This document shows, piece after piece, positions 1-64,000 of a DNA stretch of 64,000 nt. Source of the stretch: Pigmentiphaga kullae (GTDB taxonomy: Bacteria > Pseudomonadota > Gammaproteobacteria > Burkholderiales > Burkholderiaceae_B); NCBI RefSeq assembly GCF_004216695.1, contig NZ_SGXC01000001.1, positions 62,001-126,000 on the forward strand. The letters run 5' to 3'. The position numbers were made by a program, and so were the translations under genes. Every line of letters begins with the position of its first letter. Positions within the stretch are counted from its first letter, which is position 1. The notes under the pieces were generated by a model. That model did not search any database, was not told the DNA's origin, and was given only the letters and a program-made list of their open reading frames with translations.

Positions 1-449
1 CCGGCGCGCGCCTTCTCCATGAAGCTCTTGTAGTCGTTCACGCCCAGGGTGCTGCGCACGGCCACGTACAGGTCGATGTGGCCGACGTCGGCCACGGGCT
101 TGAGTTCCTTGCGCCAGTCGTAGGGCAGGTTGGCGTACAGGAAGGGATTGGCGACCAGCGCCAGCCGGTCGACCATCAGCAGGGTCGAACCGTCGCCCGC
201 CGACTTCGCCACGTTGCCCGCGCCGATGATGGCGTTGGCGCCGGGCTTGTTCTCCACCACGAACACCTTGCCGGTGCGCTTGGCCAGTTGGTTGCCCAGG
301 TCGCGGGCCAGCACGTCGGGTTCGGTTCCAGGCGGGTAGGGAACGACGATGCGGACCTGCTCAGGCCCCCAGGGCGTTTCGGCCCGGACCGGCAGGCACG
401 CCGTGCAGGCCAGCGCAAGAAAGACGCAAAGGGACTTCAGACTTGCCAT
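1..449 (-). CDS. Bug-family periplasmic solute-binding protein (C-terminal half outside window)
   Basis: Receptor of the tripartite tricarboxylate transporter (TctC/Bug) type; about 149 codons are visible and the rest lies beyond the left edge. A signal peptide (about residues 1-23, ending V-R-A) precedes the family opening R-I-V-V-P-Y-P-P-G. E-N-K-P-G-A-N and Y-A-N-L-P-Y follow. The ATG at 449 has GGAGAG four bases upstream. It is the last visible gene of the minus-strand operon starting at 9488, so it probably captures the compound that operon degrades. No TctA/TctB membrane subunit is adjacent. The ligand is unknown. Confidence 0.9.
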   Translation of the reverse strand, partial: MASLKSLCVFLALACTACLPVRAETPWGPEQVRIVVPYPPGTEPDVLARDLGNQLAKRTGKVFVVENKPGANAIIGAGNVAKSAGDGSTLLMVDRLALVANPFLYANLPYDWRKELKPVADVGHIDLYVAVRSTLGVNDYKSFMEKARA

Positions 450-504
450 GATGCTCTCCGATGACGACGGGGCCGGATGCTCCGGCCTCCACGAGGAAGC
501 GGGC

Positions 505-2100
505 CTACCAGCGCCCGATGACGATGTTCATCATGCGTTCGTGCGCATGCGTGCGGGCGGCGACCTGTTCGAAGGTCTCGGTGCAGCGGCGCTGGCGGCG
601 CCAGGCCCAGTCGCACAGCGCGTCGCCCATGCGGCGCAGGACCGGCGCGGCCCAGGCCTCTTCGGCCAGGTCGCGCAATTCGCCGGGGTCCTCCCGCAGA
701 TCGAACAGCTGCGGGCGCAGGCCTTGCCAATACAAGAACTTGTAGCGGCCGTCCGCCAGCATCATGCCGTTGCACTCGGTCACCCCGCGGTCCAGGAACA
801 GCCGCGCCTCGCGATAGGCATAGTCCAGGAAGCCGACGGCGAACTCCCTTGGGGGTCCGCCCGCCTGGCCGCGCACCCAGGGCAGCAGCGACCGCCCCTC
901 GACGCGATGCGCGGGCACGTCCAGGCCCAGCGCGTCCAAAATGGTGGGCACCACGTCCACGCACTCGGCCGTCTCGGCCACGGCCCGGCCGCGACGCGCA
1001 TCGGCGGCGGACGACGGGTCGTAGACGATCAGCGGCACGCGCACCGCCCCTTCGAAGAAATACTCCTTCTCTCCCAGCCAGTGGTCGCCTTGCAGGTCGC
1101 CGTGGTCGGAACAGAAGACAATCAGCGTGTCGCGCAAGCGGCCCGCGCGCTCCAGGTGATCGAGCAGGCGGCCGACGTGGTCGTCGATCTGCTTGACCAG
1201 CCCCATATAGACGGGCCGCACGGCGCGCCAGACCTCGTCCCGCGCGAACGACAGGGATTCCTCGTGGCGCTGGTAGGCGCCGTGCACCGGATGGGGACGC
1301 TCGCGCTCGGCCTGGCCGCGCACGGGCGCGGCGGCATCCTGCGCCGAGTACATGTCGTGGTAGGGCGCGGGCGCCTTGTAGGGCCAGTGCGGCTTGATGT
1401 AGGACAGGTGCAGCACCCACGGCTGCTCGCCCTGGTCCTGGATGAAATCGATCGCCCGGTCGGTCAGGTAGGCGGTTTCCGAGTCTCGCTCGGCCACCCG
1501 CGCCGGCAGACCCGCGTTGCGCAGCAGCCAGCCCGTGGCGAAACTGCCGTCCGGGCCGGTGCTGCCGATCACGTCGCGTTCCCAGGGCCGGTCGCGGTCG
1601 TAGCCGCGCTCGATCAGGTAGCGGCGATAACCGCTGCCCGCGTCCATCTCGAAATGGCCGTCATAGCGTTCCAGCACCTTGAAGCCGCCTTCCATCAGCC
1701 GCTCGCCGGCCGCGCCATCGGCCGACAGGCCGCGCGCGGCCAGCCCCCGCCGGTCCGGCACGAAATGGGTCTTGCCCAGCAGCCAGCAGTCGCGGCCCGC
1801 CTCGGCCAGGTAGTCGCCCAGGCTCCATTCGTCCGCCGGCATGGGCACGCGGTTCCAGGTCACACGATGCGAACCCGGATAACGGCCGGTGTAGTACGAA
1901 GTGCGCGACGGCCCGCACACCGCGGAGCTGACGTAGGCGCGCTCGAAGCGCGCGCCCATCGCGGCCAGGCGGTCGATGTTGGGCGTACGCAGCGCGCCGC
2001 CCCCGCCGTAGCAGGACAAGGCATCGGCCCGCAACTGGTCGCACATGATGAACAGCACGTTGCGGGCGGCATGGGTCGGAATGGCGTTCGGCGCGTTCAT
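505..2100 (-). CDS. Sulfatase-superfamily hydrolase (arylsulfatase / phosphonate monoester hydrolase type)
   Basis: 531-residue cytoplasmic esterase of the alkaline phosphatase superfamily. The modification signature C-x-P-x-R is present as Cys62-G-P-S-Arg66, so Cys62 should become formylglycine. Asp21 in the N-terminal strand, Lys110, His238 and Asp332-His-Gly fit the metal and substrate ligands. The Y-I-K-P-H-x-P-Y segment resembles rhizobial phosphonate monoester hydrolases more than secreted arylsulfatases, and no signal peptide is seen. The ATG at 2100 overlaps the stop of the upstream hydroxylase (ATGA), which fixes the start. The likely role is removing a sulfate or phospho/phosphonate ester from an aromatic substrate of this operon. 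No sulfatase-modifying enzyme lies in the window. Confidence 0.85.
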   Translation of the reverse strand: MNAPNAIPTHAARNVLFIMCDQLRADALSCYGGGGALRTPNIDRLAAMGARFERAYVSSAVCGPSRTSYYTGRYPGSHRVTWNRVPMPADEWSLGDYLAEAGRDCWLLGKTHFVPDRRGLAARGLSADGAAGERLMEGGFKVLERYDGHFEMDAGSGYRRYLIERGYDRDRPWERDVIGSTGPDGSFATGWLLRNAGLPARVAERDSETAYLTDRAIDFIQDQGEQPWVLHLSYIKPHWPYKAPAPYHDMYSAQDAAAPVRGQAERERPHPVHGAYQRHEESLSFARDEVWRAVRPVYMGLVKQIDDHVGRLLDHLERAGRLRDTLIVFCSDHGDLQGDHWLGEKEYFFEGAVRVPLIVYDPSSAADARRGRAVAETAECVDVVPTILDALGLDVPAHRVEGRSLLPWVRGQAGGPPREFAVGFLDYAYREARLFLDRGVTECNGMMLADGRYKFLYWQGLRPQLFDLREDPGELRDLAEEAWAAPVLRRMGDALCDWAWRRQRRCTETFEQVAARTHAHERMMNIVIGRW

Positions 2101-3752
2101 GCGGCGGCCTCCAGGACGGGCGTGGCGGCTGCCGGCTCGGCCGGAGCCGGCAGGAACTCGGCAACGAAGCGCGCCAGCGCGCCGTGCATGTCGGCGTGAC
2201 CGCCGGCCGCCGCCACGTAGCGGTCGGGACGCAGCAGCACCCAGTCGGCGCCCGCCGCCGCGAACCATCGATGCAGCGCGTTCTCGGTATCCTCGAGCAG
2301 GCTCATGCCGGCCGGCGCCGGCGGACGCGCCCCTGGCGCGGGACCGCTGCGGGGCAGCGCGACGACGACCAGCCGGCAGCCCAGGCGCCGCAACCCCTCG
2401 CCCAATCCGGGCGGCAGCGGCGCTGCCGGCACGCGCACCAGCAGCGCGAAGCCCGGGCCGAGCGCATCGTCCAGCTTCTGGAAATCGCCGCCGTCCTTCT
2501 CCACCAGCGGCTGGATGAACATGCGGCCGACACGGTCGTCGCGCGCCGCCTGGCCGCTGTCCTGCACGACCCCGGCGCGATACCGGGGCATGGGCTTGAA
2601 CTTCATCTGCAGGACGTAGTCGCGCACCGCCGGTATGCCGCGGATCGCGCCGAAGAACGCGTCGCGCAGCCGGGCCAGCCAGGGGTTGCGCAGCGACAGC
2701 ACCGCGCCGAAGCGGTCGGCCAGGTCTATCATCGCCTTGGCATGCGCGTGCCGCTCGTCATGGTAAGACTGCAACGCCTCCGGACGCAGGCGGCCGCCGA
2801 CGATCCACGCGATCTTCCAGGCAAGGTTGCAGGCATCGCGCAGGCCGGCGTTGAGCCCCTGCCCGATCCAGGGCGGCGTGAGGTGGGCGGCGTCGCCGGC
2901 CAGACAGACGCGTCCGACCACGAAGGATCCGGCGATCCGCGAATGATGGGTGTAGACGCGCGCGCGGATCACGTTCAACGCCTCCGGATCCGGCACGTGC
3001 GGCGCCAGCAGTTCGCGCACCTTGGCCGGGTCGAGGATCTGGCTTTCGTCCTCGCCGTCGAACAGCATGAACTCCCAGCGGCGCAGGCCGTACGGCAGCT
3101 TCAGGCAGACATAGGGGCGCGCCGGCTCGCAATGCAGCGCAGTATAGGGCGCGTCCAGGGGATCCCGGTCGCACTCGATCACCACCCATTTGTGGGCGTG
3201 GGTCTGGCCGCCGAAAGGCAGCTTGAGCAATCCTTCGCGCACGGTGCTGCGGCCGCCGTCGGCTGCCAGCAGGTAGGCGGCGCGTATCTGGCGTTCGGTG
3301 CCGTCGGCGCGGCGCAGCGTGGCGGTCACACCGCCTTCGTCCTGCTCCAGCGCCACCAGTTCCACGCCCAGTTCCAGCGCGACGTGAGGAAAGCGCGCCA
3401 GGCCGGCGCGCAGGGTCTGTTCGGCCAGGGGCTGCGAGAACAGGTTGCGCCGGTACCAGCCGAACTCGCGCGTGGCGGGCAGGATCTCGGCGAAGCATTG
3501 CTTGCGGGCGCCGTACATGCGCATGGGCACGTTCTGGATCATGTCGCGCAGCATGGCCTCGGCCAGGCCCGCGGCCTGGAAGGTGCGCATGGCTTCGTCG
3601 TCCAGGCCCACCGCGCGCGGATACTCCAGGATCGCCGGGCTGCGGTCGACCAGCAGCGTGCCGACCCCGTAGGTACCCAGCAGATTGGCCAGCGTCGCGC
3701 CCACCGGACCGGCGCCGACGACCAGCACGGGCACATCGCAGGATTTGTTCAT
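2097..3752 (-). CDS. mhpA: FAD-dependent aromatic hydroxylase, MhpA-like
   Basis: 551-residue single-component flavoprotein monooxygenase of the 3-(3-hydroxyphenyl)propionate hydroxylase family; E. coli MhpA is 554 residues. It hydroxylates phenolic rings using NAD(P)H and O2. The FAD-binding G-A-G-P-V-G lies at 13-18, the DG motif at 164-169, and G-D-A-A-H with the following P-P-W-I-G-Q-G at about 286-299. The M-K-F-K-P-M-P-x-Y segment near residue 380 matches MhpA closely. The C-terminal third is the thioredoxin-like domain, and its last codons overlap the sulfatase start. It should make a catechol-type product; the actual substrate is not shown. Confidence 0.88.
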   Translation of the reverse strand: MNKSCDVPVLVVGAGPVGATLANLLGTYGVGTLLVDRSPAILEYPRAVGLDDEAMRTFQAAGLAEAMLRDMIQNVPMRMYGARKQCFAEILPATREFGWYRRNLFSQPLAEQTLRAGLARFPHVALELGVELVALEQDEGGVTATLRRADGTERQIRAAYLLAADGGRSTVREGLLKLPFGGQTHAHKWVVIECDRDPLDAPYTALHCEPARPYVCLKLPYGLRRWEFMLFDGEDESQILDPAKVRELLAPHVPDPEALNVIRARVYTHHSRIAGSFVVGRVCLAGDAAHLTPPWIGQGLNAGLRDACNLAWKIAWIVGGRLRPEALQSYHDERHAHAKAMIDLADRFGAVLSLRNPWLARLRDAFFGAIRGIPAVRDYVLQMKFKPMPRYRAGVVQDSGQAARDDRVGRMFIQPLVEKDGGDFQKLDDALGPGFALLVRVPAAPLPPGLGEGLRRLGCRLVVVALPRSGPAPGARPPAPAGMSLLEDTENALHRWFAAAGADWVLLRPDRYVAAAGGHADMHGALARFVAEFLPAPAEPAAATPVLEAAA

Positions 3753-3771
3753 CCCTGATCTCCGATGTGCC

Positions 3772-4068
3772 TCAGGCCTGCGCGAGGATGCGGCTTTCCT
3801 GCCGCACCAGCAGGTGCCGGACCGACTTGCGGAAGGCAGCGAACTCGGCGTCCGCGGCCAATACCGCGCGGCGGCTGGCGCGTTCGTCCAGCGATTCGTA
3901 GGCCCACAGGAAGACGAGCTGGTTGAGTTCGCCGGTCTCGGATTGGTACAGGCCCGCCAGGTTGCCCAGGATGCGCGTTTGCAGCGCCTGGGCGGATTGC
4001 CTGTAGATGCGCAGGTATTCCGCGCCGCCGCCCGGCACCAGCGTGTAGGTCCGCATTTCCACCATCAT
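3772..4068 (-). CDS. NIPSNAP-family protein
   Basis: 98-residue protein with the NIPSNAP ferredoxin-like fold: opening V-E-M-R-T-Y-T-L, a G-N-L-x-G-L-Y turn, and the N-Q-L-V-F-L-W-A-Y-E-S-L-D-E-R block at about 49-63. These proteins are small dimeric alpha/beta barrels often found beside aromatic-catabolism genes; their reaction is unknown. Two ATG codons are adjacent (4068 and 4065), with GAGGAG about nine bases upstream. That ribosome site overlaps the end of the hydrolase gene at 4082, indicating translational coupling. A longer upstream reading into the hydrolase gene is low-complexity and was discarded. Confidence 0.85.
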   Translation of the reverse strand: MMVEMRTYTLVPGGGAEYLRIYRQSAQALQTRILGNLAGLYQSETGELNQLVFLWAYESLDERASRRAVLAADAEFAAFRKSVRHLLVRQESRILAQA

Positions 4069-4081
4069 GATGTGTATCTCC

Positions 4082-4930
4082 TCAGGGCGCGGGGGCCGCG
4101 CCGAGAAATTCCGCGACCGCCCGCGCGACCCGCTCGGGCTGGTCATCGTGGACGTAGTGGCCCGCATCGGGGATCTCGCGCCAGGCGATCGCCGGATTGC
4201 GCGCCGCCATGGCCTGGGCGGTCGCCACGCCCAGGTAGTCCGACCGGCCGCCGCGCAAGACCAGCGTGGGGCAGCGCAGCGCCTGGACCGGCGGCCACAG
4301 GTCGACCACCCGTGCCGGGTCCGGATCGAGCCGGGCGGCTTTGATGCCCGCATGGTCGTAGCGCCAGCGCAGGCGGCCGCCGTGCGGCTCCAGCATGTGG
4401 CGCAGCCGGGCCGCGATGGCCTCGGGGGTCACGGTCGGCCGGATCTCGCGCATGAAGGCCTCGGCCGCGCTCCAGTCGGCGAAGGACTCGGGCGTGCGGG
4501 ACAGCTCCGCGCGTATGCGCCGGGCACCATCGCTATCGTCGAAGGCTCCCGGTCCGGCATCCTCCACGACCAGCTTGCGCACCCGGTCGGGATGCGCCGC
4601 CGCGTAGACGATGGCGTTGATGCCGCCCATGGAGTGCCCGAGCAGATCGAAGCGGGACAGCCCCAGTTGCTCGACCACCGCCCGCACGTCCTGGACATAG
4701 GCATCGGTGTAGTAGTTGCGACCCGGGTCCCAGTCGCTCTGCCCGCGGCCGCGATGATCCAGCGCCAGCACCCGGTAGCCCGGCTGCAACGCGCCGGCCA
4801 ATCCCTCGAAGGTGTCGGCGAAGCTGCGTATGCCGTGCAGCATTAGCACCGGCCAGCCGCCGGCATCGCCCCAGTCCGCGACGTGCAGGTTCAGGCCCGC
4901 GCAACGGACGGTATGGTCGCGGCGGTCCAT
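4082..4930 (-). CDS. Alpha/beta-fold hydrolase
   Basis: 282-residue alpha/beta hydrolase. The oxyanion strand L-H-G-I is at 31-34. The nucleophile elbow G-H-S-M-G-G puts Ser100 in place, with Asp231 (G-R-S-D) and His258 (D-A-G-H-Y) completing the triad. The D-H-R-G-R-G-Q-S-D turn at 59-67 is typical of esterases and C-C hydrolases. It starts one base after the stop of the AA_synth gene. In this operon it could open an ester, a lactone or a ring-cleavage product after the hydroxylase and the VOC enzyme; which of these is not decided by sequence. Confidence 0.85.
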   Translation of the reverse strand: MDRRDHTVRCAGLNLHVADWGDAGGWPVLMLHGIRSFADTFEGLAGALQPGYRVLALDHRGRGQSDWDPGRNYYTDAYVQDVRAVVEQLGLSRFDLLGHSMGGINAIVYAAAHPDRVRKLVVEDAGPGAFDDSDGARRIRAELSRTPESFADWSAAEAFMREIRPTVTPEAIAARLRHMLEPHGGRLRWRYDHAGIKAARLDPDPARVVDLWPPVQALRCPTLVLRGGRSDYLGVATAQAMAARNPAIAWREIPDAGHYVHDDQPERVARAVAEFLGAAPAP

Positions 4931-4931
4931 G

Positions 4932-5531
4932 TCAATTCAGCCCGTCGCCGACGATTTCGCTCGCCTTCAAGCCGCCCAGGCGGGCATGCAGCCGGCCGCG
5001 CGTGGCGAAGGCAAAGGCGATCAGCACTTCGTCGCGGTTGGGCGCATCGTTGAACATGGCCGACACCGTGTCGTAGTGAGAGCGCACGTACAGCGCGTCC
5101 TTGTGAGCCAGCGGAATGTCGATGACCGTGCCCGGGCCGCCACGCTTGCCGGTGGACGGCACCCACGACTGGCCGCCACCCACCGCATCGCGCACGGGGT
5201 TGGCGAACACCGTGGTCAGGAGCGCGTTGCCGTGCTCGTACTCGCCGTCCGCTCCCACCAGGCAGGCCTTGCCGTAGCTCTCGATGGGCGTGCCGGCGGC
5301 GGCATCCCGGATGCGGCGGCCGAACTCCGCGCCCAGCAGGTTCGAGGGTTCGATGTAAGCGCCCAGGTTGTCCTCGTGGCGGCCGGCGTAGGGGTTGTGC
5401 AGCACCGCGCCCACGACGATCTTGCGCAGCGGGTCGCCGTCGGCGGGCATGCCCGATTCGGTGGCCAGCGTGTCCTCGATCTGGAGGTACCACTTGCGGA
5501 TATGGTAGGGGCCGAAGTTGGGGGATTTCAT
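4932..5531 (-). CDS. AA_synth (DUF1185) family protein
   Basis: 199-residue protein of the 'amino acid synthesis' family PF06684 (DUF1185). Recognisable blocks are I-R-K-W-Y-L-Q-I-E-D-T near the N terminus, V-L-H-N-P-Y-A-G-R at about 43-51, and G-K-A-C-L-V-G-A-D-G-E-Y-E-H-G-N-A near 86-102. No biochemical role is established for the family despite its name. It recurs in Burkholderiales catabolic operons beside ligases and oxygenases. It sits between the VOC enzyme (27-base gap) and the hydrolase (one-base gap), clearly within the operon. There is no signal peptide, so it should be cytoplasmic. Confidence 0.85.
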   Translation of the reverse strand: MKSPNFGPYHIRKWYLQIEDTLATESGMPADGDPLRKIVVGAVLHNPYAGRHEDNLGAYIEPSNLLGAEFGRRIRDAAAGTPIESYGKACLVGADGEYEHGNALLTTVFANPVRDAVGGGQSWVPSTGKRGGPGTVIDIPLAHKDALYVRSHYDTVSAMFNDAPNRDEVLIAFAFATRGRLHARLGGLKASEIVGDGLN

Positions 5532-5557
5532 GGTGGGTTCCGTGATTCGTTAAGGGT

Positions 5558-6028
5558 TCAGAGCGGCTGCAGGTCGATGGGGTCGCTGGGCGCGTGATAC
5601 CGGTGCAGGATGCGCTTGCCCTCTTCGTCGTCGTGCACCGTGTGGCAGAAGAACTCCAGGCGATGGCCGTCGGGATCGTGGAAATAGACGCCGTAGCCGA
5701 CCTTGTGGTCGGTGGTCTTGACCACCTCGACGCCCTTGCGCAGCAGCATCCCGTACAGGCGGCGCAACTCGTCGACGTCGCCGTCTATCTCCAGGCCGTA
5801 GTGCTGCATGTTGATCTGGCCGCGCGACAGCGGCGAACCGTCGGCGGACTCGGCGCGGATCAGCGCAATGTCGTGGTGCTTGACGCCGAACGAGAGGAAC
5901 ACCCACTTCTCGCCGCGCGCGGTCTCGGTCATGCCCAGCACCTCCTCGTACCAGGGGCCCGACTTGAACGGGTCGGCCACGAACAGGGAAAGATGCGTGC
6001 GCGTGATCCGGGGCTTGATGTCCTGCAT
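5558..6028 (-). CDS. VOC-family enzyme, possible extradiol ring-cleavage dioxygenase
   Basis: 156-residue vicinal-oxygen-chelate protein with two beta-alpha-beta-beta-beta units. His12 (T-H-L-S-L-F), His76 (Q-H-Y-G-L-E-I) and Glu125 (H-R-L-E-F-F) sit where the 2-His-1-Glu metal triad of class I extradiol dioxygenases lies. The D-P-D-G-H turn precedes the last ligand. It has the length of a single-domain glyoxalase or small dioxygenase, so isomerase activity is also possible. Start ATG at 6028 has GAGGAG upstream. As the only ring-cleavage candidate in this operon, it may open the catechol made by the MhpA-like hydroxylase. Confidence 0.8.
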   Translation of the reverse strand: MQDIKPRITRTHLSLFVADPFKSGPWYEEVLGMTETARGEKWVFLSFGVKHHDIALIRAESADGSPLSRGQINMQHYGLEIDGDVDELRRLYGMLLRKGVEVVKTTDHKVGYGVYFHDPDGHRLEFFCHTVHDDEEGKRILHRYHAPSDPIDLQPL

Positions 6029-6039
6029 GGCGTGTCTCC

Positions 6040-7083
6040 TCAGGCAATGGACTGCGGATGCGCGTGCACCGGCGCCACGTGGGGCGTCCACGCGACCGAG
6101 GTGATCTCGCTGAAATCGCGCCAGTCCTTGAACCAGCTGCGCCCGCCATCCATGGAGCGGAACAGGTGGCCGTACTTGGTGCCGGCCAGCACGAAGCGCG
6201 GATCGGCCGCGTGCGTGCCGAAGGCCCAGAAGGTCGAATTGGGCGCGGCATGCAGCAGCGCCCGCTCCCAGGTCGCGCCCCGGTCGGCCGAGCGGTAGAT
6301 GTGGCTGCGCGTGCCGGGCGTGCCGTCGCCGATGGCCAGCAGCAAGGCGCTGCCGTCGGCCAGGGGCTGGGCGGTGCGGGTGTAGTACATGCCGTCGAAG
6401 CGCAGGCGCGAGGGTTCGCCCACCCACGTCCGCCCGTCGTCGGTGCTGGCATAGACGGTGTTGACCGACAGCACCAGCGTCTTCCTGGGCTGCCCGTCCG
6501 CGGGCGCGAGAATGGTGACGCCGTGGATGTCGGGATTGGCGATCGCGCCTTCGCGCGCGCCCTCCTGGTCGACGCGCGTCCAGGTGTCGCCGCGGTCGCC
6601 GCTGCGCCAGGCGCCGCCCTCTTCCACGCCGAACCAGACCTCGCCCGCCACCGCCGGGTCCACGCAGATGGCCAGGATGCGCGGCCGGTTCACGCCCCGG
6701 CAGAACTCCGGGATCTCCGGCGGCAGCCGGGTCCAGCTCGCGCCGCCGTCCAGCGACCGGAACATGGCGGCGCGCGAGGGCGCGCCGGTGCCGGCGTACA
6801 TCACGGACGGATCGCGCGGATCGATGGCCAGGGCCCAGACCGTCATGCCGTCCGCAGGCGAGGCGATGCGCGAGAAATGCGCGCCGCCGTCGGTGCTCAG
6901 GCAGATGCCGCAATCGGCCCCGGCGAACACGCGGCGCGGATCGGCCGGGTCCACCGCCAGGCAGCGGACCACGCCGTCGAACTCGATGGCTTCCTTCAGG
7001 CCCAGCCGGTGCCAGCTCGCGCCGTCGTCGACGCTGCGCAGGATGCCCTGTCCGGCCGTTCCCACCAATAGCGTGCCTTGCAT
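6040..7083 (-). CDS. Asp-box (BNR) beta-propeller protein
   Basis: 347-residue protein built from at least seven Asp-box turns (S-x-D-x-G-x-[ST/H]-[WF]): SVDDGASW, STDGGAHF, SLDGGASW, SGDRGDTW, STDDGRTW, SADRGATW and SMDGGRSW. This predicts a sialidase/VPS10-like beta-propeller. No catalytic sialidase Arg triad could be assigned and no signal peptide is present, so a glycosidase role is doubtful. The ATG at 7083 with GGGAG about seven bases upstream is preferred over a TTG at 7101 that overlaps the SDR stop. A cytoplasmic propeller within a catabolic operon is unusual. Confidence 0.82.
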   Translation of the reverse strand: MQGTLLVGTAGQGILRSVDDGASWHRLGLKEAIEFDGVVRCLAVDPADPRRVFAGADCGICLSTDGGAHFSRIASPADGMTVWALAIDPRDPSVMYAGTGAPSRAAMFRSLDGGASWTRLPPEIPEFCRGVNRPRILAICVDPAVAGEVWFGVEEGGAWRSGDRGDTWTRVDQEGAREGAIANPDIHGVTILAPADGQPRKTLVLSVNTVYASTDDGRTWVGEPSRLRFDGMYYTRTAQPLADGSALLLAIGDGTPGTRSHIYRSADRGATWERALLHAAPNSTFWAFGTHAADPRFVLAGTKYGHLFRSMDGGRSWFKDWRDFSEITSVAWTPHVAPVHAHPQSIA

Positions 7084-7097
7084 GGTTCTTCTCCCGC

Positions 7098-7892
7098 TCA
7101 AAGGAAAATGCCGCGTGTGATGCCGCCGTCCACGCCTATCGACTCGCCGGTGATGGCGGCCGCCCGGGGCGAGGCCAGGAACAGGATGGTGTCGGCGATC
7201 TCGGCGGGCGTCAGCGTGCGCCGGATGGGCGTGGCGCGGATGTAGTTGGCCTCGACCTCGTCCACGCTCAGTCCCTGCTTGGCGGCTTCCTTCTCGTACA
7301 GCTCGCGGATATGGGGCGTGTCGACCACGCCGGGATGGATCACGTTGACCGTGATGCCATGGGGCCCGAGCTGGTCCGACAGGGTCTTAGTCATATGGCA
7401 GACGGCCACGTTGCGCATCCCCGAGAGCTGCTTGCTGCCGCGCCCGGTCAGGCCGCCGATGTTGACGATGCGGCCATAGCCGCCGGCCTTCATGTGCCGC
7501 GCCGCTTCCTTGGCGCAACGCATGTAGCCCACGACCTTGATGTTGATGTCCTGCAGCAGTCCTTCGGGATCGGCCAGCTCGATCTCGCTGCGCACCAGCC
7601 CGCCCGGATGCGCGGCGCCATTGACCAGGATATCCAGACGGCCGAAGTGCCCGGCCACGCGATCGATCATCGCCGCCACCTGCGCGGTGTCGGACACGTC
7701 GGCCGCCACCGGCAGCACCTCCACGCCATGCGCGGCGCGGATCTCGCGGGCTGCCGCATCGAGCTGGGCCTGGTTGCGCGAGACGATCGCCACGTTCACG
7801 CCTTCGGCCGCCAGGGCCTCGGCGGTCGCCCGTCCTATGCCCAGGCTGCCGCCCGTCACGACCGCCGCGCGGCCTTTCAGTTCTAGGTCCAT
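7098..7892 (-). CDS. Short-chain dehydrogenase/reductase-like protein lacking the catalytic Ser and Tyr
   Basis: 264-residue Rossmann protein of the SDR superfamily. The nucleotide motif T-G-G-S-L-G-I-G is at 13-20 and N-G-A-A (for N-N-A-G) at 91-94. The usual catalytic residues are replaced: N-I-G-G (144-147) stands where N-I-S-S is expected, and Cys165-H-M-T-Lys169 where Y-x-x-x-K is expected. The C terminus keeps the G-E-S-I-G-V-D-G-G substrate loop. It may bind NAD(P) without classical carbonyl reduction, or use another acid. ATG at 7892 has GGAG five bases upstream; ATG 7895 is an alternative. It follows the ThDP enzyme gene. Confidence 0.85.
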   Translation of the reverse strand: MDLELKGRAAVVTGGSLGIGRATAEALAAEGVNVAIVSRNQAQLDAAAREIRAAHGVEVLPVAADVSDTAQVAAMIDRVAGHFGRLDILVNGAAHPGGLVRSEIELADPEGLLQDINIKVVGYMRCAKEAARHMKAGGYGRIVNIGGLTGRGSKQLSGMRNVAVCHMTKTLSDQLGPHGITVNVIHPGVVDTPHIRELYEKEAAKQGLSVDEVEANYIRATPIRRTLTPAEIADTILFLASPRAAAITGESIGVDGGITRGIFL

Positions 7893-7940
7893 CATTTCTC
7901 CAATCAATCGTTATCGGCGCGGCCCCCAGGGCCGGCGGCA

Positions 7941-9488
7941 CTACAGCTGCATTTCGATCAGGGTCGGCCCGGAGCGCGCGCAGGCGGCGGCGAAGGCCTC
8001 GGCCAGTTCCTCGGCCGTCTCGACCCGGCTGGACGGCACGCCGTAGCCGTCGGCCAGCCGCGTCCAGTCGATGCGCGGTCGGTCCAGGCTGGTCAGCGCC
8101 TCGGCCTGCGGGCCGGGCTGCTCGCCGCGCGCCAGTTCCTTGCGCAGGATTCCGTATTGGTGATTGGCGGCGATCAGCACGACCACCGGCAGGTTCTCGT
8201 GCGCCAGCGACCAGAGCGTCTGCACCGTGTACTGCGTGCTGCCGTCCGACAGCAGCGCCACCACCCGGCGCCCGGGGCTGGCGATCGCCGCGCCCAGCGC
8301 CACCGGCAGCCCCTGTCCGATCGCGCCGCCGGTGTTGGTCAACGCGGTGTGGCGGGCCGAGGCCGCCGAGGCGGCGTAGAACGGATAGCCGCAGGTGCCG
8401 CCCTCCACCGAGACGATGGCGTCCTCGGGCAGCAGGCGCGCCACCGTGGCCGAGATCGCGGCGGGAGTCAGCCGGCCCTGCTGCACGGGCAGGGGCGCCG
8501 GCGCGGCGTCTTGCCAGCCGGGCCCGTCCAGCATTCCGGCCAGCGCCTCCAGGTAGTCCGCCACCGGTTCGCCCGGCGCCCCCAGCGCCAGCAGCCGGCC
8601 GGGCTCCACCATCCGGCTGGGATGGCCTTCGTAGCCGAAATAGGTCACGGGGGGCAGCGCGCCGGCCAGCACCACGACGTCCGCTTCGTCCAGCACCGCG
8701 CGGGCGGGTTCGGGGAAATACGGCAGGCGGTCGAAATCGGGCAGGCCGCCGCCGCGTTCGGCGCGCGACGGGAAGGTCTCGGCGTAGGCCGACGCGCCCA
8801 GCGCAGCGCACAGCCGGGCGGCGGCGCGCTGCCCGCGGGCGCCCAGGCCGCTGGCCGGCCCTCCTCCGCCCAGCAGGAACAGGACCTTGCGCGCGGACTT
8901 CAGCCGCGCGGCGCAGGCCGCCAGGTCGGGGGCGGGCGCCGGCTCCTCGCCGGTATCGGCGCCGGCGGCTTCATCGCTCCCGCCGGCCTCGCCCACCTGG
9001 AAATCGGCCGGGAAGATCACGGTCGCGCCCTGCCCGCCGCGCGCCAGGCTGGCGCGCACGGCTTCGCGGCCGGCCCACGCGGCATCCCCGGCGCTGGCCA
9101 CCCGATGCACCCAGCCCGACACCGGCCGCGCCAGCGACTCGATATCGGAAGTCAGCGGCGCATCGAACGGCAGATGCCAGCTCATGTGGTCGCCGATCAG
9201 GTTGACGATGGGGGTATGGGCGCGCCGGGCGTTGTGCAGGTTGGCGATCCCGTTGGCGAAGCCGGGCCCCAGGTGCAGCAGCGTGGCCGCCGGCGCGCCA
9301 CGCATGCGGCCATAGCCGTCGGCGGCGCCGGTGCAGACGTTCTCCTGCAGGCCCAGCACGCAGCGCATGCCGGGCACGGCGTCGAACGCCCGCACGACGT
9401 CCAGTTCCGTCGTGCCGGGATTGGCGAAACACACCTCCACGCCTTCCACCTGCAAGGCCGCCAGCAAGGCTTGCGCTCCAGTCGTCAT
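7941..9488 (-). CDS. Thiamine-diphosphate enzyme, acetolactate synthase/benzoylformate decarboxylase-like
   Basis: 515-residue three-domain ThDP enzyme. Glu49 in L-Q-E-N-x-x-x-G-A-A-D-G-Y activates the cofactor. The C-terminal ThDP-Mg site reads S-D-G-S (414-417) instead of G-D-G-S, keeping the metal-binding Asp. Loss of the FAD-type middle-domain signatures and the short length favour a 2-keto-acid decarboxylase or lyase over true acetolactate synthase. It is first in the minus-strand operon and has a strong AGGAG just upstream of ATG 9488. It may decarboxylate a 2-oxo side chain or product of the pathway. The substrate is not evident. Confidence 0.87.
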   Translation of the reverse strand: MTTGAQALLAALQVEGVEVCFANPGTTELDVVRAFDAVPGMRCVLGLQENVCTGAADGYGRMRGAPAATLLHLGPGFANGIANLHNARRAHTPIVNLIGDHMSWHLPFDAPLTSDIESLARPVSGWVHRVASAGDAAWAGREAVRASLARGGQGATVIFPADFQVGEAGGSDEAAGADTGEEPAPAPDLAACAARLKSARKVLFLLGGGGPASGLGARGQRAAARLCAALGASAYAETFPSRAERGGGLPDFDRLPYFPEPARAVLDEADVVVLAGALPPVTYFGYEGHPSRMVEPGRLLALGAPGEPVADYLEALAGMLDGPGWQDAAPAPLPVQQGRLTPAAISATVARLLPEDAIVSVEGGTCGYPFYAASAASARHTALTNTGGAIGQGLPVALGAAIASPGRRVVALLSDGSTQYTVQTLWSLAHENLPVVVLIAANHQYGILRKELARGEQPGPQAEALTSLDRPRIDWTRLADGYGVPSSRVETAEELAEAFAAACARSGPTLIEMQL

Positions 9489-9507
9489 GTCGAACTCCTT
9501 TTTTTCA

Positions 9508-9536
9508 GTATTATCGCTATTCGATAAAAATGTAAA
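9508..9536 (-). promoter_or_regulatory. Sigma70-like promoter with embedded palindromic operator
   Basis: Read on the minus strand, TTTACA (9536-9531), a 17-base spacer and TAATAC (9513-9508) form a good -35/-10 pair about 20 bases ahead of the ThDP enzyme ATG. Inside it lies the inverted repeat TTATCG-N5-CGATAA (9511-9527), covering the spacer and -10. A repressor bound there would block the promoter. The divergent IclR-family gene at 9689 is the obvious candidate regulator. Confidence 0.6.
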
Positions 9537-9560
9537 TTCAATAAAAATATTGACCCTATT

Positions 9561-9589
9561 ATTTCGATAGAAATTTGCTTATTTGATAA
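9561..9589. promoter_or_regulatory. Additional regulator-site candidates in the divergent spacer
   Basis: Two further symmetric elements lie between the operon promoter and the iclR-type gene: ATTTC-GATA-GAAAT (9561-9574) and TTAT-TTG-ATAA (9579-9589). They share the GATA(A) core with the operator at 9511-9527, suggesting a multi-site array for the same regulator. The whole 9489-9688 spacer is strikingly AT-rich against its surroundings. Confidence 0.4.
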
Positions 9590-9688
9590 ATTTGTAAAAC
9601 AAGACGAGGTAGTGCAAGGCTCTGGCTTGCCAAAGCGGCGCCATTGCGGCACCCTGGCGGGCTTCGTTTTCCCCGCCATCCGCCTCTC

Positions 9689-10438
9689 ATGAACAGCCTT
9701 CGCCGCATGCTCGACGTCCTCGACCTCTTCAGGCCCGACCAGCCTGCCGTCGATGTCGACGTGATCTGCAACCAGCTCGGCTACGCGCCCGCCACGGCCT
9801 ATCGCTACATCCGGGAGCTCTGCGCGGTGGGCCTCCTGGTGCGGCTTCCGGGGGGATATGCGCTGGGGCCGCGCGTGATCCAGCTCGATCTGCAGATGCG
9901 CGAATACGACCCGATGCTTACCGAGAGCCGGGACCTGATCGAGGCCTTGGGGGAAGAAACGGGCCTGAACGTGCTGCTGAGCGAGCTGTACGGCAGCACG
10001 GTCATCACCGTGCACCACCACCCGGGCCGGGACGCCGAGCCGCTGCGCTTCGGCCGCGGCCGCCCCATGGCCCTGCTGCGCAGCGCCACGGCGCGCGTGG
10101 TACTGGCCAGCCTGCCGCCTCGCCAGTTGCGCCGCCTGTACGACGAACACGCGCAGGAAGCGGACATGCAGCGGCTGGGCGCAAGCTGGAAGGACTTCTC
10201 GCGCGCCATGCTGGAGATACGTCGGGCGGGATATTGCCTGTCCGTCGGCGACCTCGACCCGGACAAGGCCGGGATCGCGGCCCCCATCTTCGACGAACGC
10301 AAGCGGATACTGGGCAGCATCACCGCCGTGGGATCGGTGGACCGCTTCCAGGCATTCAACGAGGAATACCTGGCCAGGCGGCTGCGCGAGGCCGCCGAGG
10401 AAATCACGCGCAGGATCTCGCAGGGCGCGCAGGCCTGA
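9689..10438 (+). CDS. IclR-family transcriptional regulator
   Basis: 249-residue regulator: an N-terminal winged helix (about 1-65, with L-G-Y-A-P-A-T-A-Y-R-Y-I-R-E-L as recognition helix) and a C-terminal IclR effector domain (F-G-R-G-R-P near 132, A-G-Y-C-L-S-V-G-D-L-D near 180). It is divergent from the ten-gene operon starting at 9488 and has a TTATCG/CGATAA palindrome in that promoter, so it likely controls the operon in response to a pathway acid. The ATG at 9689 begins the conserved M-N-S-L-R-R-M-L-D-V-L-D-L-F. A TTG 45 bases upstream would add a proline-rich stretch and was not chosen. Confidence 0.9.
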   Translation: MNSLRRMLDVLDLFRPDQPAVDVDVICNQLGYAPATAYRYIRELCAVGLLVRLPGGYALGPRVIQLDLQMREYDPMLTESRDLIEALGEETGLNVLLSELYGSTVITVHHHPGRDAEPLRFGRGRPMALLRSATARVVLASLPPRQLRRLYDEHAQEADMQRLGASWKDFSRAMLEIRRAGYCLSVGDLDPDKAGIAAPIFDERKRILGSITAVGSVDRFQAFNEEYLARRLREAAEEITRRISQGAQA

Positions 10439-10456
10439 GGCACTTCGGGCCGCATC

Positions 10457-11464
10457 TCATTCCAGCCGGATGTTCGCGTCGCGGATCAGCTTGCCCAGGC
10501 GCGCCGTCTCGGCCTCGACTCCCGCGTTCACCTGCTCGGGCGTGCCGGGCGCGATCACCAGCCCGCGCGCCGCGAAGGTCGAGACGAAACCTGGATCGGC
10601 CTGTGCCCGCGCGACCGCGGCGTTGATGCCACGGATCACCTGCGGCGGCGTCCTGGCGGGAGCGAACAGGGTGAAATGGGTGGGGATCAGCAGATCGCCG
10701 GGCGCGCCGGCCTCGGCCAGCGTCGGCACGTCGGGCATCAGCGGGGAACGCCTGGCGTTGCCCACGACCAGCCCGCGCAGCCGGCCCGACCGGATGTGTT
10801 CGAGCACGGTCTCGGGCCCCGTCACCACACAGGGCACGCCCCCGCCCACCACGGCGGCCGCCGCCGGCACCATGCCCTTGTACGGCACGTCGGTGATCTG
10901 CACGCCGTAGTGGCGTTCGATCAGTTCCAGGCTCAGATGGTGCACGCTGCCCTGGCCGCCCGTGGCAACCATCAGCGCGCCCGGATGCTTGCGCGCGTGG
11001 TCGATCATCTCACTCCAGGTCTTGAACGGCGCGTCGGCGCGGCAGACGACCGCCAGATCGACGCTGGCGACATCGGACACGCCGGTCAGGTCCCGGGCCG
11101 CGTATGGCAGCTTGGCATAGAGCACCGGGTTGACCGACAGCGTCAGCCGGTCGACCAGCAGCAAGGTGTTGCCGGTGGCCGCAGCCTTGGCCACGGCGTC
11201 GCTGCCGACGATGGCATTGGCGCCGGGCTTGTTCTCGACGACGACGGTCTTGTCCGTCGCGCCGCTCAACCGCTCGGCCAGGCCGCGCGCCAGCACGTCG
11301 GGGGCGCTGCCCGGCGTATAGGGCACGACGATGGAAGCCGTCTGCGCCGGCCATGTCTGGGCCTGCGCGCCGGATGCGGCAAGCAGCAGGACGCCGGCCA
11401 CGGCAAGCAGGTGGCGGCGCAGCGGGGACGAGGAAGCGGGTGCTGCCGTGAAAACCTGGTTCAT
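10457..11464 (-). CDS. Bug-family periplasmic solute-binding protein
   Basis: 335-residue TctC-like receptor with a long signal peptide (about 1-36; Arg16-Arg17 then a hydrophobic core ending A-Q-A-Q). The mature start has S-I-V-V-P-Y-T-P-G, and V-E-N-K-P-G-A-N follows. It shares P-G-A-N-A-I-[IV]-G with the truncated paralogue at the left edge, suggesting related ligands. CAGGAG lies upstream of ATG 11464. It follows the first CocE-type hydrolase gene by 71 bases and is probably the last gene of the operon starting at 16682. It ends convergently with the IclR gene (18-base gap). Confidence 0.9.
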   Translation of the reverse strand: MNQVFTAAPASSSPLRRHLLAVAGVLLLAASGAQAQTWPAQTASIVVPYTPGSAPDVLARGLAERLSGATDKTVVVENKPGANAIVGSDAVAKAAATGNTLLLVDRLTLSVNPVLYAKLPYAARDLTGVSDVASVDLAVVCRADAPFKTWSEMIDHARKHPGALMVATGGQGSVHHLSLELIERHYGVQITDVPYKGMVPAAAAVVGGGVPCVVTGPETVLEHIRSGRLRGLVVGNARRSPLMPDVPTLAEAGAPGDLLIPTHFTLFAPARTPPQVIRGINAAVARAQADPGFVSTFAARGLVIAPGTPEQVNAGVEAETARLGKLIRDANIRLE

Positions 11465-11535
11465 CCAATTCTCCTGGGATACGCGTTGCTGGCCATGCAC
11501 CGCCGGTGCGAGGCATGGCGCGGGGGAACTACGTT

Positions 11536-13332
11536 TCAGTCGATGACGGGAAGCTGCAGATAGGCCTGGTATTTCCCGCCGGTGTGCAGGACATGGCGGC
11601 CCGCGTTGCTGGGCGCCGTGACACCCTTCAGCGCGTCGCCAGCCACGGTCAGCCGCAGCTCCTGGCCCGCGCGCCACACCATGCCCGTCGGCGCGATGGC
11701 GATGTCCAGCGGCACGACCTGGCCGGCCCGCAGGCGCTCAGGCTTGCGGAAGGCATGGACCGGCATGAAGTCCTTGGACCGGCCGGCATCGAGCGCGCGC
11801 ATCGACGCCCGCAGCCGCCCCCCCGTTTCCTTGTATCCCTCGGCGGTCTCCAGGACTTTCCCGTCGGCCCCGGTCTTCTGCACCGTGACGAAGAAGTCCC
11901 CGTCGTCGGCCCCCGCCACCTCGACCCACAAGCGCAGCTTCAGGTATCCGATCAGGCGCGTGTCGCGGTCGAACCGATGGACGAACACGGCCGTCCCGGT
12001 CCTGGCGTCATAACTCGCCGACGAGGCCGCGCCGACCGGCCGGGGCGACAGCGTGCCCGTTGCCGCATCCAGGTAGGCCTTCCGGTATCGCGTATCGGGC
12101 AGCGGCCAGTCGCTCGCGGGCACGTGCCGCTGATTCCTGCCGCCGGGGTCGAGCACCGTCATCCGGACCCGGGGGGTTCGCTCCCAGCCGTTGTCCAGCC
12201 CTTTCAGGTAGCGGTCCAGGAAGCGGCGGTAGTCCTCCACGTTCTCCGGCGTGTACTGGTCGTTCCACAACCCCTTTTCCGTGATGCGCAGCCACTTGTC
12301 GCGCGACGCCACCCGATGGAACCCGTCCAGTTCGGCGGCGGCGATCTCCAGGCCGTAGCTGCCGACCAGGTACATCGGGATCTCGATCCGGGACATGTCG
12401 GCGATCTTGTCCTCCCAGTAGGCGTTCATGAGCGGATGCCGCTGCGCCGTGACGGAAGGCTCCTCGTACAGATTCGATCCGCGCATGCTCCTGAGCAGAA
12501 AGGTATTGAGTCGCGTGTTCGGGATCCCGCCCTTCATCAGTCGGTCGCGGTACAGATCCGAGATGTGGACCCCGATCGGGGCGATGGCCACCAGGTGCGG
12601 CGGCCGCAGCGCGGCAATCTGGTACTGCACCATCCCCAGCCACGAGCTGCCATGCATCGCGACCTTGCCGTTGCTCCAGGGCTGCCCGGCCGCCCACTCT
12701 ATGGCCTCGTAGCCGTCGGCCGCGTTCACCCGGCCGAAGGACTGCATGTTCCCTTCCGACATGTCGACCCCGCGCGGATCGACGTTCACGACCGTATAGC
12801 CATGGCAGGACCAGTAGCCGGGATCCGGCGTTTCGAACGCCGCCAGGCCGGAAATCCAGGACGGATCCAGCATCCCCTTGGGATAGACCCAGGCGGGGTC
12901 CTGGGGCACGGATTTCGTGTACGGCCCCCATGCCATGATCGTGGGCAGCCTGTCCTGGCCGGCGGGACGGAACACGTCGGCATAAATCTTCACGCCGTCG
13001 CGCAAGGTGATGGCGACGTCCTGGTCCATCTCGATGTCGCAGGCCAGCGGCAGCGTGGAAGCAAAGAGACGCGTTCCCTTGGCGTAGATGATCTTCTTCG
13101 GATCGAACCCGTGATACTTCCCGTAGCAGAGCCCCGACGCCCCGGACGCGGCGGGCTGGCAGAAGCCTTCGCCGGTTCTCAGCGACGCGCGCTGCGTGAA
13201 CGTCACGTCCCATGCCTGGGGATACGCGGCCGGCAGCTCGGGCCTGCCGCTGCCCGGCGCGGCGTGCGCGGCGACGGCCGCCGCGCCGGCGAGCCCCGCC
13301 GCCAGGACCATGAAAGATCGCTTGGAATGCAT
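11536..13332 (-). CDS. CocE/NonD-family secreted hydrolase, copy 1
   Basis: 598-residue serine hydrolase of the X-Pro dipeptidyl-peptidase (S15)/cocaine-esterase family. A signal peptide (about 1-25, ending A-H-A) predicts periplasmic location. The N-terminal alpha/beta-hydrolase domain includes R-D-G-V-K-I-Y-A-D-V-F-R-P at 111-123, D-P-R-G at 185-188, and the nucleophile elbow G-S-S-W-L-G with Ser230. The C-terminal jelly-roll domain (about 390-598) carries G-x-x-x-R-A-S and A-G-Q-E-L-R-L-T. It is a tandem paralogue of the next gene, with long blocks of identity. GAGAGGGG precedes ATG 13332. It likely cleaves an ester or amide before uptake. Confidence 0.9.
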   Translation of the reverse strand: MHSKRSFMVLAAGLAGAAAVAAHAAPGSGRPELPAAYPQAWDVTFTQRASLRTGEGFCQPAASGASGLCYGKYHGFDPKKIIYAKGTRLFASTLPLACDIEMDQDVAITLRDGVKIYADVFRPAGQDRLPTIMAWGPYTKSVPQDPAWVYPKGMLDPSWISGLAAFETPDPGYWSCHGYTVVNVDPRGVDMSEGNMQSFGRVNAADGYEAIEWAAGQPWSNGKVAMHGSSWLGMVQYQIAALRPPHLVAIAPIGVHISDLYRDRLMKGGIPNTRLNTFLLRSMRGSNLYEEPSVTAQRHPLMNAYWEDKIADMSRIEIPMYLVGSYGLEIAAAELDGFHRVASRDKWLRITEKGLWNDQYTPENVEDYRRFLDRYLKGLDNGWERTPRVRMTVLDPGGRNQRHVPASDWPLPDTRYRKAYLDAATGTLSPRPVGAASSASYDARTGTAVFVHRFDRDTRLIGYLKLRLWVEVAGADDGDFFVTVQKTGADGKVLETAEGYKETGGRLRASMRALDAGRSKDFMPVHAFRKPERLRAGQVVPLDIAIAPTGMVWRAGQELRLTVAGDALKGVTAPSNAGRHVLHTGGKYQAYLQLPVID

Positions 13333-13380
13333 GTCTGTCCCCTCTCCTGTTCTGATTGATTGTCTGTTTCCGGCCGCAGG

Positions 13381-15213
13381 CTATCCGCCGCTCAGCGCGA
13401 CGACGGGAATCTGCAGATAGGCGTCGTACCTGCCGCCGGCGTGGATGACGTGCCGGCCCGCATTGGTGGGCGCGGTGGTGCCCTTCAACACGTCTCCGGC
13501 CACGGTCAATCGCAGTTCCTGGCCCGCGCGCCACATCATGCCGGTCGGCGAGATCGAGATGTCCAGCGGCACGATCTGCCCGGCGTCCAGTGGCTCGCGC
13601 TTGCGGAACGACGGGACCGGCAGGAAGTCCGTGGACAGGCCGGCATCGAGCGCGCGCATCGACGCCCGCAGGCGGCCCCCGGTCCCCTTGTATCCCCTGG
13701 CCGCCTCGATGACTTTCCCATCGGCGCCGGTCTTCTGCACCGTGACGAAGAAATCCCCGTCTTCGGCGCCGGCCACCTCGACCCACAAGCGCAGCCGCAG
13801 ATACCCCACGACGGCCGTATCCCGGTCGAACCGGTAGACGAAGGTGCGCTTCCCCGTCCTGGCGTCGTAGCTTGCCGACGAGGCCGAGCCGACCGGCCGC
13901 GGCGACAGCGTGCCGTTCGCCGCATCCAGGTAGATCTTCCGGTATTGCGTGTTCGCCGGCGGCCAGTCGCTCGCGGGCACGTTCACGCGGTCCTTCCCGC
14001 CGGGATCGAGCACGGCCAGCCGGACCCTGGGTGTCCGCTCCCAGCCGTTGTCCACCCCTTTCAGATAGCGGTCGAAAAAGCGCCGCGTGTCGTCCACGTT
14101 CTCGGGCATGTACTGGTCGGCCCACGTCCCCTTGTCGGTGATGCGCAGCCATTTGTTCCTGGACGCGACCCGGAAGAAGCCGTCCATTTCCGCCGCCTGC
14201 ACCTCCAGCCCATAGCTGCCGACCAGGTACATGGGAACCTCGACCTTGGACATGTCGGCGATCTTGTCCTCCCAGTAGGCATTCATCAAGGGCTGCCTGG
14301 ACGCCATGACCGATGGCTCTTCGTAGCGATTCGAGCCGCGCATGCTCCGGGTGAGCACCGTGTTGAGCCGCGTATTGGGAATGCCGCCCTTCATGAGCCG
14401 ATGGCGGTACAGGTCCGTGATGTGGGCGCTGGCCGGGGCGATGGCCGCCAGGTGCGGGGGCCGCAGCGCGGCGATGTGGAACTGGACCATGGCGAGCCAC
14501 GAGCTGCCATGTATCCCGACCTTGCCGTTGCTCCAGGGCTGCGCCGCCACCCACTCGACCACCTCGTAGCCGTCGGCCGCGTCGACCCGGCCGAAGAACT
14601 GCATGTCCCCTTCCGACACGTCGACCCCGCGCGGATCGACGTTGACGACGGTATAGCCGTGGCAGGACCAGTAGCCGGCATCCGGCGCCTCGAACTTCGC
14701 CAGGCCGGTCAGCCATCCCGGATCCACGCCCATTTCCTTGGGATAGACCCACTCGGGATCCTGGGGCAGCGACTTCGTATACGGTCCCCATGCAACGATC
14801 GCGGGCAGTTTGCCCTGCCCGGCGGGACGGAGCACGTCGGCGTAGATCTTCACGCCGTCGCGCAGCGTGATGGCGACGTCCTGGTCCATCTCGATGTCGC
14901 AGGCCAGCGGCCGGGAAGCCGCGAACAGACGGGTTCCCTTGGCATAGGAGATTTTCTTCGGCTCGAATCCCAGGTACTTCCCGTAGCAAAGGCCGGAAGA
15001 TACGCCGGGGCCGACGGGAGGCTGGCAGAAGCCTTCGCCGACCTTCAGCGGCGCGCGCTGCGTGAACGCGACGTCCCATTCGGCGGGATACGCCGTCGGC
15101 AGATCGGGCTTTCTGTCACCGGCCACGGCCACCGCCGCGCCCGCCAGCCCGGCCGCCAGGACCAGGCGCCCCACTCGCCGGCATCCCGTGCCGGACCGAT
15201 GCGGCGCGCTCAT
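13381..15213 (-). CDS. CocE/NonD-family secreted hydrolase, copy 2
   Basis: 610-residue paralogue of the adjacent hydrolase with the same architecture: basic, hydrophobic signal region (1-32), alpha/beta-hydrolase domain with Ser238 in G-S-S-W-L-A (the elbow's last Gly is Ala here), and C-terminal jelly roll. R-D-G-V-K-I-Y-A-D-V-L-R-P-A-G-Q and G-S-Y-G-L-E-V are shared nearly unchanged with copy 1. The ATG at 15213 overlaps the stop of the monooxygenase gene (ATGA), so it is translationally coupled to it. The pair differs most in the signal peptide and around the elbow, hinting at different substrate ranges. Confidence 0.9.
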   Translation of the reverse strand: MSAPHRSGTGCRRVGRLVLAAGLAGAAVAVAGDRKPDLPTAYPAEWDVAFTQRAPLKVGEGFCQPPVGPGVSSGLCYGKYLGFEPKKISYAKGTRLFAASRPLACDIEMDQDVAITLRDGVKIYADVLRPAGQGKLPAIVAWGPYTKSLPQDPEWVYPKEMGVDPGWLTGLAKFEAPDAGYWSCHGYTVVNVDPRGVDVSEGDMQFFGRVDAADGYEVVEWVAAQPWSNGKVGIHGSSWLAMVQFHIAALRPPHLAAIAPASAHITDLYRHRLMKGGIPNTRLNTVLTRSMRGSNRYEEPSVMASRQPLMNAYWEDKIADMSKVEVPMYLVGSYGLEVQAAEMDGFFRVASRNKWLRITDKGTWADQYMPENVDDTRRFFDRYLKGVDNGWERTPRVRLAVLDPGGKDRVNVPASDWPPANTQYRKIYLDAANGTLSPRPVGSASSASYDARTGKRTFVYRFDRDTAVVGYLRLRLWVEVAGAEDGDFFVTVQKTGADGKVIEAARGYKGTGGRLRASMRALDAGLSTDFLPVPSFRKREPLDAGQIVPLDISISPTGMMWRAGQELRLTVAGDVLKGTTAPTNAGRHVIHAGGRYDAYLQIPVVALSGG

Positions 15214-16682
15214 CGCTCCATCCCCGCCGGCTCGCCGGCCAGCGCCAGGGCCCGGTCGACCAGCCCCGTGCAGGCCGATCGATTGCCCTCGTGGTAGGAG
15301 CTGGCCAACAGGCGTACCGGGTCCCCCACGTAGTAGCGCTCGTACTGCATCTGCCGGCTGGCGAAGGCGTCGCCGCACAGGTCCCACGCCAGCTTGAAGA
15401 TGCGGATGCGGTCGACCGAACCGGTGGCCGCGCCCTGGTAGTACTTGAGCACGTCGCGCGCGACCGGGCTGGCGAAATCGGACTCCGCCGGCATCATCAG
15501 CAGGCCGCCCGCACCTATCTTCTGCAGGTATTCGACCGCGCGCGGATAGATGGTGGGCAGGAAGGTGCGGATCGCGTGATAGGGCCGCAGGTTGGGCCGC
15601 AAGGTGCCGTTGGGCGCCGCTTCCGCTTCCAGTTCGGCGCGCACGATGCAGGACTCGACCATCTCGACCGCATCCAGGCACTCACCGATCATGTTCTGCA
15701 CATGCAGGTGGATATCGGCCTTGATCGCGCGCGCGACGGCGATCATGGCGCCGGTGACCAGCTTCAGCTTGACCAGGCCCCGCACCGACGTCTGCTGCGC
15801 CGTGAACTGCCGCACCGCCGTTGCGCCGTACATCCCGTTGGACAACTCCACGTCCTGGTTGATGAACACCCGGTCCCAGGGCACCAGCACATCGTCGAAC
15901 ACCAGCAGGGAGTCGGGTTCCTCGAAGCGGCTGGCCAGCGGATGCTCGTAGTGGTCCCTGGCCAGTCCCTTCTCGAACGGCGGCCGGGCGATCTGGCGCA
16001 GGCCCGGCGTCGCCAGGGGCAGCGCGAACGCGACCGCATAGCGTTCGTCGCCCGGCTTGAGCATGGGCAGGCTGTAGATCAGTACCTCGTCGGCGACCGG
16101 CCCCATGGTCGCCAGCATGCGGGCGCCGCGCACGATCAACCCCTCGCCGGTTTCGCGCACCACGCCCAGATGCAGGTCGGACTGGGCCTGCTCGTGCGAG
16201 GCCCTGGACCTGTCGTTCTGCGGCGTGATCAGGGCGTGCGTCAGGAACAGGTCGTTATCGCGTACGTGCTCGACGTAGCGCACGAGGTTGTCCTCGAAGC
16301 GCGCGCCCGCCTTGCGGAAATAGCCCCGGCCGTCGAGGAAGGCGGCCAGCATGGTGTTCATGAAATCGGGCGAGCGGCCGAGCAGCCCGAAGGTCTGCTC
16401 GGCCACCGTTTCGAAGGCCGCCCGCCTGATGCGCAAATCCTGCGGGGTCTTGGGCACGAGAAAGGCCGTGGCGCAGGCCTGCCCGCAGGCGTCGGCGGCC
16501 GCGGCCAGGACCTTGGCGTGCGCCGGATCCGATTGCAGGTCGTACAGCTTGGCGACCTGCCTGGCGGTGCGGCCGAAGGCCGGATGCCGCACCACATCCT
16601 CGACCCGCTGCCCCTCGACCCAGACTTCCCGGGGCTGGGACCGCAAGTGGTCCCAGTATTCCGATCCGCTGCGCACACCCAT
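15210..16682 (-). CDS. HpaB/PvcC-family FADH2-dependent monooxygenase (oxygenase component)
   Basis: 490-residue oxygenase of the 4-hydroxyphenylacetate 3-monooxygenase family, which uses reduced flavin from a separate reductase. The acyl-CoA-dehydrogenase-like fold is visible through T-P-Q-N-D-R-S at about 152-158, G-A-R-M-L-A-T at 184-190, and F-D-D-V-L-V-P-W-D-R-V-F near 263-274. The partner reductase is divergently transcribed at 16768. The ATG at 16682 has GGAGAG upstream; an in-frame ATG at 16718 would place that site inside the gene. Coupling to secreted CocE hydrolases suggests a phenol released from an ester is ortho-hydroxylated. The substrate is not known. Confidence 0.9.
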   Translation of the reverse strand: MGVRSGSEYWDHLRSQPREVWVEGQRVEDVVRHPAFGRTARQVAKLYDLQSDPAHAKVLAAAADACGQACATAFLVPKTPQDLRIRRAAFETVAEQTFGLLGRSPDFMNTMLAAFLDGRGYFRKAGARFEDNLVRYVEHVRDNDLFLTHALITPQNDRSRASHEQAQSDLHLGVVRETGEGLIVRGARMLATMGPVADEVLIYSLPMLKPGDERYAVAFALPLATPGLRQIARPPFEKGLARDHYEHPLASRFEEPDSLLVFDDVLVPWDRVFINQDVELSNGMYGATAVRQFTAQQTSVRGLVKLKLVTGAMIAVARAIKADIHLHVQNMIGECLDAVEMVESCIVRAELEAEAAPNGTLRPNLRPYHAIRTFLPTIYPRAVEYLQKIGAGGLLMMPAESDFASPVARDVLKYYQGAATGSVDRIRIFKLAWDLCGDAFASRQMQYERYYVGDPVRLLASSYHEGNRSACTGLVDRALALAGEPAGMER

Positions 16683-16728
16683 CGATGCTCTCCTTGAGCC
16701 TTGTTGATTTGTCCGCATCGTAGGACTA

Positions 16729-16742
16729 ACATGTTAACATGT
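16729..16742. promoter_or_regulatory. Perfect 14-bp palindrome, probable GntR operator
   Basis: ACATGTTAACATGT reads identically on both strands. It lies in the 85-base divergent spacer between the HpaB-like gene and the flavin reductase, 25 bases before the reductase ATG. FadR-type GntR proteins bind short palindromes of this kind, and a GntR gene lies two genes away at 17383. The binding is inferred, not shown. Confidence 0.55.
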
Positions 16743-16767
16743 CAATACGATCTGAAAGGCCCGCGAC

Positions 16768-17265
16768 ATGCTCTCGTCCGACGAATTCAAGCGCTGCATG
16801 GGCAGCTTTCCCACCGGAGTCGCGGTGGTCACGGCCACCGCGGCGGACGGCACGCCCGTGGGCGTGACGGTCAGTTCCCTGACCTCCGTCTCGCTGACTC
16901 CGCCCCTGATCCTGTTCTGCCTGGACAAGCACGCGCTGTCGCGCCGGGTCTTCTCGGGCAGCAAGCAATTCCGTGTCCACGTGCTGGCGCAGGAACAGGC
17001 CGGCATGGCCATGCGTTTCGCCAAGCGCGGCGTGGCCAAGTTCGCCGAGCCGGCGGCGCCGCATGCCGGCCTCGAACCGCCGCGCCTGCCGGATGCGCAC
17101 GCATCCATGCTCTGCGACACGGCCTGCGAGTACGACGCCGGCGACCACGTCATCCTGGTCGGACACGTGGTGGCGGTGGAGTCCGGCGACGATGCCGATC
17201 CGTTGGTCTACTACCGTGGCCGCTTCGGCCGTTTCTCCGGCGAGGCGCCTGCTCCGCACGCCTGA
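16768..17265 (+). CDS. Flavin reductase (HpaC-like)
   Basis: 165-residue NAD(P)H:flavin oxidoreductase of the flavin reductase domain family. The conserved opening F-x-x-C-M-G-S-F-P-T-G-V-A-V-V-T (about 7-22), the S-S-L-T-S-V-S-L-x-P-P-L-I flavin loop (36-48) and a C-terminal G-R-F motif are present. It supplies reduced FAD/FMN to the divergent HpaB-like oxygenase, forming a two-component phenol hydroxylase. Its promoter region holds the 14-bp palindrome at 16729. The ribosome site is weak (GAAAGG). The same transcript may continue into the GntR gene 117 bases downstream. Confidence 0.9.
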   Translation: MLSSDEFKRCMGSFPTGVAVVTATAADGTPVGVTVSSLTSVSLTPPLILFCLDKHALSRRVFSGSKQFRVHVLAQEQAGMAMRFAKRGVAKFAEPAAPHAGLEPPRLPDAHASMLCDTACEYDAGDHVILVGHVVAVESGDDADPLVYYRGRFGRFSGEAPAPHA

Positions 17266-17382
17266 ACGGGGCGTCATCGGCCATGACCCGGCGGCTATAA
17301 TGCCGGCCAGCCGCGTCACAGGAAGGCGCCGCACTGCTCCGGAGCCCGCAGTGCCGGGCCTACCCACGAATACGAGATACGC

Positions 17383-18096
17383 ATGGAATCAAGGGGCAAG
17401 CAGCCGCTCGCGAACCAGGCCTACGACCACCTGAAAGCCCAGATGCTCAATGGCGAGCTGCCGGCGGGCGCGTTGATCGACATCGACGCCGTCCTGGCCG
17501 CCATAGGCAGCAGCCGCTTCCCCGTCATGGAAGCGCTCAAGCGCCTGGAAATCGAGAAGTTCGTCGAGATCACGCCCCAGGTGGGCTGCCGCGTCTCCAC
17601 GCCATCGCTGTCCGACGTCACCGACTTCCTGGGCCTGTTCGCGGTGATCGAGGGCTATTTCGCCCGGCTGGCGGCACAGCGCGCCCTGCCCGAGGAAATC
17701 GACGAACTGCAGTCGATCAACGACCGGATGAGGAAAGCCTTCAACCGGGCCTCGTCCGCATCGGGAAGGGACGAGGCCTATCGGCTCGGCAACCGCAAAT
17801 TCCACCTGATGCTGCACACCATCGCGCGCGCGACCAACCTGAACGAACTGGCTTTTTCGTTGTGGGACCGGGGCGAATTCCTGATCAGCGCCGGCGTCGG
17901 CACGGTCCGCTTCGGCGAACGGGTGGAAGCCGCGCTGGACGAGCACGACGAGATCATCGAAGCGCTGACGCGGCGGGACGGCGTGACCGCGGGGCGGCTG
18001 GCCGAAGCGCATCTGCTCGCCTTCGTCGCGGAAATCCAGGCCCACGCCAGCAAGACGGCGCTTGCCGCGCAAGCCGAGCCGTCGGACCGGGGCTAA
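17383..18096 (+). CDS. GntR-family regulator (FadR/FCD subfamily)
   Basis: 237-residue regulator with an N-terminal winged helix: L-A-N-Q-A-Y-D-H-L-K at 9-18, and S-S-R-F-P-V-M-E-A-L-K-R-L-E as recognition helix near 43-56. The C-terminal all-helical FCD domain has the metal-type residues H151 and E216-x-H (N-R-K-F-H and A-E-A-H; positions approximate). FCD regulators respond to small carboxylates. Location after the flavin reductase and the palindrome at 16729 suggest it controls the oxygenase-hydrolase operon. It ends five bases from the convergent IclR gene. A TATAAT at 17296 upstream lacks a clear -35. Confidence 0.88.
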   Translation: MESRGKQPLANQAYDHLKAQMLNGELPAGALIDIDAVLAAIGSSRFPVMEALKRLEIEKFVEITPQVGCRVSTPSLSDVTDFLGLFAVIEGYFARLAAQRALPEEIDELQSINDRMRKAFNRASSASGRDEAYRLGNRKFHLMLHTIARATNLNELAFSLWDRGEFLISAGVGTVRFGERVEAALDEHDEIIEALTRRDGVTAGRLAEAHLLAFVAEIQAHASKTALAAQAEPSDRG

Positions 18097-18101
18097 GGCC
18101 C

Positions 18102-18857
18102 TCAGCCCGCCAGTTCGTCGGCGATCCGGCCTGCGGCCTGCCTGACCAGTTGCACCACGCGCGGCACGTCCACCACGTCGATGCGCGGCATGTCTATCAC
18201 TACCGACAAGGCCCCCCAGACAGCGCCGTCGGCCTTGGGTATGGGCGCCGCGATGGCTGCCAGCTGCGGCTCGAGTTCGCCGCGGGACACGTAATGGCCG
18301 GCCCGGCGGATCGCGGCGTAGTACTTCCGGAAAGCCGGCCACTCGGAGGGCAGGCCGGCCCGGGCGATGTCGGCGGGGTGCGCATCGAACAGCTTGCGCA
18401 GTTGCGCGGGCGCGAACGAAGCCAGGATGACCTTGGGCGCGCCGCCGCTGAACAGCGGGCGGGGGCGCCCCCGCCCATAGGACAGCGTCGCGGGCGCCTT
18501 GCCCAGTTCGCGGTGCGTGTCCAGGATCTGCGAACCGAACCAGGCCGAGGTCACGCAATCGAAGCCGGTTTTCTCCACCAGTTCGGCCATGTGGGGAATC
18601 GCCACCTGCAACAACGGATCGGCCCGCCGGATGTAGTAGTCCAGCACCACGATGCGCGGGCCCAGCGCATAGCGCGAGTCGCCGGCGCGCTGGAGCAGCC
18701 CCGCATCGCCCAGCGTCTTCACGTAGCGATAGCCGGTGGGCAGGGATACGTCCAGCAGCGACGCGATCTCTTCGGCGGTGCGGGTCAGGTGCTCGTCGTC
18801 GAACAGGTCCAGCACCCGCAGCATGCGTTCCAGGCTGGTGGCGGATTTTTCTTCCAT
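18102..18857 (-). CDS. IclR-family transcriptional regulator
   Basis: 251-residue regulator with winged helix (about 8-68; L-D-V-S-L-P-T-G-Y-R-Y-V-K-T-L) and IclR effector domain (Y-G-R-G-R-P near 129, A-G-H-Y-V-S-R-G-E near 185). It resembles the IclR gene at 9689 in its short linker and in Y-x-L-G-P-R-[IV] after the wing. It is the last gene of the VOC/monooxygenase operon from 20932, starting four bases after the monooxygenase stop, so it is probably autoregulated. TTAT/ATAA sites at 20947-21025 are plausible targets. GntR and IclR genes converge here. Confidence 0.9.
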   Translation of the reverse strand: MEEKSATSLERMLRVLDLFDDEHLTRTAEEIASLLDVSLPTGYRYVKTLGDAGLLQRAGDSRYALGPRIVVLDYYIRRADPLLQVAIPHMAELVEKTGFDCVTSAWFGSQILDTHRELGKAPATLSYGRGRPRPLFSGGAPKVILASFAPAQLRKLFDAHPADIARAGLPSEWPAFRKYYAAIRRAGHYVSRGELEPQLAAIAAPIPKADGAVWGALSVVIDMPRIDVVDVPRVVQLVRQAAGRIADELAG

Positions 18858-18861
18858 GCGG

Positions 18862-20364
18862 TCATCGGGACAGAGCCACCTCGGCCGCGGGCAGGCGGGC
18901 CGTGATGCGCTCGAGTTCGTCGGAGGTGCGCGCCACGCCCATCAGGTAGCGGTCGGGACGCAGCACGACGGCCCGCGCGCCGTGCGCGTCGAGCCAGGCC
19001 GCTAGTGTACGGCCCGGACGGTCGAGCACCACCGCGTCCATCGTCCGCCAGCGCTCGCGCGTGGCGTCTCCCACCGCGGCCACCACGCCGGGCGCGCCGA
19101 TGATCGCCATGCGGTTGCCCAGCGCCTCGTCCAGCAGCCGGCCGTCGTCCAGGCGCGGCTGCGGAAAGGGCAGCCCCGCGGGCGCGGGCGCGTCGCCCTG
19201 GAGTCCCGGCCCCAGGGCGGGCGAGGGGAATTCGAAGATCTCCGGCTCGCCGGCCGAGAAGCGCCGGTCGCGTTCGCGGGCCGCGTCCGGATCGGTGGCC
19301 TGGATGATGCCGCCCAGGCGCACGGCCAGCTCCACGAAGGCCCGGACATGCGGCGCGCGCTCGGACTCGTAGGAATCCAGCAGCGCATCGCCGGCCCGCC
19401 CGCGTAATACCGCCTCGAGCTTCCACGCCAGGTTGGCGGCATCGCGCATGCCGGCGCACATGCCCTGCCCCAGGAAGGGCGGCGTCTGGTGCGCCGAGTC
19501 GCCGGCCAGCAGCATGCGGCCCTTGCGCCAGCCATGCGCCAGCACGGAGTGGAAGGTGTAGACCACGGCGCGCTCGAGGTCGGCCTGCTCCGGGGTGACC
19601 CAGCGGCGAACGAGCGCCCACAGCGTATCGGGCCGGACCAGCGCGGCGGTATCGTCCCCCGGCATGACCATGATCTCCCAGCGTCGCCGGCGGCCGACCA
19701 CGTTGCAATAGGTCATGGGCCGCGCCGGATCGCAATACTGCACGGTGTGCGCGGGCAGGGACGGCCCATCGTCCTTCAGGATCGCGTCGAAGACCAACCA
19801 CGGCTGGTGCAGGCCCAGATCCTCCATCCTGCTGTCCATGGTCTTGCGCACCAGCGACCGGGCTCCGTCGCAGCCGACGACATAGCGGGCGCGCGCGGTG
19901 CCGCCGTCCGCCAGGTCCAGTTCGACCCAATCGCCGCGTTCGCGCAAGGCCGTCACTTCGCAGCCCAGCCGGACCGCCACCCCCGCATGGCGGGCAACGC
20001 CCTCGCGCAGCACACGCTCCAGTTCCGGCTGGTGGAAATAGTAATTGTTGGCACACCCGTGCGGCCCGTCGTCGGCCGTGCCGCCCCGGATCAGCAGGGT
20101 CCGGCCTTCGGCGTTGACGAAATGCATGCCCTGGTTACCCGGCCGCGACACCGCCAGCGCCGCCTCCCGCAGGCCCGCGCTCTGGAAGATGCGCATGACC
20201 TCGCCATCGAAATGGATGGCGCGCGGCAAAGGATAGACCTGGCGCTCCTTGTCCAGCACCAGCACCGACAACCCCGCCTGCCCCAGCAGGTTGGCCAGCA
20301 GGGCCCCCACCGGCCCGTAGCCGACGATCGCCACGTCGGCCGTCATCGATGGACGTTCACGCAT
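18862..20364 (-). CDS. FAD-dependent monooxygenase (phenol hydroxylase/MhpA-like)
   Basis: 500-residue flavoprotein hydroxylase: G-Y-G-P-V-G at 15-20, D-G-A-R-S near 165-170, and A-G-D-S-A-H-Q-T-P-P-F-L-G-Q-G near 293-307. It ends with the thioredoxin-like tail, including L-R-P-D-R-Y-L-M-G-V. It is shorter than and clearly divergent from the hydroxylase at 2097. ATG 20364 overlaps the VOC stop by eight bases and has GGAAG upstream; ATG 20346 (M-T-A-D-V-A-I-V-G) is possible. Paired with a VOC protein, it looks like a hydroxylate-then-process module for a phenolic acid. The substrate is unknown. Confidence 0.87.
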   Translation of the reverse strand: MRERPSMTADVAIVGYGPVGALLANLLGQAGLSVLVLDKERQVYPLPRAIHFDGEVMRIFQSAGLREAALAVSRPGNQGMHFVNAEGRTLLIRGGTADDGPHGCANNYYFHQPELERVLREGVARHAGVAVRLGCEVTALRERGDWVELDLADGGTARARYVVGCDGARSLVRKTMDSRMEDLGLHQPWLVFDAILKDDGPSLPAHTVQYCDPARPMTYCNVVGRRRRWEIMVMPGDDTAALVRPDTLWALVRRWVTPEQADLERAVVYTFHSVLAHGWRKGRMLLAGDSAHQTPPFLGQGMCAGMRDAANLAWKLEAVLRGRAGDALLDSYESERAPHVRAFVELAVRLGGIIQATDPDAARERDRRFSAGEPEIFEFPSPALGPGLQGDAPAPAGLPFPQPRLDDGRLLDEALGNRMAIIGAPGVVAAVGDATRERWRTMDAVVLDRPGRTLAAWLDAHGARAVVLRPDRYLMGVARTSDELERITARLPAAEVALSR

Positions 20365-20932
20365 GCTGGTCGGCTTCCATGCGCCGTGCGACCTCGGCCT
20401 GCCATTGGGCGCGAGGCTGGAAACGCGGATAGCGGCGGGCGATGGCCTGCGCCTTGCGCAGGATCTCCTCGTCGCTGTCGCGGAAATCGACCGGTTCGCG
20501 CAGTGGCTGCTCGCAGTACCAGTCGGTGTCCATGAACAGTTCCAGCCGATTGCCTTCCGGATCGCGGCAATAGATGGAGACCGCGTTGCCGTGGGTCACG
20601 GGCTGGATGTCGTCCACACCGGCCTCGACCAGCCGCTCATGGAAGCGCCGCAGCGTGGGCAGGTCGGGAACGCGGAACGAGATCTGGTTCACGACGCTGA
20701 ACCGCAGGTCTTCGGGCCGGCCCGATACCAGGACGATCTGGTGATGCTCGGCCGGATCGCGGCTCAGGAAGATGAGGCGGGTATGGCCCAGGTTGCCGCG
20801 GTCGGTCTCGGTAAAGCGCAGCACGGTCCGGTAGAACTGCGCCATCGCGTCGATATCGCGCGCATACAGCCCAAGATGACTGAAGGCGAGCGACAGGCCG
20901 GCGTGGGGGGCGTGGGAGGGTTGCACTGCCAT
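20357..20932 (-). CDS. VOC-family protein with an altered metal site
   Basis: 191-residue vicinal-oxygen-chelate protein. The first-strand ligand His19 (S-H-L-G-L-Y) and last-strand Glu131 (N-R-L-E-L-F) are present. The expected His of the second module is replaced by Gln83 in V-N-Q-I-S-F, so the iron site of ring-cleavage enzymes looks incomplete. D-P-E-G-N precedes the Glu. A basic C-terminal extension (about 155-191) is unlike minimal glyoxalases. It is first in the operon, with an exceptionally strong AAAGGAGGAG five bases before ATG 20932. It may be an isomerase, hydratase-like enzyme or binding protein. Confidence 0.85.
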   Translation of the reverse strand: MAVQPSHAPHAGLSLAFSHLGLYARDIDAMAQFYRTVLRFTETDRGNLGHTRLIFLSRDPAEHHQIVLVSGRPEDLRFSVVNQISFRVPDLPTLRRFHERLVEAGVDDIQPVTHGNAVSIYCRDPEGNRLELFMDTDWYCEQPLREPVDFRDSDEEILRKAQAIARRYPRFQPRAQWQAEVARRMEADQHA

Positions 20933-20946
20933 TACTCCTCCTTTCG

Positions 20947-20963
20947 TTCTCTTTAAAGGAGAA
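20947..20963. promoter_or_regulatory. 17-bp near-palindrome upstream of the VOC gene
   Basis: TTCTC-N7-GAGAA with an inner TTTAAA; only one pair of the 17-base dyad mismatches. It lies 15 bases upstream of the VOC gene start and overlaps the 5' untranslated region and ribosome site. It could be an operator for the IclR protein encoded at 18102. Confidence 0.4.
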
Positions 20964-20996
20964 TAAAAGTTGATTTTTTGGTTGTCGTGTGTTTTA

Positions 20997-21025
20997 AATA
21001 TATACCAATTCTCTTATTTTGATAA
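20997..21025 (-). promoter_or_regulatory. Probable promoter of the VOC operon with TTAT-N4-ATAA dyad
   Basis: On the minus strand TTATCA (21025-21020), a 17-base spacer and TATATT (21002-20997) form a -35/-10 pair. The dyad TTAT-TTTG-ATAA (21014-21025) overlaps the -35. The same TTATTTGATAA core occurs at 9579-9589 in the other IclR-controlled promoter, supporting a common IclR-type site. The opposite strand must also carry the promoter of the Bug gene starting at 21070. Confidence 0.45.
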
Positions 21026-21069
21026 TAGACAAACAAAATCACGGAAGTGATGAACCCAGGAGACGCCCC

Positions 21070-22044
21070 ATGAATCCGCTGTTACGCCGCATCGGCCTGC
21101 CCGCCATCGCCCTGGCGGCCCTCGTTTCGACCGGCGCCCATGCCGAGGACTACCCCGCGCGGGCGGTCCGCATCATCGCCCCCTTCGCCGCCGGCACCGG
21201 CCCCGACGCCAATGCCCGCGAAATCGCGGCCGAACTGACCAAGGTCCTGGGACAGACGGTGTTCGTGGACAACCGCCCGGGGGCTTCCGGCATCATCGGC
21301 ACCGAGGCGGCCGCGCGCGCCACGCCCGACGGCTACACCCTGTACATCGGCACCACCAGCACGCTGTCCGTGGTGCCGCACCTGTATTCCAAGCTTCCGT
21401 TCGACGCGGCCAAGGACTTCACGCCGGTCAGCCTGCTCGGCATCCTGAACACCGGCCTGATCGCCACGCCCAAGCTGCCCGCCAACGACGTCCGCGCCCT
21501 GCTGGCCTTGATGAAATCCAGGCCCGATGCGGTCAACGTGGCCACCCAGGGGCCGGGCAGCTACTCCCACCTGTCGGGCGAATGGTTTGGTTTCAGCGCC
21601 GACACCAAGCTGAATTTCGTGCCCTACAACAGCAACAGCCCCTATGCGGATCTGCTGGCGGGCCAGGTGCAATTGATGTTCGACGGGCTTCCGGCGGCGG
21701 CGGGCAACATCCGCGCGGGCAAGCTCAAGCTGCTGGCGATCACGGGCAAGCAGCGGCACCCCACCTTCCCCGACGTGCCGACTTTCGCCGAGTCGGGCAT
21801 CGCCGACTTCGAACCCATCGCCTGGCAGGGGCTGCTGGCGCCGGCCGGCACCCCCAAGGCCATCGTCGACAAGCTGAGCGAAGCCATGCGCAAGGCCGCG
21901 CAGTCGCCGGAGCTGGCCGAGAAATGGCGCTCGTATGGGGGAGAACTGAAGGGGGACACGCCGGCGGAATTCGCGGCGTTCATCGCGGCCGACCGCGCCA
22001 AGTGGGGCGAGGTCGTGCGCAAGGCCAAGGTCAGGCTGGATTGA
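21070..22044 (+). CDS. Bug-family periplasmic solute-binding protein
   Basis: 324-residue TctC-like receptor: signal peptide about 1-23 (two Arg then a hydrophobic core ending A-H-A-E), mature [26 protein letters not shown], and G-P-G-S-Y-S-H-L-S near 160. AGGAG precedes ATG 21070. It is the only plus-strand gene of this module, divergent from the VOC/monooxygenase/IclR operon and sharing its AT-rich spacer, so the two are probably co-regulated. Its last 14 bases overlap the convergent hpaI-like gene. The ligand is presumably the acid used by the divergent operon. Confidence 0.9.
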
Positions 22045-22804
22045 TCCAGGCGGCGGCCAGTTCGCGGGTGGCGCGCGCCAGCAAAGCGGTGTCCACTCCC
22101 ACAGCGACAAAACTGGCGCCTTGCTCCAGATGTTGCCGTATCAGGGCGGAATCCGTGGCCAGCGTACCCACCGCCTTGTCATGCGACAAAGCCCCCCGCC
22201 TTGCCCGATCGATGGCCGCCCGCACCTCGGGATGACCCGGCTCCCCCAGGTGCCCCATGGAAGCAGCCAGGTCGGCCGGACCGATGAAGATACCGTCGAC
22301 GCCGTCCACCGCGGCGATCTGCGCGACACGGTCCACGCCGGCCGCGGTCTCGACCTGCGCCAGCACGCATATCTGCCCGTTCGCCGCGTACAGGTAGTCC
22401 GCATAGGTGGCCCACCGCGAGGACCGCGCGATGGAACTCCCCACGCCGCGCGTCCCGTGCGGCGGATAACGCGTCGCCGCGACGATCGCCCGCGCCTGCT
22501 CCGCGGACTCGACCATGGGAACGAGGAAATTCTGGACGCCGATCTCCAGGTACTGCTTCAACAGCACGGCGTCGCCGTCGGGCACGCGAACAACCGGCGC
22601 CGGCGGATAGGCGGCCAATGCCTGCAACTGCGCCAGGACGCTGCGCAAGTCGTTGGGACCATGTTCCCCATCCAGCAGCAGCCAGTCGAATCCGGCCTGG
22701 GCGCAGATCTCCAGGCTATAGGGATCGGCCATCGCGGCCCATAGGCCGATAAGCCGCCGGCGGTCGATGAGCGCACGCTTGAAGGCATTCTCGGGCAGAT
22801 TCAT
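22031..22804 (-). CDS. hpaI: HpaI/HpcH class II pyruvate aldolase (4-hydroxy-2-oxoheptanedioate aldolase type)
   Basis: 257-residue metal-dependent aldolase that splits 4-hydroxy-2-oxo acids into pyruvate and an aldehyde. It closely matches E. coli Hpa[11 protein letters not shown] at 39-48 with catalytic His48, the substrate Arg73, and metal ligands Glu152 (Q-V-E-T) and Asp178 (G-P-A-D-L). [13 protein letters not shown] (119-131) and V-A-V-G-V-D-T-x-L-L-A-R-A are also conserved. It is the last gene of the operon beginning at 30879, just after hpaH. In the homoprotocatechuate route the products are pyruvate and succinic semialdehyde; here the substrate may differ. Confidence 0.92.
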
Positions 22805-22816
22805 GCCATGTCCCCG

Positions 22817-23620
22817 TCAGGCGAAGCGAAAACCGATCGAACCCAGCTGACCGTAGTCCGCATGGAAGGTATCCCCCCGGGCGCCCGGTACGGGCCGGGT
22901 GAAGGATCCGGCCAGGACGATCTCGCCCTCGCCCAGCATTTCGTCGTGGCGCGCCAGCTTATTGGCCAGCCACGCGATGCCGGTGGCCGGGTGCCCCAGC
23001 ACGGCGGCGGCCAGCCCCGACTCCTCGATGATCCCGTTCTTGTGCAGCAGGGCGCCGCACCACCTCAGGTCCACGGCGTCCGGCCGCACCGGCCGGCCTC
23101 CCAGCACCACGCCCGCGCTGGCGGCGTTGTCCGAAATGGTATCGAACACCTTGCGCGGCCGGCCCGACTCCCGATCCGTCTGCTCGATGCGCGCGTCGAT
23201 GATCTCCAGCGCGGGCACCACGTAGTCCGTGGCGCGCAATACGTCGAAGACGGTCACTCCCGGTCCGCGCAACGGCCGGCCGAGCACGAAAGCCAACTCG
23301 ACTTCCACGCGCGGCGCCAGAAACCGGTCGTGCGCGATGTCATGACCCGACTCATGGAACATGTCGTCGAGCAGGGCGCCATAGTCGGGCTCGTCGATCT
23401 GGCTGGACTGCTGCATGGCGCGCGAGGTCAGGCCGATCTTGTGCCCGCGCAGCGTCCGGCCGCTCTCCCGCTTCAGGCGCATCCACGCCCGCTGGATGCC
23501 ATAGCCGTCGTCCACGGTCATGTCGGGATGGCGCAGCGAGAACTGCCGCACCGGCACGCGGCTGTGTTGAGCCGCTTCCAGCTCCTTCGCGAGCCGCAAT
23601 GAGGTATCGGAATCGAGCAC
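22817..23620 (-). CDS. hpaH: HpaH-type 2-oxo-hepta-3-ene-1,7-dioate hydratase
   Basis: 267-residue hydratase of the fumarylacetoacetase-like superfamily, nearly collinear with E. coli Hpa[13 protein letters not shown] (54-65), [23 protein letters not shown] and the C-terminal G-S-F-T-R-P-V-P are diagnostic. It hydrates the 2-oxo-alkenoate to the 4-hydroxy-2-oxo acid that HpaI cleaves. The start is GTG at 23620, supported by AAGGAAAG five bases upstream; no ATG fits the conserved N terminus. It is spaced 12 bases from hpaI. The presence of the diacid (HpaH) rather than MhpD type hints at a dicarboxylic intermediate. Confidence 0.92.
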
Positions 23621-23670
23621 GGGCTTTCCTTATCGGGTAGAGGGCGCGAATCGCACAGACAGCCTGGCGG

Positions 23671-24504
23671 TCAGGCCAGGAAGGACATGGCCGACTGGAC
23701 GAAGGCATCCTGCCGTTCAATCTGCACCCAGTGGCCGCATTGGCCAAACATGAGCAGGTCGGCGCGCGGACACCGCCGGGCGATACGAAGCCCGCACTCC
23801 ACGGGTACGCGCTGGTCGTCGCGCCCATGCAGCACCAGGACGGGCGCCGCGATCGACTCCAGGTCCCGTTCCGGAATGCCTTTGACCATCTTGACCTCCC
23901 CCGCCTGCCCGGGCTCGGGGAACAGTTTGCGGTAGGCGTCCATGCCGCCCGCCTGCAGGCTGACCTCGTGGCGCAGCCTCACCATCTCGTCGGTGATCAC
24001 GGCCGGATCGTAGGGAAAGGTGCGCAGCAGCTCCGCCATGCTCTCCAGCGATGGCTGGTAGTACCAGGACCGCGCCGACGAGGCGCGCTGCTCGAACTCT
24101 CCGGCCGGCGTGCCCATGAGCACCATCCGGCGGACGCGGTGCCCATTGCGCAGCGCCACGGCCAATGCCAGCGCGCCGCCGAACGAATTGCCCACCAGAT
24201 CGGCCTGCTGCACGTTCATGGCATCCATGAATCCCAGCAGGTGCTGTACCCACACCTTGATGTTGTACCGTGCATCAGGCTGGCGTTCGGTGAAACCGAA
24301 GCCGACGATGTCCGGGACCAGCACCCGGTGCCGGCGCGCGAACGCCGGCATGACGCCATGCCAGTTTTCCCAGCCGCTGACCCCCGCTCCCGAGCCGTGC
24401 AGAAAAATGACCGGCGGCCCATCGCCCGCCTCGTGATAGTTCGTGCGCAATCCGTTGGCCTCGACGGTCTTGCCCACGGCCGGATGTCTCGCGGAAGTGT
24501 CCAT
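23671..24504 (-). CDS. Meta-cleavage-product C-C hydrolase (MhpC/BphD-like)
   Basis: 277-residue alpha/beta hydrolase of the group that cleaves vinylogous 1,5-diketones formed by ring fission. L-H-G-S-G-A-G-V-S-G-W-E-N-W at 35-48, nucleophile Ser107 in G-N-S-F-G-G, Asp229/230 in G-R-D-D and His258 in G-Q-C-G-H-W match the MhpC/BphD/HsaD pattern, including the oxyanion G-G and W-V-Q-I-E-R following the His. ATG 24504 has GAGGAAA upstream. In the operon it should act right after the LigAB-type dioxygenase, releasing a carboxylic acid and a 2-hydroxydienoate for HpaH/HpaI. Confidence 0.92.
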   Translation of the reverse strand: MDTSARHPAVGKTVEANGLRTNYHEAGDGPPVIFLHGSGAGVSGWENWHGVMPAFARRHRVLVPDIVGFGFTERQPDARYNIKVWVQHLLGFMDAMNVQQADLVGNSFGGALALAVALRNGHRVRRMVLMGTPAGEFEQRASSARSWYYQPSLESMAELLRTFPYDPAVITDEMVRLRHEVSLQAGGMDAYRKLFPEPGQAGEVKMVKGIPERDLESIAAPVLVLHGRDDQRVPVECGLRIARRCPRADLLMFGQCGHWVQIERQDAFVQSAMSFLA

Positions 24505-24514
24505 GCCCGTTTCC

Positions 24515-25348
24515 TCAGATCGAGCGGGCGGCCACGCCGCCGTCGCTCATGAATATTTCGCCGGTGACCGCGCGCGCGTTGTCGCGGCTGGCCAGCAGCA
24601 CATAAAGACCGGCGTGGTCGCGCGGCCGCTGGGCGAACGCCAGCGGCACCGCCGCCGATACGCGTTCGTCAAAGGCGCGCGGATCGGCATCGATCTGGCG
24701 GTCGCCATGTCCCAGCGTCTGCGTGCCCCGCAGTCCCGTCAGCGTGCCGCCCGGCCCGACGCCGTTCACCCTCACCCTGGGTGCCAGCTCCAGGGCCAAC
24801 TGACGCACCAGGCCGACCACGGCGTGCTTGCCCATGGTGTAGAGCACGCCTCCGCCCCCCGCATGGAAGCTGGCCACTGAGGCGGTAAAGATCATGCAGC
24901 CACCGGCTGCCTCCAGCGCCTCGCGCGCGGCCATGGCCGCGTACAGATAGCCGCGCAGGTTGACCGCGAACAACTCGTCCATCGTCGCCGCCAGGGCCGA
25001 GGCGGTATAGCCTCTCAAGGGCCGGCGAAAATCGAACAGCCCCGCGTTGCCCACCAGCACGTCCAGGCCGCCGTAGCTTGCCAGCGCGCGTTCGACCGCC
25101 CGTTCGTGGACCGCATGGTCGCGTACGTCGCCGATCACCGGTTCGACGCGACTCCCGTGCTCCCGGGCCAACTCGTCCAGGCCACCCCGGTCGGCATCCA
25201 CGCATACCACGCCCAGCGCGCCTTCTTCCAGGTAGCGTTCGGCCACGGCGCGGCCGATGCCGCTGGCCGCTCCGGTAATGACCGCGACCTGCCCCGCCAG
25301 CCAGCCGGACGAGGAAGAAGCACCGCGTTCGAGAGCCCGTGTATTCAT
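24515..25348 (-). CDS. cis-Dihydrodiol dehydrogenase (SDR; BphB/HcaB-like)
   Basis: 277-residue NAD-dependent SDR. T-G-A-A-S-G-I-G at 25-32, N-A-G at 101-103, and the catalytic set Ser157 (T-A-S), Tyr170-T-M-G-Lys174 are all intact. N-G-V-G-P-G-G-T-x-T-G-L-R-G is typical of aromatic cis-dihydrodiol dehydrogenases such as BphB and HcaB, which rearomatise the dioxygenase product to a catechol. An extra N-terminal tail of about 18 residues precedes the Rossmann fold. ATG 25348 overlaps the stop of the dioxygenase beta subunit (ATGA), so the pair is translationally coupled. Confidence 0.92.
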   Translation of the reverse strand: MNTRALERGASSSSGWLAGQVAVITGAASGIGRAVAERYLEEGALGVVCVDADRGGLDELAREHGSRVEPVIGDVRDHAVHERAVERALASYGGLDVLVGNAGLFDFRRPLRGYTASALAATMDELFAVNLRGYLYAAMAAREALEAAGGCMIFTASVASFHAGGGGVLYTMGKHAVVGLVRQLALELAPRVRVNGVGPGGTLTGLRGTQTLGHGDRQIDADPRAFDERVSAAVPLAFAQRPRDHAGLYVLLASRDNARAVTGEIFMSDGGVAARSI

Positions 25349-25917
25349 AGGAATACGTTCAGGTTCTTGGCCAGCAGGACGGTCTGCGTGATGACGATCT
25401 CGCGCGACGCCAGGCGCAGGCCTCCGTCCTCCACGCGCCGCAGCACGTCGTTGCGGCGGCCGGACAACCAGTACTCTTCCGCCTCGCCCCTGCCACGGCA
25501 ATTGACGAAGGCGGAGTACACCCGGTATTGGCCGGGCGCATCGGTCAGTTCGACCTCGATATTCGAGATGATGTGGCAGGAGCGGGTCGGCGGATCCTCG
25601 GCCCATGCCGTGGGATCGAGAAAGCGGGTCACCCGCCGCCGCATGTTCAGCAGGTCGTCATCGAAGAATGCCATGCGCCGGGGATCGAGCCTGGGCTTCT
25701 TGTCCCGCCGGTGACGCGACTGGATACCGGGCATCCAATAATGGACATCCTCGGTCATCAGTCCCAGCCACTCCTGGTAGCGTTCGTCGTCCAGCAGGCG
25801 GGCCTCGCGATACAGGAACTGCTCCACTTCGAACACCAGGTCCCGCGGCGGCAGCATCGGCGGGGGCGGCGCGACCGGCTTGCGCAGGATGGGGGTCTCG
25901 CCTAGGTTCACGGGCAT
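25345..25917 (-). CDS. Rieske ring-hydroxylating dioxygenase, beta subunit
   Basis: 190-residue small subunit of the SnoaL/NTF2-like fold, as in biphenyl and phenylpropionate dioxygenases. E-V-E-Q-F-L-Y-R-E-A-R-L-L-D-D at about 30-44, Y-W-M-P at 60-63, and T-R-S-C-H-I-I-S-N-I-E-V near 111-122 are the family landmarks. It has no cofactors; it shapes the alpha3beta3 hexamer. It starts four bases after the alpha-subunit stop, with AGGAG inside the end of that gene, and overlaps the dehydrogenase start. Confidence 0.92.
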   Translation of the reverse strand: MPVNLGETPILRKPVAPPPPMLPPRDLVFEVEQFLYREARLLDDERYQEWLGLMTEDVHYWMPGIQSRHRRDKKPRLDPRRMAFFDDDLLNMRRRVTRFLDPTAWAEDPPTRSCHIISNIEVELTDAPGQYRVYSAFVNCRGRGEAEEYWLSGRRNDVLRRVEDGGLRLASREIVITQTVLLAKNLNVFL

Positions 25918-25921
25918 GTGC

Positions 25922-27229
25922 TCAGCTCCTGGATGCGTGCGCGCGCTCGTCGCACATCAGCTTCAGCCACTGGCGGTAGAAGGCGCGCTGGTTCGAATCG
26001 TTGTACTTGCGCAGATGCACCGCCCCCTTCAGCTCGGGATGCTGGATGCCGCTGTCCAGGCCCAGCGCGTAGTGCAGCTTCTGGCGCCGGGTCACCACGC
26101 CATCGTTGGTCTGCGTCGAGTTCTCCCAGTTGTCGCCATCGTCCATCTCCAAGGTGCCCGACGGCGAGAAAGTCCTCATGACCCCCTTCATGTACAGGCT
26201 CTTGAGGCTTTCAGGCGCGGACTTGTTGACCAGCACCCAGGTATGCAGTTCTATTCCCTTCGGCCCCTTGGGATGCCAGGTGCGGAAAGTGCTCTGGCCG
26301 GGCAGGAAGGACATATGGGGAAACAGGTTGGCCGAACTGATGGACCCCACCATGCGCGATCGCAGCTTGCCCAGGCGGGCGGCTACTTGCTCCTCGCGCT
26401 CGCGCAGGTAGTCGACGATGTCCTGTTCGCCCAGCACCATCGCGTTGCCGACCATGTCGAGGCCGAATTGCCAGCCATGTCCGTTGACGTTGATCTGGTA
26501 GCTGTTCTCCTGGTTCGACTTGCCCACGCCCATCCCCAGCATCGCCATCGCGCCCGAGTTGTGCGTCCAGGCGGCGTGGTACGAATCGCCGGCGAAGTTC
26601 TCCGCCGGGAACTTCCAGTTACATGCCATGCGCGACTTGATGCTGCCTTCCAGAAATTCCGTACCGTCCTCATCGTTGTCCAGCAGCACGTCCAGGTACC
26701 AGCGATAGTCGCCCAGGTAATCCTCCAGGCCGGACGCTTCCTCGTCGAAGGTCGCGAACACCAGTCCCTTGTAGGATGCGACCCGGGCCCGGTGCAGGCC
26801 GAGATCGCCCGGATCGAAGCCAGGGCAGGTCTGCCGATAGACGTCCTCCTGGGGCAGCGCCACCAGCGCGCCGTCCAGCCCGAAAGTCCAGCCGTGATAG
26901 TTGCAGGTGAAGCGCCGGCGATTGCCGACCTCGGCCAGGCTGATGCGGTTGCCGCGGTGCGTGCAGGAGTTCAGGAAGACGTTGATCGCGCCATTGCCGT
27001 CCCGGGCCACGATCACCCCGTCCTCGCCCATGTAGGTGGTCAGGAAGTCGCCGGGCTCCGCGACCTGGCTCTCGTGCGCCACGAACAGCCAGCAGCGGGC
27101 AAAGATGCGTTCGAGCTCCAGCCGGTAGACGGCCTCGTCCCAATACACGCGGCGGTCGATCGCGCCACGTTCCAGATCCACCAGCGCGCGGAGCTCGTCC
27201 GGACCGGGTTGAATAACGTCAGTCGTCAT
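25922..27229 (-). CDS. Rieske ring-hydroxylating dioxygenase, alpha (catalytic) subunit
   Basis: 435-residue oxygenase subunit that inserts O2 into an aromatic ring to give a cis-dihydrodiol. The Rieske [2Fe-2S] cluster ligands are Cys89-x-His91 and Cys109-x2-His112 (C-T-H-R-G and C-N-Y-H-G-W). The mononuclear iron ligands are His218 and His223 in D-S-Y-H-A-A-W-T-H, with Asp215 as the bridging electron-transfer residue. It resembles the phenylpropionate/biphenyl/cumate class. ATG 27229 overlaps the LigB-type stop (ATGA). No ferredoxin or ferredoxin reductase is encoded in this operon, so electrons must come from elsewhere, possibly NagAb/NagAa at 34-37 kb. Confidence 0.93.
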   Translation of the reverse strand: MTTDVIQPGPDELRALVDLERGAIDRRVYWDEAVYRLELERIFARCWLFVAHESQVAEPGDFLTTYMGEDGVIVARDGNGAINVFLNSCTHRGNRISLAEVGNRRRFTCNYHGWTFGLDGALVALPQEDVYRQTCPGFDPGDLGLHRARVASYKGLVFATFDEEASGLEDYLGDYRWYLDVLLDNDEDGTEFLEGSIKSRMACNWKFPAENFAGDSYHAAWTHNSGAMAMLGMGVGKSNQENSYQINVNGHGWQFGLDMVGNAMVLGEQDIVDYLREREEQVAARLGKLRSRMVGSISSANLFPHMSFLPGQSTFRTWHPKGPKGIELHTWVLVNKSAPESLKSLYMKGVMRTFSPSGTLEMDDGDNWENSTQTNDGVVTRRQKLHYALGLDSGIQHPELKGAVHLRKYNDSNQRAFYRQWLKLMCDERAHASRS

Positions 27230-28059
27230 GCTGGCTCCAGGACTTCGGCGAACCCCAGGCCGGTCACCCATTCTTCGCCGTGCTCATAGCACAGCACTCG
27301 TCCGGTCCGGCCCGGCAGCGCGCCCATCATGCAAAGAAAATTCCTTATCTCGAAAGCGCCGTTGCCGCCCTGCTCCAGGATTTCGGCATCGCTCATCTCC
27401 AGCAGGCCATGGGAATCGCCCCGCGCCACGCAATCGAGCACGCGATGGTCGAAGGCCTCGTTCACCCGTCCCATCTGCGGCATGCCGACCCAATGGCTGA
27501 TGCCACCGGAACCGATCACCACGACGCGGTCGTCGGTGTCCCAGGCCTCGACCGCCGCGCGCAGGGCGCCGCCCAGTTGGTGGGCCCGCCGCAGCGATAT
27601 CACCGGCTCCACGCCGCTGGCCAGGTAGACCGGTATCACGCCGCGCACCGAGGGATTGACGAGCGCGCACACGCGCGCGGGCAGGCCGATCGAATGGTCC
27701 ACGCGCAGCACCTTGGCCACGGCCCAGTCGTATCCATGGTCCCGGCCATGGCGCGCGATGTGCCCGGCAAGCGGCGCATGGTTGGGAATCTCGCCCTGGT
27801 CGATGCCGGCGAACTTCTCATAAGGTCCGCTGACCTCGCCTATCCCGATCAGATAGCTCGGCAGGCATCCCGGCCCGAACAGCACGTAGTGGTCGGCGCC
27901 GACCACTACCACCGCGGTGGCTTCCAGTTCGCCTATGCGGCGCGCGATCTCGCCATAGGCCGCCATGACCCGGTGCTGGCCTTCCGTCCAGCGCTCCCTG
28001 GGCATGTAGAAGATGCCGGGTTCATGCGGCATGACGAAGCCGCCTACGATGCTTGCCAT
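27226..28059 (-). CDS. Class III extradiol dioxygenase, LigB-type catalytic subunit
   Basis: 277-residue Fe(II) dioxygenase that cleaves catechols beside the diol. His12 (M-P-H-E-P), His57 (G-A-D-H) and Glu236 (F-E-I-R-N-F) match the LigB iron ligands. His188 in G-S-G-G-I-S-H-W corresponds to the catalytic acid/base His. The N-terminal G-G-F-V-M-P-H opening is typical of protocatechuate 4,5-dioxygenase beta chains. GGAGGAGGGG precedes ATG 28059, which lies within the end of the small-subunit gene. It should open the catechol formed by the dihydrodiol dehydrogenase. Confidence 0.92.
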   Translation of the reverse strand: MASIVGGFVMPHEPGIFYMPRERWTEGQHRVMAAYGEIARRIGELEATAVVVVGADHYVLFGPGCLPSYLIGIGEVSGPYEKFAGIDQGEIPNHAPLAGHIARHGRDHGYDWAVAKVLRVDHSIGLPARVCALVNPSVRGVIPVYLASGVEPVISLRRAHQLGGALRAAVEAWDTDDRVVVIGSGGISHWVGMPQMGRVNEAFDHRVLDCVARGDSHGLLEMSDAEILEQGGNGAFEIRNFLCMMGALPGRTGRVLCYEHGEEWVTGLGFAEVLEPA

Positions 28060-28328
28060 GCCCCCTCCTCCCGCGCTTCGCGCAGCCTCGCCAGATAGGA
28101 GGCCCTCGTCCGCGACGGCGCGTTCATCATCCAATAGCCATAGGTCAGCAATGGGCTGACGCCCTCGCGCTGCAATTGCGCCACGTCGAATTCCACGACC
28201 ATCCTGGCCTGGGCGGGTTCCAGGCGGTAGCGTGCAAGAAACCCCGCGGCATCAGCCGCGAAAGCCTCACGCGCATCGCGGCGCGTTCCCAGGTCGTACA
28301 ACACCTGCTCCAGCATGTATCCGCTCAT
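28044..28328 (-). CDS. LigA-type small subunit of the extradiol dioxygenase
   Basis: 94-residue all-helical subunit of the protocatechuate 4,5-dioxygenase alpha family. L-E-Q-V-L-Y-D-L at 6-13, A-F-A-A-D-A-A-G-F-L-A-R-Y-R-L at 22-36, and G-V-S-P-L-L-T-Y-G-Y near 56-65 form the LigA fold that caps the LigB active site. It is shorter than Sphingobium LigA. It overlaps the LigB-type start by 16 bases, consistent with a stoichiometric complex. The ATG at 28328 follows GGAG located at the Bug stop codon. Confidence 0.9.
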   Translation of the reverse strand: MSGYMLEQVLYDLGTRRDAREAFAADAAGFLARYRLEPAQARMVVEFDVAQLQREGVSPLLTYGYWMMNAPSRTRASYLARLREAREEGAWQAS

Positions 28329-28331
28329 GGC

Positions 28332-29291
28332 CTACTCCGCTTCCACGCCGGCCGCCCGCACGATGACGCCCCAGCGCTCGTTGTCGCGGCGAATGTAATC
28401 GGCGAACCCGGCCGGCGACATCTCGCGCGTGACCGCGCCTTCCTGCGCCAGCCTGTCGCGCATGCTCTGTTCCTTCATCGCCTTCGCCAGCGCCGCCCCG
28501 AGCGTGGCGATGATGTCGGACGACGTTCCCTTGGGCGCCGACAGCCCGAACCAGGACGTGGCGACCACCTGGGGCAGTCCCTGCTCGGCGAATGAGGGGA
28601 TGGCGGGCGCCGACGGCGACCGCTGTTCCGACGTCACGCCATAGGCGCGCAGCCGTCCGGCGCTGACATGGGGAAGCGTGCCCGGCATGCTGCCGAAGTA
28701 CAGGTTCACCTGGCCCCCCACCACGTCCTGGATGGCCGGAGCTTCCCCACGGTACGGCACGTCGCGGTACTTGGCGCCGATGGCGTTGAAGAACATGGCG
28801 GCCGTCAAATGCGAGAAGCCGCCCTTGCCGGTAGTCGCGATGGCCGTGCCGGCGGTATCGGCCTTCAGTCTGGAGACCAGTTCGGGCAGGTTGCGTGCGG
28901 GATACGACACGGGAGAAACCAGCAGGATGGGCGCTTCGCCGATGAACCCGATCGGAATGAACTCGTCCAGGCGATAAGGGAGCTTCTTGTAGATGTGGGG
29001 ATTGACCGCGAACGACGTGGCCGTCGCGAGCAGGATGGTGTAACCATCGTTGGGAGCCCTGGCAGCGGCGTCCACGCCCACGATGGTGGCCGCGCCCGCC
29101 CGGTTGTCGACGAATACCTCCTGCCCCAATGCCTCGGCCATGACCTTGGCCACCAGGCGCGCCAGCACGTCGGTGGTGCCGCCCGCCGGATACGGCACGA
29201 TCAGCCGTATGGGGCGTTCGGGATACTTCGCCCAGCAGGGGAATCCCGCCAAGGCGGCCGACAGGGCCGCCGCGACCGCAATAGTTCGCAT
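28332..29291 (-). CDS. Bug-family periplasmic solute-binding protein
   Basis: 319-residue TctC-like receptor with a short signal peptide (about 1-21, ending C-W-A). L-I-V-P-Y-P-A-G-G-T-T-D-V-L-A-R-L-V-A-K at 30-49, D-N-R-A-G-A-A-T-I-V-G-V-D, and Y-R-G-E-A-P-A-I-Q-D mark it. GAGGAG precedes ATG 29291. It sits between the acyl-CoA ligase and the LigAB-type genes and so is transcribed inside the ring-degradation operon, the clearest operon link in this window between a Bug protein and a catabolic route. It presumably binds the aromatic acid degraded here. Confidence 0.92.
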   Translation of the reverse strand: MRTIAVAAALSAALAGFPCWAKYPERPIRLIVPYPAGGTTDVLARLVAKVMAEALGQEVFVDNRAGAATIVGVDAAARAPNDGYTILLATATSFAVNPHIYKKLPYRLDEFIPIGFIGEAPILLVSPVSYPARNLPELVSRLKADTAGTAIATTGKGGFSHLTAAMFFNAIGAKYRDVPYRGEAPAIQDVVGGQVNLYFGSMPGTLPHVSAGRLRAYGVTSEQRSPSAPAIPSFAEQGLPQVVATSWFGLSAPKGTSSDIIATLGAALAKAMKEQSMRDRLAQEGAVTREMSPAGFADYIRRDNERWGVIVRAAGVEAE

Positions 29292-29316
29292 CGTCGTCTC
29301 CTCGGTGCGTGCTCGT

Positions 29317-30879
29317 TCAGATGGCCGCCGCCCGCCCGGCCCAATAGGGATCGCGCAACTTGCGCTTCATCAGCTTGCCGGAGTCGTCCCGGGGAAGCTC
29401 ATCGACGAAGACGAACTCCCGGGGAACCTTGAAATTCGCCAGCTTGCTCTTCAGGAAGCCGCGCAGCGCGTCTTCCGACAGGGCCAGGCCATCGGACGGC
29501 AGCACGAAGGCCACCAGCCTTTCCCCGTACTCGGCATCGGGCACGCCGATCACCGCGCTGTCGGCCACGCCCTCGTGCTCGGCCAGCGCGCATTCGATCT
29601 CGGCGGGATAGATGTTCACGCCACCGGAAATGACCATGTCCTTCTTCCGATCGACCAGGAACAGGTAGCCGTCTTCGTCCAGATAGCCGACGTCGCCGTT
29701 GGTAACCAGCCCGTCGCGGTCGACCTGGACCCGCTGCGCGTCTGCGTTCAGGTAGGTGAAGTTGGGCACCCCTTGCAGTCCCACGTAGATCTCGCCGATC
29801 TGCCCGGCGCCAAGGCGCTCGCCATTCTCGCCATAGACACGCAGCTCCCGTCCCGGCCAGGCCCGGCCGAGGGTTCCTGGCCGGGCCAGCCACTCCTCGG
29901 ACGAACTGCGGCTGGCCATGCCGGTTTCCGTCGCCCCGTAGTACTCGTGGATGACCGGCCCCCACCAATCGATCATGGCCTGCTTGATCTCGCGGGCACA
30001 GGGCGCCGCGCCGTGGATGACGAACTCCAGCGAACTCAGGTCATGGCGTGCCCTGACCGCCTCGGGCAGGCGAAGCAGCCGCACGAACATGGTGGGAACC
30101 AGATGCAGGTGGGTGATGCGCTCGCGCTCGATCAACGCCAGCAATTCCTCGGCATCGAATCTCGGCATCAATGCGATGCTGCCTCCCGAATTCAGGACCG
30201 ACCGGGTATAGGTGTTGGGCGCGCTGTGATACATGGGGCCGGCCATGACGGTACGCACGCCGGGGCGCAGGTCGAACCATTGCTGCGACAGCGCCGCGAA
30301 GCGGCGGGCCGCGTCCGGCTCGAGCGCCGCGCGCCGCACCCCCTTGGGCCGCCCCGTGGTTCCGCTGGTATAGATGATGCTGCCGCGAGTGCCCGCCGCG
30401 GAGCGATCCTCCAGCTCGCCATGGGCCGCGATCACTTGCTCCAGGCTCTCCACCCCGGAAGGCACGGCACAGCATCCGGCGTCCAACCCGTAGGCCCTCT
30501 GGATCTCGGGCGGCGTGGGACTGGCGATGACCCGCACGCCGCGTGGTATCGCCCCGCCCATCCCCGCCAGCAGATCCGCATGAGCCAGCAGTACCGGCGC
30601 CGCCGCATCGGCAAGGATGAATGCCGATTCATCCGCTTTCTGGTGCCAGTTGATGGGCACCGCATAGGCCCCGAGCAGGCTGGCGGCGATCATGGCCTCA
30701 AGGAAGCAGAGGTCGTTGCGCATCAGTATCGCGAGCGCGTCGCCTTCCCTGACACCTCCCTCGCGCAGGCCCTGAGCCAGACGCGCGCCGCGGGACCAGA
30801 GCGAGCGCAGCGCAACGCTGCGTTCGCCGATCGACGCGTGACCGGATGCTGGGCCAAAAGAGTGATCGGAGCTCGTCAT
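29317..30879 (-). CDS. AMP-forming acyl-CoA synthetase
   Basis: 520-residue adenylate-forming ligase. The P-loop Y-T-S-G-T-T-G-R-P-K-G is at 170-180. Y-G-A-T-E-T-G (about 316-322), G-D-V-G-Y-L-D-E-D-G-Y and R-K-K-D-M-V-I-S-G-G-V-N-I-Y-P follow, and the catalytic Lys of the C-terminal lid is in S-G-K-L-M-K. It activates a carboxylic acid to its CoA thioester. It is first in the operon, directly downstream of the TTCCATAC/GTATGGAA palindrome. Either the aromatic substrate is a CoA ester, or the enzyme activates the acid released by the C-C hydrolase. Confidence 0.9.
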   Translation of the reverse strand: MTSSDHSFGPASGHASIGERSVALRSLWSRGARLAQGLREGGVREGDALAILMRNDLCFLEAMIAASLLGAYAVPINWHQKADESAFILADAAAPVLLAHADLLAGMGGAIPRGVRVIASPTPPEIQRAYGLDAGCCAVPSGVESLEQVIAAHGELEDRSAAGTRGSIIYTSGTTGRPKGVRRAALEPDAARRFAALSQQWFDLRPGVRTVMAGPMYHSAPNTYTRSVLNSGGSIALMPRFDAEELLALIERERITHLHLVPTMFVRLLRLPEAVRARHDLSSLEFVIHGAAPCAREIKQAMIDWWGPVIHEYYGATETGMASRSSSEEWLARPGTLGRAWPGRELRVYGENGERLGAGQIGEIYVGLQGVPNFTYLNADAQRVQVDRDGLVTNGDVGYLDEDGYLFLVDRKKDMVISGGVNIYPAEIECALAEHEGVADSAVIGVPDAEYGERLVAFVLPSDGLALSEDALRGFLKSKLANFKVPREFVFVDELPRDDSGKLMKRKLRDPYWAGRAAAI

Positions 30880-30905
30880 TGCTTCTTGCCTTGAACTGGA
30901 TTCCG

Positions 30906-30927
30906 TTCCATACTGGTCGGTATGGAA
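30906..30927. promoter_or_regulatory. Perfect inverted repeat, probable TetR operator
   Basis: TTCCATAC-N6-GTATGGAA has 8-bp perfect arms and lies in the 95-base spacer between the acyl-CoA ligase operon (minus) and the nitronate-monooxygenase-like gene (plus). The size and symmetry suit a TetR/AcrR-type dimer pair. The TetR gene at 31969-32628, one gene away, is the likely binder, allowing joint control of both directions. Confidence 0.6.
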
Positions 30928-30974
30928 GCTACTCTATTGAACGCCCCCATGACCGTCAACCCTGGGAGAAACCC

Positions 30975-31976
30975 TTGAACACGCCTCGTCCGCGATCGCA
31001 CCGCGTTGCTCATCCATGGCGCCTGCGCATCCCCGCGATGGGCTCACCCATGTTCATCGTCTCGTCGAAGGAACTGGTGGCGGAGCAATGCAAGGCGGGC
31101 ATCATCGGAGCCTTCCCATCCTTGAACGCGCGCCCGGAAAGCGAGCTGTCGCTCTGGCTCTCCCATGTGCAGGCGCAGATAGATGAATGGAACCGCGGCT
31201 CGCCGCCATGGCCCGCCGCCCCCTACGCGGTCAATCTCATCGTCCATCCGAGCAATCCACGCCTGGCCCACGACCTGGAGATCGTCTGCGAACACGAATC
31301 GCCCATCGTCATCACCAGCCTGAATCCCCCCGGTGAAGTGGTCGACCGCGTACACGCCTACGGTGGCATCGTGCTGCACGACGTCTCGACGCTGCGCCAT
31401 GCTCGCAAGGCCGTCGATGCCGGCGTCGATGGCCTCGTCCTCGTTTGCGCGGGCGCAGGCGGACACACCGGCAGCATCAACCCGATGGCGTTCACCGCCG
31501 AAGCGAGGCGTTTCTTCGATGGACTCATCGTGCTGTCGGGGTGCATCGCCGAAGGCCGCCAGGTGCTGGCCGCACAGGCAATGGGGGCCGACCTGGCCTA
31601 CATCGGCACGCGCTTCATCGCCTCGCACGAGGCCAACGCCCAGGCGTCTTACAAGAACATGGTGGTAGATGCGACGGCGGCCGACATCGTCTGCAGCGAT
31701 GCGGTCACGGGGCTGCCCGCCAACTACCTCGTCCGCAGTTTCGAGGCGGCGGGAGTCGACATCGGCACGCTGGCGTCCCGCGAACGCCGCAGTTTTTCAT
31801 TCGGCAAGCGGGCGGACAGCGGCGAGGCCAAGGCATGGCGCGACGTCTGGAGCGCCGGCCAGGGCGTGGGCGCAGTCACCGGCATCGCCTCCACCGCCGC
31901 CATCGTCGATGGACTGGCGGCCGAATATGTCCAGGCCCTGGCGGATCTCGAACGCTTGGCCGGGCGGGCTACTTGA
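30975..31976 (+). CDS. Nitronate monooxygenase-like FMN flavoprotein
   Basis: 333-residue TIM-barrel flavoenzyme of the nitronate monooxygenase/NAD(P)H-quinone reductase family. P-A-M-G-S-P-M near the N terminus, the FMN loop G-A-G-G-H-T-G near residue 160 (His is the usual base), and the phosphate-binding G-A-D-L-A-Y-I-G-T-R-F near 210-220 are clear. The start is most likely TTG at 30975, with GGGAG five bases upstream; the first ATG in frame (31038) would cut into the conserved first strand. It is divergent from the ring-degradation operon across the TetR-type palindrome. In such clusters it may be an enoyl-CoA or quinone reductase; the substrate is unknown. Confidence 0.85.
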   Translation: MNTPRPRSHRVAHPWRLRIPAMGSPMFIVSSKELVAEQCKAGIIGAFPSLNARPESELSLWLSHVQAQIDEWNRGSPPWPAAPYAVNLIVHPSNPRLAHDLEIVCEHESPIVITSLNPPGEVVDRVHAYGGIVLHDVSTLRHARKAVDAGVDGLVLVCAGAGGHTGSINPMAFTAEARRFFDGLIVLSGCIAEGRQVLAAQAMGADLAYIGTRFIASHEANAQASYKNMVVDATAADIVCSDAVTGLPANYLVRSFEAAGVDIGTLASRERRSFSFGKRADSGEAKAWRDVWSAGQGVGAVTGIASTAAIVDGLAAEYVQALADLERLAGRAT

Positions 31977-32628
31977 CGGGCGAAGGGAAGAAAATGGTGT
32001 CGAGCGCGGCCTGCCGCATCGCCAGTTTCTGCTTCTCGGGGTAGGCGAAGATCAGGCGCAGGCCCGTGGAAAAACTATAGTGCAGGCAGGCCAGCAGTTC
32101 CGGATCGACCTTGGCGCCCATCTCGGCATATAAGCTGGTCAGGTAGGTCAGCCGCTGCTGGTCGACGTCGGCCACGGCGCTGCGCACGGCGGGATTCGTC
32201 CGGGCCCAGTTGCGCACGGCCAGTTCGATGGCACCGCCGAATTCGTCGATGGGCGAGTTGGTGCCGATGAAGGCGATCAGGCGGATTTTTTCCTGCGGGG
32301 ACGTAGACGCGCTTTCGACGATCTCGATCACGCGCAGCGTGGCGTGCTGCTTCCACTCCTCGATCAGCGCGAGCAGCAGGTCGTCGCGCGATTCGAAATG
32401 CCAATAAAAGCTGCCCTTGGTCACTCCCAGGTCCGTGGCCAGGCGCGGGATCAACACGGCGTCCACCCCGGATTGCGCCAGCACACGCAGGCCTGCGCGC
32501 ACCCAATCGGCCCGCTGCAGGTCGGTCTTGACGCCTCGCGCCGAGGCCGCCCGACGGCTCGGCTTCGGGGCCGCCGCCTTCTCCGGCTCGGCCCGCGGCT
32601 TGCGCTTCGTTCCAGTTTCGTTCTTCAT
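31969..32628 (-). CDS. TetR-family transcriptional regulator
   Basis: 219-residue regulator. A lysine/proline-rich N-terminal tail (1-35) precedes the TetR helix-turn-helix: L-I-P-R-L-A-T-D-L-G-V-T-K-G-S-F-Y-W-H-F at about 60-80. The C-terminal ligand domain has a short W-A-R-T-N-P-A-V segment shared with fatty/aromatic-CoA-responsive regulators. It converges on the flavoprotein gene with an eight-base overlap of coding ends. ATG 32628 is preferred over the in-frame ATG at 32706, which would add a non-conserved extension. The probable target is the palindrome at 30906-30927, and the effector may be a CoA ester made by the adjacent ligase. Confidence 0.88.
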   Translation of the reverse strand: MKNETGTKRKPRAEPEKAAAPKPSRRAASARGVKTDLQRADWVRAGLRVLAQSGVDAVLIPRLATDLGVTKGSFYWHFESRDDLLLALIEEWKQHATLRVIEIVESASTSPQEKIRLIAFIGTNSPIDEFGGAIELAVRNWARTNPAVRSAVADVDQQRLTYLTSLYAEMGAKVDPELLACLHYSFSTGLRLIFAYPEKQKLAMRQAALDTIFFPSPVK

Positions 32629-32733
32629 ATGCAATGAGCCATCCTGATCTTCCCCCGCAAGCGCGACAGGCCGGCTTGCGGGGTATCGGCTCCTATTTTG
32701 CAGCATGCCCGCCAGTCTGGGCAGGATTCCCGT

Positions 32734-33720
32734 CTATTGCCCCTTCAACCCCAGCTTCCTGATCAACGGCGCCCAGCGCTTGAGCTCGTCGTCCATGTAG
32801 CGGCGGAACGCCTGCGGCGTTGTGGCGGCCGGCTCCATGTATTGCGTCTCGAGCTTCTTGCCGACCTCGGGGTCCTTCAACGCGGTAATCAGCGCATCCG
32901 ACAGCTTCTTCTGGATGTCGGCCGGCACCTTGGACGAAATCACGAAGCCTATCCAGGCCGAACCCTCGATGCCGGGCACGCCGGCCTCGCCCAGGGTCGG
33001 GATGTCGGGCAGCAGCGCCGAACGCTTGGACGAAGTCACGGCCAGGGCCTTGAGCCGGCCGTCCTTCACCATGGGCATGACGGCGATGGGCGGCAGTGCC
33101 GCGAACTGGGTGTCGCCGGACAGCAGCGAGGTCAGCGCGGCGGGGGACGACGGATACGGTGCATGCACGGCCTTGGCGCCGATCTGCTGCAGCATCAGCT
33201 CCACCGACAGGTGCGATACCGTGCCGGCGCCGGTGGACGGAAAGTTGTACTTGTCCGGATTCTTCTTGAGCGTGTCCAGCAATTGCGCCACGTTCGCGAT
33301 GCCCGACGCGGTCGGCACCACGAGCACGTTGGGCTGGTGCACCGCCAGTGTCAGCGGTGCAACGTCCTTGGCGGGATCGTAGGGCAGCGAGTCGAACAGC
33401 ACCGTGTTGTTGACCAACGGGCCGGTAATCGACACGCCGAAGGTGTAGCCGTCCGGCGGCGCCTTGGCAATGGCATTGGTACCGATGTTGCCGCTGGCGC
33501 CAGGACGGTTCTCGACCACCACGGTCTGGCCCAGCAGCCCCCCCAGGCGGTCGCCCACCACGCGCGCGACCTGGTCGGGGCTGGAACCGGGCCCGAACGG
33601 CACGATAAGTTTCAGCGGATGGGCCGGCCAGGCCTGCGCCTGGGCCGCGAGCGGCAGCGCGCAGGCCACCAGCGCGGCCATCACTCCTCGCGCCGCGGCG
33701 CGTTTCCATTCCTTATGCAT
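32734..33720 (-). CDS. Bug-family periplasmic solute-binding protein
   Basis: 328-residue TctC-like receptor with a signal peptide (about 1-28, ending A-Q-A-Q). L-I-V-P-F-G-P-G-S-S-P-D-Q-V-A-R-V-V-G-D-R-L-G at 38-60, E-N-R-P-G-A-S-G-N-I-G-T-N, and G-T-V-S-H-L-S near 165 are present. Its start overlaps the end of the chorismate-mutase-family gene by eight bases, so it is the last gene of the nag-like operon and is translationally coupled. It may bind salicylate or a related aromatic acid. A 105-base gap with no clear hairpin separates it from the TetR gene. Confidence 0.9.
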   Translation of the reverse strand: MHKEWKRAAARGVMAALVACALPLAAQAQAWPAHPLKLIVPFGPGSSPDQVARVVGDRLGGLLGQTVVVENRPGASGNIGTNAIAKAPPDGYTFGVSITGPLVNNTVLFDSLPYDPAKDVAPLTLAVHQPNVLVVPTASGIANVAQLLDTLKKNPDKYNFPSTGAGTVSHLSVELMLQQIGAKAVHAPYPSSPAALTSLLSGDTQFAALPPIAVMPMVKDGRLKALAVTSSKRSALLPDIPTLGEAGVPGIEGSAWIGFVISSKVPADIQKKLSDALITALKDPEVGKKLETQYMEPAATTPQAFRRYMDDELKRWAPLIRKLGLKGQ

Positions 33721-34090
33721 GTCCGTCCTCCGTGCTGGTCATTCTGTCGTGATACTTCTGTTCGACGGCGATGAACGCGACCACCAGCGCGCGGTAGCCG
33801 GCATCCACCACGTCCTCCAGGCCTTCGAACCCCCGATTGTGGCGGGTGGCCAGCGCGCGCACCTTGGCGAACACCTCGGCCTGACGCGCCGGGGCGCTGA
33901 CCTGGAAGGCGTCCTTCTTGAAGCGCGCGGCGTCCTTCACGTACATGGCGCGCTGCGCCAGCAGCGCCACGATCTGGTCGTCGAGCCGGTCGATGTTGGC
34001 GCGGACCTCGGCCAGCGTCGCGCACAGCGGCCGGTACGCCGGATCGGTGTACGCCCGTAGCGGGCGGCCCGCCTGGTCAGGCTCCTGCAT
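33713..34090 (-). CDS. Chorismate mutase/isochorismate-pyruvate lyase family protein (AroQ fold)
   Basis: 125-residue helical protein of the chorismate mutase type II family. Arg30 (E-V-R-A-N-I-D-R-L-D), Arg47 (A-Q-R), Lys58 or 59 (R-F-K-K) and a helix ending F-I-A-V-E-Q-K-Y line up with PchB/AroQ active-site positions. At the last position Glu110 appears to stand where PchB has Gln90, with Gln111 beside it. No signal peptide is visible. AAGGAG precedes ATG 34090. It lies between nagAb and a Bug gene. A lyase making salicylate from isochorismate, or a recruited small-molecule binder, are both possible. Confidence 0.82.
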   Translation of the reverse strand: MQEPDQAGRPLRAYTDPAYRPLCATLAEVRANIDRLDDQIVALLAQRAMYVKDAARFKKDAFQVSAPARQAEVFAKVRALATRHNRGFEGLEDVVDAGYRALVVAFIAVEQKYHDRMTSTEDGHA

Positions 34091-34113
34091 GCATGTCTCC
34101 TTGTCGCGAGTTT

Positions 34114-34425
34114 CTAGGCCAGTTGCAGCCAGATGCGTCCGCCCTCGACCTTGAGGGGGTAGGTCTTGATGTCTTCGGTCAACGGCGCGCACATCGCCTT
34201 GCCGCTGCGCACGTCGAAGCGGCCCTGGTGCAGCGGGCATTCGATCTCCGCGCCTTCCAGGAAGCCATCGCACAGGCGCGCGTGGCCGTGCGTACAGATG
34301 TTGTCGGTAGCGTAGAACTCTCCTTCCACGCTGTACAGCGCCAGGTCCTTGCCCGCCGCCTGCACGCCGATCACGTCGTCTTCCGGCACGTCATCCGTCG
34401 CCGCCACATCGGTCCAGTCAGCCAT
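34114..34425 (-). CDS. nagAb: Rieske-type ferredoxin NagAb
   Basis: 103-residue [2Fe-2S] ferredoxin that passes electrons from NagAa to the oxygenase. Cluster ligands are Cys44-x-His46 (C-T-H-G-H-A) and Cys63-x2-His66 (C-P-L-H-Q-G). E-G-x-x-Y-A-T-D-N, D-G-x-L-E-G-x-E-I-E-C and the C-terminal I-K-T-Y-P-[LV]-K match NagAb/NahAb closely. ATG 34425 has GAGG six bases upstream, positioned at the stop of nagH. In Ralstonia U2 this protein serves two oxygenases; here it could also serve the ring dioxygenase at 25-27 kb. Confidence 0.92.
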
Positions 34426-34432
34426 GGTCACC

Positions 34433-34906
34433 TCAAATCGGATAGATCAGGGAATTGGGAATCATCTCGGTATCGAACACGCACACGCGCGACGCGAACT
34501 TCAGCCCCTCGGGGGTGCGCCGGATGCGGTCGATGTAGCGGCCCACGTTGAAGACCGTGGACTCGCCGGTCAGCTTGGTACGGAAGACGGCGTAGTTGGC
34601 CTCCACGTGCAACTCGCCATCCTCGTCCTTCAGGACGCGGGGCAGGCCGCACACGTGCCGCTGGTAATAGGGATCGTGGAACAGGGTCTCGCTGATGCCG
34701 TACACGCGGTCCTTGAGCATGCCCTTGCTGATCAGGTAGAGCGTGGCCAGCGGCAGCCCGCGATCGAAGTTCTCGCGCGGCTGGATCTTGTACTCGCATT
34801 CGTCCAGGAAGAAGTCGGGCCACGCCTCCCATTGGCGGCTATCCACGACCGCCGCGTAGTCGGCATGCAGGCGGGCCACTTCCAGATAGGTCTGCACATC
34901 GTTCAT
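34433..34906 (-). CDS. nagH: Salicylate 5-hydroxylase-type oxygenase, small subunit NagH
   Basis: 157-residue beta subunit of a Rieske non-haem oxygenase (SnoaL-like fold). Y-A-A-V-V-D near 17-22, [11 protein letters not shown] at 29-39, the [18 protein letters not shown] block at 50-67, and [10 protein letters not shown] near 100 are typical of NagH/AndAd small subunits. It is encoded between the large subunit (18-base gap) and the ferredoxin (seven-base gap) in the order known for nagG-nagH-nagAb. Confidence 0.9.
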
Positions 34907-34924
34907 GTTCGTTTCTCCAGGCCC

Positions 34925-36184
34925 TCAGACGTCCATCACTTTTCGCCAGTACTCGTACATGCCGCGGATCAGCGTCTCGGTCACCATGTGGTCCGTGTTC
35001 TCGACCGCTGTCCCTCCCAGTTCCGCCAGGGCGCGGTGGTAGGGCTTCTGCTCGAAACCGCTTTGCGAAAACTCGATGACCTCGCCGTCGTCGGCCGAGA
35101 CGAATCCCGCCGGGCCGAACAGGTTGGCCTGGACCAGGCGGCGCTGGATCATCTCCGGCGTATCGTCCTCGAAGGCGAAATGCGTCCAGACGAAATCGAA
35201 CGAACCATGGCCGTTCGGCTGGATGTGCCGCGTGGACACGCTGTTGACCTGTTGCTGGAAGATCACGCTGGGAAAGATCGTCATCATCACGGCGGTGGGT
35301 TCGCCCCACCACGGCTCGTGCACGATGTCGAGCAGGCGCTTGTCGTTGATCTCCATCGTTTCCTTGAAGCTGGTCACGCCGGCGGTAACCTCGGACTTCA
35401 CGCCCGCCGAGCCGCGCGTGGAGATCATGGCGGCGTGGCGGAACCGCTCGTCCATCTTCAGCTCGGACTTGTTGTCCGCGCGCCAGAGGCCGTAGGTGAT
35501 GAACCAGGTGTGCAGCAGGCCCGGATGGTACGGGTCCTTGATGTTCTCCTGCATCAGCTTCCAGTTGCCCGGGATGCGCTGGCGGTTGTAGCCCAGCAGC
35601 TTGAGCTTGCGGCCGTTGAACAGGCGGTCGAAATAGCCCAGGATGACCGGCCCCAGGAACTCCTCCAACGACGGCACGTCATGGTCGAACGAGGCGAACA
35701 CGACGCCCCCGCGGGTGGCGACCTTGAGCTTGTTCAGGTTGTTGTCCGCGGTCTTGAAGTCGGCCGGCATGCCGCCGTTGACCTTGCCGCCCTGCTTGAC
35801 GCCGCGCCGGAACGGCACGCCCTGCAGGTCGCCTTTCAGCGTGTAGTTCCACTGGTGATAGGGACAGACGAGTTCCTTGCGGTTGCCGCTGCGTTCGCGG
35901 CAGAACTGCATGCCCCGGTGCGCGCAGACGTTCTCGATCACATGGATGGTCTCGTCCTCGGCGCGGGTCATGATGACCGAGCGCTCGCCCACCACGGTGC
36001 GCTTGAAGTCGCCCGGGTTGGGGATCTCGGCCTCCAGGCCGACGTAATTCCAATGGCCCGAATAGAAGAAGCGCTCCAGCTCCTTCTTGTAGAGCGACTC
36101 GTCGGTATAGGCCCAGAACGGGATGCGGCTGGAACCGCTGTCCTTCCATTCGAGTTCGCGCGGGAAAACGGTGGTTTCGCCCAT
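34925..36184 (-). CDS. nagG: Salicylate 5-hydroxylase-type oxygenase, large subunit NagG
   Basis: 419-residue catalytic subunit. Rieske ligands are Cys87-x-His89 (C-A-H-R-G) and Cys107-x2-His110 (C-P-Y-H-Q-W). The mononuclear iron motif D-P-Y-H-P-G-L-L-H puts Asp217, His220 and His225 in place. The blocks R-I-P-G-N-W-K-L-M-Q-E-N-I-K and Q-Q-Q-V-N-S-V-S-T-R-H-I-Q-P are shared with NagG (salicylate to gentisate) and AndAc (anthranilate dioxygenase), so the aromatic acid could be either. Gene order and the nagR-type regulator favour salicylate. AAGGAGG precedes ATG 36184. No gentisate dioxygenase is encoded in the window. Confidence 0.9.
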   Translation of the reverse strand: MGETTVFPRELEWKDSGSSRIPFWAYTDESLYKKELERFFYSGHWNYVGLEAEIPNPGDFKRTVVGERSVIMTRAEDETIHVIENVCAHRGMQFCRERSGNRKELVCPYHQWNYTLKGDLQGVPFRRGVKQGGKVNGGMPADFKTADNNLNKLKVATRGGVVFASFDHDVPSLEEFLGPVILGYFDRLFNGRKLKLLGYNRQRIPGNWKLMQENIKDPYHPGLLHTWFITYGLWRADNKSELKMDERFRHAAMISTRGSAGVKSEVTAGVTSFKETMEINDKRLLDIVHEPWWGEPTAVMMTIFPSVIFQQQVNSVSTRHIQPNGHGSFDFVWTHFAFEDDTPEMIQRRLVQANLFGPAGFVSADDGEVIEFSQSGFEQKPYHRALAELGGTAVENTDHMVTETLIRGMYEYWRKVMDV

Positions 36185-36228
36185 GCTTGCCTCCTTGTCG
36201 TGATGGTTGGGATCGCGCGCGGGCGCGG

Positions 36229-37212
36229 TCAATCGCTGCTTGCGTAGAAAGCGTCGGCGTAGACGTGGTCGGCGGACAGGCCCTTGCGCGCCAGCACCAG
36301 GGCGGCGGCGTCGACCATGGGCGGCGCCCCGCACAGGTAGGCGCGCCAGCCCGCCAGGCCGGCCCAGTCGGCGTCGACCGCGTCCGTCACCAGGCCGCTG
36401 CGATGTCCCGGCAGTTCGGCCCCGGCCGCCACGACGATGTGCACGCGCAGATTGTCGTGCCGGGCCGCCAGCGCGTCGAGCCAGGATTTGCCGTAGACGT
36501 CCTGTTCGGAACGCACGCCGAAGTACAGGTGGATGTCGTTGCGCATGCCCGCCTCGAGCGCGCCGCGCACGATGGACAGCACGGGCGCCAGCCCGGTCCC
36601 GCCGGCCACGCACAGTATCGGACCGGTGTGCTTGCGGCGCAGGTAGGCCGTGCCCAGCGGGCCGCTGACGCGCACCTGGTCGCCCACCTTCAATCGGGTG
36701 TCGATGTAGCCCGAGACGCGCCCCTCGGGCACCACGCGCACGTGGAACTCCAGCTCGTTGCCGCTCAGGCAGGCCATCGAATACGGCCGGATGTGCTCGG
36801 GGGTGAATTGCAGCGTCGCGTACTGGCCGGGCGAGAACTCCAGCGTCTTGGACGATTGCAGCACCACGCGGCGAATGTCGTGGGTGACGGCCTCGATGCT
36901 GGCCACCGAAGCCTTGAGCACCCTGGCCGGGTGCACCACCAGTTCGTCGACCTCGGGGATCTCGATGGTGCAGTTGTCCGTCAGCACGCTCATGCAGGCG
37001 AGCACGTAGCGGCCGTCATGCGGGTTGGTGAGCTTGGCCTCGCGGCCCGACTCCAGCACGCCGCCGTCCAGCACCTTGCATCGGCAGGTGCCGCAACGGC
37101 CGGCCATGCAGCTGTAGGACACCGGCACGTCGTTGCTGCGCAGCGTCTGCAGCAGGTTCGCGCCCGGCTCCACCGCCAGCGAGCGGCCCATGGGCTGAAC
37201 GACCAATTCCAT
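36229..37212 (-). CDS. nagAa: Ferredoxin reductase NagAa
   Basis: 327-residue NAD(P)H:ferredoxin reductase. The N-terminal plant-type [2Fe-2S] domain has Cys35, Cys40, Cys43 and Cys73 (C-M-A-G-R-C-G-T-C and L-A-C). The FAD domain has R-P-Y-S-M-A near 140, and the NAD domain has G-G-T-G-L-A-P near 199 and a C-terminal Y-A-D-A-F-Y. It is collinear with NagAa/NahAa of naphthalene degraders (328 residues). It is the first gene of the nag-like operon; ATG 37212 lies about 92 bases from the NagR box. It feeds NagAb, and through it NagGH. Confidence 0.92.
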
Positions 37213-37252
37213 GTGTGTCTCGCGTCTTGGAGTAGTTGTATTCGTCGACGAA

Positions 37253-37258
37253 AGTATA
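37253..37258 (-). promoter_or_regulatory. Candidate -10 of the nagAa promoter
   Basis: TATACT on the minus strand would start transcription near 37246. The NagR box centre then falls near -65, the usual distance for NahR/NagR-activated promoters. No good -35 lies 17 bases upstream, as expected for an activator-dependent promoter. Confidence 0.4.
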
Positions 37259-37289
37259 GGAACGGGCGGATTATTTATATATAGAATAT

Positions 37290-37318
37290 CGTGAATAGAC
37301 TCAATCACCAACGTGAAT
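37290..37318 (-). promoter_or_regulatory. NagR/NahR box plus second half-site
   Basis: On the minus strand 37318-37304 reads ATTCACG-TT-GG-TGAT, matching the published NahR/NagR consensus ATTCACGCT-N2-TGAT at all but one fixed base. A second ATTCACG half-site lies at 37296-37290, exactly 22 bases (about two helical turns) closer to the nagAa promoter. The divergent LysR gene encodes a close NahR/NagR relative. The upstream box overlaps the GAATGG just before the regulator's start, so autoregulation is likely. Confidence 0.8.
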
Positions 37319-37328
37319 GGTGACGCCC

Positions 37329-38234
37329 ATGGAACTGAAAGACATCGACCTGAACCTGCTGGTCGTCTTCAACCAGATGCTGATGGAACGCAAGGTATCC
37401 GGCGCGGCCCAGAAGCTCGGGTTGACGCAGCCGGCGGTCAGCAACGCGCTCAACCGGCTGCGCAAGCTGCTGGGCGATGACCTGTTCCTGCGTACCACCC
37501 GCGGCATGGAGCCCACGCCCTACGCGCGGCAGCTGGCCGAGCCGATCGCCTACGCGCTCGGCACCATCCAGGACACGCTGAATTTCCGCAGCAGCTTCGA
37601 TCCGGCCAGCAGCAACCGCACCTTCACGGTGGGCATGACCGACATAGGCGAGATCTATTTCCTGCCCAGGCTGATGGAGGCCGCCGCCCGGATCGCGCCC
37701 GGCGTGTCGATCAACACGGTGCGCAACACCACGGTCAACCTCAGGGATGAAATGGAAGCCGGCCACGTGGACCTGGCCATCGGGCTGCTGCCGCAGCTCA
37801 ACGCCGGCTTCTTCCAGCGCCGGCTGTTCACGCAGAAGTACGTCTGCATGTTCCGGCGCGGCCACGAACTGGACGGCCGCAAGCTCACGCTGGATGCGTT
37901 CCGCAAGGCCGACCACGTGGTGGCGGTGTCGGCCGGCACCGGGCATGGCATCGTCGACGAATTCATGAAGAAGAAAGGCGTGCAGCGCAAGGTGCGCCTG
38001 ACCGTGCCGCACTTCGTGGCGATCGGCCACATCCTGCGATCGACCGACATGATCGCCACCGTGCCCGAGCGCTACGCGAACGAGTGCCTGGAGCCCTTCA
38101 ACCTGACCGCGGTGAACCATCCGGTGGCGCTGCCCCGGATCGGCATCAATCTATTCTGGCACGCGAAGTTCCACCGCGAGCCGTCCAACCAGTGGCTGCG
38201 CGGCCTCATCTTCGACGAGTTTTCGGACCCGTGA
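37329..38234 (+). CDS. nagR: LysR-family activator NagR/NahR
   Basis: 301-residue LysR regulator closely resembling NahR (300 residues). It opens [18 protein letters not shown], with the helix-turn-helix [15 protein letters not shown] at about 33-47. [17 protein letters not shown] at 98-114 and C-terminal N-L-F-W-H-A-K-[FY]-H follow. NahR/NagR respond to salicylate and activate the divergent operon through the box found at 37304-37318. ATG 37329 with GGTGA upstream matches the NahR N terminus; ATG 37317 lies inside the box and is less likely. Confidence 0.92.
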
Positions 38235-38253
38235 GGCCGCGCGTGGCCCACGG

Positions 38254-38424
38254 CTATTTCCGGACCGTTTCCACCTTGCCGTGATGGTGATCGGAGGAAG
38301 CGACATCCTGCGGGGTCTCTTCATTCTTGTCCCCGCCGTTGAACATCATCAGGAGCTTGACCAGGATGTATATGACGGCCACCGTTGCCGCGATGATGCC
38401 GATAAAGACCAGAAATGTAGCCAT
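38254..38424 (-). CDS. Small single-span membrane protein
   Basis: 56-residue protein: hydrophobic helix at about residues 3-27 (F-L-V-F-I-G-I-I-A-A-T-V-A-V-I-Y-I-L-V-K), then a polar tail with acidic residues and a H-H-H cluster (D-H-H-H-G-K). AGGAGG seven bases before ATG 38424 supports real translation. It ends 20 bases from the convergent nagR gene and lies apart from other operons. The His-rich tail could bind a metal. No family was recognised; it could belong to the small inner-membrane proteins of unknown role. Confidence 0.7.
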   Translation of the reverse strand: MATFLVFIGIIAATVAVIYILVKLLMMFNGGDKNEETPQDVASSDHHHGKVETVRK

Positions 38425-38510
38425 GGCGAGTCCTCCTATTGAGAGCTTCCAGTCTAGTGTCGGCCCCCCCGCCGTGGCCGCCTGGACGGTTACTATCCGG
38501 AAAGGGGCCA

Positions 38511-38573
38511 TTTGGCGCTCACGCCCGTCATACGCGCGATTCGGGCGCCAAAGACCATTACGAAGTCGTAATG
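38511..38573. promoter_or_regulatory. Two perfect inverted repeats upstream of the PfkB gene
   Basis: CATTACGA-AG-TCGTAATG (38556-38573) is an 18-base perfect dyad. Just upstream, TTTGGCGC (38511-38518) and GCGCCAAA (38545-38552) are perfect 8-base arms 26 bases apart. Both lie in the 219-base divergent spacer between the small membrane protein and the kinase. They look like operator sites; the GntR/UTRA regulator at 39578 is the nearest candidate. Confidence 0.45.
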
Positions 38574-38643
38574 CAAGGCGCTCGCCGGCGCAGGAAGGGT
38601 TTGCTCGACCATGAAAGGCCACCCGCGACACGAGGACCCTGCC

Positions 38644-39594
38644 ATGTCCGCCACGCCGCCGCGCATCGCCGTCCTGGGCAGCTTCATGCAGGCCTGCTGC
38701 TGGAGCGTGGATCGGCTGCCCCGGCCGGGCGAAACGCTGCGGGCCCGCGGCTTCGTCGCCGAGGCGGCGGGCAAGGGGCTGGCCGTGGCGGTGGGATGCC
38801 ACCGGCTGGGCGCCCGGGTCGACCTGTTGATGGCGATCGGCAACGACGCCCCGGCCGATAGCCTGCTGTCATGGCTGCACGGCGAAGGACTGGACACCCG
38901 CCGGATCCTGCGCTGCGGCCAGCCCTCGGGCCACGGCGCGGGATTCATCGGCGCCGACGGCGACAACCAGATCGTCGTGCACCCCGGTGCCAACGAGGCA
39001 CTGGGACCGGACCAGATCGCCGCGGCGGAAGAAGACATCGCGTCGGCCGCGCTGCTCTACGCCCAGCTCGAAGTCCCGCTCGACACGGTGCGCGCCGCGC
39101 TGGCGCGGGCGCGCGCGCACGGCGTTCTGGCCGTGCTCAATCCGTCGCCCTGGCAGGCGTTGCCGGACGACGTCCTGGCCTGCACCGACGTGCTGGTCGT
39201 CAACGCAGGCGAAGCGCAGGCCCTGCTGGAATGCGCCTTGCCGGCCGGCCGGGACCAGCGGCTGCGCGCGATCGCGTCCGCCCTGCCCGCGCTCTGGCGG
39301 CGCTGGCCGGGAAACTGGCTGGTGGTCACGCTGGGCGACCAGGGCAGCGCGGCGTGGAGCCGCGACGGCGCACACCACGTGGCCGCGCCCATTCCCACCC
39401 GCATAGTCAAGACCATAGGCGCGGGCGATGCCTTCAGCGCCGGCCTGTGCCGGGCGCTGGCCGGCGGACGAAGCATGGCGGCCGCGCTGGAGACGGCCGG
39501 CGCCTGCGCCGCGTGGTCGATCGCGCATCCCGGCATCCTGGCCTCGCTGCCGGACCGCGACGGGCTGCGCGCGATGCTCAGGACCGGAGCTTGA
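38644..39594 (+). CDS. PfkB-family carbohydrate kinase
   Basis: 316-residue ribokinase-like kinase. The N-terminal substrate region (A-V-L-G-S-F, R-P-G-E-T-L near 30, then A-A-G-K-G-L-A-V-A near 41-49, resembling ribokinase G-G-K-G-A-N) and the C-terminal signature T-I-G-A-G-D-A-F-S-A-G-L near 258-269 with catalytic Asp are present. It probably phosphorylates a sugar or nucleoside-like compound. ATG 38644 with GAGGA upstream is chosen; an in-frame ATG at 38611 adds eleven residues. It overlaps the convergent GntR gene by 17 bases. No sugar transporter is adjacent, so the substrate cannot be guessed. Confidence 0.85.
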   Translation: MSATPPRIAVLGSFMQACCWSVDRLPRPGETLRARGFVAEAAGKGLAVAVGCHRLGARVDLLMAIGNDAPADSLLSWLHGEGLDTRRILRCGQPSGHGAGFIGADGDNQIVVHPGANEALGPDQIAAAEEDIASAALLYAQLEVPLDTVRAALARARAHGVLAVLNPSPWQALPDDVLACTDVLVVNAGEAQALLECALPAGRDQRLRAIASALPALWRRWPGNWLVVTLGDQGSAAWSRDGAHHVAAPIPTRIVKTIGAGDAFSAGLCRALAGGRSMAAALETAGACAAWSIAHPGILASLPDRDGLRAMLRTGA

Positions 39595-40414
39595 GCCGGT
39601 AGACGTAGGCGTCGCCGCGGAACGTGCCTTCCACGTATTCGACCAGGACGTCCTGGGCCGAATGGGATCGCCGCTTCAGCAGCAGGCAAGGCCCGGGCTG
39701 CGCGAAGCCGAAGACCTCGCCTTCTTCCGGCGAGCTGAACACGGCCTCGACCGACTGGTCGGCCCAGGCCAGTTCGATGCCGCAGTGTTCGCGCAGGTGG
39801 GCGTACGCCGACCCCTTGCCATCCCATGCCGCCAGCCCGGGCGCGACGGCCAGGTCGTACCACGCGACCTCGCGCGACATGGGCGCGTCGTCGGCCAGGC
39901 GCACCCGCACCAGCTTCAGGAACTCGGCATTCGAGGGCCGCCCGAAGATCGACGCCACCATGCGGTCCTGGACCACGGCGCGCGCCAGCACCCGGGTCGA
40001 GGGAACCAGCCCCAGCTCCCGCATTTCCTCGGTGAACCCCTTGAGCCGCTGCATGGCCGGCGATACGCGGGGGGCGGCCTTTACCACGGTGCCGCCGCGC
40101 CCCTGCGAACTGGCCACCGCCTGAGTATCCCGCAGGGCGTCGTAGCAACGCTTGATGGTCGTGCGGCTGAGGTTCAGCGCCTGGGCCAGCACACGCTCGG
40201 ACGGCAGCCCGTGGCCGGGGCGCAGTTCGCCGCCGTCGATCAGCGCCTGGATCTGGCGCTGCAGCTGGATGTAGTACGGCGTGGTGACGGTGTCGTGCAG
40301 GCGCAGCCGCGAAAGCAGCAACTCCAATACCGGGTCGGCCGGGCCGGGAGCTTGCAGGGGCATGGGCAGGAAGGGCTCGAAGGGAAATATTGTGACGCGC
40401 CTTGCAATGGACAT
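39578..40414 (-). CDS. GntR-family regulator (HutC/UTRA subfamily)
   Basis: 278-residue regulator with an unusual N-terminal extension (about 35 residues) before the winged helix: Y-Y-I-Q-L-Q-R-Q-I near 47-55, then L-P-S-E-R-V-L-A-Q-A-L-N-L-S-R-T-T-I-K-R near 70-90. The C-terminal UTRA domain follows, with L-K-L-V-R-V-R-L-A-D-D near 168. UTRA domains bind sugars, amino acids or other small effectors. It is divergent from the PhnD-like binding-protein gene across an AT-rich 79-base spacer and convergent with the kinase gene, so either may be its target. ATG 40414 has a weak GGA site. Confidence 0.85.
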   Translation of the reverse strand: MSIARRVTIFPFEPFLPMPLQAPGPADPVLELLLSRLRLHDTVTTPYYIQLQRQIQALIDGGELRPGHGLPSERVLAQALNLSRTTIKRCYDALRDTQAVASSQGRGGTVVKAAPRVSPAMQRLKGFTEEMRELGLVPSTRVLARAVVQDRMVASIFGRPSNAEFLKLVRVRLADDAPMSREVAWYDLAVAPGLAAWDGKGSAYAHLREHCGIELAWADQSVEAVFSSPEEGEVFGFAQPGPCLLLKRRSHSAQDVLVEYVEGTFRGDAYVYRLKLRS

Positions 40415-40493
40415 GAAAAAAGAATCCAATTACGGAAAACAAGATACCAAAAATAAATCCATAAGCACAGATCCGATTCATCAGGACGCGCCC

Positions 40494-41540
40494 ATGCCTG
40501 TTTTTCGCCGTCCGCCGCGGCGCCCTTCCCGGTCCGTGGCGCCCGCCCTGCTGCGCCTGGCGGCGCTGGGGCTGGTGGCCGCTGCTTCCGCCGTCCATGG
40601 CCAATCGCTCCGGCTGGGCGTACTGCCGGTCGAAGGCCCGCTGGAAACGCGCAACGACTGGGCCCCTCTGGTCGCGGACCTGTCGCGGGCGCTCGGCCAG
40701 CCGGCCCGGCTGCTCGCGCCGACCTCCTATGACGCCATGGCCGCGGCCCTGCGGCGGGGCGACATCGACCTGGCGGTGCTGTCGGGCCAGTTGGCCATCG
40801 ACGCCGTCACCCGCTATGGCATGACGGTGATCGCCCGCGGCCTGCCCGCCGACTCCGACCGTCATCGCACCGTCCTCATCGCCCGCCGCGGCGCCGCGCC
40901 CGCCACGCTGGACCAGATGCTGGCCCTGTCGGCCAAGTGGCGCCTGGCGCGGGGCGAGGCGCGCTCCTTCTCGGGCTATCTGGTCCCGCAGCTTCAGTTG
41001 TTCCTGCCGCGCGGGTTGCGCATGGAAGCCTTCTTCGCGGCCGAGGTCCAGGGCAGCCACCAGACCAATGCGCTGGCGGTCGCCAACGGCGAAGCGGACG
41101 TGGGCCTGACCACCGGCTCCGACCTGGCGCGCTTCAAGGAACGTTTTCCGATGGAGTACGGCCGGCTGGCCATGCTGTGGCGATCGGATCCGCTGCCCGC
41201 GCCGCTGGTCGTGGCCCGGCGCGCGCTGCCGGAATCCGTGCGGGCGCGCCTGGCCGCCCACCTGACTTCATTGGAACAGACTCGTCCGGGCCAGGAACAG
41301 TTGGCCCGGCACGATCTTGCCGGGTTCGAGCCCGCGGGCGACGCCGCGCTGCTGGACAATGCCGGCCTGGTGTACCGCTTCGACCGGCAAAGCGCGCTGC
41401 AGGGCAGCTGGACCGACGAGGCCGCGCGGCAGACGCGGCTGACGCGCATCGATCAGGAGTACGCCTCCCTGCGCGCGGCGCTGGACCGGCCGCCCCGGCG
41501 CAAGGCCCAGACGATGTCCGCCGCGGACACGTCGCACTAA
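40494..41540 (+). CDS. PhnD/SsuA-like periplasmic substrate-binding protein
   Basis: 348-residue secreted protein: arginine-rich signal peptide (about 1-37, ending V-H-G-Q), then L-R-L-G-V-L-P-V-E-G-P-L-E and a two-lobed binding fold with Y-D-A-M-A-A-A-L-R-R-G-D-I-D-L-A-V-L-S-G near 81-100. G-E-A-D-V-G-L-T-T is near 200. This matches phosphate/phosphonate-type ABC binding proteins, but no permease or ATPase lies nearby. It might serve a distant transporter or act as a sensor. It is divergent from the GntR/UTRA regulator and 68 bases upstream of the DUF2868 gene. Confidence 0.82.
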   Translation: MPVFRRPPRRPSRSVAPALLRLAALGLVAAASAVHGQSLRLGVLPVEGPLETRNDWAPLVADLSRALGQPARLLAPTSYDAMAAALRRGDIDLAVLSGQLAIDAVTRYGMTVIARGLPADSDRHRTVLIARRGAAPATLDQMLALSAKWRLARGEARSFSGYLVPQLQLFLPRGLRMEAFFAAEVQGSHQTNALAVANGEADVGLTTGSDLARFKERFPMEYGRLAMLWRSDPLPAPLVVARRALPESVRARLAAHLTSLEQTRPGQEQLARHDLAGFEPAGDAALLDNAGLVYRFDRQSALQGSWTDEAARQTRLTRIDQEYASLRAALDRPPRRKAQTMSAADTSH

Positions 41541-41608
41541 GGCCCGCACTGCCCCCGGGCGCCGATTCCTATATAGTCTGTCGGCTTGTAGACCCGATCA
41601 GGACGCCG

Positions 41609-43033
41609 ATGGACGAACGAGCGGCCAGGGACGTGGTGCTGGCCCACGCCCTGGAAACCACCGACGACGAACACCAGTTGCTGCGCGCCGAGGATCGCCG
41701 CGAGGCCAGCCTGAGCGCCCGCAACCTGTGCGGATTGCAAGGCGGCCGCGACGCCGGACGGGACCCGGCCGGCAGTTTCCTGCAAACCCGCGCGGCCCTG
41801 CTGCTGGATGGGCTGGAACGGCGCGCGCCGGCGCTCAAGGCCATGCGCCATCCTCCTCGCCTGGCCGCCCTGGCCGGCTGGCTGCTTCCCTTGGCGGCCT
41901 TCCTGGCCGGCGCGCTGACCGAACGCATCGCCAACCCGCACCGCATGGACCTGTTGTCGCCACCGCTGCTGGCCGTGCTGGGCTGGAACCTGCTGATGTA
42001 TGCGCTCCTGGCCGTCTCCGTCGCGGTGCCGCCCCTGCGGCGTCGGGGCGCGGCGCTGTTCGCGCGGCCCTGGCTGCCGCAAGGCTGGCGCCGGCGCCGG
42101 GGCTCGCCCGCGCTGGCCGCCGCCGGGGCGCGCTTCGCGCTCGACTGGCAGCGCCTGGCGGCGCCGCTGCACCTGGCGCGCGGCAAGCGCATCCTTCATC
42201 TTTGCGCCGCGCTGTTCGGTGCAGGCGTCGCCCTGTCGCTCTACGCACGTGGGCTGACCGTCGAATACCGCGTCGGCTGGGAAAGCACCTTCCTCGATGC
42301 CGGCCAGGTGCACGCCATCCTGGGCGTGCTGTTCGCGCCGGCGACCTGGCTGTTCCGCCTGCCGGGTTTCACGCCGGCGGAAATCGCCGCGCTGCGATTC
42401 GACGCCGCCGGCTTCGTGCCGGGCGGCGCCCGCTGGGTCCATCTGTACGCGGCGCTGCTGGCCATCGTGGTCGTGATTCCCCGCCTGGCGCTGGCGGCCG
42501 CGGCGCGCTGGAAGGAGACACGCCTGCGCGCGGACTTTCCGCTGGACATGGGCCAGCCCTACTACCGCAAGCTGCTGGGTTCGCTCAGCCCGGTGCCGCT
42601 GCGCCTGCGCGTCATTCCCTACAGCTTCGCCGTCGACGCGGCGCGCGGCCAGGCCTTGCAGGCGCTGGCGCGCTCCATGCTGGGCGACACCGCCCAGGCC
42701 GCGGTGATGCCCGGCTGGGACTATGGCGCCGACCCGCAGGACATGCCCGCGCCGGACGCGGCGGACGAAGGCGCGACCGTCACTGCAGCGCTGGTAAACC
42801 TGTCGGCCACGCCCGAGGCCGAGAACCACGGCGCCTTCCTCGATCACCTGGCGCGCGCCCTGCCCGGCAAGATCGTGCTGGCCGTCGACCAGTCGGCCTA
42901 TGTTGCGCGCCTCGACGGCCAGGCCGGCGCCGACCGCCGCCTGGAAGAACGCCGGCGCCTGTGGCAGGATTTCGGCACGCTGCACAAGGTGCCGGTCACC
43001 TTCGTCGATCTGCTCCATCCTCCCGATGCCTGA
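41609..43033 (+). CDS. DUF2868-family membrane protein
   Basis: 474-residue protein of unknown function. After a charged N terminus with E-T-T-D-D-E-H-Q-L-L-R-A-E-D-R, four or so hydrophobic segments appear (about 86-105, 112-133, 195-212 and 270-300). W-E-S-T-F-L-D near 224-230 and a soluble C-terminal part with Q-S-A-Y follow. It starts at ATG 41609 with AGGA upstream. Its stop overlaps the start of the GTPase gene by eight bases. DUF2868 and DUF3482 genes are typically found as this pair, which suggests a membrane protein working with a GTPase. No reaction is known. Confidence 0.85.
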   Translation: MDERAARDVVLAHALETTDDEHQLLRAEDRREASLSARNLCGLQGGRDAGRDPAGSFLQTRAALLLDGLERRAPALKAMRHPPRLAALAGWLLPLAAFLAGALTERIANPHRMDLLSPPLLAVLGWNLLMYALLAVSVAVPPLRRRGAALFARPWLPQGWRRRRGSPALAAAGARFALDWQRLAAPLHLARGKRILHLCAALFGAGVALSLYARGLTVEYRVGWESTFLDAGQVHAILGVLFAPATWLFRLPGFTPAEIAALRFDAAGFVPGGARWVHLYAALLAIVVVIPRLALAAAARWKETRLRADFPLDMGQPYYRKLLGSLSPVPLRLRVIPYSFAVDAARGQALQALARSMLGDTAQAAVMPGWDYGADPQDMPAPDAADEGATVTAALVNLSATPEAENHGAFLDHLARALPGKIVLAVDQSAYVARLDGQAGADRRLEERRRLWQDFGTLHKVPVTFVDLLHPPDA

Positions 43034-44489
43034 CAAACCCGTCCGCATACAGCTCTGCCTGGTCTCCCACACCAACGCCGGCAAGACGACGCTGGCCCGC
43101 ACCCTGCTGGGCGCGGACGTGGGCGAGGTCCGCGACGCGGCCCACGTCACCCAGACCGCCGACGCCTACCGCCTGCTCGCGACCGCCGACGGCGACGAAC
43201 TGTACCTGTGGGATACGCCGGGCTTCGGCGATTCCGCGCGGCTGGCCAGGCGGCTCGGAATGGCGGGCAACCCGGTCGGCTGGTTCCTGACCGAGGTCTG
43301 GGACCGGGTCAGCGACCGCGCCTTCTGGCTCAGCCAGCGCGCGCTGCAGGCGGCGCGCGACAACGCGGACGTAGTGCTGTATCTCGTCAACGCCTCGGAG
43401 GATCCGCAGGACGCGGGCTACGTCGCGCCCGAAATGCAGATCCTCCAGTGGCTGGGCAAGCCCGTGGTGGTGCTGCTCAACCAGATGGGCCCGCCCCGCC
43501 CCCCCGCCCGCGAACAGGAAGACGTCTCGCGCTGGACGGACCATCTGCGGCCCTGCGGCGTGGTGCGCGATGTCGTGCCGCTGGATGCCTTCGCCCGCAG
43601 CTGGGTGCACGAACGCGTGCTGTTCGACGCCATCCGCGCCTGCCTGCCGGCGGCCACGCAGCCCGGCGGCGCCCGGCTGGCGGCGGCCTGGGACAAGCGC
43701 AATCTCGACCGTTTCCAGCAATCCATGGACCTGATCGCCCGCCAGATCGTCGAGGCCGCCCGCGACGCCGAAGCGGTGGGCGATGCCTCGGCCATCCGGT
43801 CGGCGCTGGGCACCCTGGGCCTGGCCCGGTCGGCGTCGGAAAGCTCGCGGGAAGCGGCCATGTCCGCCATCACCACGCGCCTGTCGCGCGCCGGCGCCCA
43901 GACCACGGCCAGGCTGCTGGCGCTGCATGGACTCCAGGGCAGCGCGGCGGCCCCGCTGAACCAGCGGCTGCGCGAGAACTTCGCCTTCAGCGCGCCCGTC
44001 GACGTGAAGCAGGCCGGGCTGCTGGGCGCCATCGCGTCGGGCGCCGCCACCGGCGCGTCGGCCGACCTGCTGGCCGGCGGCCTGACCCTGGGCGGCGGCA
44101 TGCTGGTGGGCGCCGTCGTCGGCGCGGCCACTTTCGCGGGCGCGGCATGGGGCATCAACAAGGCCAAGGGCACCGAACACGCCACGGCCCGCCTGACCGA
44201 CGAATTCCTGCACGCGCTGGTGGTGGCCGACCTGCTGCGCTATCTCGCCATCATCCACTTCGGCCGGGGCCGGGGCGACTACGTCGAAGGCGAGGCGCCG
44301 GCATTCTGGCGCGACGAGGTCATCGAAGTCGTGCAGGCCCGCGACGCCGCGCTGCAGCGCATCTGGGCGCGCGCCCGCCAGGAGGCCGAGCCGCAGCCCG
44401 CGATCGCGGAATTGACGAAGGTGCTGGAAGACGCCTGCCAGCAGATCCTGCGCAAGCTCTATCCCACGGCGCTCGCCTCCACGCGCTGA
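43026..44489 (+). CDS. DUF3482-family GTPase
   Basis: 487-residue protein with an N-terminal GTPase domain. The P-loop reads S-H-T-N-A-G-K-T (14-21), with Ser where Gly is usual; Walker B/G3 is D-T-P-G at 63-66; and N-Q-M-G replaces the N-K-x-D specificity motif near 147. The C-terminal half (DUF3482) contains a glycine/alanine-rich hydrophobic hairpin near 355-375 (G-G-G-M-L-V-G-A-V-V-G-A) that could insert in membranes, in the manner of YfjP/dynamin-like GTPases. It is translationally coupled to DUF2868. It stops four bases from the convergent DUF1330 gene. The role is unknown. Confidence 0.87.
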   Translation: MPDKPVRIQLCLVSHTNAGKTTLARTLLGADVGEVRDAAHVTQTADAYRLLATADGDELYLWDTPGFGDSARLARRLGMAGNPVGWFLTEVWDRVSDRAFWLSQRALQAARDNADVVLYLVNASEDPQDAGYVAPEMQILQWLGKPVVVLLNQMGPPRPPAREQEDVSRWTDHLRPCGVVRDVVPLDAFARSWVHERVLFDAIRACLPAATQPGGARLAAAWDKRNLDRFQQSMDLIARQIVEAARDAEAVGDASAIRSALGTLGLARSASESSREAAMSAITTRLSRAGAQTTARLLALHGLQGSAAAPLNQRLRENFAFSAPVDVKQAGLLGAIASGAATGASADLLAGGLTLGGGMLVGAVVGAATFAGAAWGINKAKGTEHATARLTDEFLHALVVADLLRYLAIIHFGRGRGDYVEGEAPAFWRDEVIEVVQARDAALQRIWARARQEAEPQPAIAELTKVLEDACQQILRKLYPTALASTR

Positions 44490-44493
44490 GCCC

Positions 44494-44769
44494 TCAGATC
44501 ACGATCAGCCTCAGGTTGCTCTTGCCCTCGCGCAGCGCCTTGGCCGCCTGGTAGGCGGGCGACGCGTACCAGGCCAGGGCCGCGTCCTTGTCCGGGAACT
44601 CGATCAGCAGCACGTTATGGGCCGGCCCGCCTTCCAGGACCACGGGCTCGGCGCCGCGCGCCAGGTAGCGCCCGCCATGCGCGGCCACCGCCTCGGCCAC
44701 CATGCGGCCGTACTCGCCCATTTCCGAGGGCTTGAGAATCTTCACCTCGCCGATGACGTAGGCCGCCAT
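44494..44769 (-). CDS. DUF1330-family small protein
   Basis: 91-residue ferredoxin-like alpha/beta protein of family DUF1330. It opens A-A-Y-V-I-G-E-V-K-I, with H-G-G-R-Y-L-A-R-G near 31-39, the V-L-L-I-E-F-P-D-K-D-A-A-L-A-W-Y block at 53-68 and S-P-A-Y-Q at 70-74. The family is of unknown function and common beside oxygenases. It lies downstream of the 2-oxoglutarate oxygenase gene (40-base gap) as the last gene of the operon started at 46826. Confidence 0.85.
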   Translation of the reverse strand: MAAYVIGEVKILKPSEMGEYGRMVAEAVAAHGGRYLARGAEPVVLEGGPAHNVLLIEFPDKDAALAWYASPAYQAAKALREGKSNLRLIVI

Positions 44770-44809
44770 GTCCTTCCCTCCAGGTCCGTCGATGATCGAT
44801 CGCCGCGCG

Positions 44810-45820
44810 TCAGGCCGCGCTCTTCTGCGGCATGATGCGCGCGACGTTGCGCGCCTTCAGTTCGCCGTAGACGAAGGGCCGGTCGCGCGGGAACGACGTC
44901 GGCAGATCCTCTGGCGCCACGTTGGCCGGATCGGGGTTGCGGATGAGCGGCTGGATCCACGCGTCGAAGCTGGGATACATGAAGAACGGAATGGAATAGC
45001 GCTCGTTGCCCGAGCGGTTGATCACCCGGTGCACCGCCGACGTGAACACGCCGTCGGTCCAGACCTTCAGCACCTCGCCCACGTTGACCACCAGCGTTCC
45101 CTCGACCGGCGGCACGGCCACCCACTCGCCGTCGCGGTTGCGCACTTCCAGTCCGCCGTTCGCATCCTGCGCCAGAATGGTGAAGGCGTTGGTGTCGGTA
45201 TGGCCGCGCGCGCCCAGGTGCTCGCCCGACTCGTCGGGGCGCTGCGGCGGATAGTGCAGCAGGCGCAGCGAGTTCATGTCCTTGGCGAAGCTGGCCTTCA
45301 GCGTGCCGGCCGCCAGGCCCAGGCTGAGCTCGAACAGGTCCAGCAGCCGATAGCCCAGGCCGTTGACCTTGTCGTAGTACGCCATCATGCGCGGCTTGAG
45401 GTCCGGCATGGCCGGCGGCCAGGGAATCCGTCCGTGCAGGGGCTTGCCGGCCAGCAGGTCGGGATCGTCGTCGGCCAGCGGGCGGCGGATCTGGAACGCC
45501 TCCTGGAGGTTCTCCCTGATGTTTGCGTCGTTGCCCTTGGTCATGCCGTGCAGGTAGCCCTGCGCATGGTCGTTGAGCTTGAGCGAAACCTCCATCTTGG
45601 CTTCCAGGGGCAGGCTGTGGAAATCCACGGCGGTCTGGAAGATGTCGCGCACGTCCCGTTCGGCCAGGCCGTGATTGCGAACGTAGAAAAAGCCCACGGT
45701 TCCCGCGGCGGCGGCGATGGCGTCGGCCACCTCGGCGCGGCCGGCGTCATCGCGCCAGGCCGGCCCCAGGTCGACGATGGGCACTTCCGAAAAAACCAGT
45801 TTTCTTGCGGTGGGCAGCAT
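44810..45820 (-). CDS. 2-Oxoglutarate/Fe(II) oxygenase, isopenicillin N synthase-like
   Basis: 336-residue oxygenase with the N-terminal DIOX_N region (V-P-I-V-D-L, then G-F-F-Y-V-R-N-H-G at 43-51). In the jelly-roll core the iron ligands are His207-x-Asp209 (G-H-T-D-T-N) and His264. Arg274-x-Ser276 (R-Y-S) binds the oxoacid carboxylate. It would hydroxylate, desaturate or cleave a small substrate with 2-oxoglutarate and O2; some relatives make ethylene or gibberellins, others are uncharacterised. GAGGA precedes ATG 45820. A Bug gene lies 25 bases upstream in the same operon, implying an imported organic acid as substrate. Confidence 0.88.
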   Translation of the reverse strand: MLPTARKLVFSEVPIVDLGPAWRDDAGRAEVADAIAAAAGTVGFFYVRNHGLAERDVRDIFQTAVDFHSLPLEAKMEVSLKLNDHAQGYLHGMTKGNDANIRENLQEAFQIRRPLADDDPDLLAGKPLHGRIPWPPAMPDLKPRMMAYYDKVNGLGYRLLDLFELSLGLAAGTLKASFAKDMNSLRLLHYPPQRPDESGEHLGARGHTDTNAFTILAQDANGGLEVRNRDGEWVAVPPVEGTLVVNVGEVLKVWTDGVFTSAVHRVINRSGNERYSIPFFMYPSFDAWIQPLIRNPDPANVAPEDLPTSFPRDRPFVYGELKARNVARIMPQKSAA

Positions 45821-45845
45821 GTGCGGTCCTCGTTGAAATTCCCGG

Positions 45846-46826
45846 TCAGGCCTCGGGCCGGATGTTTTCCCGGCGGGCCAGTTCATTCCATTTGACGAAT
45901 TCGCTGCGGTTCCAGGCGGCGAAGTCCGCGTGGCCGCGCACCGTCACTTCGAAGCCCGCCGTTTGCAGCCGCTGGATGTTCTCGGGCTGCCTGCCGCCCT
46001 TGACGATGGCATCGGACAACTTGTCGATGTTGGCCTGCGGCGTGCCCACTGGCGCGTAGCCGCCCAGCCATCCCGTGGCGACGAAGTCCTCCATGCCCAG
46101 TTCCACCAGGGTCGGCACGTCGGGCAGCGCCTGCGCGCGCCTGGCCCCCGTCACCGCGATCGCGCGCAGCGAGCCCGAACGCACCAGCGCCGCCACCGAC
46201 GGCAGGTTGGCGAAGGACACCTGGATGTCCCCGTTCTTCAGGCCGGTGATGATCTCGCCGCTAGAGCGGTACGGGATATGGACGAAATGCGTGCCCGCGC
46301 GCTGGTTGAACAACACCGAGGTGAAATGGGCCAGCGTCCCGACGCCGTTGGAACCGTAGTTGAGCTTGCCCACGCGCGTCTTGCCGTAGGCGACGAGTTC
46401 CGGCAGCGTGCGGGCCTCGACGTCGCGCCCCACCACCAGTACGTTCATCAGCTCGGCCAGTTGCGCCACGGGAACGAAGTTCTCCTGCGGGTTGATGGGC
46501 AGGCTGGGGTTGAGGATGGTCGGCAGGATCAGGCCGCCCAGGCCGCCGGACAACAGCAGGTGGCCGTCGTGCGGCTGCTGCAGGATGTACTGCTGGGCCA
46601 CGGTGCCGGTGCCGCCGCCCTTGTTCTCGACGATTACCGGCTTGGCGGGAAACTCCTTGGCCAGGATGTCCGCCAGCACGCGCCCCAACAGGTCGGTAAT
46701 GCCCCCGGGCGGATACGGTACGACCACCTTCATCAGGCGGTTCGGAAACTCCTCCTGCGCCCATGCTCTGCCCGCGGCCCCCAGGCCCGCTGCCATTCCC
46801 AGACGCAGTACATCGCGACGATTCAT
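45846..46826 (-). CDS. Bug-family solute-binding protein with a Tat-like signal
   Basis: 326-residue TctC-like receptor. The N terminus M-N-R-R-D-V-L-R-L-G followed by a short hydrophobic core ending A-W-A-Q resembles a twin-arginine signal, unlike the Sec-type signals of most other Bug proteins here. V-V-V-P-Y-P-P-G-G-I-T-D-L-L-G-R-V-L-A-D follows at 34-53, and G-T-L-A-H-F-T is near 165. GGAG lies eight bases upstream of ATG 46826. It is the first gene of the operon with the 2-oxoglutarate oxygenase and DUF1330 genes and is divergent from a LysR gene. Confidence 0.9.
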   Translation of the reverse strand: MNRRDVLRLGMAAGLGAAGRAWAQEEFPNRLMKVVVPYPPGGITDLLGRVLADILAKEFPAKPVIVENKGGGTGTVAQQYILQQPHDGHLLLSGGLGGLILPTILNPSLPINPQENFVPVAQLAELMNVLVVGRDVEARTLPELVAYGKTRVGKLNYGSNGVGTLAHFTSVLFNQRAGTHFVHIPYRSSGEIITGLKNGDIQVSFANLPSVAALVRSGSLRAIAVTGARRAQALPDVPTLVELGMEDFVATGWLGGYAPVGTPQANIDKLSDAIVKGGRQPENIQRLQTAGFEVTVRGHADFAAWNRSEFVKWNELARRENIRPEA

Positions 46827-46902
46827 CGACTCACTCCCATGCAAGCAGACTTCCTGCACAATGCCGGTGCCGCAACCACGAAAACGCGGGACTAAGTTAT
46901 CG

Positions 46903-46933
46903 GAGACGTCCGCCTGCCCACAAGCGACGTCTC
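46903..46933. promoter_or_regulatory. Inverted repeat in the Bug/LysR divergent spacer
   Basis: GAGACGTC-N15-GACGTCTC has perfect 8-base arms and lies 30 bases before the LysR gene start. A second short dyad, TCATTA-N7-TAATGA (46943-46961), overlaps the LysR ribosome site. The first has the size of a LysR recognition site for the divergent operon; the second could mediate autoregulation. Confidence 0.45.
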
Positions 46934-46962
46934 ATCATGAATTCATTAGCAGGATTAATGAC

Positions 46963-47853
46963 ATGCGCCGCAAGATCCCCTCGCCCGTCATGCTCCAGGC
47001 GTTCGAGCTGTCGGCGCGCACGCTGAGTTTCACGCAGGCGGCGGACTCGCTCAGCCTGACGCAGAGCGCCGTCAGCCACCAGATCCAGTCACTGGAGGAC
47101 TTCCTGGGCGTACGGCTGTTCGAGCGCGTGCGCAAGCGCCTGCAACTGACGTCCGCTGGCGAGATCCTGTTGCTGCGGCTGACGCCGGCGCTAGACGCGC
47201 TGGAATCGGCCATCATCGAAACCGTGTCCACCGAGCCCGCCTCCAGCGTGCTGCGCCTGGGCGTCGTGCCCGCGGTCGCCACGCAATGGCTGATCCCGCG
47301 CCTGCCCCACTTCCAGCGCGAGCATCCCCGCATCACGCTCACCCTGGTCACGCGGCTGCCGTTCAACTTCCAGAACAACAGCCTGGACGCCGCCATCAAC
47401 CTGGGCAACACGCGCTGGCCCGGCGCCCGCTCGGACTGGCTGATGGACGAGCACATGATCGTGGTCTGTACACCGGAGATGGCGGCCGCCACGCTGCGCA
47501 CGCCGGACGACCTGCCGCGCGTGCCCATGCTGCAGATGACGTTCCGGCCGCACGCCTGGCACGACTGGCTGGCCGCCAGCGGCCTGCCCGCCGAAGGCAC
47601 GACCGGAGGAATGAAGTTCGAATCGTTCTCGCTGGTGCTGCGGGCGGCCGTGGCGGGCCTGGGGGCCGCCGTGATGCCGCGCCTGCTGGTGGAGGAGGAG
47701 CTGGAGGATGGCCGACTGGTCTCGCCCTTCGGGCCGGTGGTGCGCTCGCCGACTTCGTACTATCTCGTCTATCCGCCAGCGAACGTGACGCTGCCGGCCT
47801 TGCAGGCGTTTCGCGGCTGGCTGATGCGGCAGACGGGCGCACCCGCCGACTGA
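46963..47853 (+). CDS. LysR-family regulator (GcvA-like)
   Basis: 296-residue LysR protein: helix-turn-helix S-F-T-Q-A-A-D-S-L-S-L-T-Q-S-A-V-S at about 22-38, then F-L-G-V-R-L-F-E-R. The substrate domain has L-R-L-G-V-V-P-A-V-A-T-Q-W-L-I-P-R-L near 93-110, the GcvA-subfamily signature. It is divergent from the Bug/2-oxoglutarate oxygenase operon and separated from it by the inverted repeats at 46903-46961. ATG 46963 has AGGA upstream. It ends 16 bases from the convergent GGDEF gene. The effector is probably the acid handled by the divergent operon. Confidence 0.9.
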   Translation: MRRKIPSPVMLQAFELSARTLSFTQAADSLSLTQSAVSHQIQSLEDFLGVRLFERVRKRLQLTSAGEILLLRLTPALDALESAIIETVSTEPASSVLRLGVVPAVATQWLIPRLPHFQREHPRITLTLVTRLPFNFQNNSLDAAINLGNTRWPGARSDWLMDEHMIVVCTPEMAAATLRTPDDLPRVPMLQMTFRPHAWHDWLAASGLPAEGTTGGMKFESFSLVLRAAVAGLGAAVMPRLLVEEELEDGRLVSPFGPVVRSPTSYYLVYPPANVTLPALQAFRGWLMRQTGAPAD

Positions 47854-47869
47854 GCCGCCCGGCCGGCCG

Positions 47870-49066
47870 CTACTCCGCCAGGCGGGGCGACCGCTCGGCG
47901 GAAACCGGGTCCTCGTCCGCGGCCACCGTCACGACACGGTCCCGCCCCATCGCCTTGGCCGTATAGAGCGCGGCATCCGCCCGCGCCATCAGGCTGCTCA
48001 GTTCCTCGCCACGGCGGTACTGGTCGACCCCCGCGCTGAACGTGACCTTGAGCTTGCGCCCCGGCAGCGCGCTTTCGGCCTGCGCGACCCTGGCGCGCAG
48101 CCGGTTCAACAGCTTGACGGCGTCCCGCATGGACGTGTCCGGACAAAGGACGGCGAACTCCTCGCCGCCCAGCCGGCCGAACGCGTCGCCGGCGCGCAGG
48201 TTGCTGGCCACCACGCCGGCGAAATGGGCCAGCACGCGGTCGCCGGTGGCGTGCCCATGGGTATCGTTGACGCTCTTGAAGTGATCGATGTCGATGATGG
48301 CGAACACCAGCGGCCGCCCGGAACGCGACGCGGTGCGCGCGGCGGCGTCGGCCTGCGCGAGGAACGCGCGCCGCGCCAGGATGCCGGTCAGTTCATCCAG
48401 GTTCGCCAGGCGCTCGAGCCGGTGGGCCAGCCGGTCATGAGCCAGCAGCACCATGCCGATCGACAGCCAGGGCAGCGCCAGCACGCCCAGCGCCAGGAAG
48501 GCGATGTTGACGGGCGTCGATTGCAGCAGCTCCGTCTGCCGGACCCATCCCACGCCGTAGGCCAGGCCCCGGCCCACGTGGCCGACCGCCCCGAGGCACG
48601 CGCCGATGCTGACGAACCAATAGGCGTAGTGCGGCCGGGACAGCGGGCGCGCCATGAACACGGTCACGGCGACCACGACGTAGGCATAGGTATAGAACGC
48701 CGACACCAGCGCGATGCGGGTGTTGATGTCCGGCACCACATAGGTCCAGTAGGCCATGGCGGCCAAGAGCGCCCCCCAGCCCGCGTATTCCGCGCGGCGC
48801 ACGGGCTGCATCCCGACGAACTGCCGGCACCCTTGCAGGATGACCAGCATGGCCATGGCCAGCAACAGGTTGGAGACGAGGATGGTCAGCCAGCGCGGGC
48901 CGACGTTCTGGAGCAGGAACAGCGCCAGCGCCACCATGGCCATCACGCTGGCGTTGAACCAGCGCCGGACCCCGGGAATGGCGGTAGGCAGCAGCGACCC
49001 CAGCACCGCCGTGCTCATGATGGCGGAGAAAATCGTGACGAAGATGACGCTGATGGGGTCTAGCAT
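47870..49066 (-). CDS. Membrane-bound diguanylate cyclase (GGDEF)
   Basis: 398-residue enzyme making cyclic di-GMP. The N-terminal half has about six to seven transmembrane helices (about 5-205). The GGDEF domain follows: N-L-D-E-L-T-G at 222-228, D-I-D-H-F-K-S-V-N-D at 259-268, and the active-site G-G-E-E-F at 300-304. An inhibitory I-site R-A-G-D at 291-294 is present, so product inhibition is expected. ATG 49066 begins right before the first helix but has no clear ribosome site; ATG 49132 is in frame and possible. It is not obviously linked to its neighbours. Confidence 0.9.
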   Translation of the reverse strand: MLDPISVIFVTIFSAIMSTAVLGSLLPTAIPGVRRWFNASVMAMVALALFLLQNVGPRWLTILVSNLLLAMAMLVILQGCRQFVGMQPVRRAEYAGWGALLAAMAYWTYVVPDINTRIALVSAFYTYAYVVVAVTVFMARPLSRPHYAYWFVSIGACLGAVGHVGRGLAYGVGWVRQTELLQSTPVNIAFLALGVLALPWLSIGMVLLAHDRLAHRLERLANLDELTGILARRAFLAQADAAARTASRSGRPLVFAIIDIDHFKSVNDTHGHATGDRVLAHFAGVVASNLRAGDAFGRLGGEEFAVLCPDTSMRDAVKLLNRLRARVAQAESALPGRKLKVTFSAGVDQYRRGEELSSLMARADAALYTAKAMGRDRVVTVAADEDPVSAERSPRLAE

Positions 49067-49165
49067 GGCACGCCGCAGGAGTCCGCGCGGCGACCGGAGC
49101 CTGCGCGTGAGAGCCGCCCGATGATAAAGCATTTCGGGCGTGGGCCCTGGCGGGCGCGGCCTTGA

Positions 49166-50305
49166 TCAGCCGCGCGCCGCCGCCCCTCGGTGGCGCGCCA
49201 GGTAGGCCCGGTCGTCCAGGCTGGAGAACAGCACCGCCAGGACGATGCCCGCCGCCGCGCCGACGATGGTGTCGAATACGCGCTCGAGCGCCATGTTGCC
49301 GGCCATGGCGGGCGCCGCCAGATGCGTCATCAGGAGAGCCATGGGTGTCACGGTGATCTGTCCAAGCGCATAGTTGTAGCCGATGATGATCTCGGTCACG
49401 AACTGAAAGACCGCGATCAGGCCCACCACGACCCAGAACGAGGGCGACTGAGCCAGGATAGCGCCCACCAGGCAGGCGCCCGCCACGGTGCCGGCCATCC
49501 GTTGCAGTGCGCGGCTCATCGTGATGTGCAGATGCCCGCCCTGCATGACGGCGGTCGCGCCTATGGCGGCCCACGACGGATGCTGCCAGCCGGCCGCGTG
49601 CGCGACCAGCGCGGCCACGGCGGCGCCCACGGCGATGCGGCCGGCGGCGATCAGCCGGTGCCGCATGGGGCGGGGAGGATCGCTGGGGAATGCGCCCGTC
49701 GCGGGCTCTTCGTGCCTGAGACGGTCGGTCAGCACGCATACGATCCAGGCCAGCGCGCCGCCCGCCGCCGTGGCGGCGGCGTGCGCGAACACCGCTTCCC
49801 AGGACCCGGCCCCGCCCAGCGCCGCGCCCGCCGCGAACACGATGATGACGGCGCCCGGGCCGCCCAGGCTCCAGCTCGACACCGCGACCGTGGACGCCCC
49901 CGCCACCAGCGCCAGGACCAGCACCATCATCGTGGGCGAGGCCCCGGCGTGGGCCGCCACCGACGTCACGAAGGTGGCCGCGACCAGCAGGAAGGCGCTC
50001 AGGAAGACCATGCGGCGGCGGCGGGCGCGCGAGGCATAGCGGCCGAACAGCGAGGCCAGCGCGCCCAACGCGCCAAAGCCCACCAGTTGCGGCCAGGGCG
50101 AATAGTGAAAGCACGCCAGCGCCGCGACCACGGCCAGGGTCGCCTGCAACCCCGCCACCACGGCGTTGCGCACGGACGGCGGCGCGGTCATGGCCAGGCT
50201 CTCTTCCAGCTGGGCCGGGGTCAGCAGGTACCGCGCCGCGGTGGCGCGCGTCGTCCCGCGCGGCCGGGCAGGCGCAGGCGGACGGCGATCGTCTTCGTCA
50301 ATCAT
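49166..50305 (-). CDS. FUSC-family membrane protein (aromatic acid exporter-like)
   Basis: 379-residue integral membrane protein. Two sets of hydrophobic segments (about 47-165 and 225-360) are linked by a basic loop (R-L-R-H-E-E near 200, P-R-P-M-R-H-R-L). W-A-A-I-G-A-T-A-V-M-Q-G-G and the N-Y-A-L-G-Q-I-T-V-T-P segment place it in the fusaric-acid-resistance (FUSC/AaeB-like) group. A role in exporting toxic aromatic acids would suit this catabolic region but is inferred. ATG 50305 with AGGA five bases upstream is preferred to ATG 50311. Confidence 0.85.
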   Translation of the reverse strand: MIDEDDRRPPAPARPRGTTRATAARYLLTPAQLEESLAMTAPPSVRNAVVAGLQATLAVVAALACFHYSPWPQLVGFGALGALASLFGRYASRARRRRMVFLSAFLLVAATFVTSVAAHAGASPTMMVLVLALVAGASTVAVSSWSLGGPGAVIIVFAAGAALGGAGSWEAVFAHAAATAAGGALAWIVCVLTDRLRHEEPATGAFPSDPPRPMRHRLIAAGRIAVGAAVAALVAHAAGWQHPSWAAIGATAVMQGGHLHITMSRALQRMAGTVAGACLVGAILAQSPSFWVVVGLIAVFQFVTEIIIGYNYALGQITVTPMALLMTHLAAPAMAGNMALERVFDTIVGAAAGIVLAVLFSSLDDRAYLARHRGAAARG

Positions 50306-50500
50306 GGGCATCCTGAAAAAAACCGCGCGCCGTGCCGGGTCTGCCGGAACAACGCGTGCGCGCCGGAACGGCGGATACCGTACCGGCGGAGGCGATGGGG
50401 GAACCGCGGAAAGGACGGCTCCGCCTGCGCGGCGGAGCGTTCAGCGCGTCGACGCCTGCGGCCAGGCGCAAGCGCGATAAAGGACTATTCTACCTCATAC

Positions 50501-50516
50501 CTAGGGTTTACCCTAG
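50501..50516. promoter_or_regulatory. 16-bp dyad CTAGGGT-TT-ACCCTAG
   Basis: Perfect 7-base arms with a two-base centre in the 214-base spacer between the Bug stop (50520) and the FUSC start (50305). The loop is too short for an RNA terminator and no T-run follows on the minus strand, so a protein-binding site ahead of the FUSC gene is more likely. The rest of the spacer shows no gene. Confidence 0.35.
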
Positions 50517-50519
50517 ATA

Positions 50520-51491
50520 TCAATCCATCTTGATGTTCGCCGCATGCACCACCGTCTTCCAGCGATCGATCTCCTTGCGCTGGAACGTCTTGAACGCGTC
50601 GGGCGCCATACCGCTGGGATTGGCGCCCTGCGCGACCAGGCGCTTGCGCACGTCGGGTTGTTCCAGAATGGCGGCGACTTCGCGCTGCAGGCGGCTGGCG
50701 ATGTCCGGCGACGTGCCCGCGGGGGCGAACAAGCCATACCAGGCATTGGCCTGGTAATCGGGCACGCCCGATTCGGCCAGCGTGGGCACCGACGGCAGCA
50801 CCGGGCTGCGCTCGCGGTCGCCCACCGCCAGGGCGCGCAGCGAACCGTTCTGGATGTAGGACAGCACCAGCGGCAGGTCGGCGAACATGACCGGGACCCG
50901 GCCGCTGATCAGGTCGGGAATCGACCCCGCGCTGCCTTTGTAGGGCACGTGCACCATGTCGACCTTGGCAAGATGCTTGAACAGTTCGCCGGCCAGGTGC
51001 TGGGAAGCGCCTACGCCGCCGGACGCATAGCTGACCTTGCCCGGCCGCTCCTTCAGGTAGGCGATGAGTTCCTTGACGTCGCGCGCGGGTACCGAGGGAT
51101 GCACGACCAGCACCAGCGACACCGCGGCGACCAGGGTGATCGGCGTGAAGTCCTTCACGGTGTCGTATGGCATGGAGCCATAGATCAGGCTGTTGGTCGC
51201 ATGGGTGCCGATGGATCCGATGACCAGCGAGTAGCCGTCCGGCGCGGCCTTGGCGACGAGGTCGGCGCCGATGTTGCCGCCCGCGCCGGCCCGGTTCTCG
51301 ACCACCACGGGCTGGCCCAGGCGCGTGGCCAGCCCGTCGGCCACGGTGCGCGCCAGCATGTCGCTGGACGCGCCGGCGGCGAACGGCACGATCATCTTCA
51401 GCGGCCGGTCCGGATAGGCCCCCGCCCAGGCCGCGAAAACCGCGCAGCCCAGCGACAGGGCCAGGGAAAACTTGGCAAGATAACGATGCAT
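50520..51491 (-). CDS. Bug-family periplasmic solute-binding protein
   Basis: 323-residue TctC-like receptor with a signal peptide (about 1-24, ending A-G-A). P-L-K-M-I-V-P-F-A-A-G-A-S-S-D-M-L-A-R at 30-48, E-N-R-A-G-A-G-G-N-I-G-A-D and V-P-Y-K-G-S-A-G near 180 follow. AAGGAGACC precedes ATG 51491. It is downstream of the FAD oxidoreductase gene (83-base gap), and both are likely under the divergent IclR gene at 53131. Of the set in this window it is closest in style to the Bug protein at 59502 (A-G-G-N-I-G-[AV]-D). Confidence 0.9.
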   Translation of the reverse strand: MHRYLAKFSLALSLGCAVFAAWAGAYPDRPLKMIVPFAAGASSDMLARTVADGLATRLGQPVVVENRAGAGGNIGADLVAKAAPDGYSLVIGSIGTHATNSLIYGSMPYDTVKDFTPITLVAAVSLVLVVHPSVPARDVKELIAYLKERPGKVSYASGGVGASQHLAGELFKHLAKVDMVHVPYKGSAGSIPDLISGRVPVMFADLPLVLSYIQNGSLRALAVGDRERSPVLPSVPTLAESGVPDYQANAWYGLFAPAGTSPDIASRLQREVAAILEQPDVRKRLVAQGANPSGMAPDAFKTFQRKEIDRWKTVVHAANIKMD

Positions 51492-51574
51492 GGTTGGTCT
51501 CCTTCCTCGTTGTCGGCAAGACGCCCGGCACCCCATCGCTTGTTCCCGGAGGGTGGCGCCGGACGGTGCGGCGC

Positions 51575-52981
51575 TCAATACACGCCGTCGATCACGCCCC
51601 CTTGCGCCCGCAGCCGGGCCTGCAGCTCTTTCACCGGCAGGGCGCGTACGTCGGCATCGCCGCGCTCGGCGCACATCGCCGCCGCGGTGCCCACGGCCTG
51701 CCCCATGGCCATGCAGGGGCCCATGGTACGCGCCGTGCCCATGCCCTCGCGCGTGGCCGACAGGCAGCGGCCCGCGACCATGACGTTCTTCAGCCCCTTG
51801 GGCAACAGGCAGCCGAACGGGATGTCATACGAACCGCCATTGGCGATGGGAATGCGTATCTGGGTCGTGCCGGACTGGTGGATGTCGACGTGCTGCGCGC
51901 CCTTGGCGACGGCCGAGTCCGGCTGCTTGCGGCCCGACACCACGTCTTCCTTGGTCAGCAGGTAGTCGCCCATGATGCGGCGCGTCTCGCGCACGCCCAC
52001 GCGCGGGGCCAGTCCGGCGAACACCGAGTGCTCGAAGCCGGGCAGGTGGGCCTTGACGAACTCATAGGTCTGCCAGACCTGCTCCATCAGCGTGCCCACC
52101 GTGGCGCTGACCGCCGCCGTGTCGGTCCCGTCGATATTGCCCCCCACCCGGGTGGCGTTGACGCAGACTTCCTTGCGGGCGGCGGAGGTCGGCTGGATCA
52201 TGATCAGCGCGGTGGGCGCCAGGTCGCCCCGGCGGATCGCATCGCCCAGGAAAGGGCCTTCGCTCTTGAAGAACACCGAGGGTTGGCCCTGCTCGACCAG
52301 CAGGTCCAGCAACTGCTCGTCGGTCTTGTCGCCGCGGATGTAGTCGCTTTCGCCCACCGCCATCGACGCGGGATTCTCGCGCGCGAAGCGCAGCAGCGTC
52401 GCGCTGTCCACGTTGCCCACGCGGAACATGAGCGACACCGGCTGCAGGTCGCCGCTGTCGTCGCTCATCTCGAACGGCGCGCCGGCGCGGGCCGCCAGGT
52501 CGCCATCGCCCGAGCAGTCCAGGAAATGATCCGCCGTCACCAGCGTGCGGCCGCTCTTGTTGACCACCACCAGGCCGGTGACCACGCCATCCCGGACCAC
52601 GACGTCCTCGGCGAACGAATTGACCCAGGCGGTCACGCCATGGCGGTCGAGCACGCGCATCACGGCGATCTTCATGATCTCCGGATCGACGCACACGTAG
52701 CAGATCAGGCGATGGTCGTGCACCGGGCCGATGAAGCCGTTCATGCGCCGGCATTCGTCGAACAATTCGTCGGAGATACCGCCCACCACATATTCGCCGC
52801 GCGCGTTCAGCACGCCGTCCAGCGACATGCCGCTGAGCAGTTCCCCGCCCAGGATGGGGTTGACCTCGATGATGAGCGTCCTGCGGCCGTTCCTGGCCGC
52901 TGCCGCGGCGGCCGCGACGCCGGCGGCGCCTCCGCCCAGCACGACGACGTCGTAGTGCGCCTGATTCAGTTGCTGCGCCAT
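51575..52981 (-). CDS. FAD-dependent oxidoreductase (PF12831-type)
   Basis: 468-residue flavoprotein: dinucleotide motif L-G-G-G-A-A-G at 15-21, E-V-N-P-x-L-G-G near 39-46, D-C-S-G-D-G-D-L-A-A-R-A-G near 154-166, and a C-terminal V-A-G-R-C-L-S-A-T-R-E-G near 417-428. M-G-T-A-R-T-M-G-P-C-M-A-M-G-Q follows and forms part of the FAD site. The family includes enzymes acting on carboxylic acids and sugars, with mostly unknown substrates. No signal peptide is seen. AGGAAG precedes ATG 52981. It is the first gene of the two-gene operon with the Bug gene, divergent from the IclR gene. Confidence 0.85.
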   Translation of the reverse strand: MAQQLNQAHYDVVVLGGGAAGVAAAAAAARNGRRTLIIEVNPILGGELLSGMSLDGVLNARGEYVVGGISDELFDECRRMNGFIGPVHDHRLICYVCVDPEIMKIAVMRVLDRHGVTAWVNSFAEDVVVRDGVVTGLVVVNKSGRTLVTADHFLDCSGDGDLAARAGAPFEMSDDSGDLQPVSLMFRVGNVDSATLLRFARENPASMAVGESDYIRGDKTDEQLLDLLVEQGQPSVFFKSEGPFLGDAIRRGDLAPTALIMIQPTSAARKEVCVNATRVGGNIDGTDTAAVSATVGTLMEQVWQTYEFVKAHLPGFEHSVFAGLAPRVGVRETRRIMGDYLLTKEDVVSGRKQPDSAVAKGAQHVDIHQSGTTQIRIPIANGGSYDIPFGCLLPKGLKNVMVAGRCLSATREGMGTARTMGPCMAMGQAVGTAAAMCAERGDADVRALPVKELQARLRAQGGVIDGVY

Positions 52982-53032
52982 CTTCCTGTCTCCCTGGATA
53001 GCAGGCTGTAGTGATCGGTTGAAGAAAACCCT

Positions 53033-53065
53033 TAAATCCACAATATGGAATAAAATGTGGATTTA
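53033..53065. promoter_or_regulatory. Nested dyads: IclR operator O1
   Basis: TAAATCCAC-N15-GTGGATTTA has perfect 9-base arms. Inside it, 53037-53049 is TCCAC-AAT-ATGGA, a near-copy of the perfect site at 53123-53135. It sits about 52-84 bases upstream of the FAD oxidoreductase ATG on the minus strand, where a regulator could control that promoter. Confidence 0.55.
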
Positions 53066-53122
53066 TTACGCCTTTCGCGTTGATCCAGTGTGTTTTCTTC
53101 AGAACATCGCTGTCAATACGAG

Positions 53123-53135
53123 TCCATAATATGGA
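53123..53135. promoter_or_regulatory. IclR operator O2 overlapping its own start codon
   Basis: TCCAT-AAT-ATGGA is a perfect 13-base dyad whose last bases are the ATG of the IclR gene. It repeats the TCCAC-AAT-ATGGA core of the site 86 bases upstream, a distance near eight helical turns that would allow looping between two bound dimers. Autorepression is expected. Confidence 0.6.
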
Positions 53136-53925
53136 AAGTCAAGCTAACCCTACGGGCACGCAAAGCATAGAACGGACCATCCTGGTCCTGAAGAAGGTGG
53201 CCGCGCGCAACACGGCGGGCATCACGCTGGCCGAGGTAGCGCGCGAGACCGGGCTCAAGTCCCCCACGGCCCATCGCATCCTGGCCTGCCTGGTCGAACA
53301 GGGACTGCTGATGCAGCGGGGAACCCGGCGCGAATACTTCCTGGGGATGCTGGCCTACGAGCTGGGGCTGGCGGCGAACTGCCACTTCAACCTGCGCGAA
53401 CTGTGCGGCCCGGTGCTGAACCGGCTGGCGCGCGACACTGGCGACACCGTGTTCCTGACCACCCGCAGCGGCACCGACAGCGTGGTGATCGAACGCGCGG
53501 AAGGCAGCTACCCGGTCAAGGCCCTGACCCAGATGGTGGGCGAGCGTCGCCCGCTGGGCAGCACGGCCGGCGGCCTGGCCCTGCTGGCCGCCATGCCGGC
53601 GGCCGAGCGCGACGACGTGATGCGCAGGAACCGGCACCGGCTGAACCGCTACGGAAAATTATCCGAGACCGTGCTCGACCACATGGTCGAACGCGCCTGC
53701 CAGTTGGGCTACGCGCTGAACGACGGCGACATCCTGCCCGAGGTGACGGGCCTGGGCGTGGTCGTGCCGACGCTATTGGGCAGCCACTACGCGGCCATCA
53801 GCATCGTCGCGCTGAACCACCGGCTGCGGGGGGACAGGCGCGAGGAAGTGGTGGGCATGATGAACGCGGAAGCGGCGAAGCTCGGCGAGACGCTGGCCGA
53901 TGCCGGCGCGGCGTTCTCGTCCTAG
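53131..53925 (+). CDS. IclR-family transcriptional regulator
   Basis: 264-residue regulator: winged helix (about 12-75; G-L-K-S-P-T-A-H-R-I-L-A-C-L as recognition helix), then the IclR effector domain with R-R-P-L-G-S-T-A-G-G-L-A-L-L near 145-158 and L-G-V-V-V-P near 212. It is divergent from the FAD oxidoreductase-Bug operon. Its start codon is part of operator O2, and the start at 53131 is therefore the natural choice; upstream in-frame codons would place the operator within the gene. Effector presumably the acid bound by the Bug protein at 50520. Confidence 0.9.
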   Translation: MESQANPTGTQSIERTILVLKKVAARNTAGITLAEVARETGLKSPTAHRILACLVEQGLLMQRGTRREYFLGMLAYELGLAANCHFNLRELCGPVLNRLARDTGDTVFLTTRSGTDSVVIERAEGSYPVKALTQMVGERRPLGSTAGGLALLAAMPAAERDDVMRRNRHRLNRYGKLSETVLDHMVERACQLGYALNDGDILPEVTGLGVVVPTLLGSHYAAISIVALNHRLRGDRREEVVGMMNAEAAKLGETLADAGAAFSS

Positions 53926-54000
53926 GCCCGGGACACGACAGAGCGCCGGACGCCGGTGGAGGATAATGGCTCCGACCTCCACCAACCGGTATCCGCGCCC

Positions 54001-54627
54001 ATGACCATCGAGCTCCACGCCTGGAACACGCCCAACGGCCGCAAGATCAGCGTGGCCCTGGAAGAAATGGAACTGCCCTACGAGGTGGTGCCCGTCGACA
54101 TCCGCAACGGGCAGCAGTTCGAGGCGTCCTTCCTGCGCATCAGCCCCAACAACAAGATCCCCGCCATCGTCGATCCGGACGGGCCCGGCGGCCAGCCGAT
54201 CAGCGTGTTCGAGTCCGGCGCCATCCTGTTCTACCTGGCGCGCAAGACCGGCAAATTCCTGCCGGCCGACCTGCGCGCGCAGACCGCGGTCATGGAATGG
54301 CTGATGTGGCAGATGGGCGGCTTCGGCCCCATCCCGGGGCAGGTCCATCACTTCCGCGCGGTGGCCGACGAGACCGACCGCCGCTACGGCCTGCAGCGGT
54401 TCAGCGTGGAAACGCACCGGCTCTACGGCGTGCTGGACGCCCGCCTGGCCTCGACCGACTACGTGGCCGGCGAATTGTCCATCGCCGACTTCGCCATCCT
54501 GGGCTGGGCCTGGCGGCACGAGCGCCATCAGGTCGACCTGGCGGCCTACCCCAACGTGGCACGCTGGTATGCGGCCTTGATGGAGCGGCCCGCGGTGCAG
54601 CGCGGATTCGCCCGCAAGCTCGACTGA
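54001..54627 (+). CDS. Glutathione S-transferase (YfcG/Ure2-like)
   Basis: 208-residue GST. The thioredoxin-like domain opens I-E-L-H-A-W-N-T-P-N-G-R-K-I-S (3-17), where T-P-N-G-x-K is the glutathione-site turn of the YfcG/Nu class. N-K-I-P-A-I-V-D-P-D at 51-60 carries the cis-Pro, and F-E-S-G-A-I at 70-75 follows. The helical domain has W-Q-M-G-G-F-G-P near 103-110. This class is linked to disulfide reductase and peroxide protection. ATG 54001 fits the conserved start although its ribosome site is weak. It converges on the SDR gene and is probably a single-gene unit. Confidence 0.88.
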   Translation: MTIELHAWNTPNGRKISVALEEMELPYEVVPVDIRNGQQFEASFLRISPNNKIPAIVDPDGPGGQPISVFESGAILFYLARKTGKFLPADLRAQTAVMEWLMWQMGGFGPIPGQVHHFRAVADETDRRYGLQRFSVETHRLYGVLDARLASTDYVAGELSIADFAILGWAWRHERHQVDLAAYPNVARWYAALMERPAVQRGFARKLD

Positions 54628-54638
54628 GCCTGCCGCAG

Positions 54639-55406
54639 CTACACCACCAATCTGCCCCCGGCATCCAATTGCATCAGTTCCCCGGTCAGCGCGGCCGGGC
54701 CATGCACCAGCCACCACACCGCCTCGGCGATCTCGTCCGGTGTCTGCACCGACTTGAGCGGGTTCTTGGCGATCAGCGCGGCGCGCACGGCCTCGTAGCG
54801 CTCGCGCCCCATGCCGTTGATCAGCCAGTCGCCTTCGATGAAACCGGGCAGCAGCGCGTTGACGCGGACCTCGGGCGCCAGCACGCGCGCGAACGAGAAT
54901 GTCATGGCGTTCAACGCGCTCTTGGACGCGGCGTAGGCCATGCTCGAACCCGTGCCCCGCAGTCCGCCGACCGAGGACATGTTGACGACCGAGGCATTGC
55001 CGGTCCGCCGCAGCAGCGCGGCCATTGCCCGCGTGACGACATAGACTCCCGAGACGTTGACCGCGAAGACGCGCTGGAAGTCGTCGAACGACAGGCCGTC
55101 CAGGTTCTTGTGGTCGTTGAAGGTGGTCACGGCCGCGTTGTTGACCAGCGCGTCCAGTCGCCCCCAGCGCTGCTCGATGTCGCGCGCCATGGCGCGGCAG
55201 GCGTCGTCGCTGGTCACGTCGGCGCGGGCCACGAGCACGTCGGCCGCGCCCAGCGCGCGGCACTCGGCCGCTACCTCCTGCGCCGCCGCCTCGTCGCGCG
55301 AGTAGTTGACGACCACTCGCCAGCCCTGCCTGGCGAAGAACTTGATGGTGGCCGACCCCGCGCCGTTGCGGCCGGTCGCGCCGGTCACCAGGCAGACTTG
55401 TTCCAT
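54639..55406 (-). CDS. Short-chain dehydrogenase/reductase
   Basis: 255-residue NAD(P)-dependent SDR with intact catalysis: N-N-A-A at 89-92, Ser145 (M-S-S), Tyr158-A-A-S-Lys162. The glycine motif is atypical, T-G-A-T-G-R-N-G-A-G-S (8-18), longer than the usual TGxxxGIG. The C-terminal loop Q-L-D-A-G-G-R-L is normal. GGGGAAAG precedes ATG 55406. It is the last gene of the minus-strand group running from 60485 and starts 11 bases after the AMP ligase stop, so it probably oxidises or reduces a hydroxyacyl intermediate of that pathway. Confidence 0.88.
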   Translation of the reverse strand: MEQVCLVTGATGRNGAGSATIKFFARQGWRVVVNYSRDEAAAQEVAAECRALGAADVLVARADVTSDDACRAMARDIEQRWGRLDALVNNAAVTTFNDHKNLDGLSFDDFQRVFAVNVSGVYVVTRAMAALLRRTGNASVVNMSSVGGLRGTGSSMAYAASKSALNAMTFSFARVLAPEVRVNALLPGFIEGDWLINGMGRERYEAVRAALIAKNPLKSVQTPDEIAEAVWWLVHGPAALTGELMQLDAGGRLVV

Positions 55407-55417
55407 GCTTTCCCCTT

Positions 55418-56989
55418 TCATGTCCAGTAAGGCTGGCGCAGTTCGCGCTTGAGCAGCTTGCCCAGCGCGGAACGTGGCAGCTCGCTTCGATACTCCACGG
55501 CGGCCAGCCGCTGCGTGCGTCCGACCTGGGCGTTTACCCACGCGCGCAGCGCCTCCGGATCCAGCGCGCTGCCCGGCTCGAGCACCACCAGGGCCAGCGG
55601 CGTCTCGCCCCATTGCTCGCTGGGAATGCCGATGACGGCCACGTCGGCTACCTCGGGATGGGCCGCGGTCACCGACTCCAGGTCGGTCGCATAGATGTTG
55701 AATCCGCCGGAGATGATCAAGTCCTTCTTGCGGTCGAGCAGGATCAGGAAACCTTCCTGGTCGAAACGGCCGATGTCGCCGCTGCGATGGAAGGCGATAC
55801 CCGATTCGTCGCGCCAGTAGAAGGCCTCGGTGGCCTGCGGCTGCTTGTAGTAGCCGGCCATCATGTACGGCGACCAGCCGACGATCTCGCCGACCTCCCC
55901 CTGCGCCAGCACCCGCCCGTCGTCGTCGACGATGCGCATGTCGTGGTCCGGCGCCGGACGGCCGACCGTGCCGAGCTTGTCCGGGAACTCGTGGGCATCC
56001 AGCACGCAACTGCATCCGCCCTCGGTCATGCCGTAGATCTCGCGCAGCCCGCCCGGCCATTGCGCCAGGATCTGCGACTTGAGCCGGGCGTCGAGCGGCG
56101 CGCCGGTGCATTGCTTGAGCACGAAGGACGACAGGTCGGTACGCGCGAAATCATCGTGGGCGAGCAGGCGCTGGTACTGCACGGGCACCAGCATGGTGTG
56201 GCTGACCCGATGCGCTGCGCACAGCCGCAGGTATTCGGCGGCGTCGAACTTGCGCATCAGCACCGTCAGCCCGCCGTTGGCCACCGTGGCCAGCATGGGC
56301 TGCAGCGTGGTGTTCGAATACAGCGGCGTCGACAACAGCATCACACTGTCCGGCCCCAGCCCGAAGCTGCGGCGGTTGGCCTGCCGCGACCGCATGCCAT
56401 GGTGATGCAGGATGCCCTTGGGCTTGCCGGTGGTGCCCGAACTGTAGATCAAATTGAAGGCCTGGTCCGCCCGGAGGTCGACGGCAGGAGGCCGGCCGCC
56501 CCCGGCCAGCCAGTCGTCCCAGCCCAGCCAGCCCGGCGCCTGGAAATCCAGGGCGACCAGGCGTTGGGAAAACGCGGCCATCAATTCGGCCTCGACGGTC
56601 TTCAGGGTCTCGCGGGCGTCGGCGTCGGCCACCAGCACCGTGGCATCCGAATCGCCCAGCATGCCCATCAGGGTCGCCGCGGTCGCCGACGTGGCCAGCG
56701 GCACCACGCAGGCGCCGGCCCGCACCACGCCGAAGAAAGCCTGGATCGCGCGCAGACCGGGCGAGGCCAGCAAGGCGACCTTGCCGTCGGCCCCCACGCC
56801 CATGGCGGCGCACGCGGCGGCGACGCAGTCCGCCTGCCGGGCCAGTCCGCCCCAGTCGAGCGCATCGTCGCCGCACACGAAGGCAGGCGCGTCGGGCCGT
56901 TCGCCCGCATGCCGGGCGATCAGGGAAGGAAAATCGACGAAGGGCTGCTGCGCCTGCCGCGCCAGGATGTCTTGAACGTTCCGGGTCAT
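55418..56989 (-). CDS. AMP-forming acyl-CoA synthetase
   Basis: 523-residue adenylate-forming ligase. The P-loop Y-S-S-G-T-T-G-K-P-K-G is near 184-194, and Y-G-M-T-E-G-G, S-G-D-I-G-R-F-D and R-K-K-D-L-I-I-S-G-G-F-N-I-Y-A-T-D follow. The C-terminal lid with S-A-L-G-K-L-L-K-R holds the catalytic Lys. It would activate a carboxylic acid to a CoA ester, feeding the two MaoC-type hydratases upstream. ATG 56989 (M-T-R-N-V) lies seven bases after the MaoC stop; ATG 57007, overlapping that gene, is an alternative. It differs clearly from the ligase at 29317. Confidence 0.9.
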   Translation of the reverse strand: MTRNVQDILARQAQQPFVDFPSLIARHAGERPDAPAFVCGDDALDWGGLARQADCVAAACAAMGVGADGKVALLASPGLRAIQAFFGVVRAGACVVPLATSATAATLMGMLGDSDATVLVADADARETLKTVEAELMAAFSQRLVALDFQAPGWLGWDDWLAGGGRPPAVDLRADQAFNLIYSSGTTGKPKGILHHHGMRSRQANRRSFGLGPDSVMLLSTPLYSNTTLQPMLATVANGGLTVLMRKFDAAEYLRLCAAHRVSHTMLVPVQYQRLLAHDDFARTDLSSFVLKQCTGAPLDARLKSQILAQWPGGLREIYGMTEGGCSCVLDAHEFPDKLGTVGRPAPDHDMRIVDDDGRVLAQGEVGEIVGWSPYMMAGYYKQPQATEAFYWRDESGIAFHRSGDIGRFDQEGFLILLDRKKDLIISGGFNIYATDLESVTAAHPEVADVAVIGIPSEQWGETPLALVVLEPGSALDPEALRAWVNAQVGRTQRLAAVEYRSELPRSALGKLLKRELRQPYWT

Positions 56990-56996
56990 GGCGGCG

Positions 56997-57470
56997 TCAC
57001 TCGTCATAGACCAGCATCAGGAACTCGGCGACCAGCGCCGGACGCTCCTTGCCTTCGATTTCGATGGTGCAGTCCGACACCACGCGGGTAGCGCCTTCCT
57101 GGCCCCCGCCCTGGCCGCGCTCGACCGCCTTGATGCGCTGGCGCAGGCGTATGCGGTCGCCGACCTGGACCGGATTGACGAAGCGGATCTTGTTGGTGCC
57201 GTAGTTCAACCCGCGGCCCCGGTGCGTGATCGCATAGACCGAGCGAACCAGATAGGGAATGAGGGACAGGGTCATGAAGCCGTGCGCGATGGTCTTGCCA
57301 TCCGGCATCTCGCGCCGCGCGCGCTCCACGTCCACGTGCAGCCAATGATCGTCGCCCGAGATCCGGGCGAAATCGTCGATGCGCGACTGATCGATGGCCA
57401 GCCATTCGCTGACCCCTATTTCCTTGCCTATCCACGCCTCCAGATCGGCGGGACGGTCGAGAACCACCAT
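56997..57470 (-). CDS. MaoC-like (R)-enoyl-CoA hydratase
   Basis: 157-residue hot-dog-fold protein. F-A-R-I-S-G-D-D-H-W-L-H (34-45) is the hydratase-2 motif, with Asp41 or Asp40 and His45 as catalytic candidates. G-K-T-I-A-H-G-F-M-T-L-S-L-I-P (58-72) is the substrate-channel block. It would hydrate a trans-2-enoyl-CoA. GGGAG precedes ATG 57470. It is followed by the acyl-CoA ligase and preceded, across a 103-base repeat-bearing gap, by a second MaoC-type gene; the two may form a heterodimer, as known for some steroid and aryl-CoA hydratases. Confidence 0.88.
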   Translation of the reverse strand: MVVLDRPADLEAWIGKEIGVSEWLAIDQSRIDDFARISGDDHWLHVDVERARREMPDGKTIAHGFMTLSLIPYLVRSVYAITHRGRGLNYGTNKIRFVNPVQVGDRIRLRQRIKAVERGQGGGQEGATRVVSDCTIEIEGKERPALVAEFLMLVYDE

Positions 57471-57489
57471 GACGACTCCCTTGAAAAAT

Positions 57490-57560
57490 ACCCCCACGCT
57501 TGCCGCTTCGCGGCGGCGCTGCCCCCCAAGGGGGCTTTTTTCATCTTGGGACGGCCCTAC
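57490..57560. repeat. Burkholderiales-type dispersed intergenic repeat with two hairpins
   Basis: The stretch contains GCCGC-TTC-GCGGC (57502-57514) and GCCCCC-CAA-GGGGGC (57521-57535) followed by TTTTTT (57536-57541), then CATCTTGGGACGGCCC. This arrangement is recalled from many intergenic regions of Bordetella and related genera. On the plus strand it resembles an intrinsic terminator, yet both neighbours are transcribed on the minus strand. Confidence 0.5.
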
Positions 57561-57573
57561 GATGAAAAAACTG

Positions 57574-58071
57574 TCAGACCTGCGCTCGCGCCGGCACCCT
57601 GCCCAGCGACACCAGCGACATCACGGCATCGCCATCCTGGTTGCGCACGGTGACGCGCGTGCGGATCATGCCCATGCCCGGACGGGACTTCGACCGCACG
57701 GTCTCGATCACCTCGCGCTCGACCACCAGCGTGTCGCCGGCCTTCACGGGCTTGGTCCACCGCAACTCGTCCAGGCCCATGCCCACCATGGGCGTCTTGC
57801 CATAGCCCCCCGCCTGCAGGAAGACGCGCATCGACAGCGCGGCGATCTGCCAGCCGCTGGCGATCAGCGTGCCGAAGGGGCCGGCCCGCGCGGCTTCCGG
57901 GTCCAGGTGCATGGGTTGCGGATCGTTGGCGCGGGCGAAGGCGATGATCTCTTCCTCGGTGATCACCGTGGGTTCGCTGGTCCAGCGTTCCCCAACCTGG
58001 AAATCCTCGAAACAGCGGGCCTCCCCGCCGTTCGCGGCGGACGGGGAGGCAGGCGTTGCAACAGTCGTCAT
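57574..58071 (-). CDS. MaoC-like dehydratase/hydratase
   Basis: 165-residue hot-dog protein with the motif F-A-R-A-N-D-P-Q-P-M-H-L-D (45-57); Asp50 and His55 fit the (R)-hydratase dyad. G-P-F-G-T-L-I-A-S-G-W-Q (64-75) and L-R-W-T-K-P-V-K-A-G-D (103-113) follow. The Q-P-M-H variant is typical of the mesaconyl/beta-methylmalyl-CoA dehydratase-like branch. ATG 58071 has GGAAAC upstream, overlapping the aldehyde dehydrogenase stop, so the two are coupled. It probably acts on the same CoA ester as the second MaoC-type protein at 56997. Confidence 0.88.
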   Translation of the reverse strand: MTTVATPASPSAANGGEARCFEDFQVGERWTSEPTVITEEEIIAFARANDPQPMHLDPEAARAGPFGTLIASGWQIAALSMRVFLQAGGYGKTPMVGMGLDELRWTKPVKAGDTLVVEREVIETVRSKSRPGMGMIRTRVTVRNQDGDAVMSLVSLGRVPARAQV

Positions 58072-58074
58072 GAG

Positions 58075-59505
58075 TCAGTTTCCGTAGCCGAGTATGGCTT
58101 TCACTTCAAGATATTCCTCGAATCCGAAGACACCGAATTCGCGTCCGTTGCCGGACTGCTTGTAGCCGCCGAAAGGCAGGCTGCGGTCGAACGGCGCGCC
58201 GTTCAGGTAGACGCGGCCGGCGCGGATCGCATTGGCCACGCGCCGCGCCCGCTCCAGGTCGGGCGACTGCACGAAACCGGCCAGCCCGAAGGGCGTGTCG
58301 TTGGCGATGGCGATGGCCTCGTCCTCGGTGTCGTAGCTCATGATGGACAGCACCGGGCCGAAGACCTCCTCGCGCGCGATCCGCATGTCGGGCGTGACGT
58401 CGCCGAACACCGTGGGCAGCACGTAGTAGCCGCGTTCGAGGCCGGGCGGCCGGCCTGTGCCGCCCGCCACCAGCGTGGCGCCGTCGTCCATGCCCGAGCG
58501 GATCAACTGCTGGACCTTGTCGAACTGCGCCTGGCTGACCAGCGGCCCCATCGTACAGGCCGGGTCCATCGGATCGCCCAGGCGTATCGCTGCCACCGCC
58601 TCGCGCGCCGCCGCGAATGCCTCGTCCCGCCGGTTTCGCGGAATCAGCATGCGGGTGGGCGACTGGCAGTTCTGGCCGGCATTCGTGTTGCACGCGTGCA
58701 CGCCCGCGATCACCGCGGCCCGGAGGTCGGCATCGGGCAGGATGATGTTGGCGGACTTGCCGCCCAGTTCCTGCGCCACGCGCTTGACGGTATCGGCCGC
58801 CAGCTTGGCCACCTTCACCCCCGCGCCCGTGGAGCCGGTGAACGACACCATGTCGACCTCGGGATGGCCGGCGATCGCCTCGCCCACGGTCGGCCCGTCG
58901 CCGTTGACCAGGTTGAAGACGCCGGGCGGTAGCCCGGCCTCGTGCACGACCTGGGCAAACAGCAGCGAACTGAGCGGCGCGATCTCGCTGGGCTTGAGCA
59001 CGACGGTGCAGCCGGTCGCCAGCGCCGGCGCCACCTTGGACGCGACCTGATTCAGCGGCCAGTTCCACGGCGTGATCAGCCCACAGACACCGATGGGCTC
59101 GCGCCGCACGATGCCGCTACCCATGCGTTCCTCGAACGGGTAGTCGGCCAGCACGCGCAGCGCCTCCTCGAAGTGGAACAGCGCGACGGTGGCCTGGCGT
59201 TCGGTGGAGAACGTGATGGGCGCCCCCATCTCCCGCGTCATCGCCCGCGCCAGCTCCGGCAGCCGCGCGCGAAAACCCGCGACGATCCTCTCCAGCCAAC
59301 CCAGGCGCGCCTGCACGCTCGTCGCGGCGTAGGCCGGGAACGCCCGCCGGGCGGCCCGCACGGCGCGGTCCACGTCCTGCGGCGAGCCCAGGCTGACGCG
59401 CGCGAAGCTTTCCTCGGTGGCCGGGTTGACGACCTCCAGGCTTTTCGGCGCCAGCGGATCCACCCAGGCGCCATCGATATAGAACTTCAATGCGTCCATG
59501 GTCAT
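58075..59505 (-). CDS. NAD(P)-dependent aldehyde dehydrogenase
   Basis: 476-residue ALDH-superfamily enzyme: T-P-W-N-W-P at 145-150 with the oxyanion Asn, K-P-S-E at 171-174, F-T-G-S-T near 222-226, general base Glu246 (E-L-G-G-K-S) and nucleophile Cys280 (N-A-G-Q-N-C). E-E-V-F-G-P-V near 379 binds cofactor. The type is close to benzaldehyde/semialdehyde dehydrogenases. ATG 59505 overlaps the Bug stop (ATGA); an in-frame ATG at 59499 is possible. It should oxidise an aldehyde, perhaps one released by the upstream aldolase, to the acid used by the CoA ligase. Confidence 0.93.
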   Translation of the reverse strand: MTMDALKFYIDGAWVDPLAPKSLEVVNPATEESFARVSLGSPQDVDRAVRAARRAFPAYAATSVQARLGWLERIVAGFRARLPELARAMTREMGAPITFSTERQATVALFHFEEALRVLADYPFEERMGSGIVRREPIGVCGLITPWNWPLNQVASKVAPALATGCTVVLKPSEIAPLSSLLFAQVVHEAGLPPGVFNLVNGDGPTVGEAIAGHPEVDMVSFTGSTGAGVKVAKLAADTVKRVAQELGGKSANIILPDADLRAAVIAGVHACNTNAGQNCQSPTRMLIPRNRRDEAFAAAREAVAAIRLGDPMDPACTMGPLVSQAQFDKVQQLIRSGMDDGATLVAGGTGRPPGLERGYYVLPTVFGDVTPDMRIAREEVFGPVLSIMSYDTEDEAIAIANDTPFGLAGFVQSPDLERARRVANAIRAGRVYLNGAPFDRSLPFGGYKQSGNGREFGVFGFEEYLEVKAILGYGN

Positions 59506-60485
59506 TCGATCGAGATCCGCGCGGACTTGACAACTTCCTGCCACTTCGTCGCCTCATTCCTCATCAGTTCGCGCAACTGCTCGGGCGTGCCCGACAGCGG
59601 CACCATGCCCAGCGAGTTCAGCTTGGCCTTGCCTTCCGGCGACGCCGTGTACTTGTTGATCTCGGCATTCAGCGACGAGACGACGGACTTGGGCAGGCCG
59701 GCGGGCCCCACCATGGCGCTCCATACCGTGGCTTCCAGCTTGACGCCCTGCTCGTTGGCCGTGGGCACGTCGGGCAGGCCCGGGAACCGCGTCTTGGACA
59801 TCACCGCCAGCGCCCTGAGCTTGTTGGCCTGGATATTGGGAATCAGCGACGTGACCGGCGCCACGACCGCCGACACCGAGCCGCTCATCGCATCCACCAT
59901 CGCCGGCGAATCGCCTTTGTACGGCACCGGCTGGAGCTTCGCCCCAGTGTGGATGCTCAGGTACTCGGTGGCAAGGTGACCGATGGTGCCGTTGCCCGGA
60001 TTGGAAACCGTCACCGCGTTGGCGGACGACTTGCTCAGGGCGACGAACTCGGCCAGCGTGTTCGCCTTCACCGCCGGATTGACCGCGATCACGACCGGAA
60101 TTTCACCGACCAGCGCGATCGGCGTCAGGTCCTTCTCGGCGTCGAAGGGCATGGGGTGGTAGAGCGACTTGTTGTTGGCCAGCGGGCCGGAGGTGCCGAT
60201 GCCCAGGGTGTAGCCGTCGGGTGCCGACTTCGCCACCGCATCGACGCCGATGTTGCCGCCGGCGCCCGCGCGGTTCTCGGCCACGAACTGCTGGCCGTAG
60301 TGCGCGCTCAGGCTTTGCGCCACCTGCCGTCCGACCAGGTCGGAACTGCCACCGGCGGCGAATGGCATGATGACGCGGACGGGCTTGTTGGGCCAGGGGC
60401 CGTCCGCCTGGGCGGCGGCCCCCTGCAGGGCAAGTATCAGCGCCGCCAGTGTGGCGCATGCGCGGGGGGATGCGTAGGGCTTCAT
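59502..60485 (-). CDS. Bug-family periplasmic solute-binding protein
   Basis: 327-residue TctC-like receptor with a signal peptide (about 1-27, ending A-Q-A). V-R-V-I-M-P-F-A-A-G-G-S-S-D-L-V-G-R at 36-53, E-N-R-A-G-A-G-G-N-I-G-V-D and N-G-T-I-G-H-L-A-T-E near 166 are the family blocks. GGAG lies seven bases before ATG 60485. It heads the group Bug-ALDH-MaoC-MaoC-ligase-SDR and overlaps the ALDH start. A hairpin with a T-run on the opposite strand (60521-60549) lies just upstream, separating it from the RraA-like gene. Confidence 0.92.
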   Translation of the reverse strand: MKPYASPRACATLAALILALQGAAAQADGPWPNKPVRVIMPFAAGGSSDLVGRQVAQSLSAHYGQQFVAENRAGAGGNIGVDAVAKSAPDGYTLGIGTSGPLANNKSLYHPMPFDAEKDLTPIALVGEIPVVIAVNPAVKANTLAEFVALSKSSANAVTVSNPGNGTIGHLATEYLSIHTGAKLQPVPYKGDSPAMVDAMSGSVSAVVAPVTSLIPNIQANKLRALAVMSKTRFPGLPDVPTANEQGVKLEATVWSAMVGPAGLPKSVVSSLNAEINKYTASPEGKAKLNSLGMVPLSGTPEQLRELMRNEATKWQEVVKSARISIE

Positions 60486-60520
60486 CGTTGTCTCCATGTG
60501 CTGTGTCCAGCATGTCGAGA

Positions 60521-60549
60521 AGCCCGCGGGAAGCGGGCTCCGCTTTTTT
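60521..60549 (+). terminator. Hairpin plus T-run (plus-strand orientation)
   Basis: AGCCCGC-N5-GCGGGCT (60521-60539) followed by CCGC and TTTTTT (60544-60549) has the form of an intrinsic terminator on the plus strand. No plus-strand gene ends here; both neighbours are on the minus strand. It might stop antisense transcription, or the stem may work in both directions to insulate the RraA-like and Bug genes. Confidence 0.45.
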
Positions 60550-60629
60550 CGATGAAGAATGCACCCCGGCGTCATTCGCCAGCAAGGCGAGTTTTGGAAG
60601 TTTTCGGTGGGTGAAAAGTTTGAGCAGGC

Positions 60630-61301
60630 TCAGTTTTCCAGCGGCCCGTGCAGGGCCGCGTACTCCGCGGTCGCTTCCTTGAAAGCGCGGGAAAACGATA
60701 GTCCTTCCCGGACCAGCCGGCCGGCGATCCGGTCCCTGCCGGCGACCCAGCCGGCCATGGCAGCGACCCGATCGAGCCGCTGCGCCGGCACGCAGGCGAT
60801 CCCGCTCGCATCGCCGACGAGCACGTCCTTGGGCTCGACGGCAACGCCGTCGATGACGATGGGGCCGTTGACCCGTTCGATGCGGACGCGGGTGCGGCCG
60901 GTAACGGCCACGCCATGGCGGACATGGATGGGAATGCCGGCTTCTCCCAGCTCGTCCACGTCGCGCATGCCGCCGTCGACCACCCAGGCGGCCACGCCGC
61001 GCCGCGCGCTGGCCAGCGCGGCAATGCCGCCCGCGACCGAGACGCGCGCGCCGCCCGCGTCGATCGCGATCACCTGCCCGGCGCCGGCGTGGTCGGCATA
61101 CCGCGCGATGTCGAAATCGCCCGGGTCATAGGTCCCGAGCGGCCCCGTCGAGGCCTGTACGGTGAAGGCCGGACCCGCGAACGAGGCGCCGGGACGGATG
61201 GCGGGCAGCCCGGTGATGGTGCCGGCCACGCCCAGCATGTCCAGCACCGCGCACACGGTGCTGGCGCCGGCGGACCGGAGCCGTTCATGGATGTCGTGCA
61301 T
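60630..61301 (-). CDS. RraA-like protein (HMG/CHA aldolase family)
   Basis: 223-residue protein of the RraA/4-hydroxy-4-methyl-2-oxoglutarate aldolase family. S-T-V-C-A-V-L-D-M-L-G near 14-24, V-I-A-I-D-A near 76-81, and the active-site pattern G-G-x-A-A-L-A-S-A-R-R-G-V-A-A-W-V-V-D-G-G-M-R-D (about 91-114), with the Arg and Asp used for metal and pyruvate binding, are present. It may split a 4-hydroxy-2-oxo acid or decarboxylate oxaloacetate. ATG 61301 with GAGGAGAAG upstream is favoured; ATG 61322 is in frame. It follows the HpaI-like aldolase. Confidence 0.87.
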   Translation of the reverse strand: MHDIHERLRSAGASTVCAVLDMLGVAGTITGLPAIRPGASFAGPAFTVQASTGPLGTYDPGDFDIARYADHAGAGQVIAIDAGGARVSVAGGIAALASARRGVAAWVVDGGMRDVDELGEAGIPIHVRHGVAVTGRTRVRIERVNGPIVIDGVAVEPKDVLVGDASGIACVPAQRLDRVAAMAGWVAGRDRIAGRLVREGLSFSRAFKEATAEYAALHGPLEN

Positions 61302-61328
61302 GACGTTCTTCTCCTCGGCCATGGCCGT

Positions 61329-62120
61329 TCAACCCTGAAGTTCCAGCGACGCGCGCACCTTGCCGGCCTGCGCGCGGGCGGCGCCCAGCAGGTAGCCGAG
61401 ATCGCTGCCGACCACGAAGAAGCGGGCCTGCTCCCGGGTGACGTAGCGCCGGATGAACTCCGGCTCATAGCATCCGCCCACGCCCAGCACCTTGCCGTGC
61501 GCCGCGCAGGCGCGCGACACCCGCGCGATGGCCTGGGCGACGGCCGGTGCGCCCACTTCGCCCGGAATGCCCATCTCGGCGGACAGGTCCTGGGTGCCCA
61601 CGTGAAGAATGTCTATGCCCGGCACGGCGGCGATTTCCTCGCATCGCTCGATGGCCTGGGGCGTCTCCAGCATGACGGCGATCAGCGTTTCGCGGTTCAC
61701 GAAATCCATCAGCTCGCGGGGATCGTGGCTGGCGAACTCCACATGGGGCAGGCCGTAGGCCATGGAGCGGTGGCCCACCGGCGCATAGCGGCAGATGTCG
61801 ACGATGTGCCGCGCCTCGTCGGCGTTTTCCACGTGCGGAAAGACCAGCCCTTGCGCGCCGCTGTCCAGCGCATGGATGGCGTGGACGCGTTCCAGGTTGG
61901 GCGTGCGCACGATGGGCGCGATGCCCGAACCCAGGGCGGCCTGGCAGATCTGGCTCACGACGTCCGCCGGCACCGGCGTGTGTTCGGTGTCGATGAACAG
62001 GAAATCGTAGCCCGCGGTCTTCATGATGCGCGCGATGTCCACGGTGCGGGCCTGGCGCACCGCGACGCCCAGCACGGTCTGCGAGGCGGCGAGTTTCTTG
62101 ACGAGGGGGTTGGGAATCAT
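61329..62120 (-). CDS. HpcH/HpaI-family aldolase/citrate lyase-like
   Basis: 263-residue class II pyruvate aldolase. D-F-L-F-I-D-T-E-H-T-P (39-49) contains the catalytic His region, R-T-P-N near 72-75 the substrate Arg, and M-L-E-T-P near 149 and G-T-Q-D-L-S near 175 the metal ligands Glu and Asp. It diverges from the hpaI-like gene at 22031: the 'GVGS' loop is replaced by H-R-S-M-A-Y-G. ATG 62120 overlaps the ThDP enzyme stop (ATGA). It likely cleaves a 2-oxo-4-hydroxy acid to pyruvate (or glyoxylate) and an aldehyde for the ALDH. Confidence 0.9.
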   Translation of the reverse strand: MIPNPLVKKLAASQTVLGVAVRQARTVDIARIMKTAGYDFLFIDTEHTPVPADVVSQICQAALGSGIAPIVRTPNLERVHAIHALDSGAQGLVFPHVENADEARHIVDICRYAPVGHRSMAYGLPHVEFASHDPRELMDFVNRETLIAVMLETPQAIERCEEIAAVPGIDILHVGTQDLSAEMGIPGEVGAPAVAQAIARVSRACAAHGKVLGVGGCYEPEFIRRYVTREQARFFVVGSDLGYLLGAARAQAGKVRASLELQG

Positions 62121-63859
62121 GATGGCGTTCTCGGGATCCAGGGTTGGGAAACATGCTGCCGCTCGGCGGCGAGCGCGCGGTCGCGGACGGCCGACAGCCG
62201 GCTCTGGGCGCTGAGGTGCTCGATGTCCGTGGGCAGTTCGATCAGGCTCGGTACGCCGGCTTCCAGCGCGCGCCGCAGCGCAGGCGCGAAATCTTCATGG
62301 CGCTGGACCCGTTCGGCGGACAGGCCGAATGAGCGGGCCAGCGCCACGAAGTCCGGATTGCCGATGTCGGTCGCGTAGACTCGCCCGGGAAAGCGGCGCT
62401 CCTGGTGGGCGCGGATGGTGCCGTACGAGCCGTTGGCCACGACCACGATGACGATGGCGGCGTTGTAGCGAACGGCCGTCTCCAGTTCCTGCACATTCAT
62501 CAGGAAGCAGCCGTCGCCCGCCAGGCACACCACCTGACGCCCCGGCTCGTGGATCTTGGCGGCGATGGCCGCGGGCAGGCCGTAGCCCATGGCGCCGTTC
62601 AGCGGCGCGAGCTGGCCGCGGAAGTGCTTGTACCGGTAGTGCCGGTGCAGCCACGTCGTGTAGTTGCCGGCGCCGTTGGTCACGATGGCATCCGGCGCGA
62701 GTTCCTGGTCCAGCGCCGCCACCACCTGGGCCATGTCCAACGAGCCGCCCTCGCGCGTGGGCGCGAGGAAGCGCAGATAATCGGACCTGGCCTCGCGGGT
62801 CCAGTCCTGCCACGGCGCAACATCCCCAAGCGACGGCGGGCGGGCGGCCAGCGCCGCGCGCAGAAAGGCCTCCGGCGTCGCGGGTACGAGAACGTCGGCC
62901 TGGTAGACGTGGCCCAGTTCGTCGACGTCGGCATGTACGTGGATCATCCGCTGCTTCGGCCGGGGTACGTCCACCAGCCGATAGCCGCCGGTCAGCGCTT
63001 CCGACAACCGCCCGCCCAGTACCAGCAACAGGTCGCTGTCGCGCACGCGGGCCGCCAGCGCCGGATTGGTCGACAGCCCCAGGTCGCCGGCATAGCTGTC
63101 GTGGCGGTTGTCCAGGTAGTCCTGGCAGCGGAATTCGGCCACGACGGGCAGTCGCAGCGCGCGCGCGAAATCGGCCAGGGCTTCCGAGGCCTGCGCGCTC
63201 CATCCACCGCCGCCGACGATCAACAGCGGCTTGCGGGCGCGCGCCAGTTCGCCGTACACGCCGGCCAGCGCGGCCGCCGTCGGTTCGATGCCTAGCCGGG
63301 ACCACGCGCGCGCCGGCGCGACGCAAGCGGGGGCGCGCGCTTCCAGCACGTCTTCGGGCAGCGCCAGCACGACCGGCCCGGGCCGGCCGCCGGCCGCGAC
63401 CTGGAAGGCGCGAGCGACGATTTCGGGCAGCCGGGCCGGGTCGTCCACCTGGGCCACCCATTTCGCCATGCCGCCGAACATGGCGCGGTAATCGACCTCC
63501 TGGAACGCGCCGCGCCCCATGTGTCCCCGCGCGACCTGTCCGACGAACAACACCAGCGGCGTCTCGTCCTCGTGCGCCGTATGCACGGCGATGCTGGCAT
63601 GCGTGGCGCCGGGTCCGCGCGTGACGAAACACACGCCCGGCTTGCCGGTCAGCTTGCCGTAGGCCTCGGCCATGTTGGCGGCCCCCGCCTCGTGGCGGCA
63701 TACGACCAGGCGCAGCCGCTCGCGCTGCGCGAACAGCGCGTCCAGGGCATCCAGATAGCTTTCGCCGGGCACGCAGAAGGCAAGGTCCACCTGCTGCCCG
63801 ATCAGGCAACGCACCAGCAGCTCGCCGCCGCTCGGCGATGCCGCCGCGGATTCGTTCAT
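62117..63859 (-). CDS. Thiamine-diphosphate-dependent enzyme (acetolactate synthase-like)
   Basis: 580-residue three-domain ThDP enzyme, full length for the acetolactate synthase/carboligase group. Glu57 in R-H-E-A-G-A-A-N-M-A-E-A-Y-G activates the cofactor, and the C-terminal G-D-G (448-450) with Asn476 gives the Mg-ThDP motif. G-A-M-G-Y-G-L-P-A-A-I is near 423-433. It lacks a partner regulatory subunit, so a decarboxylase, carboligase or lyase is more likely than valine/isoleucine biosynthesis. It differs from the 515-residue enzyme at 7941. GGAGAGG precedes ATG 63859. It follows the SDR gene by 13 bases. Confidence 0.9.
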   Translation of the reverse strand: MNESAAASPSGGELLVRCLIGQQVDLAFCVPGESYLDALDALFAQRERLRLVVCRHEAGAANMAEAYGKLTGKPGVCFVTRGPGATHASIAVHTAHEDETPLVLFVGQVARGHMGRGAFQEVDYRAMFGGMAKWVAQVDDPARLPEIVARAFQVAAGGRPGPVVLALPEDVLEARAPACVAPARAWSRLGIEPTAAALAGVYGELARARKPLLIVGGGGWSAQASEALADFARALRLPVVAEFRCQDYLDNRHDSYAGDLGLSTNPALAARVRDSDLLLVLGGRLSEALTGGYRLVDVPRPKQRMIHVHADVDELGHVYQADVLVPATPEAFLRAALAARPPSLGDVAPWQDWTREARSDYLRFLAPTREGGSLDMAQVVAALDQELAPDAIVTNGAGNYTTWLHRHYRYKHFRGQLAPLNGAMGYGLPAAIAAKIHEPGRQVVCLAGDGCFLMNVQELETAVRYNAAIVIVVVANGSYGTIRAHQERRFPGRVYATDIGNPDFVALARSFGLSAERVQRHEDFAPALRRALEAGVPSLIELPTDIEHLSAQSRLSAVRDRALAAERQHVSQPWIPRTPS

Positions 63860-63872
63860 TGCATCCTCTCCA

Positions 63873-64000
63873 TCAGATATAGGTCCCACCGTCGATGACG
63901 TGCCTGCGCCCCGTCACATAGCCTGCCTGCGTGCCGCACAGGAACGCGCAATAGGCGCCAAGCTCCTGCGGACGGCCGGATCGCCGCACGGGTATCGACG
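63873..64000 (-). CDS. Short-chain dehydrogenase, C-terminal end only
   Basis: The last 41 codons or so of an SDR cut by the right edge. The visible frame reads I-P-V-R-R-S-G-R-P-Q-E-L-G-A-Y, then F-L-C-G-T-Q-A-G-Y-V-T-G, and ends V-I-D-G-G-T-Y-I before TGA. This is the standard SDR tail (R-x-G-x-P-E-E-x-A, F-L-x-S, V-T-G, V-D-G-G). It belongs to the same minus-strand operon as the ThDP enzyme and would supply a dehydrogenase step before it. Confidence 0.85.
   Translation of the reverse strand, partial: SIPVRRSGRPQELGAYCAFLCGTQAGYVTGRRHVIDGGTYI

Follow-up and report, generated by a model that had tools for sequence, protein, structure and literature searches.

We identified in Pigmentiphaga kullae an 11-gene run that is, with a probability of roughly 0.55, an operon under IclR control that catabolizes a phenolic compound and in which a VOC protein opens the ring and the lower pathway is atypical. 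The genes lie on the minus strand with gaps of no more than 55 nt, and an IclR regulator gene (9689..10438, plus strand) is divergent from them. Ten of the genes fall within the 64,000-nucleotide stretch of DNA analyzed (the window): a ThDP enzyme of the benzoylformate decarboxylase branch (7941..9488; NCBIfam PRK07586 above its cut-off), an SDR-fold protein without the catalytic Tyr (7098..7895), a seven-blade Asp-box propeller with one invariant face (6040..7083), a VOC protein of one domain that carries extradiol dioxygenase residues (5558..6028), an AA_synth (PF06684/DUF1185) protein (4932..5531), an alpha/beta hydrolase (4082..4930), a NIPSNAP protein (3772..4068), an MhpA-like FAD hydroxylase (FMO; 2097..3752), a Cys-type sulfatase (505..2100), and a Bug/TctC binding protein truncated by the window edge (1..449; complete at L009:13472-14449). 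The eleventh, an SSADH-like dehydrogenase (ALDH; L009:12018-13475), lies just beyond that edge.

The minus strand does contain all ten genes named in the preliminary description, and profile models uphold the family calls made there (Sulfatase, FAD_binding_3, NIPSNAP, Abhydrolase, AA_synth, Glyoxalase/VOC, BNR propeller, SDR, TPP enzyme, IclR, and TctC/Bug). Bug does belong to the run, with the amendment that the window copy is partial and that the ALDH gene comes after it. The genes had been described as arranged with overlaps; they are tightly packed, but only two of the 10 junctions overlap, by 4 nt each (sulfatase/FMO and Bug/ALDH), the remaining eight being gaps of 45, 14, 11, 26, 1, 13, 19, and 55 nt.

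Conservation was assessed in the best 80 of 178 candidate loci, all picked through the propeller and some from strains shared with an earlier survey; a locus is said to be without a gene when that gene was not detected at the threshold given. Gene order had been set beforehand as the point on which the proposal could fail. The order ThDP enzyme, SDR, propeller, VOC, AA_synth, hydrolase, hydroxylase is maintained in 61 of these 80 loci, which come from Burkholderiales and Actinobacteria and range from Pigmentiphaga to Streptomyces. Since every locus was picked by the propeller, the high linkage of its neighbors is conditioned on the propeller; in an independent check anchored on the VOC gene, all 19 VOC orthologues among 268 genomes of the family sit in genomes with a propeller match. 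The closest named relatives are Pigmentiphaga and isolate SAGV5 and not Bordetella, whose genomes had been suggested for the comparison. Reduced forms of the operon occur in Alphaproteobacteria. A Novosphingobium cluster and locus L130 retain the propeller, VOC, AA_synth, ThDP, and SDR genes, with no FMO match detected in either at 1e-5; close to the former there is an amidohydrolase gene. The propeller, AA_synth, and hydrolase genes form a trio without VOC and FMO in 11 loci. The open-access literature in PMC yielded no paper on this gene set, and the earlier suggestion of a candidate undescribed system is supported in the form of a conserved, undescribed catabolic operon whose gene order is retained among relatives.

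A palindrome, TTATC-N7-GATAA, lies in the promoter region (9511..9527). It is present in 13 of the 17 loci that have a divergent IclR gene at least 49% identical, compared with one of the 46 others; the palindrome is operator-like and goes with the IclR gene. A second site elsewhere in the genome is uninformative, its neighborhood appearing on reading to encode a PepSY-like protein along with a small ORF.

The VOC protein belongs to the VOC fold family (PF00903, 1.9e-15, above the cut-off), and 68 of 68 rows share residues H12, H51, H52, H76, H108, Y115, and E125. In a profile alignment with catechol 2,3-dioxygenase 1mpy, H52 falls on H199, H108 on the His of PTRHG, Y115 on the Tyr of IYF, and E125 on the Glu of NRNE; in 1mpy the two His and the Tyr are second-sphere residues and the Glu is a ligand. 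In the same alignment H76 is gap-offset from H214 of 1mpy, and H12 aligns solely with the other 1mpy domain. No curated dioxygenase model scores above its cut-off for this protein (catechol_2_3, 32.8 of 320 bits); FosA-type models, likewise below cut-off, outscore the catechol dioxygenase models, and FosA-type transferases align by profile about as well as 1mpy. RecA matches that topped the profile comparison were set aside as sums of weak repeats of ~8 bits each. From its residues we predict that the VOC protein is a type I extradiol ring-cleaving dioxygenase. Because it carries catalytic residues of catechol 2,3-dioxygenase that do not vary, the ring-opening half would read hydroxylase, extradiol dioxygenase, alpha/beta hydrolase. 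That half resembles mhp, hcd, fde, and ifc, so the route, which the earlier description could not match to a described pathway, does have a match in part.

The other enzymes were compared with their characterized relatives. In the alignments that gave the VOC and sulfatase counts, only rows with a clean ORF were kept for the ThDP enzyme (60 of 63), SDR (60 of 66), AA_synth (78 of 79), and ALDH (39 of 43), and the other sets were used whole; the ThDP and SDR counts given below are on 61 rows. The FMO is ~40% identical to MhpA (E. coli K-12 records) over 86% of the query and scores 730 bits against the MhpA-like hydroxylase model NF004831 (cut-off 546). The motif of the alpha/beta hydrolase is GHSMGG and not the GNSMGG known from meta-cleavage hydrolases; of the solved structures with a named activity, an N-acetylaminomethylene-succinate (AAMS) hydrolase matches it best. 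A family scan of the 11 operon proteins found no hydratase, aldolase, or acylating aldehyde dehydrogenase; the places of these classical lower-meta genes are taken by the ThDP enzyme, the SSADH-like dehydrogenase, AA_synth, NIPSNAP, the Tyr-less SDR, and the propeller. In the ThDP enzyme, E49 and H72 align with E47 and H70 of benzoylformate decarboxylase (BFDC) in 61 of 61 rows, and T26 and F284 are equally constant where BFDC has S26 and H281; in the aligned 4mpp chain itself, the position of H281 is occupied by a Tyr. As had been claimed, the SDR is atypical: in 61 rows the Tyr of YxxxK is replaced by V (27), C (26), or A (8), while S154, H167, and K170 are invariant. AA_synth scores 217.8 bits against PF06684 (cut-off 27). 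The ALDH scores best in SSADH models, under their cut-offs, and is found at ≥55% in 43 of the best 80 loci.

The propeller has seven S-x-D-x-G-x-x-W/F Asp boxes and a seven-blade predicted model (mean pLDDT 93.3), and no signal peptide is apparent on reading its sequence. One face is conserved: 40 of 75 loop positions there are invariant, compared with one of 43 in the A-B loops, and R135, R236, H187, D185, E154, Y234, N282, W83, W286, and E326 are common even to paralogues of 34%–37% identity. So strongly conserved a single face suggests an enzyme or a specific binder. Other Asp-box propellers (xyloglucanases, Ycf48, the sialidase fold) share the seven Asp boxes and give weak sequence matches; the operon protein is unlike them in its place within a catabolic operon and its own invariant face. 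Possibly, although we would put the chance at clearly below even, it represents a new kind of enzyme that, together with AA_synth and the alpha/beta hydrolase, acts on an acidic intermediate in the breakdown of aromatics, all three replacing, along with the ThDP and SSADH-like enzymes, the classical lower meta pathway.

Among known systems, mhp of E. coli is alike in its MhpA-like hydroxylase and its hydrolase. It differs in its dioxygenase, since MhpB is of the LigB type and the operon enzyme is a VOC protein, and the operon proteins, which were the ones scanned, include no family of the MhpD, MhpE, or MhpF type. In the accessible text on hcd of Pseudomonas mandelii 7HK4, which acts on 7-hydroxycoumarin, HcdABC and the DUF1185 protein HcdD are a published set of the same protein kinds: FAD hydroxylase, type I extradiol dioxygenase, hydrolase, and DUF1185/AA_synth protein (PMC6222606, PMC7913881). 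The likeness is one of described protein kinds; hcd has its own MDR reductase, cupin, and FMN reductase, and a propeller, a ThDP enzyme, a sulfatase, and NIPSNAP go unmentioned in that text. Likened in the same way, the fde/ifc flavonoid clusters of Herbaspirillum and Variovorax use a FAD hydroxylase and a glyoxalase-type enzyme on the A-ring and contain an alpha/beta hydrolase gene, with no propeller or AA_synth named in the part of the account available (PMC11069340). VOC and FMO pairs in Herbaspirillum genomes (L197, L198, and L200) were considered as the published fde cluster; because their FMO matches are just 23%–24% and the L197 pair, the one read gene by gene, has a MarR gene beside it, we do not call them fde. 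The PF06684 structures 3byq (BB2672) and 2qtp (SPO0826) are of the same family as the operon AA_synth; they have no known reaction, and their neighbors led the authors to propose a role in amino-acid metabolism (PMC2954203).

Gene content, order, conservation, invariant residues, and the association of palindrome and IclR gene were observed directly; we infer every reaction of the following pathway. In sulfatase-bearing members an aryl sulfate ester would be removed first. The hydroxylase, given its identity to MhpA, would yield a catechol; the VOC protein, given its invariant residue set, would open the ring as an extradiol dioxygenase; and the alpha/beta hydrolase would cut the ring-fission product. 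The resulting 2-oxo acid would pass to the ThDP enzyme and the semialdehyde to the SSADH-like dehydrogenase, these two replacing the hydratase, aldolase, and acylating dehydrogenase of the usual route. Isomerase, tautomerase, or hydrolase steps on the intermediates may fall to AA_synth, NIPSNAP, the Tyr-less SDR, and the propeller, and conservation suggests that a conserved ring of Arg, His, Glu, Tyr, and Trp on one face of the propeller holds its ligand. That the substrate is an ester-capped phenolic acid is a guess. Counted against the pathway are the GHSMGG motif and AAMS-hydrolase match of the hydrolase, the Thr and Phe of the ThDP enzyme, the FMO-less clusters, the trio lacking both VOC and FMO, the offset of H76 from H214, and the FosA-type matches of the VOC protein. 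So is a result in the available text on ifc, where disruption of the alpha/beta hydrolase gene was without effect on daidzein degradation (PMC11069340).

Some of these same observations would fit a VOC protein that is a glyoxalase-fold isomerase or transferase, in an operon that alters an aromatic side chain and leaves the ring unopened (2-oxo acid to aldehyde to acid, as in mandelate catabolism). The branch to which the ThDP enzyme belongs, the frequency of the ALDH, the better FosA-type scores, and the two clusters that keep VOC without an FMO match all speak for this. We nevertheless think it unlikely, as the extradiol second-sphere His, His, and Tyr are invariant in all VOC rows, an o-hydroxylase of the same operon would yield a catechol, and H281 of BFDC is not retained. 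We are still more doubtful that the operon handles a heteroaromatic or N-containing ring, with FMO and VOC opening a hydroxypyridine-like compound. AA_synth and this hydrolase type do recur in pyridine-type pathways (tgn; 6-hydroxynicotinate): an AA_synth pair follows a 6-hydroxynicotinate reductase gene, the operon hydrolase is close to AAMS hydrolase, the Novosphingobium cluster has its amidohydrolase gene nearby, and TgnF is called a DUF1185 homologue in the accessible part of PMC7913881. Yet the FMO has its closest matches among MhpA-type phenylpropionate hydroxylases, and the family scan placed no operon protein in the amidohydrolase or molybdopterin hydroxylase families.

The preliminary description itself made sulfate or phosphonate ester hydrolysis of a phenolic the core, with the other genes serving that substrate. 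The 4-nt overlap of sulfatase and FMO is in keeping with this, and the type I sulfatase signature C/S-x-P-S-R is present as C62-G-P-S-R in 14 of 14 rows. Among solved structures, two "sulfatase family protein" entries (474 and 466 bits) outscore both 2vqr (244 bits) and 2w8s, a phosphonate monoester hydrolase (226 bits); in favor of the preliminary call, the best NCBIfam model is "phosphoric/sulfuric ester hydrolase PehA" (317 bits, far under its 900-bit cut-off). The genome also encodes a PF03781 protein, from a family that is not confined to the formylglycine-generating enzyme. Only 13 of the best 80 loci have a sulfatase gene near the operon, so the conserved core does not include sulfatase coupling, and its label changes three times along the propeller tree: the sulfatase is an optional accessory of the operon family, and ester hydrolysis as its center is improbable.

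If the reading of a phenolic-degrading operon with VOC ring opening is right, this family in Burkholderiales and Actinobacteria, reduced in Alphaproteobacteria, would degrade aromatic rings by a version of the process not described before, and would give testable functions to AA_synth, NIPSNAP, and the propeller, three families without a known reaction here. The trio of propeller, AA_synth, and hydrolase, conserved and also found on its own, brings the function of DUF1185, a long-standing family, within direct reach.

Gene calls and family searches of the window, at G000:C1:62001-126000, confirmed the ten-gene minus-strand set of the preliminary description. Running down from 9488, its genes encode a ThDP enzyme, an SDR, a seven-bladed Asp-box propeller (6040..7083), a one-domain VOC protein (5558..6028), an AA_synth protein, an alpha/beta hydrolase, a NIPSNAP protein, an MhpA-like FAD hydroxylase (FMO; 2097..3752), a sulfatase, and a Bug protein. 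In the DNA neighboring the window, an aldehyde dehydrogenase (ALDH) gene follows Bug with a 4-nt overlap; its best models are SSADH models, all below their cut-offs. The intergenic gaps are, in order, 45, 14, 11, 26, 1, 13, 19, −4, 55, and −4 nt. An IclR gene is divergent from the operon, and a convergent LysR gene (L009:11102-12031, in the locus adjoining the window's start) lies after the run. Past both operon and LysR gene, genes for Bug, sulfatase (29%), and ThDP proteins recur in a second run on the same strand (L009:6934-11007; G000:C1:54934-59007); past IclR, the opposite strand carries an S15/CocE-type hydrolase gene along with a further Bug gene (10457-13332).

Among 268 genomes of the family, 47 have a propeller match at E ≤ 1e-20, and in 22 of these, including the window's own, the propeller is 68-100% identical. 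We examined loci from 20 of the other 21 close-propeller genomes, then from G053 and more distant cases, scoring genes as present when matched at 1e-8 over half the query. All 12 genes occur in the window's order in six loci (L040-L044 and L046). By this measure NIPSNAP and ALDH were not detected in eight loci (L047-L054), nor NIPSNAP in L055, nor the sulfatase in L060, a 13-kb contig with two ALDH genes upstream, nor hydrolase and AA_synth in L045. Four loci (L056-L059) hold the propeller-AA_synth-hydrolase trio alone, besides Bug-like genes and, in one, an SDR-like gene. In L045, from a genus relative (G191), AA_synth and hydrolase are missing exactly between NIPSNAP and VOC (8184-8509), which looks like a natural deletion with the other genes kept. 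With VOC as an independent anchor, 21 of the 268 genomes have a match at ≤1e-12: 19, the window's own included, carry orthologues (66-100%), and the remaining two matches are only 28-29% identical. All 19 are also among the propeller-matching genomes (E ≤ 1e-20), one of them (G086) having a 49% propeller match ∼8 kb from its VOC orthologue. Because VOC is matched at ≤1e-25 in just two of 399 genomes spread over the order, one being the window's own, the operon is sporadic.

With a profile of the propeller as query, we collected 80 named loci, the best 80 of 178 candidates, from Pigmentiphaga, Achromobacter, Pusillimonas, Hydrogenophaga, Variovorax, Pseudacidovorax, Paracidovorax, Herbaspirillum, Burkholderia, Pandoraea, Roseateles, Reyranella, Streptomyces, Nonomuraea, and others. 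Within 9.5 kb on the same strand (either strand for IclR) and above set identities, the propeller's neighbors in these best 80 of 178 are AA_synth (79/80), hydrolase (76/80), VOC (67/80), FMO and SDR (66/80 each), ThDP (63/80), NIPSNAP (50/80), IclR (44/80), ALDH (43/80), Bug (32/80), and the sulfatase (13/80). The preliminary description had proposed conservation of the whole gene order as a check: the order ThDP-SDR-propeller-VOC-AA_synth-hydrolase-FMO, with NIPSNAP, sulfatase, and ALDH set aside in the count, holds in 61 of the 80. The trio only is present in 11 of the 80 loci and propeller-AA_synth only in two. On the propeller tree, a 100/100 branch separates the 13 Actinobacteria from all other rows. 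An annotated Burkholderia plasmid carries the gene set without the sulfatase, its operon preceded by a TonB-dependent receptor. A Novosphingobium plasmid (L150) has ALDH, propeller (47%), VOC (42%), AA_synth (68%), hydrolase (52%), ThDP (50%), SDR, and a second ALDH; no FMO match was found at 1e-5 in that cluster or in locus L130. Flanking the Novosphingobium cluster are an amidohydrolase gene and two TonB-dependent receptor genes (L150:14936-18584 and 1069-3282). Two trio loci (L084 and L121) lie near GST, PF04199 cyclase-family, and Bug genes, the former also with a GntR regulator and the latter with a 49% ThDP relative, and in Herbaspirillum a chemotaxis receptor gene (L098:16492-18108) directly follows the operon.

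Coupling to a sulfatase, central to the preliminary description, did not hold as a core feature: given its presence in 13 of the best 80 of 178 loci and its pattern on the propeller tree, where three changes are required to explain the label (carried by 14 rows, the window's included), the sulfatase is an accessory gene of some Proteobacteria. The motif C-G-P-S-R is kept in 14/14 sulfatase rows. The closest solved structures are 4upl (SpAS2; 474 bits) and 4upi (SpAS1; 466 bits), followed at lower scores by 2vqr (244 bits) and the phosphonate monoester hydrolase 2w8s (226 bits); the best NCBIfam model, PehA (phosphoric/sulfuric ester hydrolase), is far below its cut-off. The window's genome encodes a PF03781 protein, which is no proof of a formylglycine-generating enzyme since the model also matches in Bacillus subtilis. 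In two distant sulfatase-bearing operons, a second ThDP enzyme lies between FMO and sulfatase (L123:5710-7356 and L134:14737-16380).

The palindrome TTATC-N7-GATAA (9511-9527), which spans a sigma-70-like promoter match, is the sole exact match in the 64 kb; a tighter form occurs at two places in the 6.2-Mb genome. Among the 63 ThDP-bearing loci of the best 80 of 178, an IclR gene at ≥49% identity is divergent in 17, and the exact word lies upstream in 13 of these 17 vs. one of the 46 others (15 vs. two with one mismatch), against ∼0.015 and ∼0.01 exact words expected in all from simple block shuffles. These counts are post hoc, since the word was first noticed in part of the sequence set counted here, and related strains do not provide independent observations.

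The FMO exceeds the MhpA-like NCBIfam cut-off (730 bits vs. 546) and, across 86% of its length as query, shares ∼40% identity with what E. coli K-12 records annotate as MhpA. In VOC, H12, H51, H52, H76, H108, Y115, and E125 are invariant in 68/68 rows. When a 25-row VOC profile is aligned to catechol 2,3-dioxygenase (1mpy), it matches the catalytic domain such that H52 corresponds to H199, H108 to the PTRHG His, Y115 to the IYF Tyr, and E125 to the NRNE Glu; the two His and the Tyr are second-sphere residues of 1mpy, and the Glu is a metal ligand. The case for a predicted extradiol-dioxygenase-like ring opener is strong but not final, because H76 does not align with H214 of 1mpy and FosA-type transferases score like 1mpy against the profile, with FosA-type models ranking above catechol dioxygenase models in the NCBIfam search.

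Published clusters offer parallels in kind of protein. The hcd cluster combines an FAD hydroxylase with a type I extradiol dioxygenase and also encodes a hydrolase and a DUF1185 protein; of its bands at 62, 31, and 20 kDa, the smallest would on our reading be HcdB, as HcdC is 31.2 kDa (PMC6222606, PMC7913881). In the ifc/fde system, the A-ring is the target of an FAD hydroxylase together with an enzyme of glyoxalase type, and disruption of the cluster's alpha/beta hydrolase gene left daidzein degradation unaffected (PMC11069340). The preliminary description could not match the route to a described pathway; its ring-opening half resembles these clusters.

For the lower steps, family searches of the operon proteins found no hydratase, aldolase, or acylating dehydrogenase families. 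The ThDP enzyme is over the cut-off of PRK07586, a model named "acetolactate synthase large subunit," and its nearest solved structure is benzoylformate decarboxylase. Equivalents of E47 and H70 (benzoylformate decarboxylase numbering, as for S26 and H281) are kept in 61/61 rows, with T26 and F284 in place of S26 and H281, again in 61/61. The SDR lacks Tyr at the YxxxK place (V 27/61, C 26/61, A 8/61); S154, H167, and K170 are invariant in the 61 rows. The AA_synth protein belongs to the family of 3byq and 2qtp, for which the source, as far as available, gives no known reaction (PMC2954203). The AA_synth-family homologue TgnF is reported to stimulate TgnE, and no such effect was observed for HcdD (PMC7913881); our literature search yielded no paper on the tgn pathway itself. 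In L151 (CP099606.1, 4762-8582), two tandem AA_synth genes come after genes for 6-hydroxynicotinate reductase and a UPF0280 protein, an arrangement hinting that the family may act in pyridine-ring catabolism.

The propeller has seven Asp boxes and a confident predicted model (mean pLDDT 93.3, pTM 0.92). Strands were taken from this model, with loop limits and D strands set by hand, and residues identical in at least 80 of 81 rows were called invariant. A-strand starts and B-C loops, which share one face of a propeller, are invariant at 40/75 positions, compared with 1/43 in A-B loops, 11/50 in C-D turns (the Asp boxes), and 37/122 in strand cores. Face residues V39, D57, W83, R135, E154, G156, D185, H187, Y234, T235, R236, P256, G257, N282, W286, G305, F324, and E326 are identical in six 34-37% paralogues; R40, R104, E155, N208, K303, Y304, and others never are. 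The face thus reads as a predicted common site plus a subfamily-specific part. Some genes of four paralogue loci were scanned for families: an arylmalonate-decarboxylase-like gene shares the propeller's run in two (L063 and L064), and a CMD-family gene lies nearby in three (L064, L065, and L067). The L065 paralogue (38%; G000:C4:327207-328163), in the window's own genome, adjoins its CMD-family gene; a NIPSNAP protein and a 44% ThDP relative are also encoded in the vicinity.

The preliminary suggestion of an undescribed system is apparently right, as no paper on this gene set was found in the open-access PMC literature. The ring-opening half belongs to a known kind, unlike the lower half, and each reaction step is one that we infer. 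The operon type itself is real and conserved, and apparently new to the literature.
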